Shown: positions 1 through 64,000 of the stretch, one piece after another
How positions within the stretch are numbered: position 1 is the first letter of the stretch
Layout of the letters: each line of letters starts with the position of its first letter
Notes under the pieces: generated by a model
The model's database searches: none
The model's input: only the letters and a program-made list of their open reading frames with translations
Told to the model about the DNA's origin: nothing
DNA from: Anadara kagoshimensis
Taxonomy: Eukaryota; Mollusca; Bivalvia; Arcoida; Arcidae
Direction of reading: 5' to 3'
NCBI GenBank assembly: GCA_021292105.1
Contig: CM037869.1
Location: forward strand, 310,001-374,000
Length of the DNA stretch: 64,000 nucleotides
Translations under genes and position numbers: made by a program

Positions 1-77
1 GTTTTCTTTAAATGAAATGAACTTGTAGGAATAAATAATCTAACTGGTATTGGTAATCTGATATAAATATATTATTG

Positions 78-1115
78 TACTGATCACTTGATTGATCATA
101 TTTGTGACTCTATAAATAATAAGAAAATCGGCACAACATCACCATTTATTCGTCTTTCCAGCATCACGGAAGCAATATCCGTTAACATAATAACTACAAA
201 GAAAAACGCAACGGACCTGAACAATATCCGCTTTGACAAAAAATTGTAACTAAGTTGGTAAGCCACTGATAAACTTTATAAGTAAGTCAAGCGGAGACTT
301 TCTCAACTTGGTACCCAGTCTCATTACAGCGGCATGGTAGTCTTTTTAAGTTTGTCATGGTAGCAAGCACAATTTCTGAACATCTTCCGACTCAACGAAT
401 AAATTTGCTCCACCAGGACTATCGGGGTGCACATAGGTTTTTTTAAATCGACTGTGAAGTGTAGACCAAGATGCCTTAACATTAGGTGCAAGAGATTGCA
501 TCCACACATGGGCTGGTCCATCTAGATGGAGCATAAATGCAGCAACAATGCGAGAATCATTATGTATGCTATTGCAATCAAGGCCTTGAAAAGTCATGGT
601 AGCTAAAAAGTCTGACAAAAATTTGGATGCATCTTCATGGGCATATCCATGCAATTTCTTGATCATTGCCAGTGAATTCATATTATTTATTGGTATAAAC
701 GGCACATAGTTTGTTTGTACATTTGAAATTGGACTGAAGTTAGTGTGAAGAAATTTTAATGTGCTTGAAAATAATTGCTTTTGGCAATCAAATATAGTAG
801 GCGAGATGACGTTTGTTGGCCCTGTGTTGCCGCGCCTTTGACACACGTGGTTTCAGGTTCATGGGATGGACCAGCTGAAGTAATCGAATCGAGCAAAATA
901 TTGCCAGTGTTCATGTTTACAAACTCATTTAGACCGTTTAGATTCTCCACCATGTACTAATCACTTGATTGATCATATTTGTGTCTCTATAAATAATAAG
1001 AAAATCGGCACAACATCACCATTTATTCTTCTTTCCAGCATCACGGAAGGAATATCCGTTACCATAATAACTACAAAGAAAAACGCAACGGACCTGAACA
1101 ATATCCGGTTTTCAT
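78..1115 (-). mobile_element. gag-only element between ~155-bp direct repeats (TRIM / TR-GAG-like)
   Basis: Two direct repeats of about 155 bp lie at roughly 78-235 and 950-1113 and differ at only a few positions by eye. Between them, on the minus strand, is a gag-like coding region and nothing resembling pol. The repeat edge next to the coding region reads ...GTACA in the minus direction and is followed at once by TGG, as expected for an LTR ending in CA next to a primer-binding site. Internal DNA is only about 720 bp. This fits a small non-autonomous LTR element that keeps only gag. The alternative is a local segmental duplication around a gag fragment. No target-site duplication was established. 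Confidence 0.4.
355..953 (-). pseudogene. retrotransposon gag fragment (Retrotrans_gag-like)
   Basis: Minus-strand coding DNA starts with an ATG at 953 and moves to a second frame around 756-846, where it stays open down to 355. The second part shows the Retrotrans_gag pattern: a helical segment with FLSDF, then FMLHLDGPAHVWMQSL, then W..L..RFKKTYV. This is the signature of the Gag capsid core, which packages retrotransposon RNA. There is no zinc knuckle, protease or polymerase downstream, and the frame change makes it non-functional as one protein. Family identity within LTR elements is not resolved. Confidence 0.5.
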
Positions 1116-1707
1116 TATATACAACATTGTACATGTATCTTAAAATCTTATGAAAATAAACAAAAAACAAATTTATTATAATCTTCAGACTATTAGTTGT
1201 CAAACAAGAAATAATAAAGAGGCTGGATCCACCTGAATCGGTTCTATCGGGAGAGTCTAGATTCGAGTATAGGTTTCAGTTGTAAATTTTGAACACATGA
1301 TATCTTTTAATGTTGATTTCATATTTATCAATTAAAAACCAGACCACATAAACATTTTTTATCATGTCTGATGACATTTCGAAGTTTAATAATCAGTGAT
1401 GTGCTATCGTTTATTGTGCTACTTATTTCTTATGTTTGGTGCCAGTCCACCGTCGGGAGTTTTATAATCAGGGATTTCACCTTGAAATAGTACACCAGTA
1501 TTAATATTTGATAATTGGAAACTTTTGATTTTAGAGTTTTGTTTTCAATATCCAAAGGCACCTTTGTTGTGACATCATCTGTAGAGTTTAGTTTAATGAT
1601 TCATAAACAAAATTTATTGCAGCTTGAAGAGTGTCTATAGAATTCGAAGCTGTAATAGCTACTTCTAGCAATTCAACTAAAGTTTTCGGGTTTCTGGAAT
1701 AAATATG
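1116..1707. other. no recognisable gene
   Basis: AT-rich sequence between two gag fragments. No long frame, repeat or structured RNA was recognised. It may be the remainder of the retroelement whose gag lies at 1708-2097. Confidence 0.3.
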
Positions 1708-2139
1708 CTAGATAATGATTTTCGAAATGCTTTGTGCAATTTTAACAAAAATGTGTTCTGGAATGTCCTCAAATTTTGCTTTTAATCTAATTCTGTCAAT
1801 GAATTGCTGTGCTGATTTAGTTAGCAACAAATTACCGTCAACCTTTGTGAAGCGGATTTCTAATAATTTAATAAGACCATTAAGGTCTTCTAATGGTAAT
1901 TCCTCGAAGTGAATTTTGGCTGTTCCTGCCGGGTAAAATGGCAGGTATTTACATGCCTCAATGTGGGTTAGTTTTTGTAATTCTTTCCACCTCCTGAACT
2001 CGGCCAACCATTGTTCTGGTTTGGTAGCCCCGGAATATTGACTCAACATAATTAAATTGGTCTTTACCTGGCTGGTTGCCATGTATTCCGTGCTCACTGA
2101 AGCTGTCGTCTGCTGTGACGTCCTTCCTCTGTTGAAATT
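1708..2139 (-). pseudogene. second retrotransposon gag fragment
   Basis: An open minus-strand frame of at least 129 codons, still open upstream of 2097, carries a capsid-core pattern: PEQWLAEFRRW, then YLPFYPAGTAKIHFEELP, then LLEIRFTKV. This is the order seen in Gag proteins of Gypsy-type elements. It shares no obvious residues with the gag at 355-953, so it comes from a different element. No LTR or pol sequence was recognised beside it. The frame ends at 1708 without a zinc knuckle, so the piece is truncated. Confidence 0.5.
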
Positions 2140-2404
2140 AAAATACTGTCAGGCGAGTTTCTTGTCTCTACCGGCATCCGACCGTTTGATCTACTCCACC
2201 ACTATGTTGTTCGGCTATTTGGCGCTACAATTTTTGTTATGATAAACTGCAATCTGATTTATCTAAAATATAAGGAGACAGCGATTCAACTTCAATTCTT
2301 AATCTTAATTGTAGGCTGTTCAATACAATAATTTTATTTACATAATTTATAAACTGTGCACCATTGATTGCTGAATAGTTTCTTATCAAGCAGAATTTAT
2401 CGAG

Positions 2405-2780
2405 AACCCTGTTAAATCTGGAGAGAAGACTCTTGCCAAATTATTTAACTCAACATACAGATATATAGATGACGTTCTGTCTCTTAACAATCCTAAATTT
2501 AGACACTGTGAATGTCATCTATCCCAGCGAGTTTGAAATAACAGATACGTGCCGATTCCTTCAGTTCTGATTCAGATTAAGACTTATACCTGAATTATGA
2601 CGCTCATGAAAGGCTACATTTGTAATATGACAAACGTGATGACTTCAATTTTTCTATTGCTAACTTTCCTTTCCTGTGCAGCAATATACCTGCCTCTCCT
2701 GCTTATGGTGTATTTGTTTCCCAATTAATACGCTATGGTAGAGTTTGTACAACGAAGTAGGCTGCTTCAAAATAATTGAT
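2405..2780 (+). pseudogene. Penelope-like RT fragment, plus-strand copy
   Basis: This stretch matches, in opposite orientation, the palm and C-terminal part of the Penelope-like element at 8893-11310. It contains the reverse-transcriptase catalytic block YRYIDDVLSLNN and the later YGVFVSQLIRYGR block. It has several small deletions that break the frame, including loss of about 20 bases just before the end. It is a dead 5'- and 3'-truncated copy. Confidence 0.65.
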
Positions 2781-2784
2781 GAGC

Positions 2785-2905
2785 CTGAAAATCCACCTTG
2801 TGGATCACCAAAATACTAAATGGGACCAGGTCCTCTCTGAATCTGAAGTTAAGCGTTATCTACCCAGCTCTGTTCTGATCTACCTTCGGCAGTCGCCATA
2901 CTTTA
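2785..2905 (+). repeat. possible 5S-rRNA-like SINE fragment
   Basis: The segment contains GAAGTTAAGC, the strongly conserved stretch of the 5S rRNA internal promoter, with weaker similarity on both sides. 5S-derived SINE3 elements have such heads. The match is short and may be coincidental. Confidence 0.22.
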
Positions 2906-3000
2906 ATGTAGTATGGGCACTATTATTATAAAATAAAACTATTAACCTTAATTAAATATATAAAATTATAATAATTGAATGTGGAGATTGTCCAAAATAA

Positions 3001-3274
3001 CTATGGCCTATGTTTTATTATTAAGTATATATGAGGCATCTTAAGCTTTATGTTACTGTCTGAACATGCACAAAACAAAGGATATCCCACTTCTGACACT
3101 AATGTAGCGTTTTTCCTTCCCTGTACATAAGCTTCTCGTGGTTTCATTAAAATTACTGTGGTCCTTTGTATAAGCATTGTCATTGATTGCAAATCAAACT
3201 CCCCTATGCTTATTTCTCGTCGAAGAGACGTTCTATTTCGCCTTAGTGGTGCCACAAATGGTGCTGGCGAACTT
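3001..3274 (-). CDS. candidate terminal exon, function unknown
   Basis: Read on the minus strand, a long pyrimidine run followed by CAG ends at 3275. From 3274 a frame stays open for about 90 codons to a TAG at 3001-3003, with AATAAAAC close to the stop. The peptide includes APLRRNRTSLRREISIGEF and PREAYVQGRKNATL and has no motif I recognise. The splice-acceptor context and open frame suggest a last exon, but no upstream exon was found in the window, so it could be a relic of a transposon gene. Confidence 0.25.
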
Positions 3275-3455
3275 CTGGAAAGATGATGAACTGAAAAAAA
3301 AAAATAAATGTAATGACCATATCATAATTAGAAGTACTTTCAAATAAATTTAGTCTTAATTCTTCATAACAATTGGTATGAACACCAATAATCACGCCAT
3401 GGTATTTGATCTGTACTATTCGCTGTGTATAGCCATACAATACAATGCAATACAA

Positions 3456-4039
3456 TACAATTAACTGTATTTATAGTCGATACAATTTAACAAACAACAA
3501 TAAAAATGTAAGAGGTTATTAGTTAGTCAGCATCGTTACATTATTAATACGAATTAGAATCTGAAAACACATGGTGAAATAATCAACAAGAACCATTACA
3601 TTCCTCCTCCTCTATGAAATGTTTTAAGACCCCACTGGATAATCATATTATTATACTTTAAGATAATGTAGCAGTCAATAAGTAGAGGCATTCTATCATT
3701 AATCCCCGAATTGTATAACACAATACTAGTTTTTGTACCATACATGTCAAAACATGACATGAAATAACAAGGTTATATTAATTTATGCTTTCTTGGAATC
3801 GCGGTGATATGTATATATTAACTATAAAAAGTATGCTAAGAGTTTGACTTAACGATATACATGTCTCATTGTATAATGGTGTTGTACTGACAATTTGAAT
3901 CCAAGCACTATTGACGTGGAATTATATTTCGAAACGACCGTCAACTACTGTAAAATGAACACTGGTATAATATGTAATTTTGCATCGCCATCTTATAAAT
4001 CATACTGCATCTTAATTTTATATCTTTACTAAGGTCTGA
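3456..4039. other. no recognisable gene
   Basis: AT-rich sequence with a short imperfect AATAC repeat near 3440-3470. Nothing else was recognised. Confidence 0.3.
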
Positions 4040-6090
4040 CTGTGTTTCTCACTGTCCTGCCTTTGTTCATCTGGTCACCGAACTTGGCTGATTGGCATTT
4101 TCTGAATTATCCTTATGCAACAGATCAGCAAGTATTTCCACACTTCACTCTGGAGTCACGTTACTGAATACATCATGTAGCCCCTCTGCTCCCCTGCCAT
4201 GTAAATCTGAGGTGGGTTTTCTCCATTAGAAATTTTAGTAAGTGTTTTTCCAATTTCATATTCTGAGAGTGGAACTTGTTTTGATAAGTTTGATGTACAG
4301 TCTTCATGGCCATCTGGGCAGGTAACTTCAAACCTCCTATTCCTCAACCGCTGTCTTCTCCAGGAAAGTTTATTCTGTATGGCCCCTGCCATATAAATCT
4401 GATGTGGATTTTCTGCATTAGAAACTGTTCAGCAAGTGTTTTTTTCCAATTTCATATTCTGAGACTGGAACTTGTTTTGATAAGTTTGATGTACAGTCTT
4501 CATGGCCATCTGGGCAGGTAACTTCAAACCTCCTATTCCTAAACCACTGTCCTTTCCAGCAAACTTTATTCTGTATGGCTGTACCAATGATGTACTTCTT
4601 GTCACTAGCTGTCTCCACTGCTAGTCCAATGGCTTGAGTTGCATTTTGTCCTGGTTTTCTTCTACTTACTATTTGCATGGAGTTGTATCTCGCATCCATG
4701 GAAATGTTGAGTTCAGACGGGTCGTTGACCGTATCTTTAAAATCTCTAACATCAGGTCCTTGTCAGTCATTAAATTGGGTGATTTTGCTGATTGTCAAGT
4801 GTAAAGATCTGTCGTTCTTTCTGCCTCCTCTCTTACATACTATGGCATGTCTTCTGTTAATAGTGCAGTCGCCTGCATATCACTCCAAAGTGGTCTCTAT
4901 TACTTTTGGTAACGTTTTCAGTCATATTGCCTGTATAATTCTGCATCGTCATCTTATAAATCATACTACATGTTGCCTTTCTCACTACATGTTGCCTTTC
5001 TCTCTGTCCTGCCTTTCTCTCTGTCCTGCCTTTCTCTCTGTCCTGCCTTTGTTCTTTTCCATGCAAACATCTGGTCACTGAACTTGGCCGATTCACATTT
5101 TCTGAATTGTCCTTGTGCCACATGTGTTACATCAGCAAGTATTTCCACACTCTACTCTGGAGTCAAGTTACTGAATACATCATGTAGTCCCACTGCTCCC
5201 CTACCATGTAAATCTGATGTGGATTTTCTCCATTAGAAACTGTTCAGCAAGTGTTTTTCCAATTTCTTATTCTGAGAGTGGAACTGGTTTTTATAAGTTT
5301 GATGTACAGTCTTCACGGCCATCTGGGCAGGTAACTTCATATCCCCTATTCCTAAACCTCTGTCTTTTCCAGCAAACTTTATTCTGTATGGCTGTACCAA
5401 TGATGTACTTCTTGTCACTAGTTGTCTCCACTGCTAGTCCAATGGCTTGAGTTGCATTTTGTCCTGGTTTTCGTCTACTTACTATTTGCATGGAGTTGTA
5501 TCTCGTATCCCTGGAAATGTTTAGTGCAGATGGGTCGTTAACCGCATCTTTAAAATCTCCAACATCAGGTCTTTGTCAGTAATATTAAACTGGGTGATTT
5601 TGCTGGTTGTCAAGTGTAAAGACTGCCTCCTCTCTTACATACTATGGCATGTCTTCTGCACATAGTGCAGTCGCCTGCATAGCACTCCAAAGTGGTCTCT
5701 ATTACTTTTGGTAACTTTTTCTTTATCTCTGTCATGTTGCCTGCATAATCCTGCATCATCTTCTTGTAAATCATACTGCATCTTAACTTTATATCTTTAC
5801 TTAGTGAGCCTCTCTCTGTCCTGCCTTTGTTGTTTTCCATGCAAACATCTGGTCACTAAACTTGGCCGATTGGCATTTTCTGAATTGTCCTTGTGCCACA
5901 TGTATTTGGTCAGCAACAGTCTTTCCACACTCCACTCTGGATTCACGTTACTGAATGTAGTTCCGCTACTCTCCTGTCATCTGAGAAACTGTTCAGCAAG
6001 TGTTTTTCCAATTTCATATTCTGATAGTGAAACTGGTTTTGATAAGTTTGGTGTACAGTCTTCATGGTCATTTTGGCAGGTAACTTCATA
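4040..6090 (-). pseudogene. Mutator-like (MULE) transposase remnant, tandemly reduplicated
   Basis: The minus strand encodes fragments of one protein repeated in head-to-tail units. Each unit carries some of the following in order: D(A/T)RYNSMQIVSRRKPGQNA (about 5290-5512 and 4480-4700), a Cys/His cluster CPDGHEDCT followed by SEYEIGK (about 5980-6090, 5210-5340, 4440-4570 and 4200-4390), and a block near GQFRK...FSDQMF (about 5850-5950, 5060-5160 and 4060-4160). From recall of mollusc Mutator-like transposases, the Asp-bearing YNS block and the Cys/His insertion belong to the DDE core. Landmarks recur at 4073, 5073 and 5851, so units are about 780 and 1000 bp; the longer one has an extra internal duplication of about 195 bp. 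Every unit has frameshifts or stops. Confidence 0.5.
4976..5050 (+). repeat. short tandem repeat, ~19-bp pyrimidine-rich unit
   Basis: About four copies of a CTCTCTGTCCTGCCTTT unit lie inside the Mutator-derived array. They are an expansion of a segment present once in the sister unit near 5813. Confidence 0.7.
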
Positions 6091-6099
6091 ATTGAATAT

Positions 6100-6520
6100 A
6101 ATTCTATTAAAGAATCTATATTTTCGTCCACAAGTTTTTCTTGGATTAGGTAGAAGTAAAATCCACGTCTCTCACCGACAGATATAGTATGCCAGTAACC
6201 AGTAAAGTATGCCTCCTGACTGGATGTATGTTTTTGATGGTCTTATCTTGACTGGTTTCTTTGAATAACAGAAATACAACGCATGTTTCTCCAAGTCCTG
6301 CCATACAAGAAAAATGTAAAGCCTAAACACCAGCGTTTTAATTCTTAAATTTGTAATCATCGTAATGCAATGATTAATTATGTTGCAATGAAAACAGCGA
6401 AGATGTGTTGCTAACCATATGGTTGGTCTTTACGTTTTATCCAAATTCTTTTTGATAACGGTTAACGTCCTCGTCCTTTCCTGATATTATATTGCATTTT
6501 GCTTGTTTGGTTTTTAACAA
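6100..6520. other. no recognisable gene
   Basis: AT-rich spacer between the Mutator-derived array and the next dispersed repeat. No supported feature. Confidence 0.3.
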
Positions 6521-6715
6521 CACACCAAATGTGCAAATACGAAACATGACACTAATCCATGTCCGAAAAACAATCCTGAGGTAAAATTAAAACTTTGAAA
6601 CTTAAACACATAAACTTCCGGAAGGTTAAGCAGGCGTCTCCTGTTTAGCTAGCAACTCCCGCCACGTGAGTGAAAGGAACATGGAACTATCGAAATCAAA
6701 TAATTGGTCGCTTAT
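6520..6715 (+). repeat. dispersed short repeat A (Penelope-tail family), diverged copy
   Basis: This copy contains ATCCATGTCCGAA, CTTCCGGAAGGTTAAGC, CTCCTGTTTAGCTAGC and GGAACATGGAACTAT in the same order as the tails at 8893-9110 and 11815-12050. Other copies are at about 49010-49370 (same orientation) and about 37000-37200, 43410-43565, 60200-60320 and 60975-61055 (opposite orientation). Confidence 0.6.
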
Positions 6716-6856
6716 CTGGGTTGTAACGTTGATAATGTAACAAATATACAGTTTATTTTAAAATGAAAAATTGTCCATTACGATGTATAATTTGAAGATA
6801 TGTATCTGTCATGCTACTAATACTGTGTTTACAAATGCAAAAGTATTTAAAACTCT

Positions 6857-7074
6857 TTAAGTTAACATTCTCCGAATCGCCCATGCTCTCGTACTGGTCA
6901 CAAAATATTCTTCTAATATTTTGTCATTAACTGGAATATAGAGAATTAAGGCACAAGTAGATACACTTGACAGTCTTTCTTTCGAATCATGATTAAATTC
7001 TACACTTATTGTCTTGTTGAAGCCACATGGAGGAATTGATTTACTTCCTGTCAGAAATGTCACAATATCTGATT
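6857..7074 (-). pseudogene. HECT-type E3 ubiquitin ligase C-lobe, single-exon remnant
   Basis: On the minus strand a pyrimidine-containing stretch ends in ACAG near 7075 and is followed by an open frame to the stop at 6857-6859. The peptide reads FLTGSKSIPPCGF and then VSTCALILYIP, which matches the end of a HECT domain; the Cys in STC corresponds to the catalytic thioester cysteine. In HECT ligases this lobe receives ubiquitin from an E2 and passes it to the substrate. No preceding HECT exon is visible, so this is either the last exon of a gene cut off by insertions or an isolated copy. A LINE 3' end abuts it at 7120-7212. Confidence 0.45.
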
Positions 7075-7119
7075 CTGTTATCAGTTAACCAATTGTTTTA
7101 TTAAAAAGAACTTGATGTA

Positions 7120-7212
7120 CTGTTATTAACACTATTGTATCTTTTACTTATTCTAGCCGAGATTAGCTGCAATAATGCTGATGTGGCTTTAAACAATAAT
7201 TCACTCAGTCTA
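7120..7212 (+). mobile_element. LINE 3'-end fragment (same family as 27.5-33.6 kb)
   Basis: About 90 bp match the last part of the LINE 3' UTR (ATTGTATCTTTTACTT..TCTAGCCG and GGCTTTAAACAATAA followed by TCACTCA). It is strongly 5'-truncated, as is typical for LINE insertions. Confidence 0.65.
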
Positions 7213-7750
7213 AAGTAAAGCTTAAATTCTTGCACTCCATAAGAACATTTTTGAGTAACTAATTATTAAAAGATACACCAAGTTTTTATTTTACTTTACT
7301 TTGATTAAAAGAAAGAAAACAATATAAATTATATAATACAATACTGTCTTGTGACGTATTTATACAAATATGTTGAAAACTGACCTGTTTGTAAAACTCA
7401 ATCGACTGAGAGTTAATTAACTAGTATAATCACAACTACCCTGATAAGCTGTTAAACCTAATACATTATTTCAAAATTCATTCATTTTATTGTGTAATAG
7501 ATTTAAAAAATTACTTCCCAAAACTTTAATTTGACAAAACAATAATTCATTATCATTAAAACACTTGTTTTGTTCAAGATACTAGCTAGATTTGACAAAA
7601 GATTTCAATTTCAACATTTTATTAGGAAGCCTAAAATTGATGTGATTAAACGTTGAACAGTTCTGTAAAAATCCCTACATAGATACAAAAGATCATGTCC
7701 TGTGTTTTTATATATCGTAAAGCTAAAACTTAAATACTTTAGAATGAAAT
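7213..7750. other. no recognisable gene
   Basis: AT-rich sequence. I see no gene, repeat unit or RNA. Confidence 0.3.
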
Positions 7751-7755
7751 GATGC

Positions 7756-7946
7756 TACTGTGTCTCGATACTGAATGGCGATTTAATGATTCACCCAAGT
7801 CGCGACTGTGTCTTGATACTGAATTGTGATTTCATGATTCACCCAAGTCGCTACTGTGTCCTGATACGGAATGGTGATTTAATTATTCACCCAAGTCACT
7901 ACTGTGTCCTGATACTAAATGGTGATTTAATTGTTCACACAAGTCA
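7756..7946 (+). repeat. 48-bp tandem repeat, about four copies
   Basis: The unit runs CTACTGTGTC CTGATACTGA and ends TTCACCCAAGTC. Because 48 is a multiple of three, the array reads through as a repetitive open frame, which should not be taken for a gene. Confidence 0.8.
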
Positions 7947-8330
7947 TCTAATGAAAATTTCAAAGAATCTCCTAATTTTGCTATTTTTGTTGAATCCATA
8001 AGTAATACAGCCAAGTTACCACTGTTAATTATTTAGAATCTCCTTTACCTGTCATCTTGCTACTATGACTTGTGTATCAAATCCTGAATCAAGTGTCTGA
8101 ATTATCTGAAACATGTTGCAAGAATTATTTAAATAGAATCAAACACTCTATATAATGGATCCATAATGAAGTTGTTGAATTCCTTTGCTAGTTGAGTAGA
8201 TGGCAAATACAGGCGACTAACCTGCAATGTAGCTGTGCAAGTATTTGGCAGTGGCATTCGTTGTATTCATTCTAACGAATTAACCATAACTGTCAGTTTG
8301 TCCAAGCAAAAGGTATCTTTGATTACATTT

Positions 8331-8439
8331 TATACCAGTTTTATATTTACAGCACTAGACGGCCGTTTCGGAATACAATTCCTCATCAGTAGTGCTTGGA
8401 CCAAAATTATGAAACGAAAATTATTTTGAAGATGTTGAA
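8331..8439 (+). repeat. dispersed short repeat B, copy 1
   Basis: The segment runs from TATACCAGTTTTATATTTAC through CACTAGACGGCCGTTTCGG and CCTCATCAGT to TTATTTTGAAGATG. A near-identical copy lies at about 8595-8739 and a diverged one at about 48668-48812. Similar segments with CCTCATCAGT are, to my knowledge, common in mollusc genomes. The mobilising mechanism is not visible. Confidence 0.65.
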
Positions 8440-8594
8440 AAGCTACCCAAAGGACCAAAATATATTTTACCAAATTAAGCTAAGGAAATACTTTGCATGA
8501 GGAAGTATACCTTAGATTTTAAGAAATTTCAAATTTTAACTTGCAGGAAATTATTGCCTACTGAGTTTGTGATATCTTCGGGGCACCAGCCACC

Positions 8595-8739
8595 AGCAGA
8601 GATATCGGCTAAGGGGTTTAAATTACATATTATACCAGTTTTATATTTACAGCACTAGACGGCCGTTTCGGAATACAATTCCTCATCAGTAGTACTTGGA
8701 CCAAAATTATGAAACCAAAATTATTTTGAAGATGTTGAG
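8595..8739 (+). repeat. dispersed short repeat B, copy 2
   Basis: It differs from copy 1 at about two positions over 109 bp. It also shows an upstream extension (GATATCGGCTAA) shared with the distant third copy, so the true element is longer than copy 1 shows. Confidence 0.65.
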
Positions 8740-8892
8740 GATGTGCATTCTAGCTTTGGTATGTAACTGAATATTTTGCTGTATAATTCTTTTTTTTATA
8801 AACCTGCTGATTATCATTCACAATATTCCCGTTTCATTACTCCGAATGTTTTTACACTGCACTGTACGAAAGGGAAGTCAAATGTAGTCGAT

Positions 8893-11310
8893 AATCAAAA
8901 ACAAACATACTTATCCATTTCCGAATCACAATCCAGAAGCAAAGTAAAAACTTTGGAACTGACAAGTTAGGTTAGACACGTGAACTTCCACCAGGGAAGT
9001 GAGGCCGGATGCTCCGGAAGGGTAAGCACCTCCTGTTTAGCTAGCTACACCCGTCACGTGTGTAATCAAAATTGTGTGAAAGGAACATGGAACTATGAGA
9101 CGTCAAATATATCCAAGGCAATCCTGGACACAGAGACATCAAACTTATCAACAATACTGTGATGACGGCCATAAAACTTTTTGAGGGCCTTGATAAGCCT
9201 AGGCTTGCAATATCCCTGAGTCAACAATTTATTTGCAAGCAGCCTACTTCGTTGTACAAAGTCCCCGTAGTGGGAACAAGCTCTACCATAGCGTATTAAT
9301 TGGGAAACAAATACACCATAAGCAGGAGAAGCAGGTATATTGCTGCATAAAAAAGGAAAGTTGACAATAGAAAAATTGAAGTCATCACGTTTGTCATAAA
9401 GTTTCAAATGTAGCCTTTCTTGTGCGTCATAATTCAGGTATAAGTCTAAATATGAAGCAGAACTTGAGGAATCAGTCGTGTCTTTTATTTCAAGCTCACT
9501 AGGATAGATGACATTTACATAGTCTCCAAATTTAGGATTGTTAAGAGACAGAACGTCATCTATGTATCTGTATGTTGAGTTGAATGATTTGGCGACAGTT
9601 TTCTCTCCAGATTTAACAAGGTTCTGCATAAATTCTGCTTCGTAAGAATAAAGAAACAAATCAGCAAGCAATGGTGCACAGTTTGTACCCATTGGTATAC
9701 CGATTGTTTGCTGAAATACTATATTACCAAACACAACAAATATGTTATCTATCAAAAACTCCAACATTTTGTTGATGGTATCTTTAGTATATTTTTGTTT
9801 GGAATCCGTATGATGCTTGACAAAATAACCAGAATCACTGTTCAGCACCAGATATTTGTATCTTGGCTTACCGTTTTTGTAGAAGAAAGACAAGTGAATA
9901 ATTTCTTTAAGACGTTCTTTCAATTTAGAATGAGGGATTGTGGTGTATAGTGTAGAAAAATCAAATGTTTTTATACTTTTTACATGAGATAAAGTATTAG
10001 AAGCAAGATGTTCAAGTAATTCTTTAGAATTTTTTAGAATCCACATTTGGTTGATTCCAGATGTAGAATATACTTTTTCTGAATAAGACTGAAGACCATC
10101 TTTGACGATTGTCAAAATTTGTGTTAGAGTTACCGATAATGATTTAGTAGTACAATCAGATGAGCCTGCTATATATCTTTCCTTGTATGGATTTTTATGA
10201 AGTTTAGGAATCCAATACAAGTAAGGAAGATCAAGATCTTCCTCTTTAAGATTGATACCAAAAGACTCGAGAACTCCCCTATGGTTAGAAAGAACTTCAT
10301 CTTTGGTAAAATTAGTTCTAGAATATGCAGGGTTATTTGTTATACTATCTAAACCAAGCTCCTTAATAAGACATTCAAGGTAGAATCTCTTACAAACGAG
10401 AATAATGTTGTTGGAAGCCTTATCAGCTGGGACAACAACATATTTGTTGTGTATGTCTGTAAGAATTGCCTTGATTTCTGGATCCTTGAATACTGAAGAC
10501 GGTTTAGTACTCATAGACCCTTTAAGTTTGGCAATCCTAGTTTTAACGAAAGATCTAACAACCTTTATCTAGTCGGATAAGGTATCAAGCTCAACATCTT
10601 CTAATTTAGCCCAACGTCTGGCGTACTCTTCAACGGAATCCATGACAAGTCGGAAATTCTGTCCCCAAGTAAAAGGTTGAGCTTCTCTATCTTTAGGACC
10701 TTTTGAAAGTAAAAATCTTAATTTGGTGTTCTCAATTATATTGAGATCACCAGTTATTACATGTCCAGCCGGTCCATAAATATAGGGAGAAGACGAGCAA
10801 GAGCAAGTAAGTGGAGTAAAATTGTGAAAGTTTAAACACTGCAATGTTTGTTTATAATTAAATATTTTGGATGCAATAGGTTTATTGTAAGAGTAGGAAA
10901 CTAGAGGTGGATAATTAATTTTGAAATAAGCAGGAATTTTAGATTGGACTTGTTTATTTTGAAGAATATTGGAAATGTTTATAGCATCTATGCCTTTGTT
11001 AGCATAGTGTAACTTAAGATATTGGCGTTGACCATCGTTATCAATATCGTTTTCCCGAGCAGGTTTAAATAATCTGTTAAAAGCAATATCCATGATGATA
11101 GCCGTAAGCTTATATTCTGGTGTATTTGAATTTATAGTAGTTTTAGATATGCATTCTTCTTGTAACTGTCTAAGACGGGATAGTGGTATAGAGTAGAGTT
11201 TAGTTCGGATATGGTGTAATCCGAGAGGTTTCTGTAGGAATGGTAAAAGATTAAGAAAACTAACATCATGGATATTAAGTTTTAAAATGTAGCAGAGTAC
11301 CGCAACACCA
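8893..11310 (-). mobile_element. Penelope-like retroelement, nearly full length
   Basis: This minus-strand element has one reading frame from about 11310 to 9093, interrupted by a single amber stop at 10569-10571, followed by a tail to about 8893. The tail boundary is set by where similarity to the second copy at 11815 begins (AATCAAAAACAAACAT). No GIY-YIG endonuclease domain was seen, so placing it among Penelope-like elements rests on the reverse-transcriptase motifs alone. Terminal repeats of the Penelope type were not found. Confidence 0.6.
9093..11093 (-). pseudogene. Penelope-like reverse transcriptase ORF with one in-frame stop
   Basis: The reverse transcriptase copies element RNA into DNA at the target. 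The C-terminal 473-codon part (10514-9093) shows the palm motifs in order: DFSTLYTTIPH (motif A), GIPMGTNCAPLLADL (motif B), YRYIDDVLSLNN (motif C, with both catalytic Asp) and YLDLYL. The upstream part (11093-10569) is in the same frame, 18 codons before the next Met, and contains a CSCSSSPYIYGPAGH block, possibly metal-binding. A TAG at 10569-10571 is the only break. The frame is also open upstream of the Met at 11093 to about 11310, so the true N terminus is longer or truncated. The stop codon at 9093 lies at the edge of the shared repeat A tail. Confidence 0.7.
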
Positions 11311-11814
11311 AAATACTTTATTATACCCTTTAAAATAAATTCAAATTACCGTAGTAGATTTCATAAAGAATTAGTTAAATCCACCCATCATTGCTGTTTA
11401 TTTCATAAAAAGTGATGATTTTACATGGTAGGACTCTCCAACTTCCCGGACTACTTTTTGTTGTATTTACGATATCAGTTCGCCATATTGCACACATTTT
11501 TGGATGCATCCCGTCGCAATATATTACTAGATTTCGAAATATATTCCGGAAATTTATTCTTAATGTGCATATGTAACAAAATGCATTACCCGTTTCAGAA
11601 CACATATCTCACGATAAAACAGATACATTTCCTTCACGCTCATTTACCAGACGCACTATTTTCATGCGCACTAATCTCATAGAAAAGAAGCCCGGTCTTG
11701 GCAGAAAGCGATAGCAAAGTACGCGTTCACTATCGTGAAACGCCGTACAAAAACTAAACATAGTCATTATTATATCCAATGTAAGTACTAATGTTTTAGC
11801 ACAGCAATAGCATT
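11311..11814. other. spacer between two Penelope-like copies
   Basis: About 500 bp with no convincing coding potential; the small open frames on both strands carry no recognisable motif. Confidence 0.3.
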
Positions 11815-12549
11815 AATCAAAAACAAACATACTAATCCATGTCCGAATCGCAATCCAGAAGCAAAGTAAAAACTTTTGAACTGGCCAGTTAGGTTAGACA
11901 CGTGAACTTCCACCAGAGAAGTGAGACCGGGTGCTCCGGAAGGATAAGCACCTCCTGTTTAGCTAGCTACACCCGCCACGTGTGTAATCAAAATTGTGTG
12001 AAAGGAACATGGAACTATGAGACGTCAAATATATCCAGGGCAATCCTGGATACACAGACATCAAACTTATCAACAATACTGTGATGACGGCCATAAAACT
12101 TTTTGAGGGCCTTAATAAGCCTAGGCTTGCAATATCCCTGAGTTAACAAATTTGCAAGCAGCCTACTTCGTTGTACAAAGTCCCCGTAGTGGGAACAAGC
12201 TCTACCATAGCGTATTAATTGGGAAACGAATACACCATAAGCAGAAGCAGGTATATATATTGCTGCATAAAAAAGGAAAGTTGACAATAAAAAAATTGAA
12301 GTCATCACGTTTGTCATAAAGTCTCAAATGTAGCCTTTCGTGTACGTCATATTTCAGGTATAAGTCTAAATATGAAGCAGAACTTAAGGAATCAGTCGTG
12401 TCTTTTATTTCAAGCACACTAGGATAGATGACATTTACTTAGTCTCCAAATTAGGATTGTTAAGAGACAGAATGTCATCTATATATCTATGTTGAGTTGG
12501 ATGATTTGGCGACAGTCTTCTCTCCAGATTTAACTAGGTCCTGCATAAA
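11815..12549 (-). mobile_element. second Penelope-like copy, 5'-truncated
   Basis: It matches 8893-9633 almost throughout: repeat A tail, coding end and the C-terminal part of the reverse transcriptase up to the YIDD region. Small indels break the frame, for example at about 12140-12260. The two copies share orientation and are separated by about 500 bp. Confidence 0.7.
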
Positions 12550-12619
12550 AGAATGAATACATAATATGTATAATCGTTAGTATGTATGTATGTGTGTGTA
12601 TACATGCGTGCGTGCGTGC

Positions 12620-12870
12620 GTGTATTTTAATCGTTATAATGGACTCTTATCTCGAAACTCGTCCTCAACAGGGTGTACGGAAATTTCACTGTGTCTGTTT
12701 CTTCTGTAACTTTCTGTTTTCTAATTCTAATATGGATTTTTTGGGCTTTTTGTTTCAATGTTTATTGAGTGAAATTTATTTAGATGCTGAATTCTGTTTA
12801 ATCGTTATTATGGATCCTTACCTCGAAGTTCGTCCTCAGCAGGGTGTTCGTCAATTTCAGTACCACTGTT
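12620..12870. repeat. 63-bp imperfect direct repeat pair
   Basis: The segments at about 12626-12690 and 12799-12861 are similar (ATGGA(C/T)..TTA.CTCGAA..TCGTCCTCA.CAGGGTGT). On the minus strand both encode an acidic segment of the type EHPAEDELR, so this is an internal duplication in a decayed coding region. Confidence 0.55.
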
Positions 12871-13230
12871 TTTGTCTGCATCTGTCCCTTCGGAAATCTT
12901 AGTATTTTCTTTATTATATCTTATTGTTCTTGACAGTGCTGCTGCTCGATCCGATTCATATTAAGTGCTGGGATAAGTACTTTACTTTAGCTCTGCAATT
13001 CCTTATTGGGCAGGTTCTATATTTTCTAACTGTACTTCTTGACCTTTTTATAATATCTCTGTTTCTTGCAACGGCCAATCGGGCTTCAACAGGCGTTTTA
13101 TCATGTTTTTGCCGCAAATGCCTTGGCAGATGCACGACGTCAACAGGGCAGTATGGGCATGCTTTCTTTTTTCTGTTACCTGCCGATTTTCTAGAATATC
13201 TTATAGCGGTTGTCGATGTCGCTAGAACAA
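12775..13230 (-). pseudogene. C2H2 zinc-finger protein remnant
   Basis: From about 13230 to 12955 the minus strand keeps one frame open with two finger-like motifs: CPYC..H LPRHLRQKH (C-x2-C-x9-H-x4-H) and CPIRNC..YLSQHL (C-x4-C-x9-H). A TGA then ends that frame. A neighbouring frame continues through YESDRAAALSRTIRYNKEN and an acidic stretch ending ELRGKDP, with GTAAGG just after ELR that could be a splice donor. In mollusc and cnidarian genomes such fingers often sit at the N terminus of transposon-derived tyrosine recombinases; that link is inference. Confidence 0.45.
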
Positions 13231-13602
13231 GAAATAAAGAATTTTAGTTTGTGACGGAGGGCAATTTTTGCAATATGAATGGCCACATGATTCAAAAGTC
13301 TTTTCGTTTTGAATAATCTTTAAAGCTTTTTGGTTACTAGATATACACAAATTTAATAAGGGATAGAACAACCCCTTTCCCCACTTCCTTCTTTCTACAA
13401 AAGTTATTTTAAACATGGCATCACATACACAAATGTCAATTTACTAACATCGCCACTTGAAAACAACGTGTGACATCGCCTGTTACAGTCAATAAATGCA
13501 AAGCCCCAACAAGACGGTAACTTGTCATCTAAATCAGATACAATTGCATACACTTTACAGTTTTACGAACTAACAGTGAGATTACAATAAGTCGTTTGAC
13601 CG

Positions 13603-14211
13603 CAGGGCTCAAAGTGACTTTTTGAATCTAGGAGCCAGCCTGGCTCCTTATATAAAAAAATTAGGCGCCAATTGAAATTTTTAGGCGCCAATTGAGACAT
13701 TAAGGCACCAGCAAAAAAATTAATGTGTGTTGGCACAATATTTACAAGTCATTAAATTCCCGACAGGGTCATATAGTAACCACGAAAACAGGGCTTTCCA
13801 TGATTCTTGGAACTTACGCTGAGTCAGAGACTTCTGTTTCTTCTCCTCCGGCTCGTCAACGCTGTGATCGATTGCCTGCTTTTTGGGAGCAGCGCCTCTT
13901 GGCTTGAAAAAACTATCAATAGACTGCCGCTTCCCAGCCATGCTTATTGTTCTATTCGGAACACTTTTGACGTTTTGTGTATATATATATACGAAAGAAT
14001 CCCTGTGAAATTCACGAGGTAGTCCGAGGAGTACCGGAAACACTTTGACAATATGTAAAACACAAATAGAAAAACGGAAATGGACATGATCGAGAATTTT
14101 GAACTCCCGAAAAAAGCGGTCGCCAACTTGGAGACTTATGAGTAAAAATTGGTCGCCAATGGAAAAAATTGGTCGCCATGGCGCCTAATTTAGTCGCAAC
14201 TTTGAGCCCTG
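13603..14211 (-). mobile_element. hAT-like DNA element with 5-bp target-site duplication
   Basis: The element starts CAGGGCTCAAAGT and ends ACTTTGAGCCCTG, perfect terminal inverted repeats of 13 bp. It is flanked by GACCG on both sides (13598-13602 and 14212-14216). Subterminal regions carry repeated GGCGCC / GGTCGCCA motifs. Inside, on the minus strand, is the N-terminal piece of a zinc-finger transposase-like protein. A second family member is at 39915-40790. At 609 bp it must be non-autonomous. It interrupts the coding block at 13404-15575. Confidence 0.7.
13720..13941 (-). pseudogene. ZNF862/hAT-like zinc-finger N-terminal fragment
   Basis: An ATG at 13941 begins MAGKRQSIDSFFKPRG, followed by a charged region and ESWKALFSWLLYDPVGNLM, TCKYC, then a stop. 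That W...WL.YD...MTCKYC arrangement matches the start of the TTF/BED-like finger found in hAT-derived ZNF862-like proteins. Everything after the first Cys pair is missing, so it has no transposase core. It lies wholly inside the 609-bp inverted-repeat element and is presumably what remains of the parent transposase. Confidence 0.5.
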
Positions 14212-15689
14212 GACCGTTATCATTTTTGCCCACGGGAAATAAATCCGGGAACATTTTCGTTACAAATGTAGTGTGTTGTAATCCAGTGTCCGCTTGAAAA
14301 TGATGCGGTTTGAATCGTTGAAGAAATATATGTCTGAACACACTTTTTTCATCTATATTGGGCGATACACGATGATCGCTTGTGTGAGGCTTAAGTTTCG
14401 AAACGGCACACTTCAATGTATTAGACAGCGTTAAGAATCGTCTGTCGTTAGTCGTAATGACTTGTTCTACATTCAAGTTAGACACTACCATTGCCACCTC
14501 TTCATCCGTTCATCTCGAGGCGTTCATGTACAACGTCACCATATTAGCCTTTGATAACAAATCTTTCAAATTACACACAGCATAACATAGACCGTCCGTG
14601 GCTATCCAAAACATGTGTTTGTATTCGTGTAAGTAGTCCAGTGGATGATGGGGTATCGCACTACCGACTTTATACAAACAGCAAACACCCGCGTTACCCT
14701 TTATGTCGAGATTCACCGTTAATTGTTGTTTAGATGGTCCAGTTTGTTGTCTATAGGCGTAATTAGCAACCGTTAGGGCGTTGTTGTAAGTATCGTCCAA
14801 CAGTAACACCCTATTGTTTTTAGTAAATTCGCCCGTTACCAGCTGATGCGTTGTAGTAGACGATTTTATCCACATTAACATATCTTTGGGGGAAACGCAC
14901 GATTCAATTGTAATGTCACATCCAACCCACGAATGAATAAAGTAGTCCTCATAGCTGGCACTAATAGTTTTTGGTTTGTTCTGCCGCACCGGATTTTAAT
15001 ATAAATGTTATACAACTACCAATAGATAAACAATCCATATTTAACCACATTGTTTCTCCACTTTCTATGCGAAATTCCGAAGAAAAAACCCCGATACTCG
15101 TTGCCCCAGAAATGGGTTCTCCGGACACCAAAGGTGACTGAATGCCATCATTATAGGCAGCGCACATTTCGAAATTTGTTCTATACTAGCGTCCGGATTT
15201 TGTTGAAGAAATTGTACATATATGTCCTCAAACGTGACTAACTTTACGGATCTAAAGTGAGTTATTTCCATATCATCGACAAACAGCCAACGCCATCCAA
15301 TAAAGTCAGTGTATTCTCTAGTGTGGTCTTTTGCATTCAGGTACAGACGTCGTGCCACAGTACTCCTGATTGTGTTGTGTGGACGATACGGTCTGCAAAC
15401 TTTATGCCGCCGATTCCCTCTGAACCAGTGAGTTTTATTTTTGACCCCGCCCTTATGCCAATCATTTAACTCTATCAAAGGATGTGAGTCACTGTATGAA
15501 GGGGGCGTGTTTTCAAATGCAAACTTGAAATCTGGCGTACCAAATTCCGTGGTGTCACCATTGACGTCCGATTAATGATATCGTCACCGTGACTAAAATT
15601 ACGAAAACTAAAAATTAGACAATTGGGGTTTATGCACGAGTCAATTTTGGACAAATTTAATAACTACGCAGAACCCCTCTAATTTGTGA

Positions 15690-16365
15690 AATTTTGGAAT
15701 TGCAAAGTTTAGTTACATATGCAGTTTCAGATTTTAATAAAATAATACATTATTGTTGGTTACCTAGCCATGTTGGCATTAAAGGCAACACAAAAGCCAA
15801 TTCAGCTGCTAAAGCAGCCTTGTCTAAAAACATTACCTCTGTTTTTATTCTGCATAATGATGTAAAATCATTGTCAATGATCAATGGTCAAAACATTGGA
15901 AATAGCCAAGAACATAATAAATTATTTTTAGTTCAGCTTTGTCTGGGATTAACACCTTTATCCAGTACAGCTTTGTCTGGGATTAACACCTTTATCCAGT
16001 ACAGCTTTGTCTGGGATTAACACTTTTATCCAGTACAGCTTTGTCTGGGATTAACACCTTTATCCAGTACAGTAGGCATGGTAGAATCGGCCATAGTTAT
16101 TTTACACATTCTTTTATATTGAAGGGAGAACAACCTCCCCAATGTATCCCTTGTCGAGTTAAACAATGTGCCCAACACATTTTGCTGGATTGTGTTGACT
16201 TTGCAGCTACAATAGACTACAAGGGATACTTTTTATTTTTTATTTAGCATTATCAATGCTAGATCATGTTGTTAATGTCAGCGGATACAAATTTTAAACT
16301 TCCTTCGGCAAATTAACTTGTATAATAAAATACAGTTGTTTTATCATATATAACCCAGTGTTTTA
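15690..16365 (+). mobile_element. LINE fragment: RNase H to 3' UTR
   Basis: It is closely similar to 32800-33385 of the main LINE: the RNase H end (HYCWLPSHVGI, GNTKA.SAAKA), the C-terminal HSFILKGEQPPQC segment, and the start of the 3' UTR. It is cut at 16365, where a Gypsy LTR begins. Frames are broken and a 34-bp segment is repeated four times at 15934-16069. Confidence 0.7.
15934..16069 (+). repeat. 34-bp unit x4 within LINE coding remnant
   Basis: Four head-to-tail copies of a unit starting CAGCTTTGTCTGGGATTAAC. The homologous site in the main LINE near 33035 has a single copy, so the expansion happened after insertion. Confidence 0.85.
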
Positions 16366-16557
16366 TGTTTAAAGTGTAGTGTATGTGGAATGTATACTTA
16401 TGTGGAAGTATGGTCTAAAGGAGATAATTGGAATGTTATTGTAAGGGTTGCGTCCCTTGATTAGTTGTGCATGTGATTGATATAATAAATGGTTGACTGC
16501 AAATGAGCTGTGTTACATTCGTCATCAATCGGCTGACATCCACCAATAGATATTACA
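16366..16557 (+). repeat. Gypsy-type LTR (5')
   Basis: The segment starts TGTTTAAAGTG and ends ATATTACA. It is followed after three bases by TGGCGACGAGG, a primer-binding-site form typical of Gypsy elements. Length is about 192 bp. The left edge is where LINE similarity stops. AATAAA occurs near 16485. Confidence 0.55.
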
Positions 16558-16989
16558 ATTTGGCGACGAGGGTTCAAAATACCGTAAATTGTGAAATTTT
16601 GGCTGTAGTTTAATTTTGGTTTATTTGGCACCCAACTTAAAAGTGCCAAAATTAAACATACCAAAATAATACATATTCTAAAAGAAGAAATGCCAATATT
16701 TACCTGAAAATCGATATTCAGTAATACCGGTAGAGCACTTTTATCTTAAATGCAAGCCACTTATCAACGACGATACGCACCTAAATATCATCTATAATGT
16801 AAATTTCCATATAAAGTTTAGGTTAAAATTACCTGTTGTGTTGTTTATTTTACAAAAAAGTTATATTTGAAGTGTTTGTTGACCAATAATCATGATCCAA
16901 TGTGCACTACACATCGAGGGAAGCCATTTTTTGTAAGTAAATTGCGTGATCTTAGTCAGTAATTCCCAACGTTTAAGGTTCACCGTGAT

Positions 16990-17092
16990 CACACTTCGTC
17001 TTCTGTCACTGTCTACGGTTAAAATTTAGAGGAAATTTAAAAATAATCGAAATTTCAAAATTGGGGTGGCCGAATACATAGAAGGATTACGG
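16990..17092 (+). mobile_element. right end of a TA-flanked MITE (family of 53075-53496)
   Basis: The last about 90 bp (TTTAGAGGAAATTT..., CGAATACATAGAAGGATTAC, GG then TA) match the right end of the complete MITE in GK5 intron 13. The left end was not found. Confidence 0.5.
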
Positions 17093-17109
17093 TATATACC
17101 GGTAGCATA

Positions 17110-17433
17110 TGTCGCGAATTGCGAACTTATTATATTTACTCCGATGGAGCAGTTTAGCTCCATTGGAGCATTTTAAGCTCCGGTAAAGTTTATTGCGTTT
17201 TTCACGTGTATGCACGAACATTTACAGTTTCTTGGGATACTCAGTAGTATATAAAGGACATGCTTCAGTTATTTAGGGGTTTTTTTGTTCTTGAATGTGA
17301 TGATGGGTTGTATACATGCGTACATGTTAACCAATGTTAGTGAATATAAAGATCAACAAAGATTTGTGCCATCGTGTGCTTTATTCTAATGTAGTTGGCA
17401 TATCAACTCAACAAACAAAAAGGGTCTGCTACA
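17110..17433 (+). repeat. BEL/Pao 5' LTR
   Basis: It starts TGTCGCGAATTGCG and ends GGGTCTGCTACA. The U3 has GGAGCA/TGCTCC-type motifs near its start and a TATATAAA box at 17248-17255. Confidence 0.85.
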
Positions 17434-17437
17434 TTAA

Positions 17438-17455
17438 TTGGTGCCGGAACCCGGG
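17438..17455 (+). promoter_or_regulatory. primer-binding site
   Basis: TGGTGCCGGAACCCGGGA begins four bases after the LTR. TGG matches the CCA end of a tRNA; the tRNA species is not assigned. Confidence 0.65.
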
Positions 17456-17497
17456 ACTAGTGAATTAACCAGGGAAACAAAGAAAAAGATTATAGAA

Positions 17498-17507
17498 ACA
17501 GGTAAGT
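17498..17507 (+). promoter_or_regulatory. consensus splice donor in the BEL/Pao leader
   Basis: ACAG|GTAAGT lies between the primer-binding site and the gag ATG at 17517. A leader donor would allow a spliced subgenomic RNA for the downstream zinc-finger genes. No acceptor was identified with confidence. Confidence 0.4.
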
Positions 17508-17516
17508 GTACTAACA

Positions 17517-18581
17517 ATGGCTTCAAACATTCCATACATCAAAGGTGTTAGAACAAGATAAAGAAACGCTATAGAAATATATGAAATAAAAGCGGGAAGA
17601 ACAATTTTACAAAATGCCGAGTATGTTGCTGTAGATACAGCAAAGGGTGAAGCAAAAAGTTTTATAGCCGGATTATCACTAACAAATGAGAACTATAATG
17701 TTGCCATTTCTATTCTACAAGAACGATTTGGAAATGTTCAGGAAGTTATAGATCTTCACTACAAACAGATGATCAATTTACAACCAGCAACTACGAGAAC
17801 GAGTAGTTTAAGGTTTCTAATGGACAAAGTAGACAAGAATCTCAGAAGTCTTCAAGTGCTTAAACAGGATGTTAACCAAGATGTGTTTGTTTCCATGTTG
17901 CGTTCAAAATTACCGGAAGAAGTACTTCTCCAGTTAGAGATTCAAAACGGAGCTAAAAAGTGGATAGTACTTAGCCTACGAGACTGTCTTAGCAAGTATG
18001 TCGTCGCTAGAGAAAAGGCAGAGAATCAGTTCCATGCGGAGTCCAAACAAAGTGGAAATAATTTCAATAGTCGACGTCAATACAACGCAAGGCCATTTCA
18101 CTCACCAAGTCAAAAAGGTCGTGAAATTACTGCAAATTATAAAAGTTCTGCTGGAGCCTTAACGACTACAGTAAAAGGCGGAAATGTGTCGCGTTATTCT
18201 GATAAGTGTCGATATTGTGAAAAATCTCATTGGAGTGATGAATGCCCTACGTACCGCACTATAGAAGCACGAAAAAAGAAATAAGTTGGTAGCTGTTTCA
18301 AATGTTTAAAGGTTGGTCATTCCTCGGAAAGATGTAAGCGGAGCAAATTGTGTTTTTATTGTGGTGAATTAAATTCACATCATTGAAGCTTGTGCCCAAA
18401 GAAATTCAAATTGAATAGTGCAAGTGTTAATTTCGTAGGAGAATGTTTGGAAATTCCTCAGGAAATTGATATCTTGGAAGATTGTAGTGGTAATTCTGGT
18501 TTATCAACACAGAGTGTAGATTCACAGGAAATTGTGCTTATTTCATCCGGAAATCGTCCTTATGCAAACAGCCAAAACTGA
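17517..18581 (+). pseudogene. BEL/Pao gag, three in-frame stops
   Basis: From the ATG at 17517 a single frame encodes a BEL-type Gag: an AKSFIAGLSLTNENYNVAI segment typical of the capsid-like DUF1759 region, then zinc knuckles CRYCEKSHWSDEC, CFKCLKVGHSSERC and a third pair CFYCGELNSHH...C. Stops interrupt at 17559-17561, 18282-18284 and 18384-18386, all in the same frame. Gag packages element RNA into particles; this copy could make only fragments. A frameshift near 18540 moves into the protease frame. Confidence 0.8.
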
Positions 18582-21033
18582 AGTTAAAGTTCAAGATAGT
18601 GCCACAAGTCACAAAATTAGACTTATTCTGGATTCAGGATCGCAGCGTTCTTATATTACGAAGGATTTAGCTGAAAGAATGTGTTTAAAGGGTGACCAAG
18701 ATGAAGAATTGAAATTAACGACATTTGGAAGTGAAAAACTAAAAGTGATTAAAACAACTGCCACACAACTGTGTATGAAGCTGAATAATAACAAATATAT
18801 GGACATTTCCGTTAATATTGTGCCTGTTATATGTGGCTCTATACAAAGAAAGAAAGTAAAAAGTGATTTGTTAAAGAACATTGACCATCTTGTCCATAGT
18901 TTAGATTTAGCAGATGATGTTCCTTTACACGATGATTCATCTACTGTTGACATTCTTATTGGGAATGATTATTACCTGGATCTTATTTTATCACAAAAGA
19001 TTGAAATTCAGCCTGGATTGTATTTACTAGCATCAAAGCTTGGATGGATACTTACTGGACGTACAAATGAGGTAACGGAGAACAACAACGATGTGAATAT
19101 GTTAATTCTCACACATGAAAATAACATTACAAAGACAAGTGTTTTTACAAATGTTGATCCAGTACTGCCTACCAAACCAGATCTAGAAGATTTCTGGAAT
19201 ATTGAAGCCATTGGTATAATGGACAAGTTGGACTAAGCTGACGACATTAAATCAATGAAAAACTTCCAGGATACGCTTGTATTCAAAGACGGAAGATACC
19301 AAGTAACATGGCCATGGAAGGAAGACATTCCTGACTTACCGGTAAATCGTGATCTGGCATTAGGTCGGCTTAAATCATCGGTGTCGAGAATGAAAAATTA
19401 ACTAAAAAATTGTTGCAGCAATATGATTCCATCATAAAAGAACAGCTAGCCAAAGGAGTAATAGAAAAGGTGGAACATTACAACAGTGCGAATCTATGTC
19501 ACTACATTCCACACCATGTTATTATTAATCCCTTGAAGCCGACTACTAAGCTTCGTATCGTTTATGATGCATCAGCTAAGACGAACAGTGTAAACAAAAG
19601 TTTAAATGAATGTTTATACAGAGGTCCAGTTATGCTACACAATCTTTGTGGCATATTACTTCGCTTTAGATTACACAAAGTAGCTGTTGTTGCTGATATT
19701 GAGAAGGCATTTCTTCAAATTGGTCTTCAGCCTAGTGAAAGAGATGTTACGCGATTCATTTGGTTAAAAGACTATGAAAAGGAAATAGTTGACAAGACAA
19801 ATCTTCAAGAATATCGTTTCTGTCGTGTTCCATTCGGAGTGATTTCAAGTCCATTCCTGCTTGGAGCAACTATAGAGAGTCATATGGATTCATTCAACAA
19901 TGACCTTTCCAGTAAGTTGAAAGGAAACATTTATGTGGATAATTTAATCACGGGAACAGATTCGTCGAATGAAGCCATTCAACTCTACATTGAAACAAAA
20001 TCAATGTTCAAAGAAGCTTCAATGAACATCCGAGAGTGGATATCTAACAGCGAGGAAGTAAATAGGTTTATACCAACCGACGACAAGGCAACTAGTACAA
20101 CAATAAAAAGTTCTGGGATATGTGTGGAATGCTGAAAACGATAGTATTGCTTTGAAACCTCCAGATGAGATTATTTCTACAGATAAAGTGACCAAAAGAT
20201 GTGTTTTGAAGGAAATAGCATCTGTGTTTGATCCGCTGGGATTGTTTTCACCTATATTGTTACGAGGCAAATTACTTTTACAAGAGACATGGAAGATGGG
20301 CCTTCATTGGGATGACGTATTAGAAGATAGTATGATACAGAATTGGATGTCTATTAAATCTGACCTAAATCATATTTACAATTATCAAGTTCCACGATAT
20401 ATTGAAACAGATGGTTGTAATGGAGTAAAATACACCATACTTTCATTTTGTGATGCAAGTGCATATTCAGCTGTGGTGTATTTACATCAACAGAGCGAGA
20501 ATTACACAAAGGTTAGCTTGATATTTTCGAAGACTCGACTTGCTCCTGTAAAACAGATGACGATTCCTAGACTAGAACTCATGGCTGTACTGATTGGTGT
20601 GAGATGCATTGCCTTTGTGAAAAATCAACTTAGATTGCTTGTGGAAAAGGTATTTGTTTGGACTGATTCCCAGTGTGTTTTGAAATGGATTTCCTCAAAG
20701 AAAGATTTATCGGTATTTGTGAAAAACAGGGTATCTGAGATTAAGACACATGACATTGAATTCTGCTACGTCAACACAAAAGAAAATCCTGCTGACATTG
20801 CTTCTCGCGGAACAACTTTACAGTTACTCGATAGAAATCAACTTTGGTGGTTTGGTTCTCAGTGGCTGTTAAAATCCATAGGTGAATGGAAGTGTAGTAT
20901 ACAGAAGACAGATAGCGAGGAAGAAAGCAACTATGAATCTGAAATGAAAAAGTCTCAACAAATAACTTCTGTACATCTATCTGGAGAAAGTTGTAAATTC
21001 ATTCGGACATGCACCATTCGGATTACAGTGTGA
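18532..21033 (+). pseudogene. BEL/Pao pol: protease, reverse transcriptase, RNase H (broken)
   Basis: The protease shows LILDSGSQRSYI (catalytic D-S-G). After stops at 19234-19236 and near 19398 and a frameshift, the reverse transcriptase follows (19410-20135) with ADIEKAFLQI, VPFGVISSPFLL and YVDNLI. The usual YVDD second Asp is Asn here, a G-to-A change. A further frameshift near 20125 enters the connection/RNase H part (20122-21033) with FDPLGLFSPI, FCDASAYS, PRLELMAV and WTDSQCVL, the order expected for Pao-type elements. At least three frame breaks make it non-autonomous. Confidence 0.85.
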
Positions 21034-21160
21034 AGACTATTCATCAGTGTCAAAATTAATACGATAACCGCGTTTGCATTACGGTTTATCAACAAACTAA
21101 AAAAGGCATGCAAGGACAGTGGAGTTCTTACTACTACAGAATTATGTTTGCTGAAAACAT

Positions 21161-22639
21161 GTGGTTATTACATATACAGAAAAAGAATTATCAGAACTGT
21201 TCATGAAGAAACCTAACAAAGAGGCAAACAATATGAAGGTTCAGTTAGGATTATTCAAAGATCAAGATGGAATTTTACGATGCAAGGGAAGAATGGAACA
21301 TGCGCATCTTAGTGAAGCTACAAGGTTTCCAATTCTGGTTCCAAAAAGCGAACGATTCACGAGATTATTAATAAAAAGAGCACATCAACAAAACCTACAC
21401 AGTGGTGTTTCTCAAACCTTGAGTCAAGTAAGGTACAGATATTGGATTCCTAAAGGGCGTGCCACAGTTAGACAAGTCCTGAATGATTGCTTAATTTGCC
21501 GCAGACATGAAGGAGGGCCTTATAAAATGCCACCAATGTCTCCATTGCCGGTTACTCGTCTTTCAGAGGCGCCAGCATTTGCTAGAACTGGCCTGGATTA
21601 TTTTGGACCATTGTTTGTGAAATGTTTTGGAGAAAAGTCTAAAGTGTGGGTGTGTTTGTTTACATGTTTGGTCACACGTGCAATACACTTGGAGATGGTA
21701 GAAGACATGACTACAGAAAAGTTTTTGTTGTGCTTCAGAAGATTTATATCACAGCGTGGTACACCGTTAGAAATTATTAGTGATAATGCTTCACAGTTCA
21801 AGACAGCTAATAATACTTTAGATTCACTCTGGAGCGAAGTTACTCTAAACAAAGAAGTGCAATCCTATGTGTCTGAAGTTGGAGTAACATGGAAATTCAT
21901 AGTGGAAATGGCTCCATTGATGGGTGGATTTTATGAAAGACTTGTCGGAATTGTGAAACGAGCATTTAGGAAAAGTTTAGGTAGAACACTGTATACTGTT
22001 ATTCAAATGCAGACTATAATAAAGGAAATTGAAGCAGTTGTTAATGCAAGGCCATTAGTGTATGTTGGTGATGACCTGAATTCTACAATAACGCTGACTC
22101 CTCAGCATTTCCTTACGCTAAATCCAAAGACAGGCATCCCGGATATAGAACTTGATATACGTGATCCTCTTTATCGTCCGTGTAATATTCTTGCTGACGA
22201 ATTACTTGAGAAATCGAAAAAAGGACAAAAGCTACTAGATTCATTCTGGAAAATATGGCGCGATGAGTATTTGTTAAGTATTAGAGAAAGACAACAAACA
22301 AAACTAAAATCTAAAAGAGTTCAAGCTTCTTCTTCTCCGAATGTGGGTGATGTGGTGATCATAAAAGATGACTTACCAAGAGGATGTTGGAAACTTGGAA
22401 AGATAATCGATCTGATACATAGTAGTGACCAATTGATACGCTCGGCCAAAGTACAGACGTCATCAGGACGTGTTATTGGTAGACCCTTAAATCTACTCTA
22501 TCCAATAGAATGTCAACGTTCTACAGACAACACGGACATTACTATTGAAAGTAAATATCCTTTACCTATCAAGAGTGAAAAACGCGTAAAAAGGAAAGCT
22601 GCGGCAACTGCAATGGAAAAAATTAAACATATGGACTAA
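21161..22639 (+). CDS. BEL/Pao integrase domain
   Basis: An open frame of about 490 codons covers the integrase. It has an N-terminal zinc-binding H..H..C..C region (RAHQQNLHSG...CLICRRH) and a catalytic D-D-E core (LDYFGPL, IISDNASQF, MGGFYERLVG). The C-terminal region is of DUF5641 type (VGDVVIIKDD, PRGCWKLGKI, RPLNLLYPIE). Integrase inserts the DNA copy into host chromatin. All three acidic residues are present. It would normally be the C-terminal part of Pol; here it is cut off by breaks at 21031-21160, so it has no start of its own. Confidence 0.85.
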   Translation: MVITYTEKELSELFMKKPNKEANNMKVQLGLFKDQDGILRCKGRMEHAHLSEATRFPILVPKSERFTRLLIKRAHQQNLHSGVSQTLSQVRYRYWIPKGRATVRQVLNDCLICRRHEGGPYKMPPMSPLPVTRLSEAPAFARTGLDYFGPLFVKCFGEKSKVWVCLFTCLVTRAIHLEMVEDMTTEKFLLCFRRFISQRGTPLEIISDNASQFKTANNTLDSLWSEVTLNKEVQSYVSEVGVTWKFIVEMAPLMGGFYERLVGIVKRAFRKSLGRTLYTVIQMQTIIKEIEAVVNARPLVYVGDDLNSTITLTPQHFLTLNPKTGIPDIELDIRDPLYRPCNILADELLEKSKKGQKLLDSFWKIWRDEYLLSIRERQQTKLKSKRVQASSSPNVGDVVIIKDDLPRGCWKLGKIIDLIHSSDQLIRSAKVQTSSGRVIGRPLNLLYPIECQRSTDNTDITIESKYPLPIKSEKRVKRKAAATAMEKIKHMD

Positions 22640-22811
22640 ATAGAGTAAAAACTGTTGTTACCATGTTAAAAATACTGTTATGAGCAATTTAATGTTTTAT
22701 ACAAATATTACACTAGTTTCCATTAACCTTAAAGTACAGTACAGCGTTACATAAGTTATATGGACCTTAAAAATCCGTGTAAAGATCACCGTGAATTAGA
22801 TACCAATCACC
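22640..22811 (+). other. spacer between integrase and the U3-like promoter
   Basis: About 170 bp of non-coding DNA after the integrase stop. No polypurine tract or coding motif was recognised. Confidence 0.3.
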
Positions 22812-22948
22812 GGCGGAGCTATTATCTATCTAACGGAGCAAGCTGTTTTTTTCATGTGTACCGTTGTTGCACGAGCAACTTTTACAAAAAATTTATATAA
22901 AAAGATTCACGAGGGTGTTACTCGCACATAAGAATTATCGAAGTGATC
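22812..22948 (+). promoter_or_regulatory. U3-like promoter upstream of zinc-finger gene copy 1
   Basis: It resembles the element's LTR U3 in layout and sequence: GGAGC(A/T) motifs, then GTTTTT(TT)CA(C/T)GTGTA, then GCACGA..AC..TTTACA, then a TATATAA box at 22894-22900 about 50 bp before the ATG. The LTR equivalent has TATATAAA at 17248. This looks like a diverged second U3 serving as a private promoter. Function is inferred from similarity. Confidence 0.5.
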
Positions 22949-23584
22949 ATGGAAAGATATATTTGTGGTACGTGTAACAGGGGGTATAAACATAAGAAGA
23001 ATTTAAAGCGACATATTACAGAAAGGCACACAGATGTTAAACATTGGAAATGTGTTGTGGACGGGTGCAAGTCAAAATTCATTCGAAGAGGTTATCTATC
23101 TAAACATTTGATTTTGAACCATGGTTATAGCAGTGCGGTTGCTAAAAACGCTGCTGTGAAAGCCCCTCGTGGTGACATACAACCTCAATCATCGTATTAT
23201 GAAGACATCAGTGAAGATGAAACAATTTTCGATTTATTTGAGGATATAAGTTCTAGTGTCCCGGAAGATTTTAATGCCGATGACTTTAATTTGGAATATT
23301 TGGACGACAATCAAGAGGTTCAAGAAAGGGAAAACAACACTAGCGAAGAAATCACGGGTGAAACGGAAGAAATGCGGACAGAAGATAATGAAAGTACGGA
23401 CAAACGCAAAGAAGATGATGCTGATAGTGTTATAGTTATATCAGATAGTGAAGATGAACTCATAAATAATAATGCTGTTGAACTGTCTTCGTCACGATCT
23501 GTGACCCAAATATTTATGTTAACAATTACACGCAAAGTAAGGTTTGTTAATGATGTAGAAATTGTGGACAATATTGAAATATGA
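22949..23584 (+). CDS. retrotransposon-borne C2H2 zinc-finger protein, copy 1
   Basis: An intact gene for 211 residues, with ATG at 22949 in a good context (ATCATGG). Two C2H2 fingers lie at the N terminus: C6-x2-C9-x12-H22-x4-H27 and C35-x4-C40-x12-H53-x4-H58, with a basic first finger (YKHKKNLKRH). Residues about 85-170 are strongly acidic. VIVI at 161-164 followed by SDSEDE is a classic SUMO-interaction-type motif. The C terminus alternates hydrophobic and charged residues. It has no signal peptide or membrane segment, so it is not an envelope. It sits between integrase and the 3' LTR. A nuclear DNA-binding, SUMO-linked regulator is the natural inference; the target is unknown. Confidence 0.8.
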   Translation: MERYICGTCNRGYKHKKNLKRHITERHTDVKHWKCVVDGCKSKFIRRGYLSKHLILNHGYSSAVAKNAAVKAPRGDIQPQSSYYEDISEDETIFDLFEDISSSVPEDFNADDFNLEYLDDNQEVQERENNTSEEITGETEEMRTEDNESTDKRKEDDADSVIVISDSEDELINNNAVELSSSRSVTQIFMLTITRKVRFVNDVEIVDNIEI

Positions 23585-23629
23585 ATTTAATGATTAATTT
23601 TTCAATCTTCCCAACTTTGTGTGTGGGAG

Positions 23630-23672
23630 TGTCGCGAATTGCGAACTTATTATATTTACTCCAATGGAGCAG
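23630..23672 (+). repeat. 43-bp orphan LTR start between the two zinc-finger genes
   Basis: The first 43 bases of the LTR (TGTCGCGAATTGCG... to ATGGAGCAG) follow copy 1 and then join the start of the second U3-like promoter at a shared GGAGCA-like motif. This marks the duplication junction. Confidence 0.8.
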
Positions 23673-23827
23673 GCGGAGCTATTATCTATCTAACGGAGCA
23701 ATTGTTAGTATAACGGAGCAAGCTGTTTTTTCATGTGTACCGTTGTTGCACGAGCAACTTTTACAAAAAATTTATATAAAAAGATTCACGAGGGTGTTAC
23801 TCGCACATAAGAATTATCGAAGTGATC
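23672..23827 (+). promoter_or_regulatory. U3-like promoter upstream of zinc-finger gene copy 2
   Basis: It equals the copy 1 promoter except for one fewer T in the T-run and a 20-bp insertion that repeats a TAACGGAGCA motif. The TATATAA box is at about 23773. Confidence 0.5.
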
Positions 23828-24463
23828 ATGGAAAGATATATTTGTGGTACGTGTAACAGGGGGTATAAACATAAGAAGAATTTAAAGCGACATATTACAG
23901 AAAGGCACACAGATGTTAAACATTGGAAATGTGTTGTGGACGGGTGCAAGTCAAAATTCATTCGAAGAGGTTATCTATCTAAACATTTGATTTTGAACCA
24001 TGGTTATAGCAGTGCGGTTGCTAAAAACGCTGCTGTGAAAGCCCCTCGTGGTGACATACAACCTCAATCATCGTATTATGAAGACATCAGTGAAGATGAA
24101 ACAACTTTCGATTTATTTGAGGATATAAGTTCTAGTGTCCCGGAAGATTTTAATGCCGATGACTTTAATTTGGAATATTTGGACGACAATCAAGAGGTTC
24201 AAACAAGGGAAAACAACACTAGCGAAGAAATCACGGGTGAAACGGAAGAAATGCGGACAGAAGATAATGAAAGTACGGACAAACGCAAAGAAGATGATGC
24301 TGATAGTGTTATAGTTATATCAGATAGTGAAGATGAACTCATAAATAATAATGCTGTTGAACTGTCTTCGTCACGATCTGTGACCCAAATAATTATGTTA
24401 ACAATTACACGCAAAGTTAGGTTTGTTAATGATGTAGAAATTGTGGACAATATTGAAATATGA
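23828..24463 (+). CDS. retrotransposon-borne C2H2 zinc-finger protein, copy 2
   Basis: An intact 211-residue gene, 879 bp downstream of copy 1 and differing at about six bases. Three changes alter residues (I to T, E to T and F to I, all outside the fingers). Both C2H2 fingers, the acidic region and the VIVISDSEDE motif are unchanged. Two clean reading frames sit in an element whose gag and RT are broken, so either the duplication is recent or the accessory gene was kept. The gene is followed by about 45 bp and then the 3' LTR. As with copy 1, there is no env-like feature. Confidence 0.8.
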   Translation: MERYICGTCNRGYKHKKNLKRHITERHTDVKHWKCVVDGCKSKFIRRGYLSKHLILNHGYSSAVAKNAAVKAPRGDIQPQSSYYEDISEDETTFDLFEDISSSVPEDFNADDFNLEYLDDNQEVQTRENNTSEEITGETEEMRTEDNESTDKRKEDDADSVIVISDSEDELINNNAVELSSSRSVTQIIMLTITRKVRFVNDVEIVDNIEI

Positions 24464-24508
24464 ATTTAATGATTAATTTTTCAATCTTCCCAACTTTGTG
24501 TGTGGGAG

Positions 24509-24832
24509 TGTCGCGAATTGCGAACTTATTATATTTACTCCGATGGAGCAGTTTAGCTCCATTGGAGCATTTTAAGCTCCGGTAAAGTTTATTACGTTTT
24601 TCACGTGTATGCACGAACATTTACAGTTTTTTGGGATACTCAGTAGTATATAAAGGACATACTTCAGTTATTTAGGGTTTTTTTTGTTCTTGAATGTGAT
24701 GATGGATTGTATACATGTGTACATGTTAACCAATGTTAGTGAATATAAAGATCATGAAAGATTTGTGTCATCGTGTGCTTTATTCTAATGTAGTTGGCAT
24801 ATCAACTCAACAAACAAAAAGGGTCTGCTACA
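24509..24832 (+). repeat. BEL/Pao 3' LTR
   Basis: 324 bp, same ends as the 5' LTR. The preceding GTGTGGGAG is a weak polypurine tract. GTATA follows (24833-24837). Confidence 0.85.
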
Positions 24833-24950
24833 GTATATACCGATATATCGGTAACAAGTTTTCACAACTCTAGTATTACCTGATTTCTATTTATATAGTG
24901 AGCAGTTTTTACGATAATTCTCAATTCGTTAAATTTGCAACACATTCAAA

Positions 24951-26717
24951 ATGACTTCCGAGTCCATTCTTAAATATTTTCAACCAAAAACGCAAGATTT
25001 GTTGTTGGATACTAGTTTTACAAGCGTTGACCAACGTACAGCTGAAATTTGCAATTCCGAGCTAGATAAAGTGTATTCTCCTAGTAATAGTGCTAAAAAG
25101 AGAGGAAATTATCAAATTTTATCACCAGCTGACAAGGCAGAAATTGGACGATATGCTTCTCAGCATTCCACACCACAAACGATAGCACATTTTAAAGATC
25201 GTTTTGAGCTTAAACAAACTTCCTTCAGAAACTTTAATAGAAAATATTTGAGTGAAGTGTCACGTAAAAGAAAATTATTTGACAACGATTGTGATTCCAA
25301 TTGTGAAGTGTTTGAATTAAAACCACTTAAACGCGACAGGCCGCTTTTACTTGGTAATGAACTTGACATTAAGGTTCAAATTTTAATTAATGAACTTAGA
25401 AATAAAGGAGGAAACATAAATACTAGAATCGTCAGACCTCTTGCCAAAGGTGTAATTTTTATCACAGGACAGGAACCTTTTGTGTGACAATGGGGGAGGA
25501 ATTGATATCACTAGAGACTGGGCACTTTCAATAATGAAACGCATGAATTTAGTTAAGAGACGTGGTAATAGTACTGCAAAACCAGAAATCAAGGACTTTG
25601 ATGTCAAAAAGACAAAATTTCTGAATGATATAAAAGAACTTGTTCAAAAACATAACATCCCTCCTGAACTTGTGATCAATTGGGACCACACAGGAATCCA
25701 TTTAGTCCCCGTCAGTCGTTGGACCATGGCCGAAAAAGGTAGTGACAAGGTGGAAATCATTGGTTTGGATGATAAACGGGAAATTACAGGTAAGTAATAA
25801 TAAATAAATAAATAAATATATATCCTGGTGTCATTGTTGTACAAACAACTGGACGCTCACATGTATGTTTTATTATAAACATAAAGATCTTTATTTTAAG
25901 TAGATTTAATAATTGATAGAAACTATAAATTATATTTACCTGTATTGACCTAATAAATAAACAAATAAATATCCTAGTGGCATTGTTGTACAAACAACCG
26001 TTACAAGCACCTGTTACAATTACCGGCACGGGACAACCTAATCAATATCTAACAGTACAGCTATTGATGTAATGTTTCTAATCATGTTTAACCACAGACA
26101 AGATTTTGTAAGAAACATACCCTATTCGAAAAGTAATCACACCTTGAATTGATTATATTAGAGGTGTCATGGCTGGATCTTTAAGTGGCGACATTCTACC
26201 ACCGCAAGTAATATACCAAAGGAAAACGGAACAATGTCATGCCAAATTCAGATTTCCCACCAACTGGCATATAACGCATACAGAAAATCACTTGGCTAAT
26301 ACTGCAACCTCCTATCAATACGTAAACAACATCATCACCCCATATGTAATTGATATTAAAGATAAACTTGATTTGCCTATAGCCCAGAAATCATTAATTA
26401 TTTTGGATTTCTTCAGTGTCCAGTTAGGCGAGGACTTTAGAAATTTCATGTTGTCAAAAAATCTCGTGTATGTTTACGTGCCTGCCAACTGCACATCAAA
26501 ACTTCAACCCATGGATTTAAGTGTACAGAAGTGTGTGAAGGATCGAATGCGGGAGGCATTTGAAGACCACTATGCAGAAAAGGTTTCGAAAAGTTTACAG
26601 GAAAAGTCCGAGGTCAAAATTGACCTAACTATGACGACTTTGAAACCATTAAGTGCCAAGTGGCTTGTTTCAGCCATTGATTATCTCAAAGCAAACCCAA
26701 AAAATTTTTATCATTAA
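24951..26717 (+). pseudogene. pogo-type DDE_1 transposase, frameshifted, with a probable intron
   Basis: The ATG at 24951 starts a protein with an N-terminal helix-turn-helix region (LSPADKAEIGRYASQHSTP...). A one-base frameshift near 25478 leads into 25480-25797, with the first catalytic Asp in VINWDHTGIH. An interval of about 370 bp with GTAAGT at its start and an AG at its end follows. Then 26169-26717 carries the rest: SLSGDILPPQVIYQ, LIILDFFSVQ (second Asp; the usual LDNFS has N changed to F) and NCTSKLQPMDLSVQ (third Asp, 35 residues later). The transposase cuts and pastes the element by its inverted repeats. The frameshift makes this copy inactive. Confidence 0.75.
25805..26001 (+). 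repeat. direct repeat pair in the transposase intron
   Basis: Two similar segments of about 45 bp (AAATAAATAT.TCCT(G/A)GTG..ATTGTTGTACAAACAAC) lie at about 25805-25851 and 25953-26001. Confidence 0.6.
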
Positions 26718-27026
26718 TATTTAATTAATAAAGTTCATTCAAATTTATTTTAATTTGTATCATCGTTATGTTATGAAACCCGGAAGGCTTAATAGTGCAT
26801 TCCATTTCATTTTCCAATTTATAAATTACAACACTTCCGGTTGTCAATCAGCAGAATCCGTTCGTCTTGTGGCTGTTTGTGAACATCTAATTCAGTGAAG
26901 TGCCAAAAATAAAACGCCTTATTCAGTGAAGTGCCAAATTTAAACACACCAAAATTAAACATCCACATTTTGGGAGAAAACCGCCAAATTATCCCGACGC
27001 CAAAATTTCCCGATTTACGGTAGAAG

Positions 27027-27360
27027 ATGCCAGGATCAGAGGAACACATTGTTAACCCTATTTTAACGGAAATAGGAGGAATTGAGAAATTACACCCTGA
27101 TGAAGAAAGGCACAGCAACGGGACAAAATTCACAAGATGGCTGAGGTCATTTGAATTGTATGCAACAGGAAAGGGGATTGAGGAACCCAAACAGAAGAAA
27201 TCATTGTTATTGCATTGTGCGGGAATGCTAGTGTAAAATGTAATGTGGAAGTGGGTGGTGTAGGTGTGCCATTTCTTATAGACTTTGGTGCGAGTGTTAA
27301 TGTGATTGACAGAGAGATGTGGGGAAATTTCAAGCAGTGTAAGGTGAAGCGAGTCCAGGT
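27027..27360 (+). pseudogene. Gypsy gag-protease remnant
   Basis: The ATG at 27027 begins a short Gypsy Gag N terminus (TRWLRSFELYATGKGIEEP, KKSLLLHCAGM) and stops at 27234-27236. Within a few bases the sequence switches to a retroviral-type aspartic protease (VEVGGVGVPFLIDFGASVNV, with DFGAS at the active site). Most of gag is therefore deleted. It continues the Gypsy leader at 16558-16579 once the pogo element is removed. No polymerase or 3' LTR was found. Confidence 0.6.
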
Positions 27361-27525
27361 TAACTAGTAAGAACTTGTATGCATATGGATGTGAGAAACC
27401 ATTACCTATAGCAGGATGCTAAAGGAAGTTAGGAGAGAAAGAATTTACCTGATTAACTGGTAACTTAATAGACAAATACCTAAATTTCAGCTGTTTCTCT
27501 ACCCAATAGAACCAACATCTTCAGG

Positions 27526-29283
27526 ATGGGTACTCAAAAAACTTCTTCAAATAGTTCTAAAAGATTAAGATCAGAAAGTGATGAAGAATCTGATGTCTTT
27601 GTTGCTTGGGCGAGGTATGTCGTAGTGCAATCAACTACTGACCAGCCTCCTTCGGGAAATTAACTTTATCATAAAAATAATTTTTTTATCATATATAACC
27701 CAGTGTTTTATTTATAAATTGTCTGTGATATAACTGGTTTTTATCAGTTTAGCAATAGTTTTATTAAAAATGTATTTGTTGTTATTTTTAATTTTACATT
27801 TTAATACTTTGTGTTATTGATACTATTGTATCTTTTACTTTTTCTAGCCGCGATTAGCTGCAATAATGCTGATGCGGCTTTAAACAATAACTCACTCACT
27901 CACTCACTACTGACCAGCCTTTAAAAATTAGCCCGTTTATTATTAGCAAAGCTGTACAGGGTATTGCAGGTGATGTAGCCGGAATCAAAAAGTTACGTTC
28001 TGGCTCTCTCCTAATTGAATGTTCAAAACGGCAACAATCAACTAATTTGCTTGCTACAAAACATTTTGCCAACTTTTCAGTTAAAGTTGTACCACATGAG
28101 TCACTAAATACAAGTAAAGGTATCATCTGTGATCGAGAGCGTTCAATGAACGACATGAGCGAGGCAGAAATTGCTGCTGAGCTTGCATCACAGGGAGTTG
28201 TCAATGTAAGACGTTTCTCCGATTTAAAAAGGATGGTTCTTTTATACCTTCCAATACATACCTTCTGACCTTCTCTATGTCAGCCCCTCCAAAGGGAATT
28301 AAAGCTGGCTATTATAATATCAAAGTGAAAACATTTATTCCAAGGCCACTGAGATGTTAAATGTCAAAAGTTTGGTCATGGATCAAAGGCATGCAAATCT
28401 GTTGATGTATGTTGCCGTTGTGGTACAAAGGGTCATCACATTACTGATTGTACAAACACTATTAAATATGTTAACTGTAAAGAAAACCACATGGCTTCTT
28501 CCAGGGATTGTTCCATTTGGAAGAGGGAGTATGAAATAAATAAAATTAAAGTAAATAAAAACAACATTTCCTGAAGCTAGAAAACTTTACTCCCAGACAC
28601 AAAGTGCATCACAAGCCTCATATGCTTCAGTAGCCACGGGTTCCTCGAAGAAGTTTATTTCTGTTGCTTGTCAGACAGACTTTTCGTCTCTTAATGACAA
28701 AAGTTCAACACCAGCAACAAAGACATCTTCATCAACTAAAAATAATGTTACACAAAGTTCATCTACTAACAGTAAAGACACAAAGACTAGTTCAAATAGT
28801 AGTATAAATAATTCAAAATCAACTAAACAAAATGTTTTAAACAAACAGAAACTTAAAGTTCGGGAGCAAAAATCTGCTCCAGCTTCCTCCGATGCAGAAG
28901 CTTTATCTCAAAGTAACACTGCATCACAACCAATAACAAAGGAAGCAGATTCTGGAAAGGTTAAACCTGATCCAGTTAAAAAACAAAATAAAGTAAAATC
29001 AGGAAAGAATGAACAAGTATATTTTGTTCCTGATAAAAGTCCCGAAGCATTACTTCGGAAAAATCCAATATTGGATTCCCCCAATAGATATGAAGCATTG
29101 GAAGTTGATATAAGTTCATCTGATGAAAATGCTTCGACATATACTGACAAGGATGGTTTTACCCAAGTACGTAAGGGGCGTAATAATCGACGGCGTGATT
29201 CTGGACGCCATCGTTCTGAAGACTGCGACATGGATATATCCCAGTCGCATATATCCCCAGTACGCCCTCCTAATAATGGATAA
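27526..29283 (+). pseudogene. LINE ORF1 (RNA-binding, zinc-knuckle protein), broken
   Basis: The ATG at 27526 starts MGTQKTSSNSSKRLRSESD. It is interrupted by a 257-bp LINE insertion at 27649-27905 and resumes through a region like an RNA-recognition fold (LLIECSKRQQSTNLL..., VVPHESLNTSKGI). A frameshifted section around 28360-28510 encodes Cys/His knuckles (VCCRCGTKGHHITDC and a following pair). A Ser/Thr-rich linker leads to GFTQVRKGRNNRRRDSG. ORF1 proteins coat LINE RNA. The stop TAA at 29281-29283 overlaps the ORF2 ATG at 29276-29278, an arrangement compatible with reinitiation. Confidence 0.7.
27649..27905 (+). mobile_element. 257-bp LINE 3'-end insertion with 15-bp target duplication
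   Basis: It is flanked by ACTACTGACCAGCCT at 27634-27648 and 27906-27920. The insert matches the LINE's own 3' end from just before the ORF2 stop through the CTCA tail. Confidence 0.9.
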
Positions 29284-32200
29284 TCCTAAAATAATACAAT
29301 GGAATTGCAGAGGTTTTAAAAATAATATTGTTGAATTAGCAGGTTTAGCACAAGATTTTAACCCAGTTGCATTTTGTCTTCAAGAAACTTATATTAAAGA
29401 ATCGGACAATGAAATCAAATTTCGTCATTACAAACCATATCACTTTTGTTCTCCTAATGCTGATAGAGCTTCGGGAGGTTCTTCAATTTTTATTCGAAAT
29501 GGAATAATTCATAGTCACATATCTCTTAATACCAATCTCCAAGCAGTTGCAGTTCGTATAACGCTACAGGTAACTATAACATTATGCTCGATATATATTC
29601 CTCCAGCATCAGCATTATCTCTTACCGACATACAAAATTTGGTTGAACAGTTACCTAAACCATTTCTTTTAGTTGGTGATTTTAATGGACACAACCCTCT
29701 TTGAGGAAGTTCGCGCCTTGATAATAAAGGCAGAATAATAGAGAACTTGTTGTCTTACAATGATCTATGTATATTAAATGACGGGTCTAAAACATTTCTG
29801 TCTGATGCAACTGGTATTTATTCAGCTTTAGACTTGTCGCTATTGGATCCTTATATTTTAAATGATTTTTCCTGGAAAGTCCATGATGATCGTTGTGGAA
29901 GCGATCATTTTCTAATTATAATGGAATATACATCCGGGTCAAATGATCTTTCTATTCCTAGATGGAACTTTGCAAAAGCTGATTGGAATCAGTTTCGAAA
30001 TCTCTGCGCGGAAAAGATTACTTTCGAGAGATTTGAAAATGAAGCTGATAAAATTCAGAGTTTTACCAATGTTCTTATTGAAATTGCTAATAATTCCTAA
30101 AACCTCTGCTAATCCTCGTATCCATACACCATGGTACAACGAGGAATACAAACAAGCTAGGAAAAGTCGAAAACAAGTCGAGAGACAATTTAATAATTCT
30201 CCTACACAAAACAACTTGCAGTTAGTCCGTTTATTTCGAGCAAAGGCTCGAAGAACAGCTAAAAAGTGCAACAGAGATTCTTGGAGAAAATATGTCTCTA
30301 AGATCAATTCTCGCACTCCATTAAATAAAGTTTGGAATATGGTGCGCAAAATAAAAGGCAAAGGTTTAGATTCTGTTAAACATCTTAAAGTAAATGATAC
30401 AATTTTAACATCTGAAAAAGATATTTCCAACAAAATAGCCGAGACGATATCTAAAAATTCGTCATCAGTTAATTATACATCAGAATTCCAGAAACATAAA
30501 ACATACAAGAAAAGAATAAATTATCTTTTAAATCTGATAATCCGAGGATTACAATGATATATTTTCATTTGAAGAACTTCAAAATGCTCTTTCGAAGGCA
30601 CATGATACGGCAGTTGGTCCTGATGTGCACTATAACTCCTTAAACATTTGCCTTCTTCTTGTCTTTCTACTCTGTTAGATATATTTAATGATATTTGCAG
30701 AGTGATAATTTTCCATCATCTTGGCACAAAGCTGTCATTATTCCTATTCCAAAGCCAGGAAGGATCCTCTGATCCATCTAACTATAGGCCTATTGCCTTA
30801 ACTAGCTGCGTTTGTAAAACCATGGAAAGGATGATCAATAATAGACTCGTTTATTATCTTGAGTCTAACAATCTTCTCTCGCATATTCAGTGTGGTTTTA
30901 GGCGTAACAGAAGTACTTTAGATCACTTAGTTCGCCTTGAATCATTTATTAAAAATGCCTTTATAAATAAACAACATGCGGTTTCTATATTCTTTGACCT
31001 AGAAAAGGCATATGATACCACTTGGAAATATGGCATCCTTAAAGATCTTCGATATGGGTCTTAGGGGTCATACTCCAATTTTATTAAAAACTTTCTCGAA
31101 AATCGAGAATTCCAAGTTCGGTTGGGATCAACCCTCTCGGATGTCTTCGACCAAGAGATGGGTGTCGCAAGATAATATTTTATCTGTAACTCTTTTTAGC
31201 ATTAAAATAAATAGCTTAGCTAAAGTTTCAAACAATAGCATAGATGGATCTCTCTTTGTTGATGACTTTGGCATCTCCTGTAGAGGGAAACGTATGCAGC
31301 TATTGAAAGGCAACTTCAAATTTGCCTCAACAAAATACAAAAATGGTCATTAGAAAACGGTTTTAAGTTTTCAAAAACTAAAACTTCCTGTATCCATTTC
31401 TGCAATAAACGCAAAATGCATAATGACCCTGAACTTTATATCAATGGCAGTATTATTAAAGTCGTAAAAAAGCTAAGTTTTTAGGAATCTTATTCGATTC
31501 CAAATTATCTTTTATTTCCCATATTAAATATAATTGTTTTATCATATATAATCCAGTGTTTTATTTATAAAGTCTCTGTGATATAACTGGTTTTTATCAG
31601 TTTAGCAATAGTTTTATTAAAAATTTATTTGTTATTATTTTTAATTTTGTATTTTAATACGTTTTGTTATTGATACTATTGTATCTTACTTTTTCTAGCC
31701 GCAAATAGCTGCAATAATGCTGATGCGGCTTTAAACAATAACTCACTCACTCACTTAAAACTTCCTGTATCCATTTCTGCAATAAACGCAAAATGCATAC
31801 TGACCCTGAACTTTATATCAATGGCAGTATTATTAAAGTCGTAAAAGAAGCTAAGTTTTTAGGAATCTTATTCGATTCCAAATTTTCTTTTATTCCCCAG
31901 ATTAAAAGCCTCAAGGCTAAATGTCTTAAGGCATTAGATATTTTAAAGGTTTAATCCAATGCACACTGGGGTGGTGATCAACCAACATTACTGTTTTTAT
32001 ACAGGTCACTTATTAGATCTAAACTGGATTACGGGTCTATTATTTATGGATCTGCCCGTAAATCATATTTAAAAGACCTTGATAAAATTCATCACCAAGG
32101 TCTACGAATATGAATATGTTTGGGAGCTTTTAAAACGTCTCCAATTGATAGTTTATACGTGGAAGCTAATGAACCCCCATTGCATTTAAGGCGTACTAAG

Positions 32201-33342
32201 TTATCTCTGCAATATGCCACAAAATTATTTGCAAATCCATCAAACCCGGTATTTCATTGTGTTTTTAATCCTCCTTATCAAGAGCTCTACAACAAAAAGG
32301 TTAATGCTATTGCACCTTTAGAGGAATGTAATTTAAAACTAGATCTTATTAAAAACACAAATTAACAGATAATCTACCTTGGCTTCTTGATAAACCAGAA
32401 GTCAATTTGGATTTAACAAACGATAAAAACTCAGAAACAAGCCAAGATGTTTATCAACAGGAATTTGCTCTAATTAAAGATAGATATAGTCGTTTGATTC
32501 CTCCAATTATTAGAGAGGAACTACGACAGTGGCATTCAATTTATACTGATGGATCAAAAACTGCTGGTCGGGTATCAGCGGCCGCAGTTATTGGAGATGA
32601 AACAATAAGTATTCGTCTTCCAAATGAAAGCTCCATATTCACAGCTGAGGCTAAAGCAATGTTGCTTGCTTTACAGTTTGTTTCAAAATCGCCTCATAAC
32701 AATTTTATTATATGCTCTGACTCTTTATCTGTCCTTCTAGCAATAAAGAACAGGAAGTTTGATCACCCTCTCATCAGTGAAATTCTGCAATTGCATACTT
32801 CAATTACATATGCAGTTTCAGATTTTAATAAAATAATACATTATTGTTGGTTGCCTAGCCATGTTGGTATTACAGGCAACACAAAAGCCGATTCAGCTGC
32901 TAAAGCATCATTGTCTAAAAATAAAACTTCTTGCTTCATTCCGCATACTGATTTAAAACCATTGATATACAATTATATCAATGATCAATGGTCAAGTCAT
33001 TGGAATAGCCAAGAACATAATAAATTATTTTCAGTTCAGCCTTGTCGGAGATTTACATCTTTGTCCCAGAACAATAGGCATGACAGTATTGTTCTTCGGC
33101 GCTGTAGAATCGGCCATAGTTATTTTACACATTCTTTTATATTGAAGGGAGAACAACCTCCCCAATGTATCCCTTGTCAAGGTCAACAATCTATCCAACA
33201 CATTTTGCTGGATTGTGTTGACTTTGCACATACAAGGGATACTTTTTATTCAGCATTATCAATGCAAGATCTTTTTAGTAATGTCACTGGACATCAAATT
33301 TTAAACTTCCTTCGGAAAATTAACTTGTATCATAAAATATAA
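29276..33342 (+). pseudogene. LINE ORF2: endonuclease, reverse transcriptase, RNase H (broken)
   Basis: The AP-type endonuclease comes first: IIQWNCRGFK, CLQETYI, LLVGDFNGHNPL, where a TGA at about 29702 replaces the usual Trp, and GSDHFLI near 29910. The reverse transcriptase follows after frameshifts near 30100 and 30560: SNYRPIALTSCVCKTMERM, GFRRNRSTLDHL, FFDLEKAYDT, FVDDFGIS (catalytic F.DD). A 227-bp insertion at 31529-31755 breaks the next part. RNase H is intact in frame at 32407-33342: IYTDGSKTAGR, FTAEAKAMLLAL, CSDSLSVLLA, WLPSHVGITGNTKAD, then a Cys-rich end (CIPCQGQQSIQHILLDC). ORF2 nicks the target and primes cDNA synthesis. Several lesions rule out activity. Confidence 0.8.
31529..31755 (+). 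mobile_element. 227-bp LINE 3'-UTR insertion with ~150-bp flanking duplication
   Basis: The insert starts at TATAATTGTTTTATC of the LINE 3' UTR and ends in CACTCACTCACT. The 150 bp on its left (31379-31528) is repeated on its right (31756-31906) with only a few differences. Confidence 0.85.
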
Positions 33343-33569
33343 TTGTTTTATCATATATAATCCAGTGTTTTATTTATAAATTCTCTGTGATATAACTGGT
33401 TTTTATCAGTTTAGCAATAGTTTTATTAAAAATTTATTTATTATTTTTAATTTTGCATTTTAATACGTTTTGTTATTGATACTATTGTATCTTTTACTTT
33501 TTCTAGCCGCGAATAGCTGCAATAAGGCTGATGCGGCTTTAAACAATAACTCACTCAATCACTCACTGA

Positions 33570-34140
33570 ACTTGATTTATATATCTATCATCTACATTGT
33601 TACAACAATACGAACACTATTCTGATATACAGGCCTATATAAAAAGTTTATAGTAGAGATATAGTCTAATTTCAGCAAGTTTCCCCTAAAACACTTGCCA
33701 TTCTCCCTCTTTGAGCCCTAACGCTATGATTTGTAGAAATCTGAATCTAGGTGTCCCTAAGCATCTTGTACATGGAACTTTTGTAGATTCTTAAAATGTC
33801 GGCCACTTTGTCATAACCCCTGAATTGTCTTCTACTGCCAAATATCATAAAATTGGATGTCATCAACTTTTCAAGACAAGATATGGTCGACTGAATTTTA
33901 TCATTGGCTTCCATTTTAATTAAGTCCATTTTCCTTAGTCATATTGAGAAGTTTGTCGACTGATCATTCAAATGATTCTCCATTATATCATGGATATATA
34001 ATATATTGTGTTGGCGAGTGTCCAGTCAATTCTGTGACCATACTGCCGTGAGTCACGGGATGTTTTTATGTGATAGAAATAAGAACCAAAGGGCCGGTAT
34101 GCGTATTTATTTGCAACGACAAACGACGGGGGAACCCTGT
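33570..34140. other. no recognisable gene
   Basis: AT-rich DNA between the LINE and a Penelope-like fragment. Small frames on both strands show no motif. Confidence 0.3.
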
Positions 34141-34147
34141 TACACCG

Positions 34148-34296
34148 TGGTAGAGCTTGTTTCCACTACGGGAACTTTATACAACGAACGAGCTGCTTAC
34201 AAATTAAATAAATTGTTGATCCATCTAGTAGGCTTATCAGGCCATTTAAAAGTTGTATGACCGTCATCACAGTATTGTTGATAACTTTGTAATTGT
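34148..34296 (+). mobile_element. Penelope-like 3'-end coding fragment
   Basis: It matches the C-terminal end of the reverse-transcriptase frame on the opposite strand near 9130-9290 (GGTAGAGCTTGTTTCCACTA, CTGCTTACAAAT, CCGTCATCACAGTATTGTTG). It lacks the palm and the repeat A tail. Confidence 0.6.
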
Positions 34297-34447
34297 AAAA
34301 TCGAAACAATTTTCGGAAAAAGCCGGATTGGCTTCCCGAAGCCTACTGATACTCAGTATTGTACAAATAACTGTCCGTGGTAGTGATAATAGCTTCACTG
34401 GCAGAAAAACATAACAGTATGTCATGTATTATTATCTCACTGTCTCC

Positions 34448-34516
34448 GAGTCGTTCTAGTCGGAAATCGCGAGTCGTTCTAGTCGGAAATCGCGAGTCGT
34501 TCTAGTCGGAAATCGC
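34448..34516 (+). repeat. 23-bp tandem repeat x3
   Basis: Three copies of a unit starting GAGTCGTTCTAGTCGGAAAT. Confidence 0.85.
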
Positions 34517-36480
34517 ACTTTAATAAAGTAAACAGATTCGACACCATTATTCCACAGCAACAGACAATATTAATTTTCCCTATAGAGATTTACAATACTG
34601 TTTTCTTCAGCAATGAAGACAGATGACGTGAGAGTCAACTGTTACTGACTAGTAACGTAAGATTAACGTCAACATCAAGAATTGTGAATTGTAGTATGAG
34701 CATCAACATGATCAAATTATACATTTTTAGGCAGTGAGAACCTAGACATTTCGCTTGTGTCGAAGGTCGGGTTTTTTTTTTTTTTTTTTTTTTTTTTTGG
34801 TACTTCGTTTTCCTCTACCGTCCCCTTACTGATTGCTTTGATATAAATGAAAGCCCATTTATGATTATAATCTTGACAATCCGAAAAGAACCATTCTCCA
34901 CTTTACACATTTTTGAATAAATTTTACAACTCTGATTTTATTTATTTATTTATTTATTTATTTATTAGTGTTAGTAAAAGTATAATAAAATAAATTTAAA
35001 AAACGTTACAAAAACGAAAAATAGCTAAAATGCGAAATCCGGAAAAAATATTACCGGTTTTCTATTTCGTAATTATTTTTTAGTTTCAAGCAAATTTCAA
35101 GTTTCAATTCAAATAATATAAACTGTATATACCGGAAACTCAACATGTGATTAATTTTTAAAGTTTCAAGTTTTTAGTTTTATTTATTTATTTATGTTCG
35201 GAATTTTTAGCTGGTAAAAACCAGGGTGCTCCTACGCAAAGGAGGGACATCCTAAGACAGAACAGAACAGGTGGCGCAAACAGAGATCATGTGATTAGCG
35301 GTACGACAAACAAAATGGTAGATGAACACTGGTGACACATTAATACAATGAATGTTATGAACTGGGCGGATCTTGGATAAGAATGTAATGGACCAAAGGC
35401 GGAAGTTTTATGGAGTAAATATTTGGCATTGCGTTTAAACAATTATTTAATAAAATATTAATAACAATTATTCAGAAAATCCACCATTTGTATAATTTCT
35501 TCCTTCTGGTAGGACCCCCCTCACTGACCCTGACATCGCCTCTAAGATGCATATGAAGTTCTTAATGGTATTTTAGTAAAATTCTATATATAAAAGAGAG
35601 AACCTTTAAAATCCGGTTATCTTATTCCTGGTGTTCTTTGAACTGGCAACATTATTGAACAATTTCCTCAAAACAATTTATGAAGATCTGATTAGTTTTA
35701 TGAATGATGACACAATATTTATTTTAATTATGATTAAGAGCAGCCGTCTTAAATACTGTAACAGGTTCTGCTGTTAGATTATGTCATCTTTGTATAACAT
35801 CAAATGAAATCATTAGGAATCAGTCATTTTCCTGTCTGTGTTGTAGTGGTAAGATTATCACTTTATCTGTTTGTGATGTCGACATAGTGACTTATATATA
35901 CTGGAAACAAATGTAGTGTTAATACTTCCAGGATAATAAATTTTGTTTTGTTAAAAAAATAAACTTAAACAAAGATGAGTAAATTGAACAAACTGAAATA
36001 CCAGGTATTTATAGCTTTAATAAATTGTTATTGTTAATTTGCCATTTTATGAAATGATTATGGTTATTATATGTTTCATTAATCAGGGACAATGTATTAT
36101 CACAAAATATCTGAAACAAAACTTTTGTATCAATATGATTTTTGATAATTATTATTATTATTATTATTATTATTATGTATTGATATGCTTAAGCAACTTT
36201 AAAATAGTCATAAAATATACCATACATTAAAAAATAGAAATATTTACAATTGCTGATTTTTTTTCTTACACAAACTTATTGACAAGAATAATGTTTTCAT
36301 GGCAGTAAGTTAGCATGACCTGTCAATTTCTCGTCAAGTCTGATTTTGGTTTGGGTTGTTTGTTGTGACATAAAAAAGGTGGGGCTAAATATTATTAATT
36401 ATTATTATTTCTTTATTTTTAGAATCAGCATCAGTGTTTGTTGTAAACAAAATTACAAATTTAAAACCATTTAAAATTTT
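34517..36480. other. region upstream of GK5, simple repeats only
   Basis: It contains a T-run at about 34770-34798, ATTT repeats at 34938-34970, and an ATT run at 36148-36176. No exon could be defined. A non-coding first exon of GK5 may lie here, because the first coding exon seems to begin at a splice acceptor near 36489. Confidence 0.35.
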
Positions 36481-36501
36481 ATTTGACAGAAATTACAAAG
36501 G

Positions 36502-39500
36502 ATGGAGACATTAGATCGCTCCTCAGATTCTGAAAGTTTAACTTCAAGTCATTCAACATTAGACCCCTATGTGGTTGCTGTAGATATAGGAACTACAAGT
36601 TTACGGAGTCATGTGTATGATAAACAGGGGAAAATTAAAGGGTCTAGCAGTAAAAGGGTATGTGTAGTTACTCTTTCTGTGTCGAAAACTTATTTTCTTC
36701 TCCTCTCTCTCTCTCTCTCTCTCTATCTGTCTCTGTTGAGGACTAATTCTGCACCTAATATTGTACCTGTTTTTTGTATTTAAAATTTCTATACATCATA
36801 AATGTAATGTTTCTAGCATACAATGTTTCTAGTTTTTGAAGAAAGTTACAAGTTCTAATTAAAATGTTTTTTCAACAATTTTAATTACTGATAATTTGAA
36901 GCAGGTTATGGACACAAGTACATGTACCTTTTATATAGGTAGTTGTATCTTGATTGGAGGATGCTTAATTCAGTATCCACTCAGTCTATAGACAGTTAAT
37001 TCTTACCCATAGTTAAATGTTCCTTTCATTGCCAATTAAACAAGTAGCAGGTAATCTGGTTAAATTGGCATGTACTTACCCTTCCAGCGCACCCAGCCTC
37101 GCTTCCCTTTTGGAAGTTCATGTGTTTAACCTAATTTGCCAGTTTCAAAGTTTTAACTTTGCTTTGTGATTGTGGTTTGAGCATGGATTTGTATGTTTGT
37201 TTAAGAAATAATCAACATTTACCTGTGTTATATCATTGAATAATACACTGGCCGGATGCAGAAGAATATATCACGAGGTGCATTTGTCACCGAGTGATAT
37301 ATTCCCCACATGTTAACGACAGTTTGTGTATTATTCAATGATATACCACGGGTAAATGGTGATCATTTTAATTCTTACATGACTTAGAAAAGGATTGAAA
37401 TAAATATTGTGAACTCTTTCTTCGGAAGTACATTTTACTATCTATTTGCAAAAAGATCCATTGAAACAATTCAGCTGTTGAAATTACCGCCATTGAAATG
37501 AATGATTTTATGTATGAAAATTACGTCACAACTATTGTTCGTGACACATGGCATGATGTCATAAGATAAGCCAGGAAGTATGTCATTAAAACAGAACAGC
37601 GATGGGTATATTGTTTGTTATATACCACGACTGGCTCTCTACATGTTTCATATGAAGGAAAATGTAAGTTATGTTAGAATTTTCATTAATGACCTATGTA
37701 ATGTTTCTGATGTTATAGATAGAGATATTAAGCCCTGAACCAGGATGGTCAGAGATGAACCCAGATGTTTTACTACAGCAGGTTATAGATAGTGTTAAAG
37801 AATCTATAAGTGGTAAGTTAAATATTTTACCACAGATAGATAATCTGGTTTGTCTCTCTCTCTTTTCTATTTAATTACTCATCAGTCCTGGTTATGCACA
37901 GGATATTTAAAACTTTCAAATGTAATTCAACACTTGATAAATTTCTGAAATATGGTAAAGATTATTGGTACCCTGACAAACCAGGCAAATGAAAAAAAAT
38001 AAAAACAAAGCTTGCTTGTGTGTTACATAATTATATATGTGCTATGACACTGGCATCATGGCATGTGTTATATGACACTGGCATCATGGCATGTGTTATG
38101 TGACACTGGCATCGTGGCATGTGTTATGTGACACTGGCATCATGACATGTGTTATGTGACACTGGCATAATGGCATGTGTTATGTGACACTCGCATCATG
38201 ACATGTGTTATGTGACACTGGCATCATGGCATGTGTTATGTGACACTGGCATCATGGCATGTGTTATGTGAAACTGGCATCATGGCATGTGTTATGTGAC
38301 ACTGGCATCATGGCATGTGTTATGTGACACTGGCATCATGGCATGTGTTATGTGACACTGGCATCATGGCATGTATTATGTGACACTGGCATCATGGCAT
38401 GTGTTATGACACTGGCATCATGGTATGTGTTATGACACTGGCATCTTGGTATGTGTTATGACACTGGCATCATGGCATGTGCTATGTGACACTGGCATCA
38501 TGGCATGTGTTAAGTGACACTGGCATCATGGCATGTGTTATGTGACACTGGCATCATGGCATGTGTTATGTGACACTGGCATCATGACATGTGTTATGAT
38601 ATTTGTGGAGTGGATTAGAGTAATGGTGTTTTAAGTCCCAGTCAAGTTTCTTCCACTAGTATTAAGTCAGTCAGTTCTGAGATGGGGGAGGAAACCAGAG
38701 TGCCAGATGAAAACCACCTACTATTGGTAAGGAAACTGATAAAGTTTCTCACTTTATGATCTGTCCAAAGTACTTGGGTATGATATACACTGTGATCTGT
38801 ACATACACACTTTACACCACTCTGCAACTGATGGCCCTTATGTAATCATTAGTAAAAACTATCAATGTATTTATTTCTGATTTTAGCTGCTGGTTTATTT
38901 CCTCATCAAGTTACATGTATGGGTTTATCTGTACAAAGGAATACCTTTATTACCTGGGACAGGTAAGACAACAAACAAATAAATGACTGTAAATACAAGA
39001 ATCCACTTGCCTGATATATAGCAACAGTTTTTGAGTTCAGAAACCAATACATATTTCAACTTCTCTTAACTGTACCCTGAGTTAACTACTGGTAAATTGT
39101 GCATACAGTACATACCAGTGGAAAGTTTTAACACTGAGCTAGAGATAAAGGAGTCAAACCTTGGCTGCCAAGTGGGGTAGATATGGATAGCTAGTTCCAG
39201 AAAAGGTGCTATATTATAGATAGTAGCTGTTAAATAGCTGTCAATATATAGAAACAACTGTCTTATCAAAACAAAGCCCTTTATGTAGAAAATGTTTTAT
39301 GTTCAGGGAAGAAAGGTATAGTGTGTCAAGTTTAACATGGCCGTTTGACCTTTAATTAGATTGGGCTAAAATCAGTGTTATTTAGGTAAGCATGTTTCAT
39401 TACCATAAACACCTGGTACCCAGTATTACTATCATCTATCCTTATATCAACTGTATATAGTCCCTAAATTACATAATGCATATGTCTGTTTGAATATTCA

Positions 39501-42500
39501 AATTAAAGGTCAAATGGCCAGGTCAAACTTGACACACTATACCGCTGTGATTATTATTATTAAAATAGATTTTAGATCTTTTAAATTTGAATGCATGAAT
39601 TCATTGTACACTATATCTTATAATGATGTTGTGAGTTTGTTACTTTTTGTTACTTTGTCCTCTATTTACAGAGAGACAGGCAAACCTTTCCATAACTTTA
39701 TAACTTGGCGTGATTTGAGGTCCAGAGATATGGTTAAAAACTGGAATTCATCTGTCAGAATGAAAGTAAGTAACGGTATACAGTTTAGTTTTAGAATCTC
39801 TATTAATGAAATGCACTCTGTAAGTGGGAAGTTGTGGGTTCGATCCCCAACTGGGTCTGACAGCAGACTTGAAAGTGGGTAGTGACTGTGACTGTTCTTT
39901 TGCCATGCACTCGGCAGGGCTCCAAGTAGGATCTGGTTTTCACTAGCCTTCTGGCTACCATGTTTTATTTTTACTAGCCAAGGCCAAAATTTACTAGCCA
40001 GGGTTGAATATTTTGGTCGCCAAAACAAAAGTTCCCCGTGATCATGCAATGATACAAAAAAGCTGAATTTTTAAAACTTTTAATTCAAATTGAAAGCATA
40101 ATAAAATTTGACAAATAACTGTGTGCCAGCGGAAGTCGCATATCATCACTGTCATCAAGATCCAGATCAGAACAAAGTCTTCTGGCCATTCTTTGTAGGC
40201 CACCTTCATTTTTGTTGAAAACATTCGCGCATTCTATACATACAACCGAGAAAATTCATTACACCATTTTGCTAAAAACTTTCGCTCGCTTGATGCGGAA
40301 GTGGACATTTGTTGTTCATTATCGGCAACACATTTTGATTTCGGAATGGATGGTGTGCCGAAACCGAATAAGGACAATTTCCCTTATGTCCTGCTGGCTC
40401 GTTTGGCCATGTTGTTTTCTATAGCAATGTGCAATCCGTTGTACGTTTGTATATCAGCAAGGATTATCATAAGTTACAAGCGTTCGTGTGACCTGCATAA
40501 CACAGACGGGGTTCCTGTGTATATGAGCAGGGGCTATAAACAAACTGTATACAACACTAGCGACCGAGGTGTACCAAATTACATTGTTTACATGATCATC
40601 TTTTGGCTAAAAACGATGTTTACATGATCATCTCCTGGTTATAAAACAATCTTTTCAGTACAAAAAATAAATTTTCGGTCGCAGCCTCTGTGTTTATTGA
40701 TCGCCGTTTGGCGAGTGCATCAGAAATTTACTAGCCATATCTGATTTTTAGTCGCATATGCGAGTAACTTACTCGCTACTTGGAGCCCTGCTCGGCATAA
40801 TGAAATGAAAGTGAAGGTTCTTTTGGATGGTAACTTAAAATGAGGTCCTGTGTCACAGTATCCATGGCATGATAAAGAATCCTCAGCGCAATGCACAAGC
40901 AACATTTCTGCACCTTTGCCTATAGCTGTCAATGTCTCAATATAAGTGAAATATTCTTGACTTGGACGTTGAACACCATTACTCAACTCTACCACTAGAA
41001 TGCTTGCTTTTCTATGTCAAAATGGCGCTGTTGAAGGTCACACAACAATCTAGGTTTTAAAATTGTTCCTTTAGAAAAATTTTCTTTCAAATTTTGATGA
41101 TAATTAAATTTTATGATACTACAAATAATTTGTTTTTGATGAAATTAGATTACATAATCTTAAAGTGATTTTCTACATAGCCAAATTTTGTTCACATAGA
41201 TTTCTTGTGTGAAATTAACATGAATTCTACATGAAAATTCTTGTGAAATTAACACGAATTCTACATGAAAATTCTTGTAAAATTAACACGAATTCTACAT
41301 GAACATTTTTGTGAAATTAACACGAATTCTACATGAAAATTTTTGTGAAATTAAAATGAATTCTACATGAAAATTCTTGTGAATTTCATGTGAATGAAGC
41401 ATATACTGGTACATGAAATTCAAGTGAAAATAAAATTTGTCATGTGAGAAAGTTTCCTCCACCATCCCAGGTGAACTACCTGGATGATAGTAAAAGAATC
41501 TTGACTGAGATTATCTCGGATGTGCCACAACTTTACTCCATTCCACTTACTCTGTCCATTAAATTTTGATTGCATTAAATAGAGTACATTTTTATAGGAC
41601 TGTAAACTTAATTTAGACATTAATCACCACTCTTTTTATTTTGTATTGAGTTACATTGTATTTTGATACCTAAAATTAACTTGAATTTGATTTTATTATA
41701 TTTTGTTTTAGTTTTTAAACAATGGTTCATCATTCCTGCATTTATTTACTCGACAAAAAAGATTTTTAGCAGCAAGTGTGTTAAAGTTTATAACACCTCA
41801 GGTGAGTGTAGATTTTACAAACTTGATAAACACATTATGAAGTTTCCAGTAAACTTAGTACTGCTACCATAAGAGTAAACTCATGCCTTTTTTCTTACAG
41901 TTCTTTTTATATGCCAAATTGAAATGAAAAGATACCTATTGGTTTTCATTTGTAATTTAATTATTGTTTATTTTTTGATGGTCTATCTTTAACCTAGGTT
42001 AATTTTTTTCCCTGACTTTCAAACATTAAATATTCTGTCCATTCAGACACTTCTTGTCTAGAGTAACTCTCCAGATCTATCAAACATTATTGGTACATAG
42101 CATCAACATTGATAGGAGATGTATATATCATTAACCTGAGTTGGTTTGCTCAAGTTAAAAAGTTACCAACTAGTATGGAAGCCTAATTCACTGAATTTGT
42201 GTGTTTCTCTTATTTTAGCTAGTTTCATATTTTGGAAATGTGTTTCTTGATGGAAGATAATGTGTCTTCACCAAATTATTGACCTCATGACCATCTGCTA
42301 ATGACATGACCTTCTGCTAATGACATGACCTTCTGCTAATGACATGACTTTCTGCTAATGACATGACCTTCTGCTGATGACATAGTGTTTCTAAATGTGC
42401 TGATGACATGACTTTCTGCTGATGACATAGTGTTTGTAAATGTGCTGATGACATGACCTTCTGCTGATGGCATAGTGTTTGTAAATGTGCTGATGACATG

Positions 42501-45500
42501 ACCTTCACTGATGACATAGTGCTTGTAAATGTGCTGATGACATAGTGTTTGTAAATGTGCTGATGACATAGTGTTTGTAAATGTGCTGATGACATGACCT
42601 TCACTGATGACATAGTGTTTGTAAATGTGCTGATGACATAGTGTTTGTAAATGTGCTGATGACATAGTGTTTGTAAATGTGCTGATGACATAGTGTTTGT
42701 AAATGTGCTGATGACATAGTGTTTGTAAATGTTAATGGTTTATGTTTTATTTTTCTATTCAGGTTACTATGAGATTGATCTGGATGTTAGAACATATAGA
42801 CCAGGTAATATAGTTTGATAGTCTATATAAGTCTCTGATAGAACCCTTTTAGTACTTTTAACATAGTTATTCTATAATAAGAAATTTTTATGCAATTATA
42901 TTGTAAGAATCTCAGTCAGGATGAATTTTTTCATTCTTTATGTACATGTACTTACCATATGAAACAGGGCTTGTCGTAATTTTTAAGAAGGGGTAATTTT
43001 CACAATTTTTTTATCAATTTACTAACAAAGCAAATATTTTCATCACATTAAAATAACCATGTTTACATTAACTTGTCACAGTGCTTAGTGGAAAAAATCA
43101 TTTAACATTCAGAAAGTTTACTTGTCATACATTATTTATTGACAGTGATAATAAAACCATGTAGGTTTTATTAGGTCATTGATTTGTGAATTCTAATTGG
43201 TGAACATTAAAATTATAATCAATAGTCATGTTAAAACATCTGATGTCTTGTAGATGAAAGAAAGAGCTTATGAAGGCCAGTTGATGTTTGGTTGCATGGA
43301 AACATGGTTGTTATGGAAACTTACCGGTGAAAAAGTTCATGCTACAGATTATTCCTGTGCCAGTAGTACCGGCATGTTTGATCCATTCCAGGTAGCTATA
43401 TAACAGTAACTAAACATGGAGTGCTTACCCTTCTGGAGCACCTGGCCTCACTTCCCTCGTGGAAGTTTACATGTTAAACCTAACTTGTCAGTTTCAAAGT
43501 TTTCACTTTGCTTCTGGATTGTGATTCAGACATGGATTAGTATGTTTGTTTTTGATCGTATACAGTGTCTGTATGATTTGTTTGAATGCTTTAACTTTAT
43601 CCCTAGATCAAAGCATTCCCCACAATTCCATGTCAGCCACCTCAGGTAACAGCAGTGTCAGATATTAAATTGTTTCATAACATCACCAGCTACAGTTTTT
43701 AGCTTGCTGGCACAAATTGCAAAAAGAGTTATTGTTGTACCATCAGCATCTGTGTCAGCATTTAATCTGTAATTCAAGTAGTAACCTCTATATAACAATT
43801 AATCCATTAAGTTGAGCTATTCCATGACATATACTGCCCTCTGTTTAATCACACCTATTGTATAATTGCTTTTATTCACTTAGTATTTAATTTTGCTTTA
43901 TTTGGGGTTTGACTTTATAGCTTGAAATTAAATATAAAGTAAATATCTTCATGTGCATTCATTAAACATAGACTGAGATTATCTGTACAGAAAATTGTTA
44001 ACACTGTCTACTGCATTGCAAAATTTTATACCCGTCAATAAGTTCCAGAGCTTTAACTGCAAAATATTTCCCTGCGGAATTAAACAATTAAACAGTATTG
44101 TTCTTGTATTTGTAATACAGTTTGTATTCTGTCTTTGAGAGAACTTTTACATATTTACCGACCCTGTTTTCCTCTACAATGGTACATATGATAAACATAT
44201 TAAATGTTTTAAACTCTATACAAAACCTGTAAAGGTTAAAATTTATATTCACATAATTGTTAAAACTTTGTGTCTGTTCATTGTGAGGAGTTAAGATTAA
44301 AATTAAAATAGACTGAGTTGATTCTTTACAATTAGTGTCAGATTTATTTTCATGTAATTTGTGGTTGTTTATTTTTTCAGTTTGAATGGAGTTCAATTGT
44401 GTGTAATTTATTAAACATTCCAATGTCTATACTCCCAGAAATCAAAGATTCAAGGTAAGACCTGGATGTTCACATGCATACACATGTGTAGTTTATGTGT
44501 TATGTATGTATGTTTTTTTTGAGAAATCACTGCAATATTTTTAGCTCACCTGACCGAAGGTTATGTGAGCTTATGGCATAGCGCAGCGTGTGTATGTGCG
44601 TGTGTGCGTGCGTGCATGCGTCGTTAACACCTATTTTCGACTTCTCCACTGAAACTACTGGACAGTTTTTAATGAAACTTTGTCAGAAGTATATATGGGC
44701 CAGTGCAATTCAGATTTGTTCGTGGCGTTGCCATGGCTACCATAACTAGGTCAAGGTGACCTAGGGGTGCAAAAATCTTAAAAAATCTTCTTCTCCGAAA
44801 GTACTGATTGGAGAAAAAATCTGATGTGATATTTGGCTTTTCTAGGGTCTTAAGCCTATAGTTTGTTCATTTTGTGAAATTCTGATAAAAAATAGGTTAC
44901 GCGTTTTTGGGTTTAATTTTGAAATAATCGTAAAATAGCTTCAAATTGTTATAACTTGACTATTTGACCAGATAATGACATGGGGTTTTCAGTTTTGACA
45001 TCTTCTTGTTAGTATCTTCAAAATGAGGTCAAGGTCAATTGTGAAGGTCGTGACCTAATTTTTTTTACCTCATTATCATTATTATCTCGAAAACTATAAA
45101 CTTTTTGTATAGGCATGTATATTAGAATGTTGTAGGTATTGATACAACGATCATTTTGATGTATAGAAAAAGGTCATGGGTTCAAAGGTCAAGGTCACAG
45201 ATGTGAAACAATACCGAAATGGTTAATTATCTCGAAAACTACAAACTTTTTGTATGGGCATGTATATTAGAATGTTGTAGGTATTGATACAATGATCATT
45301 TTGATGTATAGAAAAAGGTCATGTGTTCAAAGGTCAAGGTCACAGATGTGAAACAATACAGAAATGGTTAATTATCTTGAAAACTATAAACATTTTGTAT
45401 AGGCATGTATATTAGAATGTTGTAGGTATTGATACAACAATCATTTTGATGTATAGAAAAAGGTCATGGGTTCAAAGGTCAAATCACAGATGTGAAACAA

Positions 45501-48500
45501 TACAGAAATGGTTAATTATCTCGAAAACTATAAACATTTTGTATAGGCATGTATATTAGAATGCTGTAGGTATTGATACAGCGATCATTTTGATGTATAG
45601 AAAAAGGTCATGGGTTCAAAGGTCAAGGTCACAGATGTGAAACAATACCGAAATGGTTAATTATCTCGAAAACTACAAACTTTTTGTATGGGCATGTATA
45701 TTAGAATGTTGTAGGTATTGATACAATGATCATTTTGATGTATAGAAAAAGGTCATGTGTTCAAAGGTCAAGGTCACAGATGTGAAACAATACAGAAATG
45801 GTTAATTATCTTGAAAACTATAAACATTTTGTATAGGCATGTATATTAGAATGTTGTAGGTATTGATACAGCGATCATTTTGATGTATAGAAAAAGGTCA
45901 TGGGTTCAAAGGTCAAGGTCACAGATGTGAAACAATACAGAAATGGTTAATTATCTCGAAAACTATAAACTTTTTGTATAGACATGTATATTAGAATGCT
46001 GTAGGTACCGTTACAATGATCATTTTGATGTATAGAAAAAGGTCATGGGTTCAAAGGTCAAGGTCACATGTGAAACAACACTGAAATGGTTAATTATCTT
46101 GAAAACTATAAACTTTTTGTATAGGCATGTATATTAGTATGTTGTAGGTATTGATACAACGATCATTTTGATGTATAGAAAAAGGTCATGGGTTCAAAGG
46201 TCAAGGTCACAGATGCGAAACAATACCAAAATGGTTAATTATCTCAAAAACTATAAACTTTTTGTATAGGCATGTATATAAGAATGATGAGGTATTGATA
46301 CAACGATCATTTTGATGTATAGAAAAAGGTCATAGGTTCAAAGGTCAAGGTCACAGATGCGAAACAATACAGAAATGGTTAATTATCTCGAAAACTATAA
46401 ACATTTTGTATAGGCATGTATATTAGAATGTTGTAGGTATTGATACAGCGATCATTTTGATGTATAGAAAAAGGTCATGGGTTCAAAGGTCAAGGTGACA
46501 GATGCGAAACAATACCAAAATGGTTAATTATCTCAAAAACTATAAACTTTTTGTATAGGCATGTATATTAGAATGTTGTAGGTATTGATACAACGATCAT
46601 TTTGATGTATAGAAAAAGGTCATGGGTTCAAAGGTCAAGGTCACAGATGCGAAACAATACAGAAATGGTTAATTATCTCGAAAACTATAAACATTTTGTA
46701 TAGGCATGTATATTAGAATGTTGTAGGTATTGATACAGCGATCATTTTGATGTATAGAAAAAGGTCATGGGTTCAAAGGTCAAGGTCACAGATGTGAAAC
46801 AATACCGAAATGGTTAATTATCTCGAAAACTACAAACTTTTTGTATAGGCATGTATATTAGAATGATGTAGGTATTGATACAATGATCATTTTGATGTAT
46901 AGAAAAAGGTCATGGGTTCAAAGGTCAAGGTCACAGATGTGAAACAATACAGAAATGGTTAATTATCTCGAAAACTATAAACTTTTTGTATAGGCATTTA
47001 TATTAGAATGTTGTAGATATTGATACAACAATCATTTGATGTATAATAAGAAAGGTCATGGGTTCAAAGGTCAAGGTCAGAGATGCGAAACAACACCGAA
47101 ATGGTTAATTATCTTGAAAACTATAAATTTTTTGTATAGGCATGTATATTAGAATGTTGTAGGTATCGATACAACAATCATTTCCATGTATAGAAAAAGG
47201 TCATGGGTTTAAAGGTCAAGGTCACATATGTAAAACAATACTGAAATTGTTAATTATCTTGAAAACTATAAACGTTTTGCATAGGCATGTATATTAGAAT
47301 GTTGTAGGTATTGATACAATGATCATTTTGATGTAAAGAAAAAAGTCATTAGGGTTTAATTTAAATCTATCAGCTAGCCATTAGTTATCAGGTGAGCGTA
47401 TAAGGCCCATGGGCCTCTTGTTTAATTTAATCATAAAATATATTTAAAAAGTGGTATATGACAAACCTATAACCCTTTGATATTTTCATTTGTACATTAT
47501 ATTTTTAAGCATTGTTGAGATAACTTTTGACCTGATGACCTTGATCTTTGACATGACCTACTTAGCATAAATAGCTTCCAGTGTCTTATTTTTGTCCGTG
47601 ACTCATTTAAAATTCAAAACAGTCTTTGTAAAATGGTATTACTATGACCATTTCTCTAGGCTAAAAATTGCCAAAATTTTTGTTAAAAGTTTTATTTTTT
47701 TCATCATATTCTAGGCATTATTAGCATTATTACTGATTTTGACTTGGTTTTTATATTTATTTCAGTGGTGAGTTTGGTAAAACAGATCCCTCTATTTTTG
47801 GTTTGCCTATCAGTATCACATCCATGGTAAGTTCTTATTGGATATGTTAGATGATATTCATGTACCATCTCAATAGTTTAGAGGGATGTAATACAGAAAA
47901 CGTTCAACTACAGATTTCTGGAATATAACCATTTTGACAGCAAAACTTTAAATCCCAAATCATATGGAAATATAATTCTACACAAATGTTACAGACATCA
48001 CTTGGTACATATTACATGTATGTAATCCATTATGCTATATTCATATTTTATCTACATGATGTCATATTTTATGATGGTACATGTATTACAACTGTAACAA
48101 CTTGACATACCAGTACTAGAACTTCAAAACAAAACAAATTAAATTATACAAATGATTTGCAGGCACTTAAATGTGGAGTTAATGGGGTTCGCTGCTGTAC
48201 CACATGATGCCCTCTAATGCTTATGTGGAACACTTATTTCCAATGGATATGGAATCCCATGAAAATGACATCATTCTAGGAATTTGTGACATTGACATTT
48301 TTCAAAACATTTCACACAAATGTTAAAGAGGTATTGATCATGTGGTACAGTGGCGAATCTTGTTGTAATACCCTGTCCAACATAGTGAGGAGGTATTGTG
48401 TGTGATATTCATTTTCATTGGAAGGACAGTTGTTAAGTTTTGGTATCATTTAATGCCGTATTAGATGCACTGTTATTTTAATAGTGTTTAAAGCCTCAAT

Positions 48501-50421
48501 CAATTTTCTTTCACTAACATTGTCCCAGTAAAATCCCTAACTTACTATGTGGTGGTCAGTCAGTCCAGGAATGTCAATTTAAATCAGGGCATTTACTGGG
48601 TCAATGTAAGTCAAAGAAACTTGATTGAGGCTTAAAATACTATTATTTGACTTGTACAACTCAGGATGTGGCACAGATATATCGGCTACTAAGAACCCAT
48701 AGAATCATTGTGGGAAGTATTACATATTATACCAGTTTTAATTTTAACAGCACTAGATGTCCGTTTCAGAATCTAATTCCTCATCAGTGTGCTTGGACCA
48801 AAAAATGTGAAACTTATCGTCTACAAACATATAATTGTTGTTTTAGGTTGGTGATCAGTCAGCAGCCATGTTTGGTGAATGTTGTTTTGACCCAGGTGAT
48901 ATAAAGGTTACCATGGGAACAGGGACATTTGTGGATTTAAATACTGGAAATACTCCACATGCTTCTATAGCAGGTATAGTTCCGATACAGATAATTCTTT
49001 ACAACCAAAAGACAAAATCAAACAACAATCCATGTTCAAATCACAATCCAAAAATAAACATACCAATCAATGTCCAAATCACAATCCCAAAGCCAAACAC
49101 AAACATATCAATCCATGTTCAAATCACAATCCAAAAACTAAACATACCAATCTATGTCCAAATCACAATCCAAAAATAAACAATCCAAAAAGCAAAAAAA
49201 AAAAAAAAAAAAAAACAGGGAAATTTAGTTAAACATGTGAACTGTTTGCTCAGCTTTGCAAGGGTAAGCAAGTTGTTTAGCTAGTTACACCCGCCATGTG
49301 TGTAATCAAATTTGGAAATGAAATGAACATGGAACTATACAATATCAAATATATCCAGCACAAACTTGTTTAGATTTATGATTAACATAAACAAGTGATA
49401 AATAATTATCTAGTGTCATAGTCTTGAGCAACTATTACCTGTAATCTGTTTATTTATACAACTTTTAATTTTGAATGACAAAGATGAAAAAGATAATACC
49501 TACAAATATCAAATTTCATTCAAAATATCATGGCCATCTGTCACACAGGAAAATATCATTCCAAAGCATTTATTTAAAGGGAGATAACTCATACTTCTGT
49601 TTCTTTCATACAGGTCTTTATCCATTAGTGGGATGGAAAATTGGTGATGAAACAGCTTTTATCGCTGAAGGTATAATATCTGATACTGGATCTGTAATGG
49701 AATGGATTAAATCAATAGGTAACTAAGTCTGTATACTGGTATAAAGTTTAAAATTACATTCCCATGCCCATGCAATTATTTTGGAATTCTACTATATCAA
49801 TATCTTAACTCTTGACCATATTATTGGTATTTTTATTATTATTATTATTATTTTGCTTTTATAGGTTTCAATGTATCATGAACTTTGTCATTTATTTCAG
49901 TAAGGTTTGTTTTATTACGAATGACAGAATATTTTTTAAATATTTTTTGACACAAATCAACATTCTACAATCATGACAATTGTTGAGTTCATTTTAGTTT
50001 CGTTTTGGAAGTCGCATGAGGTTGTTGTGTCACAGATTTTCATCTGCTAGTGCAAATTTCTTTATTCCCTTTGATATGTAAAGTATAAGGTGTTAGTTGT
50101 TTTAATGGTATATGCATCCATAAAACAGAATAAAGTTAAATTTCAGCTTATTGTTGTGCTTACTTTCAGATTTTTATGAAGACGTGTCAGAAACGGCACA
50201 AATAGCTCAGTCAGTACCAGGTAATTACACACACACACACACACACGTAGCAGTCAGTCACACACACACAAACACACAACACACACACGTAGCAGTCAGT
50301 CACTCACACACACACACAACACACACACGTAGCAGTCAGTCACACACACAACACACACACGTAGCAGTCAGTCACACACACACATACACAGAGAGAGAAA
50401 TAGCTGTCAGTGCCAGGCTAT

Positions 50422-50452
<31 letters not shown>

Positions 50453-53400
50453 ATAGCTGTCAGTGCCAGGTAATCACAAACACACACACACACACACGCA
50501 GATAGCTGTCAGTGCCAGGTAATCATACACACACTCTCTCTCTCTCTTTCTTTGTCTCTCTCATCTCTTATTACATGTTGCTCTCTATATTTTTTTTATG
50601 TTTAGGGTCGAACTTGATTTAGCACATCTGAGACAGGTTTTATTCCTTGGTTCCAAAACAATATACAGTGGCAGTACATTTAATTCTGAAGCAGCATATT
50701 TTAAGTCTAGAATTGCTGTTAGATAGCTATGTAAAAAGTCATCTTTTATAATGTTATACTATTAGTTATTTGAGATTTTCCCGGGGTATACGTGATGGTA
50801 TGACCGTCTTGGTATGACGGTCATACCATCCCGTATACCCCGGGAAAATCTCAAATAACGAATTTATTACCACTTTGGTCTGATCTCGATCAACATTTGA
50901 AAATTTAAGCTTTATGCTGCATTTACTGGAATATTCAAGTTGTAATGTGGTTTAAAATATTAGTATAAAATAATTAAATTGGAACAACTCAACAAGTTAA
51001 TCTTTTCTATCAAAATTTAATTAATTGAAAATACAGAAATATTAAATTTATTAAACATTTCTAAGATAAGTAAGTTTTAAAAAATGTCATTTATCCTATT
51101 AAAAATTATAACTCTTCAAACTGGAGCTACCCTTCATTGTACCCCTTGTGCACAAAGAATAAATTCTTCCGTCATCATTACGTCACACGAAAGACACCGT
51201 CATTTTGTCAAAATGTTTACCATTGTAAACACCCATCCAAAATACGCTTTGGTGTATTAAAGGAGTTATAATGTATAGACTAGATCGAAATTAGGATTGT
51301 TAGTAACGACTCGCCTCATGTAAGTAAATGATTAATTGATTTTTAACCGTGTCATTCAAATCTTTAAAATATTAGCGTTGTTCCTTTCTCTCCAGCAGAG
51401 TAAACGGACATGTACTTTTCGTAGGAAGCTACAGGACACATTGTCATTGGCGTGTTGTCAGCAGGCATTATTCCTGTGTATCTCTCCTTTTTTATTTTCG
51501 CGAGGATTTTTTGTTAACTCATCTACAGTTTTCTTCACAAATTTGGCCCCTGTAGAGGGATCTGTAGCCACAGAAAAAGTAGATTTCGACATTTCAAGAA
51601 TGTTTTCACCACCCCGACGACAGAAATATAAACGTTATTCAAAATGTACTTTATTAAACAGTCCCGTGGGCGTATTTGGATTCATGTGAATGCTAGAACA
51701 TAATTTCCCTAAATCGTCATCACTGATCTATCTGCATTTTGCAAACGACGTTCTATGCGAGTTGTTCCCGTTTAGCCGCAGATACGAACTTTTTACTCAC
51801 GAATTTTGAATCTTATTTTTAAACGTTAGACACAAAATTTTAATTTTAAAATATTCTGTAATTTATAAAATCAAAAATCGTATGTTACTTTTAATACTTT
51901 TTTTGAAAACCAACAGGTTAAAAATATACTGCAATACTTGAAGCGGACCATGGGGGCGGCCATAACCCGACAGGTTTGAAGCTCCGTATTACCTGATCAC
52001 GTGGTATCCGTATTACCCGTTCAGGCGGCCGTATTGCCTTGGAAAATTAAATATATGGGATTGTATAAATAAGGTTTTAACTAATCAGATTGTAAATATT
52101 TTACCAAAGTGGTAATAAATGTATATATCTGTTTCAGATAGTGATGGTGTTTACTTTATTTCCGCATTTAGTGGACTTCAGGTAAGAATTAATACCTTGT
52201 TAAAACTTCTGTAACTCAAATACCGTTCTTAAATTCTGTAAATAACCAGAATGTCACAGTTTTTCCATGTTTTCTCCCCTTCTATTATAAAGAACTAAAT
52301 ATTATTGCTGCAAGGTCAGAATGACTGTATTTTTAACTGTAAATTATGCTTAATTTTTATAGAAAATTCAATAAACTTACCCTAACCCTAACATTTGCTA
52401 TGCACATACATGATTACCATCTGATATCTCTGGGTAAAATGTTTATCTACATGTTGAATAATGAGCGAATGTCAGTTCCTTCTTTTATAATATGTTGCCA
52501 AGGACAACACCCAGTATAAACATCATTATTTTCAACATGTAAATATTTTGTAATAGTTGTGAATGCACATAAAAATTATAAGTGTGTACATGTGTGTGAG
52601 AGATATTGTCCGTTCCATTTGTACTGAAGTGAAGCATGTCCTGCAACACATCTGACTAGTATCATGGCTAATTATTTGTATCTTACTTACTCTTGCAAGA
52701 TTCCCCATTTTTAGATCACCTGAGCCGAAAGGCTCAGATGAGCTATTGCTATCTATCACCGTCCGTCGTGCATAAACTTTACGTTTTAATCTTCTCCTCC
52801 AAAACTACAAAGCCAAATTTGATGAAACTTAGTGATTATTATGCCTGGGTAACAGGCTTTCAAAATTTTGTTCGGGGTTTGACCATGCCCAACAATATGG
52901 CTGCCATTACTATAAATAGCCAAAAGACAAAAAAATCTTCTTATCTGATACCAAAAGATGCAGGCAAATTTTGATTAGATTTTTGGATTCAGGATACCTA
53001 GATACATTAAAATTGTGTTTTTCATGAAAATTGGACGAAAAATAGGTGACACGTTTTTTGCATAATATTATGTACCGTAATCCTTCTATTACAATTTTTA
53101 ATTTCAATCAACTTTCACTTTCAAAGAATATTAAAACACTTAATACAGGTATGGCTATATTTAGCTTACATTAAAAACGTAAATACATCGTAAAATACTT
53201 GTCCTCAAAGTTACAATCATGACTCCATCATGCAAATACACAACGCAACAAACACATGAAAATAACAAATTCTAATGTAAATTAACAACAAAACAACAAC
53301 ATTTCTTCTTGTTTTTATTCAATATTAATTATAAGCAATATGTATTGCTTGTTACGGGTGAATTCCAGCAAAATCCTGTCCGGATTTAGAGGCAAAAAAA

Positions 53401-56400
53401 TGCCGTCCGAAATTAGAGGAAATTTGAAAATTATTGAAATTTCAAAATTAGGGTGTCCGAAAACATAGATGGTCCGAATACATAGAAGGATTACGGTAAT
53501 TTTTAAAATGAGACATTTATTGTTATAACTTCATAATGGCTGAAGATAATTGTATGGAGTTTTCACTGTTGATCTTGTCTTGCAATTTTCTTCCGATAGA
53601 TGTCAAGGTCAAGGTCATGTCCCAGTTTTTGGTGATAATGACATAGGATTTTTGGTTAATTGTAGGTATTGTCATGATGATCATTTTGATATATCGATTA
53701 AGGTCATGGGTTCAAAGGTCAAGGTCACAGATGTACAAGTTAACCAAAATAGTTAATTATCTGCAAAACTATTAACTTTTTGTATAGGCATGTATATTAG
53801 AATATTGTAGGTAATGGCCCAATGGTCATTTTGATATATGAATGAAGGTCATGAGTTCAAAGGTCAAGGTCACAGATGTAAACAAGTACTGAAATGATTA
53901 TTTATCTCAAAAACTATAGACTTTTTGTTTAGGCATGTATATTGGAATATTGTAGGTAATGGCCAAATGGTCATTTTGATATATGAATAAAGGTCATGAG
54001 TTCAAAGGTCAAGGTCACAGATGTAAACAAGTACTGAAATGATTATTTATCTCAAAAACTATAGACTTTTTGTATAGGCATGTATATTAGAATATTTTAG
54101 GTATTATCCTAACGATAATTTTGATATATGAATGAAGGTCATGGGTTCAAAGGTCAAGGTCACAGATGTGAACAAGTTCTGAAATGATTATTTATCTCAA
54201 AAACTATAGACTTTTTGTATAGGCATGTATATTAGAATATTTTAGGTATTATCCTAACGATAATTTTGATATATGAATGAAGGTCATGGGTTCAAAGGTC
54301 AAGTTCACAGATGCAAATGAATACCTAAATGGTTAATTATCTTGAAAACTATTAACTTTTTGTATAGGCATGTATATTAGAATATTTAGGTATTATCCTA
54401 ATGATCATTTTGATATATGAATGAAGGTCATGGGTTCAAAGGTCAAGTTCACAGATGCAAATGAATACCTAAATGGTTAATTATCTTGAAAACTATTAAC
54501 TTTTTGTATAGGCATGTATATTAGAATATTGTTGGTACTGACACAATGGTCATTTTGATATATGAATGAAGGGCATGGGTTCAAATGTCAAAATCACAGA
54601 TACAAACAAGTACTGAAATAATTTATTTATCTCAAAAACTATAAACTTTTTGTGTAGGGATGTTTATTAGAATATTGGCCTAATTATCATTTTGATATTT
54701 GAATGAAGCTCATGGGTTCAAAGGTCAAGGTCACAGGTGAGCGTTAAGGCCCATGGGCCTCTTGTTTCTGTTTATATCCCTTATGTTATATTTATACATA
54801 TTGTGATAAGTGGGGTAGCAAAGTTATCAAGGGGCATTATTAAGTTTTACTGTACTTTCTGTGTATTTCCAGGCACCTATAAATGATGACAAAGCTGTTA
54901 CTATGATGCTCGGTATGAAACCAACGACAACAAAAGCACATATGATAAGGGCTGTATTAGAATCATTAGCATTTAGATTTAAGATATTATATGAAGCTAT
55001 TTTAACAGAGACAAAGATTCCTCTGTCTTATATCAGGTTGGTAATATTTACATTAATCAATCAGTAAGGTCATCAGGCCATCTTTAGTAAGAGATTTGAT
55101 TCTGTAAGGCAATGACATACAAATTTAAATCTGAAAGTGAAGTTGTCAGTCTATCTTTACCAGGAAATATGATTCTGTAGGTTACCGATTTGAATCTTCC
55201 CGACATTACTTGTGTTTTAAATCTTAGTGACAGTAGTTGTGACTTAAATCTTAGTAACAGCACTTGTGATTTAAACTTTAGTGACACTGCTTGTAATTTT
55301 TCATTATGGCAAACATTTAAAATCAGTTTGTACAACCTATCTAGTAGAACCCTGAGAGGGCACCGATAATCAAGGAATAAATTATGGAGGATTGTTGTTT
55401 CCTGTAGAGAAATCGGAGAATGGTTATATTAATGGTTTCCGTCTGTCCATCCGTGTATCCATAAATCACAATTTCTGTCAACACCAGTTATCCAATATTC
55501 CCTATCAGATATTGATGAAACTTAATAAGAATAATCAGTGGGAGATGCAGTTGTGCACATAATATTGTTTTCTTGTTCTGGTTTAATGATTTCTAGGAGT
55601 TATGGCCCTTTGAATTCTTAAAATAAGTTCATTTCTGTCACCGCTAGATTTTACTTTCACTGAAACCTCTTGGGTATTTCTGAGATGATACAATCATAAT
55701 TTCAAAACCAGTTTCAAACTTTTTGTAAATTGTTAATTTAATTTTTTGTAAATTTGTTAATTTTAAAGTTTTCTATTGTCTTATCAGAAATTGACAGATC
55801 ACCGGCCACGCCCACCATGTTCCGACAAAGGCCTGGCATGCTTGAATTACACACCAAAAAAATGAAAACTCGGCCTGAACGTTGCCAGTTAATGATGTTA
55901 CTGACACTACTAGGTCATTAGTTTCTGTGACGCTGCTTTGGTACTGTGATAGTGTCGGAACATAAAAGGCATGGACAGCAATAAGTCATTTGATATAATT
56001 ATACATGTATTTGGTTTAACTCAATACAACAGTCTCATTAGAATGGTAATTTGTCTGATAAGCTTTTTAACTACAAATTCCTATTTCAGTTTTAGATTTT
56101 ATAACTTGTCTCTCAGTATAAATTTTGTATGACAAGACATATGATTTTTAGCTATATTCAGTGCCAAAATCCTATTCTGGTTCTTTAATAAGACTTATTT
56201 GTCATGTACATGATTTTGTTTCAGAGCTGATGGTGGAGTTTGTAATAATGACTTCCTGATGCAATTGATGGCAGATCTAACATTTCAGACCATAGACAGA
56301 GCTAAACAAAGAGGTGATATGACAAGTCTAGGGGCTGCCTTCCTAGCAGGACTTGGTGCTGGTAAGTTATAAATCAATTTATAAACTTAAGCTTAACAGA

Positions 56401-56947
56401 GATTTAATAACTTAAAATTCTGTCATCCAATAATTTATATGTTTTTCACCAATGATAGTTTAAGAATTTTCTGTGTGTATAATAATATGTTTTATTGATG
56501 ACCATTATTCCTTTCTTAAATTCCTATAATGTAAACTGATTTAAAACTGATATAAAATTATATCATGACAATCGATGAGATAAAAGTCTCAGCTACAAAT
56601 GGCATAATTGAAGCGCACTGTTCTTACTTGGCAGAGATTTTTTTTTTTTTTTTTTGGTGTTAAGAGGAAAAATTACAGTTAAAATAGTAAAGTTGCTTCT
56701 CACATTCAGTTGCAATACATGCCTTATTAAGAATGGACTATATTTAGTGATAAAAATATCTCATTTTATTTACACATTACATTTATTTGTTATTTGTGCA
56801 GGTGTTTGGAAAGACAAAAGTGAATTAACAAAAATTAGACAATCAGAAAAGGTATTCCACCCCAAGGACACTTGGTCTCAATATAAACATACATTTAACC
56901 AATGGGAAAGAGCGGTACAAAGATCAAAAGAGTGGTACATTGAATGA
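36502..56947 (+). CDS. GK5: glycerol kinase 5 (FGGY-family carbohydrate kinase), 16 coding exons
   Basis: GK5 belongs to the FGGY kinases; the family reaction is ATP-dependent phosphorylation of glycerol to glycerol 3-phosphate in the cytosol. Coding exons: 36502-36657, 37719-37812, 38887-38962, 39672-39765, 41712-41801, 42763-42804, 43254-43391, 44381-44454, 47766-47826, 48847-48973, 49614-49718, 50170-50220, 52138-52181, 54873-55036, 56225-56361, 56802-56947. All junctions are GT-AG and phases agree, giving 1599 coding bases, 532 residues plus TGA; human GK5 is close to 529. Landmarks: [17 protein letters not shown] (phosphate loop, about residue 26), [45 protein letters not shown] with [13 protein letters not shown] (ATP side), [11 protein letters not shown] and [15 protein letters not shown] at the end. 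The upstream frame has TGA at 36484-36486. No lesions were seen. Human work links GK5 to lipid regulation; whether that holds here is unknown. Confidence 0.93.
37000..37200 (-). repeat. dispersed short repeat A in GK5 intron 1
   Basis: Contains CTTACCCTTCCAGCGCACCC, CTTCCC, AGTTTCAAAGTTTTAACTTTG and ATGGATTTGTATGTTTG, the reverse orientation of the Penelope-tail family. Confidence 0.55.
37216..37358. repeat. MITE-like element, 33-bp inverted repeats
   Basis: The arms at 37216-37248 and 37326-37358 (CATTTACC.GTG.TATATCATTG...) pair with two mismatches around about 77 bp. It lies in GK5 intron 1. Confidence 0.65.
38037..38600 (+). repeat. 28-bp minisatellite in GK5 intron 2
   Basis: About 20 copies of a unit reading GTGTTATGTGACACTGGCAT CATGGCAT, with point variants and a few copies shortened by four bases. 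Confidence 0.9.
38601..38830 (+). repeat. SINE-like fragment in GK5 intron 2
   Basis: It contains GGGGGAGGAAACCAGAGTGC and AGATGAAAACCACC, a pair of motifs that recurs in molluscan short interspersed repeats. No promoter boxes were recognised. Confidence 0.35.
39800..40935 (+). mobile_element. tRNA-derived SINE split by a hAT-like element (GK5 intron 4)
   Basis: GGGTTCGATCCCC at 39836-39848 is a good pol III B box. The body resumes after the hAT-like insertion at 40796 with CCATGGCATGATAAAGAATC and CCTCAGCGCAATGCAC, phrases of a common bivalve SINE body. The insertion duplicated CTCGG. Confidence 0.55.
39915..40790. mobile_element. hAT-like element, 5-bp target duplication CTCGG
   Basis: It starts CAGGGCTCCAAGTAG and ends CTACTTGGAGCCCTG, with CTCGG at 39910-39914 and 40791-40795. 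At 876 bp no transposase motif was recognised inside. ACTAGCCA and GTCGCC motifs recur near both ends, as in the sister element at 13603-14211. Confidence 0.75.
41190..41410 (+). repeat. ~34-bp tandem repeat in GK5 intron 4
   Basis: About five to six copies of CTTGTGAAATTAACACGAAT TCTACATGAAAATT with small changes. Confidence 0.85.
42290..42732 (+). repeat. minisatellite in GK5 intron 5
   Basis: Two mixed units, about 19 bp (GACATGACCTTCTGCTAAT) and about 26 bp (GCTGATGACATAGTGTTTGT AAATGT), end 30 bp before exon 6. The minus-strand open frames over it are repeat artefacts. Confidence 0.9.
43410..43565 (-). repeat. dispersed short repeat A in GK5 intron 7
   Basis: CTTACCCTTCTGGAGCACCT, CTCACTTCCCTCGTGGAAG, AACCTAACTTGTCAGTTTC and ACATGGATTAGTATGTTTGT in reverse family orientation. 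Confidence 0.65.
44541..47423 (+). repeat. bivalve-type repeat with ~147-bp tandem array (GK5 intron 8)
   Basis: It begins TTAGCTCACCTGACCGAAGG and ends CAGGTGAGCG...AAGGCCCATGGGCCTCTTG, so GCTCACCTG and CAGGTGAGC form a short terminal inversion. From about 45060 to 47340 a unit of about 147 bp repeats about 15 times, each with AAAGGTCATGGGTTCAAAGG, TCAAGGTCAC, ATTATCTCGAAAACTATAAA and AGGCATGTATATTAGAATG. Confidence 0.85.
48487..48638. repeat. MITE-like imperfect inverted repeat (GK5 intron 9)
   Basis: Arms of about 45 bp (AAGCCTCAATCAA...CAGTAAA and TTTACTGGG...TTGATTGAGGCTT) flank about 60 bp. Confidence 0.55.
48668..48812 (+). repeat. dispersed short repeat B, copy 3 (GK5 intron 9)
   Basis: ATATCGGCTA, ACATATTATACCAGTTTTA, CAGCACTAGATGTCCGTTTC and CCTCATCAGTGTGCTTGGAC; diverged from the copies near 8.3 and 8.6 kb. 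Confidence 0.6.
49010..49370 (+). repeat. dispersed short repeat A with internally repeated head (GK5 intron 10)
   Basis: A head segment of the type ATCCATGTTCAAATCACAAT CCAAAA is repeated about four times (49020-49190). An A-run (about 49195-49215) follows, then GTTTAGCTAGTTACACCCGC and GAACATGGAACTATAC. Confidence 0.6.
50221..50560 (+). repeat. compound AC microsatellite abutting the exon 12 splice donor
   Basis: AC runs are interleaved with GTAGCAGTCAGTC and with copies of TAGCTGTCAGTGCCAGGTAA. The latter resemble the end of GK5 exon 12 plus its donor. TC repeats follow at 50533-50560. Confidence 0.85.
50765..50859. repeat. large near-perfect hairpin in GK5 intron 12
   Basis: Arms of about 44 bp. 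The outer 26 bp (GTTATTTGAGATTTTCCCGG...) pair perfectly, the inner GGTATGACCGTC pairs with GACGGTCATACC, and the loop is very short. Confidence 0.85.
50862..52120 (-). mobile_element. 1.26-kb inverted-repeat element carrying a Crypton-type relic
   Basis: Perfect 18-bp terminal inverted repeats, ATTTATTACCACTTTGGT at 50862-50879 and its complement at 52103-52120. GTATTACC motifs recur near 51980-52030. No target duplication was established. The interior holds a tyrosine-recombinase fragment on the minus strand. Cryptons usually lack inverted repeats, so the carrier may be a different element that picked it up. Confidence 0.5.
51345..51684 (-). pseudogene. Crypton-like tyrosine recombinase fragment (DUF3504-type)
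   Basis: Reading down from 51684 the minus strand gives LFNKVHFE, a stop, then [28 protein letters not shown] and [10 protein letters not shown]. After a one-base shift near 51465 comes [17 protein letters not shown], ending in TAA near 51363. The RRG.EN block followed by D..TG..FV, DE.TKN and CPV..Y.KY is the order seen in Crypton-derived (DUF3504) recombinase domains. The first Arg of the catalytic set falls in RRGGEN; the later H-R-Y part is absent. It is decayed and lies wholly in a GK5 intron. Confidence 0.55.
52714..54767 (+). repeat. second bivalve-type repeat with ~147-bp array (GK5 intron 13)
   Basis: It opens near GATCACCTGAGCCGAAAGGC and ends CAGGTGAGCGTTAAGGCCCA TGGGCCTCTTG. About eight units between 53600 and 54730 share the AAGGTCATG.GTTCAAAGG and TCAAGGTCACAGATG core with the array in intron 8. 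A MITE is inserted at 53075-53496. Confidence 0.8.
53075..53496. mobile_element. 422-bp MITE with TA target duplication
   Basis: Terminal inverted repeats CCGTAATCCTTCTAT, flanked by TA at 53073-53074 and 53497-53498. The first six bases equal those of the pogo-type element at 16582 (CCGTAA). A partial relative ends at 17092. Confidence 0.75.
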
Positions 56948-58330
56948 TCATGTGATTACAAATCGGACCAATAGTATTTGACCTCTTTGGTGTTCTTCAG
57001 TCATGGGGGCAAAGAAGAGGATAACTTATATGTAACTCCACCAAAAAGATGTGTGAATTTTAGAAAGCTTAGTGCTTAGTTCATGAAAGGTCTCAGATGA
57101 ATGGTGCATGTATTTTAGTTGAAACATCAACCAAAGAGAATAATGGCTTTTTGGCATAATTTTAAGGGTTTGTTGCTCACAAAGTGTGCAATCTTAAAAA
57201 GTTGCATGTGCATTTATTCACTTAGAACATTTACAAAAGTGCCATAAAAATTTACCCCAATCAAAATGTTATTTTCTATTCTTTATTTTTCAAAAAGAAA
57301 TTTTTACAGGGTATGTTCATGGGAGAGAAGTTTAAAAGTTTAAAGTTTAAAATTGTAGAATATTGTTTCATGTTGTGTTGTTTACTGTACATGTATAAGA
57401 AAAAACATTTGCAGGGAAAAAATATTTGTGATTTTTAGGGTGACTCTTGCATCGCAAATATATCTTCTCAGTCAAAATTTCTGTATTCCCTTGATACACT
57501 TTCCCTTCAGTCGAGATGGTTAAAATTCCTTACCATGAAATAGCTTAGAAGATCCAAATTGTGAAAGTTTCCTACTGCTAATTATGATGTATCTTCTCAT
57601 ACAGTAAAGAGTATGGAGTTTAACTACAACATATGTGTACATTGTATCAACTGTATTGGTGATTGTATGGGTGGTTTTATATGACACTTCTAAACAGAGA
57701 CCACGCTAAATGTAAATGTTAAAATGTTTGCTGTTTGTGTATTTATGCATGCTTACAAATTTGGTGACTTTGTGTTCAACATTAAATCATGTGAAAATTA
57801 TATCCATATTGGATATAGTTCAGTCTAATAGAAAAAGTTTGAACTCAATATGAGCAAATATTCTCAGTTTACACAGTACGTAAAAAGTACATGTATTTAA
57901 CGGTGAAGTATTTCTACTTGTTGTTCATGTTTTTCTTCATTCCTTCATACTTAACAGTCACTGTAGTTATGTGTTTAATTGTTGATGTGTTTGATTTTAT
58001 TATTTGGTTATATTCTAGGCCTCGGTTTCACAATCATTTCTTAGATAAGATTTTCCTTTAATAACTTAACTTTAGTAAATTTTGTAATTTCTTTTTGGAA
58101 CTAATGTTGAACATTTTTGTCAAAACAAAATGCAGATGTTTTAATCTAGAAGTGATCATAGAACTGACACCATAAATTCTTGAATATCATCAAAATTAAC
58201 ATTGATATTATTGAGAGAGGAGAGAGAGAGAGGGAGGGAGGAATATTTATATAATACACTTGCTATTTATTTAATAGTTTCAATTTCAGTTTATTGTATT
58301 AATTTGCATGGAATAAATAACATTATAGAG
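56948..58330 (+). other. probable GK5 3' UTR
   Basis: AT-rich non-coding DNA after the GK5 stop. ATTAAA occurs near 57782 and the first AATAAA near 58312. The true cleavage site cannot be chosen from sequence. GA-rich simple repeats lie at 58213-58242. Confidence 0.4.
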
Positions 58331-61300
58331 AAAATATGATTATAACAAAAAACTTTTAGGCACTTTAAAATTACATACACAGATAGAAATAAACAACAGT
58401 GTGAAAATGTTTGTGCAATACTTATTCATAAAATCTTCAAATGTACCTCATTTGTATGTGCATATACCCATGTACTGTTATACAGGTAATGATGTCACAG
58501 GTATAAATTAAGTATACAGAATCACCCCTGTAAACGCTACTCTACTGGTATGTCTACTTAATGCCAACTACTGATTACAAATATATCGCAACAAAAAAAC
58601 TTTATTGTTGGCCAAATTCAACTTTGTTGCACCTTGGCTATTAATTTGGTGATTCAAGTGGGCAGGGATTAATTATCCAAATTAGACGCTATGCACCTGC
58701 AGATTTTGAATTTGAACTAATATTTGATACGCGAGTCTTTACCATCATGAGTTACAGATCAAGTTTGAGTTTTGTTTTTGGTTCACTGATTTTTGACAAA
58801 ATTACAGGCCTTGGAAGAATTCTGTAAAATAGCAGTTTTCCTGACATTCTCCCAAAATGCTTGCAGATATTGGACAAAACTTTTTTACATCTTGTGAATC
58901 ATACATCATACAGAATATGAAATTGCAATTTGGCTTGTACACCCTGGTGCCTTTCAAATTTTTCCCTGTTACAAAAAAAAGGGAAAAAGGTGAAGATGCC
59001 AAAAATTTGAAAGGTATTTTTCTTTATTAAAATTATGGTTAAAAGACAGGATTTGATTATTTTAGCCACTTTATCTGGTATAACAGTGCAGCCAAGCCTG
59101 TCTATAGTGGTCAGTTACGTATAACCATTACAGATAAATTTTACCTGGTTTTGTAAGCTGTATAGAACTCAATGGCTACTGTGTTAGATATGAATGTCAT
59201 CAAATTAGAAATGTTAGTTTATTTGTGGTAAGATGTAGTGACCACTAACCACATTTGACAGGTGACCACTATGGAGAGGTAAAGCATATAGAAAAAAGTG
59301 ATTGGGGCTTTTAAAAAAAACTGACTAGTGCTAGCTCTGCCATTCACCAATTGTTAATTTTTATATTTTCTGGCTCCAAAAATGGCTTTTGGCTAATATT
59401 TTTGTTCCAATGTATTTTTTTCTCACTTTAACATATAAATTGGCTCCTAAATGTTAAAATTGGCTAATGTTTTGGCTTCAACCTTTTAAAAGCCAGAGTT
59501 AAACCTGACTGACCACTATAGACGGTGTCGTTATGGACAGGTGTTGTTGTAGACAGGGTTGACTGTAGTTTGTCACCCATATCGATTAATGACATGGTCA
59601 TAAGAGATATTGATCATTAAGTGCTCACGTACCTGATGCATATTATGTAACTTTGTTATAACCTACATGTATATAATATATTTTTATGAATGATATGGAT
59701 TATATTTTTACACATTGTAGTGTAAACTGTTTATATGTGTCATAAACACAGATAATTAAATAAGATTTATTAATTTTAATTGGATTTGTGTTGTCATTTA
59801 CCTGAATGTATAGGTCGTCCACGATCTGATGGTAGAGTATACAGCGAGTGGAGTTTAATATAAGCTAACTGTAATGAAGAGTGTATACCAGCGTGATTAT
59901 ACATATACAATTATATGTTACTTATACCTACAATCTATAAAGGCCATCCAAGGGAAACAGTGGAAGTGGCCTTTTTGGACAGGTGGTCTTCATATACAGG
60001 TTATAATAATATAAATAAAGAACAATTTGGATACAATTCTGCTGACCTTTATAAGCAGGTGGCCATTATATAGAGGTGGTCATTAAGGCAGGTTGGACTG
60101 TATATGTGTTATTTAAACCTGTCCATGTTTACAAACACTCTGCCATCAGATCATGGACAACTTGTATAAATACACAGTTATTTAGTATAACATGTATAAT
60201 GCTTTACCTTCCAGAGCACCCAAGCTCAATTTTTTGCCCGATTCTTGTTTATTGTGATGCAAAGTCTTCCAGAGCCCCAACTTTATTATTATACCCTGGC
60301 TTCGAAGAATGTTGCCAGGCTCATGTACTTTCAACTTTGCACCATGACATGAAAAACTTTTAACATTTGCTAAGCTGGTTGACATTGGCCCTCATTTAAG
60401 GTTACCGTAGTGATCTAAGGTAATGAAAAACTTGAACATCTTGTCATTTTTTTATTTTACATCAGTGCATTAAGCTTTATCAAGCTTACACATCTGGTTG
60501 ACGCTGATTCATTTATTTTAACATCTTCTTGTCATGAACCGAAATGCGTGTAAGCTTAAATCTTATTATTTAGCATCAACACCAAAGGCCCTCTCTAATG
60601 TACGGAAATGGTTGACCTTGACACCCATTCAAGGTCTCAGTGACCTGAAGTAGAAGAGCCATTTAACATCTTTAGCCTATTAAAAACCCGCTGCAGCCAA
60701 GATTTAGCCAACATCCATGAAAGCACCACTACATGAAGTAATTGTATAATAAGGGCATAGCAACGTACAATGGGTAAAGGTTATTGGTATCATTAAATTC
60801 CAAAGGTGTCTTTAACATGAACAAAGAATCCATTACTATAGAATGGCGTGACATTGATTGATAAAAAAGAATAACTACTAGTAAATTAATGTCAGAACAA
60901 TGTGCATATAACAAGTTTAATTTGACATCTACAAGCTTTTTAAAAAACATTTCACAAAAAAATGGGAAAAAGCTTATTTTCCAACTTGTCAGTTACAAAG
61001 TTTCCAATGCTGGATTGTGATTCAGACATGGATTAGTATGTTTGTTTGTGATTTAATAAGCAAAGTAGCCTTTGTGTATCAAGAATTATTTACAGTGTTC
61101 GTGCCGTTTTCCCGTTTTACCGCCGTCATCGATTGGGAAATTTTGTAGACTTTGACATTATCGGGTTAATTATGGCCTTGTTGTCCTTTCGATGTCTTGA
61201 TGTTTCACAGCTGAGTGCTAGGATACCAGTGCTACTTTTCATACAAGGATATCATTTACATAGATCAATCATTCTCGCTTAACATGTGCACTTTTTATTT

Positions 61301-62028
61301 GAAAAATGACAAACAATTGAAATGCGTTTTTGAGAAAATAATTACTTGGTGTTAAAGAAAAGTTGTTGTGAAATGACATCGTATCTGATTTTTTTTAAAA
61401 CACCAAACTTACAATTACGGGGCTATGACAAGTTTTAAAAAGTCCAATTTGCATACAAAATACGTCATAAATGCGAAAATAAAAGTGAAAAATCATAACA
61501 TTATAAATAGTTTTAATAATTATCATTTAATAACATAAGCACAAGTTAATTTTGACTCAATAATTTGAATTTTATATAGCAAAATGAAAAACATTCTAGG
61601 CGCGTTTGTAGAAATTATTAAAAAAAAGTTTGACAGCGTGATGTTAGCATAGAGCTCGTGTTTACGCACACGCAATGCAAATCGTAAAGTATTCTGATGA
61701 AATTTGAGTGTGTTTGTTTCATATTCTGCCCTTTATAAGTTTATTTATCAAAGGTTCACAAAAGAGTTAATTTCAAAAAGTTTTAACTCCGAAAGACATG
61801 GTTTGTCTTCAAATGTATACAATAAGCGAGAATGACCGTATTGCCAAAGTTTTACAATGAATGGCCGTGTTGCCAAAGTTTTACAATGAATGACTGTGTT
61901 GCCAAAGCATTACATGCAAAATCAAATTCCATCATGCTTACTAAATTTGTCAAAATCTTGACTAAATTTTAATTAAGTCTAGAGTCATTGATAATGAAAT
62001 AATCGTTAATAGAATCACTTGTGAACTT
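58331..62028. other. intergenic region with degenerate dispersed repeats
   Basis: GTGGTC...TATAGACAGG-type motifs recur around 59090-59290, 59500-59570 and 59940-60110, a pattern of a degenerate interspersed repeat. Reverse-orientation repeat A pieces are at about 60200-60320 and 60975-61055. A 29-bp unit (GAATGACCGTATTGCCAAAG TTTTACAAT) is repeated three times at 61829-61914. No gene is supported. Confidence 0.4.
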
Positions 62029-62304
62029 ATGGGCGCCTTTTCATCGAGGAATGATGTTTCCCGCCGCTCCCACACGACGTCGTTGAGACCGGAAACCATT
62101 ACATTTCCCGCGTCTCCGAATGACGTCAATAAAAGCTTTGGTGACGGAATGTCAATAAGATGTGTTGTTGGTTCTGGAATGCGGTATGCTCAACGAAAAG
62201 TAAACAACAACAAAAAACAGCAACAAGAACAAAAGGTAAATATGGAAAAACTAGTGTTTAAACATTGTAGAAAAATGTTGACCAATGAACAAAATAATTT
62301 ATGA
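62029..62304 (+). CDS. small ORF, candidate first exon, function unknown
   Basis: ATG at 62029 and 91 codons to TGA. The peptide has no recognised domain, only a Lys/Gln-rich stretch (KVNNNKKQQQEQK) near the middle. The local sequence is more CpG-rich than its flanks and includes a palindromic TGACGTCA (CRE-type) near 62122, so this may be the 5' part of a gene or simply a promoter-like patch. Weak call. Confidence 0.15.
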   Translation: MGAFSSRNDVSRRSHTTSLRPETITFPASPNDVNKSFGDGMSIRCVVGSGMRYAQRKVNNNKKQQQEQKVNMEKLVFKHCRKMLTNEQNNL

Positions 62305-63570
62305 CAATTGGTGATTAATGGCGAATTTTAGCTTCAAGACAGCGATCCGTGTTTCCATTTCTGTCAGTTCAAGTTTTTATGAATCGAGAACGTTTACATA
62401 AAAAGATTCGGCAAAGTGGCTTTTAATTCTGCAAAATATCACTATTAACTTATAAGTTTTGTTTGTATCGTGAGATTGTATATTGCATTGATTCGCTTCT
62501 CATTGGCTCACGGTTGCCAAATTATGAAAAAAAATATTTTTTCCATTTATGACATTTTAGAACCGATTTTAATTTTAACGATAACATCAAATCGATAACT
62601 ATTTCGTTCTAAATTTTATAGGTTTTTGTCGTTTTGTGAAAGCAATTCGAATGATTCCAACCGGGGGGGGACTACCGCCCTACCGGCTTTGTCTTATATC
62701 ACAACTTCACATTCGTGTATATATCACTGTATAATAATTATCTGATGAATAATCAGATGACATTTGTTGTAATTATTAATTACAACAAATGTCATCTGAT
62801 GATTCTTAGAATCAGGTTTAGACATAACACTTATTCTGACAATAAATCTACCCGAAAAGAACATCAGCAGAAAAAATAGAGTTGAAGTCTTACATCATGA
62901 TTGGCTAAAACAACCCAAAACAAAGACTATGAACTATCGATTGTCATTTCGTTGACCATATGATTATCTCGCAAAGATCGAGAAAACATTGGTCAGTTTT
63001 ACTGTAGTATTGCACAAAGCCAATAACATAATTATTACATGTTCCAAGAAGGAATTTCACAGACCACCGTCACATGTTGCACGCTAAACAGCACTATAAC
63101 CAATTGGATTGTGACAAACAAAAACTTCAAAACCTCTGACAAGATATAAACGCATGCTATGGTACCTTATAATAGTTCTATGTAGCGCAAAACCTAATTC
63201 TGCTATTTATACACACTGTCGGGCTAGCTAGTGCCAGTCAGTTGACACTCGGCTAACTCGATGTACCCATCACCGACGGGAGTCATGATTATGCGTGTGT
63301 GTGATCAGCGAATCATTTACAGAGGTTACCGACCTATCGGTCTATTAAACCCGACCAGCAGTTTAACATAAAATATTTTGTCTTAAATCACATCATGTGT
63401 CCCTGAAGGGATTGGAGCCCTCTCATTGGATCTGAAGTCCTACACGTTATTGGTAGCACTGTGTGTTTTTATTTGATCATTGTGATGTAGATGTGTACCT
63501 GATCTTCTGATGCTGGTATCAAGTGGTATGGTTTGAGGGTCTTAGATGAACCCTTTATATTAACCATCAG
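62305..63570. other. no recognisable gene; hairpin inside
   Basis: AT-rich sequence with a G-run near 62665 and a perfect hairpin at 62752-62800. Nothing coding was recognised. Confidence 0.3.
62752..62800. repeat. perfect 23-bp hairpin
   Basis: ATCAGATGACATTTGTTGTA plus ATT, a three-base loop, then the exact complement. Confidence 0.9.
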
Positions 63571-63577
63571 ATGTGGA

Positions 63578-63720
63578 GCCTCGATAGTTGAATGGTAAAA
63601 AACTCGGGCAACAGACCACACGTGTGTCTTACCGCATAGATTCGAATCCCAGTGTGAGTACGTGTTTTCGCTTGTATTGGGTAGGTGATTTTTTTGGTTT
63701 TCTCCGCAATTCCAGAACTA
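63578..63720 (+). mobile_element. tRNA-derived SINE head
   Basis: An A-box-like GATAGTTGAATGG (about 63583-63595) and a B box GATTCGAATCCC (63639-63650) lie at tRNA-like spacing. They are followed by GGTTTTCTCCGCAATTCC, a phrase common after tRNA-like heads of molluscan SINEs. The cloverleaf is not intact, so it is not called a tRNA gene. Confidence 0.5.
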
Positions 63721-64000
63721 AATGTCTAGAGATATTGACGGGGGTGGGGATGGGTGGTTGGTGGTAAAACGAAATTACCTCGCTGCTATTTACATGTATG
63801 AACATTTGAAAAAGAGTAAGCATTTTGTAACTAATCAAATTACTTGGCCATACCAAGAATACGAAATTACATGTACAATGTATTTATAAACAAATCAGAC
63901 AATTGACAAGCCCTTTTAGACTTGAGACTGCGATCTGGATCTAATGATTCGGTTTTATCTAGTGAAGATGGGTTTAAGTGTCTACTAATGCAATATAAGT

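Follow-up and report, generated by a model that had tools for sequence, protein, structure and literature searches.

Within the window, i.e., the 64,000 nucleotides of Anadara kagoshimensis DNA that were analysed (C13:310001-374000; the positions given below count from its first letter and refer to the + strand unless stated otherwise), a BEL/Pao retrotransposon spans positions 17110-24832, and between its integrase and its 3' LTR a pair of genes is located whose products combine C2H2 zinc fingers with a SIM-like motif. The element is bounded by LTRs of 324 bp each, a 5' LTR (17110-17433, TGT...ACA) and, as its direct repeat, a 3' LTR (24509-24832), which differ at 9/324 positions (10/325 when one flanking base is included). 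The gcata just before the 5' LTR and the gtata following the 3' LTR resemble a 5-bp target duplication with one mismatch. Next to the LTR pair and this short duplication, membership in BEL/Pao is documented by the order protease-RT-RNase H-integrase together with Peptidase_A17, DUF1758 and DUF5641, whereby the RNase H match stays below the cutoff. Both gag and pol are in broken frames. They comprise a gag fragment (17769-18284) with a weak DUF1759 match below cutoff, the protease region (18532-19236, DUF1758), the reverse transcriptase (19410-20135, RVT_1), the Peptidase_A17/RNase H region (20122-21033, RNase H below cutoff) and the integrase (21161-22639; Integrase_H2C2, rve and DUF5641, with Peptidase_A17 upstream). 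The U3 part of the 5' LTR harbors a cluster of four GGAGC/GCTCC sites forming two inverted pairs (17146-17181, no strand assigned), and the TATATAAA of the LTR promoter follows at 17248-17255; the corresponding features of the 3' LTR are the GGAGC/GCTCC cluster at 24545-24580 and TATATAAA at 24647. A GTAAGT (17502-17507), which may serve as splice donor, lies in the interval between primer-binding site and gag. An Rfam scan of the window gave no match at gathering scores. Adjoining the 3' LTR, a group of ORFs (24951-26717) includes one with a DDE_1 match (26169-26717), a DNA transposon remnant which we take to be pogo/Tigger-like, and elsewhere in the window a reverse transcriptase ORF of 473 codons (9093-10514, - strand; RVT_1 below cutoff), presumably Penelope-like, and a LINE-like remnant with endonuclease and RNase H domains (29123-33342) were observed.

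Copy 1 (ATG at 22949, ending at 23584) and copy 2 (ATG at 23828, ending at 24463) of the zinc-finger gene encode 211 amino acids each, and the coordinates and domains bear out the original prediction of two 211-codon reading frames between a BEL/Pao integrase and the 3' LTR. The copies differ at 5/636 nucleotides and in 3 amino acids, and the pair is one recent 879-bp tandem duplication whose unit comprises the gene, DNA preceding it and the initial 43 nt of the LTR; this duplicated LTR head is found at 23630-23672. The two predicted C2H2 fingers were recovered as well, finger 1 matching PF00096 at 26.2 bits as compared to a Pfam cutoff of 25.2 and finger 2 being identified by pattern and seen also in the structural model of a relative (P0011), which together make the product a C2H2 zinc-finger protein. 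Likewise present are the acidic region, including an acidic/hydrophobic stretch (DDFNLEYLDD, 23279-23308) that is kept in many relatives and may act like an activation domain, and the VIVISDSEDE motif, which is SIM-like (23429-23458 in copy 1). In Pfam searches at E up to 0.1, zinc-finger families only were matched and no envelope glycoprotein. The description of the genes as intact did not hold, as both share a 14-nt deletion relative to the copies L009 and L011 introduced below, which truncates the C-terminus and removes about the 10 last residues of the C-terminal box of the family. That gag and pol are broken while the gene frames are clean is correct; the open frame of 633 nt is, however, weak evidence of selection because the LTRs are merely 9/324 apart.

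When the genome (1.115 Gb, 36 contigs) was searched by tblastn with the window protein, at least three further near copies were found, namely L009 on C8 (97%), L010 on C6 (95%) and L011 on C10 (88%, broken), these counts being lower bounds as 150 of the 367 tblastn candidates were scored. In all three, the gene lies between BEL integrase and LTR, i.e., independent copies possess the pol-to-3' LTR reading frame that characterizes accessory genes of the ORF3 kind, and it is open in two and broken in one. The gene of L009 comprises 222 codons and ends with MDRDFYEFND within the C-terminal box of the family, that of L010 reads 232 codons with an altered C-terminus owing to a separate 3' lesion, and that of L011, which retains the stretch deleted from the window genes, is split by several kb and contains stops. 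The L009 element is flanked by taagg (1368-1372) and tgagg (8737-8741), and the single mismatch of this 5-bp duplication falls on position 2, as in the window copy. Each of the three other near copies holds a single gene, and the tandem arrangement, predicted to be a trait of the element, is therefore not a family trait. What did endure is the assignment of the gene to this BEL lineage as a regular part; as an accessory gene it is genuine and recurs within one BEL/Pao lineage.

A single-sequence database search with the window protein identified one relative, 47% identical, whose profile retrieved 30 database relatives at E up to 1 (P0029 and P0030 at 3e-4 or worse), and a second, wider profile search identified 5 proteins at E 1e-8 or better. 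Those relatives for which organism names are given come from Mercenaria and Mytilus. Two C2H2 fingers, an EDISEDD-like block and a C-terminal box (TQTFVLT..R..Y.NG) are common to the full-length relatives, and so, apart from some exceptions, is an RGD; an acidic DFxLDYLDD-like stretch is found in many of them, and the SIM-like motif in many but not all. Among 17 aligned database relatives, 31-47% identical, the fingers and the RGD/EDISEDD block are mostly retained, and so is the C-terminal box where it is not cut short. The prediction of a nuclear-type C2H2 protein with a SIM-like motif, the latter common to many relatives, is supported. The finger pattern fits 19 of 35 sequences, the other 16 being excluded from the counts of helix contacts, and in these 19 the predicted contacts are N at +3 of finger 1 (18), R at +6 of finger 1 (19) and R at -1 of finger 2 (17). 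By the usual C2H2 recognition code we assume that N, R and R at these positions specify a GGA core; conservation extends over much of each helix, beyond the contact positions, which counts against a reading based on contacts. The AlphaFold model of P0011 (mean pLDDT 65.2) shows the fingers with confidence and a helix at 61-70; its middle is disordered, and a beta-hairpin lies towards the C-terminus (248-284), whereby 6 of the 7 ten-residue blocks of residues 1-70 average above 90 pLDDT and the hairpin has block means of 84-91 over 251-280 and lower ones at its ends. By alignment to P0011, the window copies are devoid of the end of the second hairpin strand. A fold search with this model gave no match at E 0.001 or better, the best ones being C2H2 proteins. 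The two-finger Tramtrack structure 2drp was matched by sequence and weakly by fold (E 0.013); Tramtrack-type domains share the two C2H2 fingers with the family, but the similarity is generic for C2H2 domains and many other C2H2 proteins match equally well or better. Among virus contigs, 73 stretches fit a pattern, none of which is a relative.

In the genome search, the six rows representing BEL copies were followed by eight further stretches (L012-L019), seven of which also match the RNase H-integrase part of the Ty3/Gypsy element L016, with L019 being a near copy of L014. The original prediction had supposed a captured host-type gene; no host source was found, and what was found instead are these 7/8 next genome matches beside a Gypsy integrase. 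Still lower rows comprise one more Gypsy context (L027), two stretches with no Gypsy match (L020 and L021) and two with multi-finger host-type ORFs (L022 and L023), the context having been examined for 19 of the 25 rows. We take L016 to be a Gypsy element from its domain order and its Tf2-like integrase end. Across 555 columns its two LTRs show a 98.7% match, stretches of 300 and 173 bp being identical, and the start codon of its finger gene, 260 codons long, overlaps the pol stop as ATGA. Open genes near-identical to it are located twice on C3 and on C11 (contexts L015, L017 and L027). In L012, L013 and L018 the finger ORF is in frame with upstream sequence without a stop, in L012 from the integrase end onwards. 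Three further Gypsy copies (L024-L026) are devoid of most of the integrase core and contain a 37-40% identical finger gene with stops; that these three share the loss of the integrase core yet retain gag, RT and finger gene raises the possibility that they move in trans. The fingers of the BEL and the Gypsy genes align at E 3.9e-12, and in a tree of the fingers the Gypsy genes separate with modest support (88/84) and long branches, one host row grouping with the BEL side. Homology between the BEL and L016-type genes beyond the fingers was considered and left unsupported by profile comparison, as 6 of 100 column shuffles were as good for full tails and 33 of 100 for C-termini (P0001, P0020, P0022, P0026-P0030 and rows lacking a pattern match being omitted and the C-terminal set comprising 13 rows). 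At a minimum, the finger genes of BEL and Gypsy elements are of one kind and occupy a matching position. On the minus strand of L013, at about 720-850 and 1440-1580, many palindromic GGGC..GCCC-like words occur near the 3' end, with similar ones before the TATA, which possibly represent the cognate motif of that finger type. L020 (2082-2759, - strand) and L021 (6983-7564) contain a repeated family of two-finger C2H2 ORFs in stretches with no Gypsy match, which possibly belongs to another mobile element.

As for selection, the ratio dN/dS among near copies, by which the original prediction was to be judged, was mostly mildly below 1 and once above, and such near copies offer little power. Besides the pair formed by the two window genes themselves (0.98), 8 of 9 pairs gave 0.48-0.74 and one gave 2.47 on 11 differences. 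In particular, window copy 1 gave 0.73 with L009, 0.48 with L010 and 0.59 with the broken L011; window copy 2 gave 2.47, 0.74 and 0.72 respectively; and L009-L010, L009-L011 and L010-L011 gave 0.58, 0.62 and 0.60. In these calculations gaps, stop codons and the final portion of L010 were omitted, and the L011 pairs include misframed ends. For pieces of pol, the comparison of window and L009 ranged from 0.33 to 1.25. The more distant Gypsy pair L016-L024 has dN 0.51 and dS 2.8, the latter being saturated, and together with the conservation among the 17 relatives these sequence comparisons speak for constraint over longer times.

Upstream of each window gene a putative internal promoter was identified, that of copy 1 (22814-22948) with GGAGC at 22815 and 22835 and TATATAAA at 22894, and that of copy 2 (23673-23827) with CGGAGC at 23674, 23694 and 23714 and TATATAAA at 23773. 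The arrangement in the BEL lineage is thus two inverted GGAGC pairs in U3 and three direct CGGAGC repeats with 20-bp spacing before the gene, copy 1 having one repeat fewer than copy 2, L009, L010 and L011. In L009, GCTCC/GGAGC is the commonest of the 5-mers with at least two sites in both U3 and the gene region preceding the TATA, its four U3 and three internal-promoter sites amounting to 7 as compared to 0.13 expected. Measured against 133.6 kb and before correction for the number of words, the Poisson P of GGAGC is 6.6e-7 in U3, the lowest of all, and 3.2e-5 in the internal promoter, where the overlapping words CGGAGC (8.7e-8) and CGGAG (1.3e-5) lie below it. In L009, L010 and L011, clusters of at least three sites in 45 bp occur in U3 as well as in the internal promoter; the window element has them in U3 and before gene copy 2, and 270,098 background bases (BEL copies, L034 and L035 excluded) contain none. 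Across four copies, 1 of 58 columns varies from TATA to ATG as compared to 17 of 171 between pol and the motif, and the part from motif to TATA varies in 35 of 102 columns, the copy-1 deletion included. A shared descent of U3 and internal promoter was also considered, for which no convincing alignment was obtained; as 21 and 16 of 1000 shuffles reach the scores, no claim of common descent is made. In the Gypsy elements, L016 has two inverted GGAGC in the 60 bp before its TATA (0.36% of random windows have at least two), L024-L026 have one (3.2% have at least one), and L012/L013, a third type of carrier, have none in these 60 bp. The LTRs of L016 and L024 gave no blastn match to each other. GTAAGT is kept in L009, and splicing is therefore a second possible expression route, with a spliced leader mRNA as the possible substitute for the internal promoter; the GGAGC sites, in turn, might be used by a host factor.

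An integrase search placed the closest further BEL family at 57% identity, with three places of equal score. This one sister family was examined downstream of pol in two copies (L034 on C9 and L035 on C17). L035 is a partial copy at 53% and is 99% like L034 over 346 shared bp. In L034 the pol stop (165-167) is followed by 69 bp and then by an LTR starting TGTCGCAAATT, whose ends were judged from the window LTR and from the point where L034 and L035 diverge. No finger gene is located downstream of pol at either place, and no GGAGC within the sister LTR (237-463 of L034); one GGAGC 12 bp past the LTR end of L034 counts against a clear-cut absence. Gene and LTR motif were therefore either both gained in the window lineage or both lost in the sister.

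The GGAGC clusters in both putative promoters suggest that the protein controls the activity of the element itself. The suggested mechanism assumes that the accessory gene, placed between integrase and 3' LTR together with a putative TATA promoter of its own, would give rise to a small nuclear transcription regulator, whose two fingers would recognise sites of the GGAGC type, which at 5-6 bp have the length that two fingers should cover, both in the LTR and in the promoter of the gene itself. The acidic region would then recruit the transcription machinery, the SIM would recruit or displace SUMO-modified chromatin proteins, and the protein would activate or protect its own element, which would result in a feedback loop. 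Such a self-regulating transcription factor, with the element's LTR and its own gene as targets in the manner of foamy-virus Tas or plant VANC, is the preferred reading, held tentatively and at slightly short of an even chance. The broader model appears doubtful as a whole, namely that bivalve BEL/Pao and Ty3/Gypsy elements carry self-encoded C2H2 regulators, often SIM-bearing, of GGAGC-type LTR clusters, in BEL with their own promoter, which would form a Tas- or VANC-like loop and would have been passed between the superfamilies or repeatedly invented. As described in the available text of PMC3798896, foamy-virus Tas (Bel-1) binds response elements in an internal promoter and then in the LTR, yielding a positive feedback loop, and shares with the present case the location of its gene towards the 3' end, downstream of an internal promoter, which is putative here. 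Foamy viruses are, however, retroviruses with env, and the likeness is a functional analogy for which no homology is claimed. VANC is encoded by the VANDAL transposons of Arabidopsis and, in the part of PMC5735166 available, is connected with short clustered motifs in their own non-coding regions; the likeness consists of an element-encoded protein and clustered short motifs in the same element, whereas binding is documented for VANC and would be predicted from motif clusters here.

Judged by the sequences, self-regulation at the LTR is better evidenced than the steering of integration or the escape from SUMO-dependent silencing that the original prediction had considered. An anti-silencing factor, whose SIM and acidic region would bind SUMO-modified repressors and so block SUMO-dependent heterochromatin on the element, activating it or not, is considered unlikely, and would be compatible with a self-regulating factor, as the two are not exclusive. 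The SIM-like motif of the window protein and of the matching place in many relatives (judged by eye and by a loose pattern) is in line with it; 11 of 35 sequences, some of them short, are nevertheless devoid of a SIM even by the loose pattern, and SIM-like motifs are found in many nuclear proteins. VANC provides, to the extent covered by the available text, a precedent for motif-guided anti-silencing (PMC5735166). For integration targeting, whereby the fingers would anchor integrase or the preintegration complex at particular chromatin in the way of a chromodomain, it can be argued that the gene follows integrase in the carriers examined and that the finger ORF of L012, L013 and L018 is in frame with the sequence preceding it, which in L012 is the integrase end. 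The BEL-lineage gene is, however, separate and starts about 310 nt downstream of integrase, and L024-L026 retain their gene despite the loss of most of the integrase core, so that this reading is regarded as very improbable.

The same cis evidence as for an activator would apply to a protein that binds the LTR as a self-limiting repressor or superinfection-immunity factor and keeps copy number low, and few gene places were found (at least four, counting the window); a low copy number has, however, many causes, and the DFELDYLDD-like stretch presumably resembles an activation domain, leaving a repressor with a small probability. Similarly small is the probability of a passenger, i.e., a zinc-finger fragment that was captured but does nothing for the element, with the common GGAGC being a host-factor site. 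A passenger would be consistent with the window copies having lost their C-terminus and L010 having an altered one, with the gene being broken in L011 and with the weak dN/dS among near copies. Against it speak the 17 database relatives of 31-47% identity, which mostly keep fingers, RGD/EDISEDD block and, unless cut short, the C-terminal box, and the Gypsy pair L016 and L024 (dN 0.51 at a saturated dS of 2.8).

Third reading frames as such are known from other elements. In bdelloid rotifers, LTR retrotransposons possess non-env third ORFs of the same kinds across retroelement types, which differ from the present gene in encoding GDSL esterases, DEDDy exonucleases, coiled-coil and membrane proteins, the available part of that report (PMC5408684) containing no mention of zinc finger or C2H2. 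Plant LTR retrotransposons possess extra ORFs between pol and 3' LTR, some with nuclear products, thought to be regulatory (PMC7264820, whose main text, as available, likewise does not mention zinc finger or C2H2), and the accessible portions of PMC6338049 and PMC12440569 provide further precedents. The terms "zinc finger" and "C2H2" are absent from the available main texts of the mollusc surveys PMC6238403 and PMC8905726 and of the annelid survey PMC8220671. Among the open-access matches listed, judged by the text available for each, none describes a C2H2 accessory gene for BEL or Gypsy elements.

The usual view of retrotransposons is that they are passively acted upon by the zinc-finger and SUMO pathways of the host. 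If the preferred reading of a self-regulating factor holds true, an element-encoded zinc-finger regulator with matching promoter sites would open the control of transcription by elements to direct tests in animals, and the occurrence of such a regulator in different superfamilies would mean that a regulator module has either been exchanged between them or originated repeatedly.
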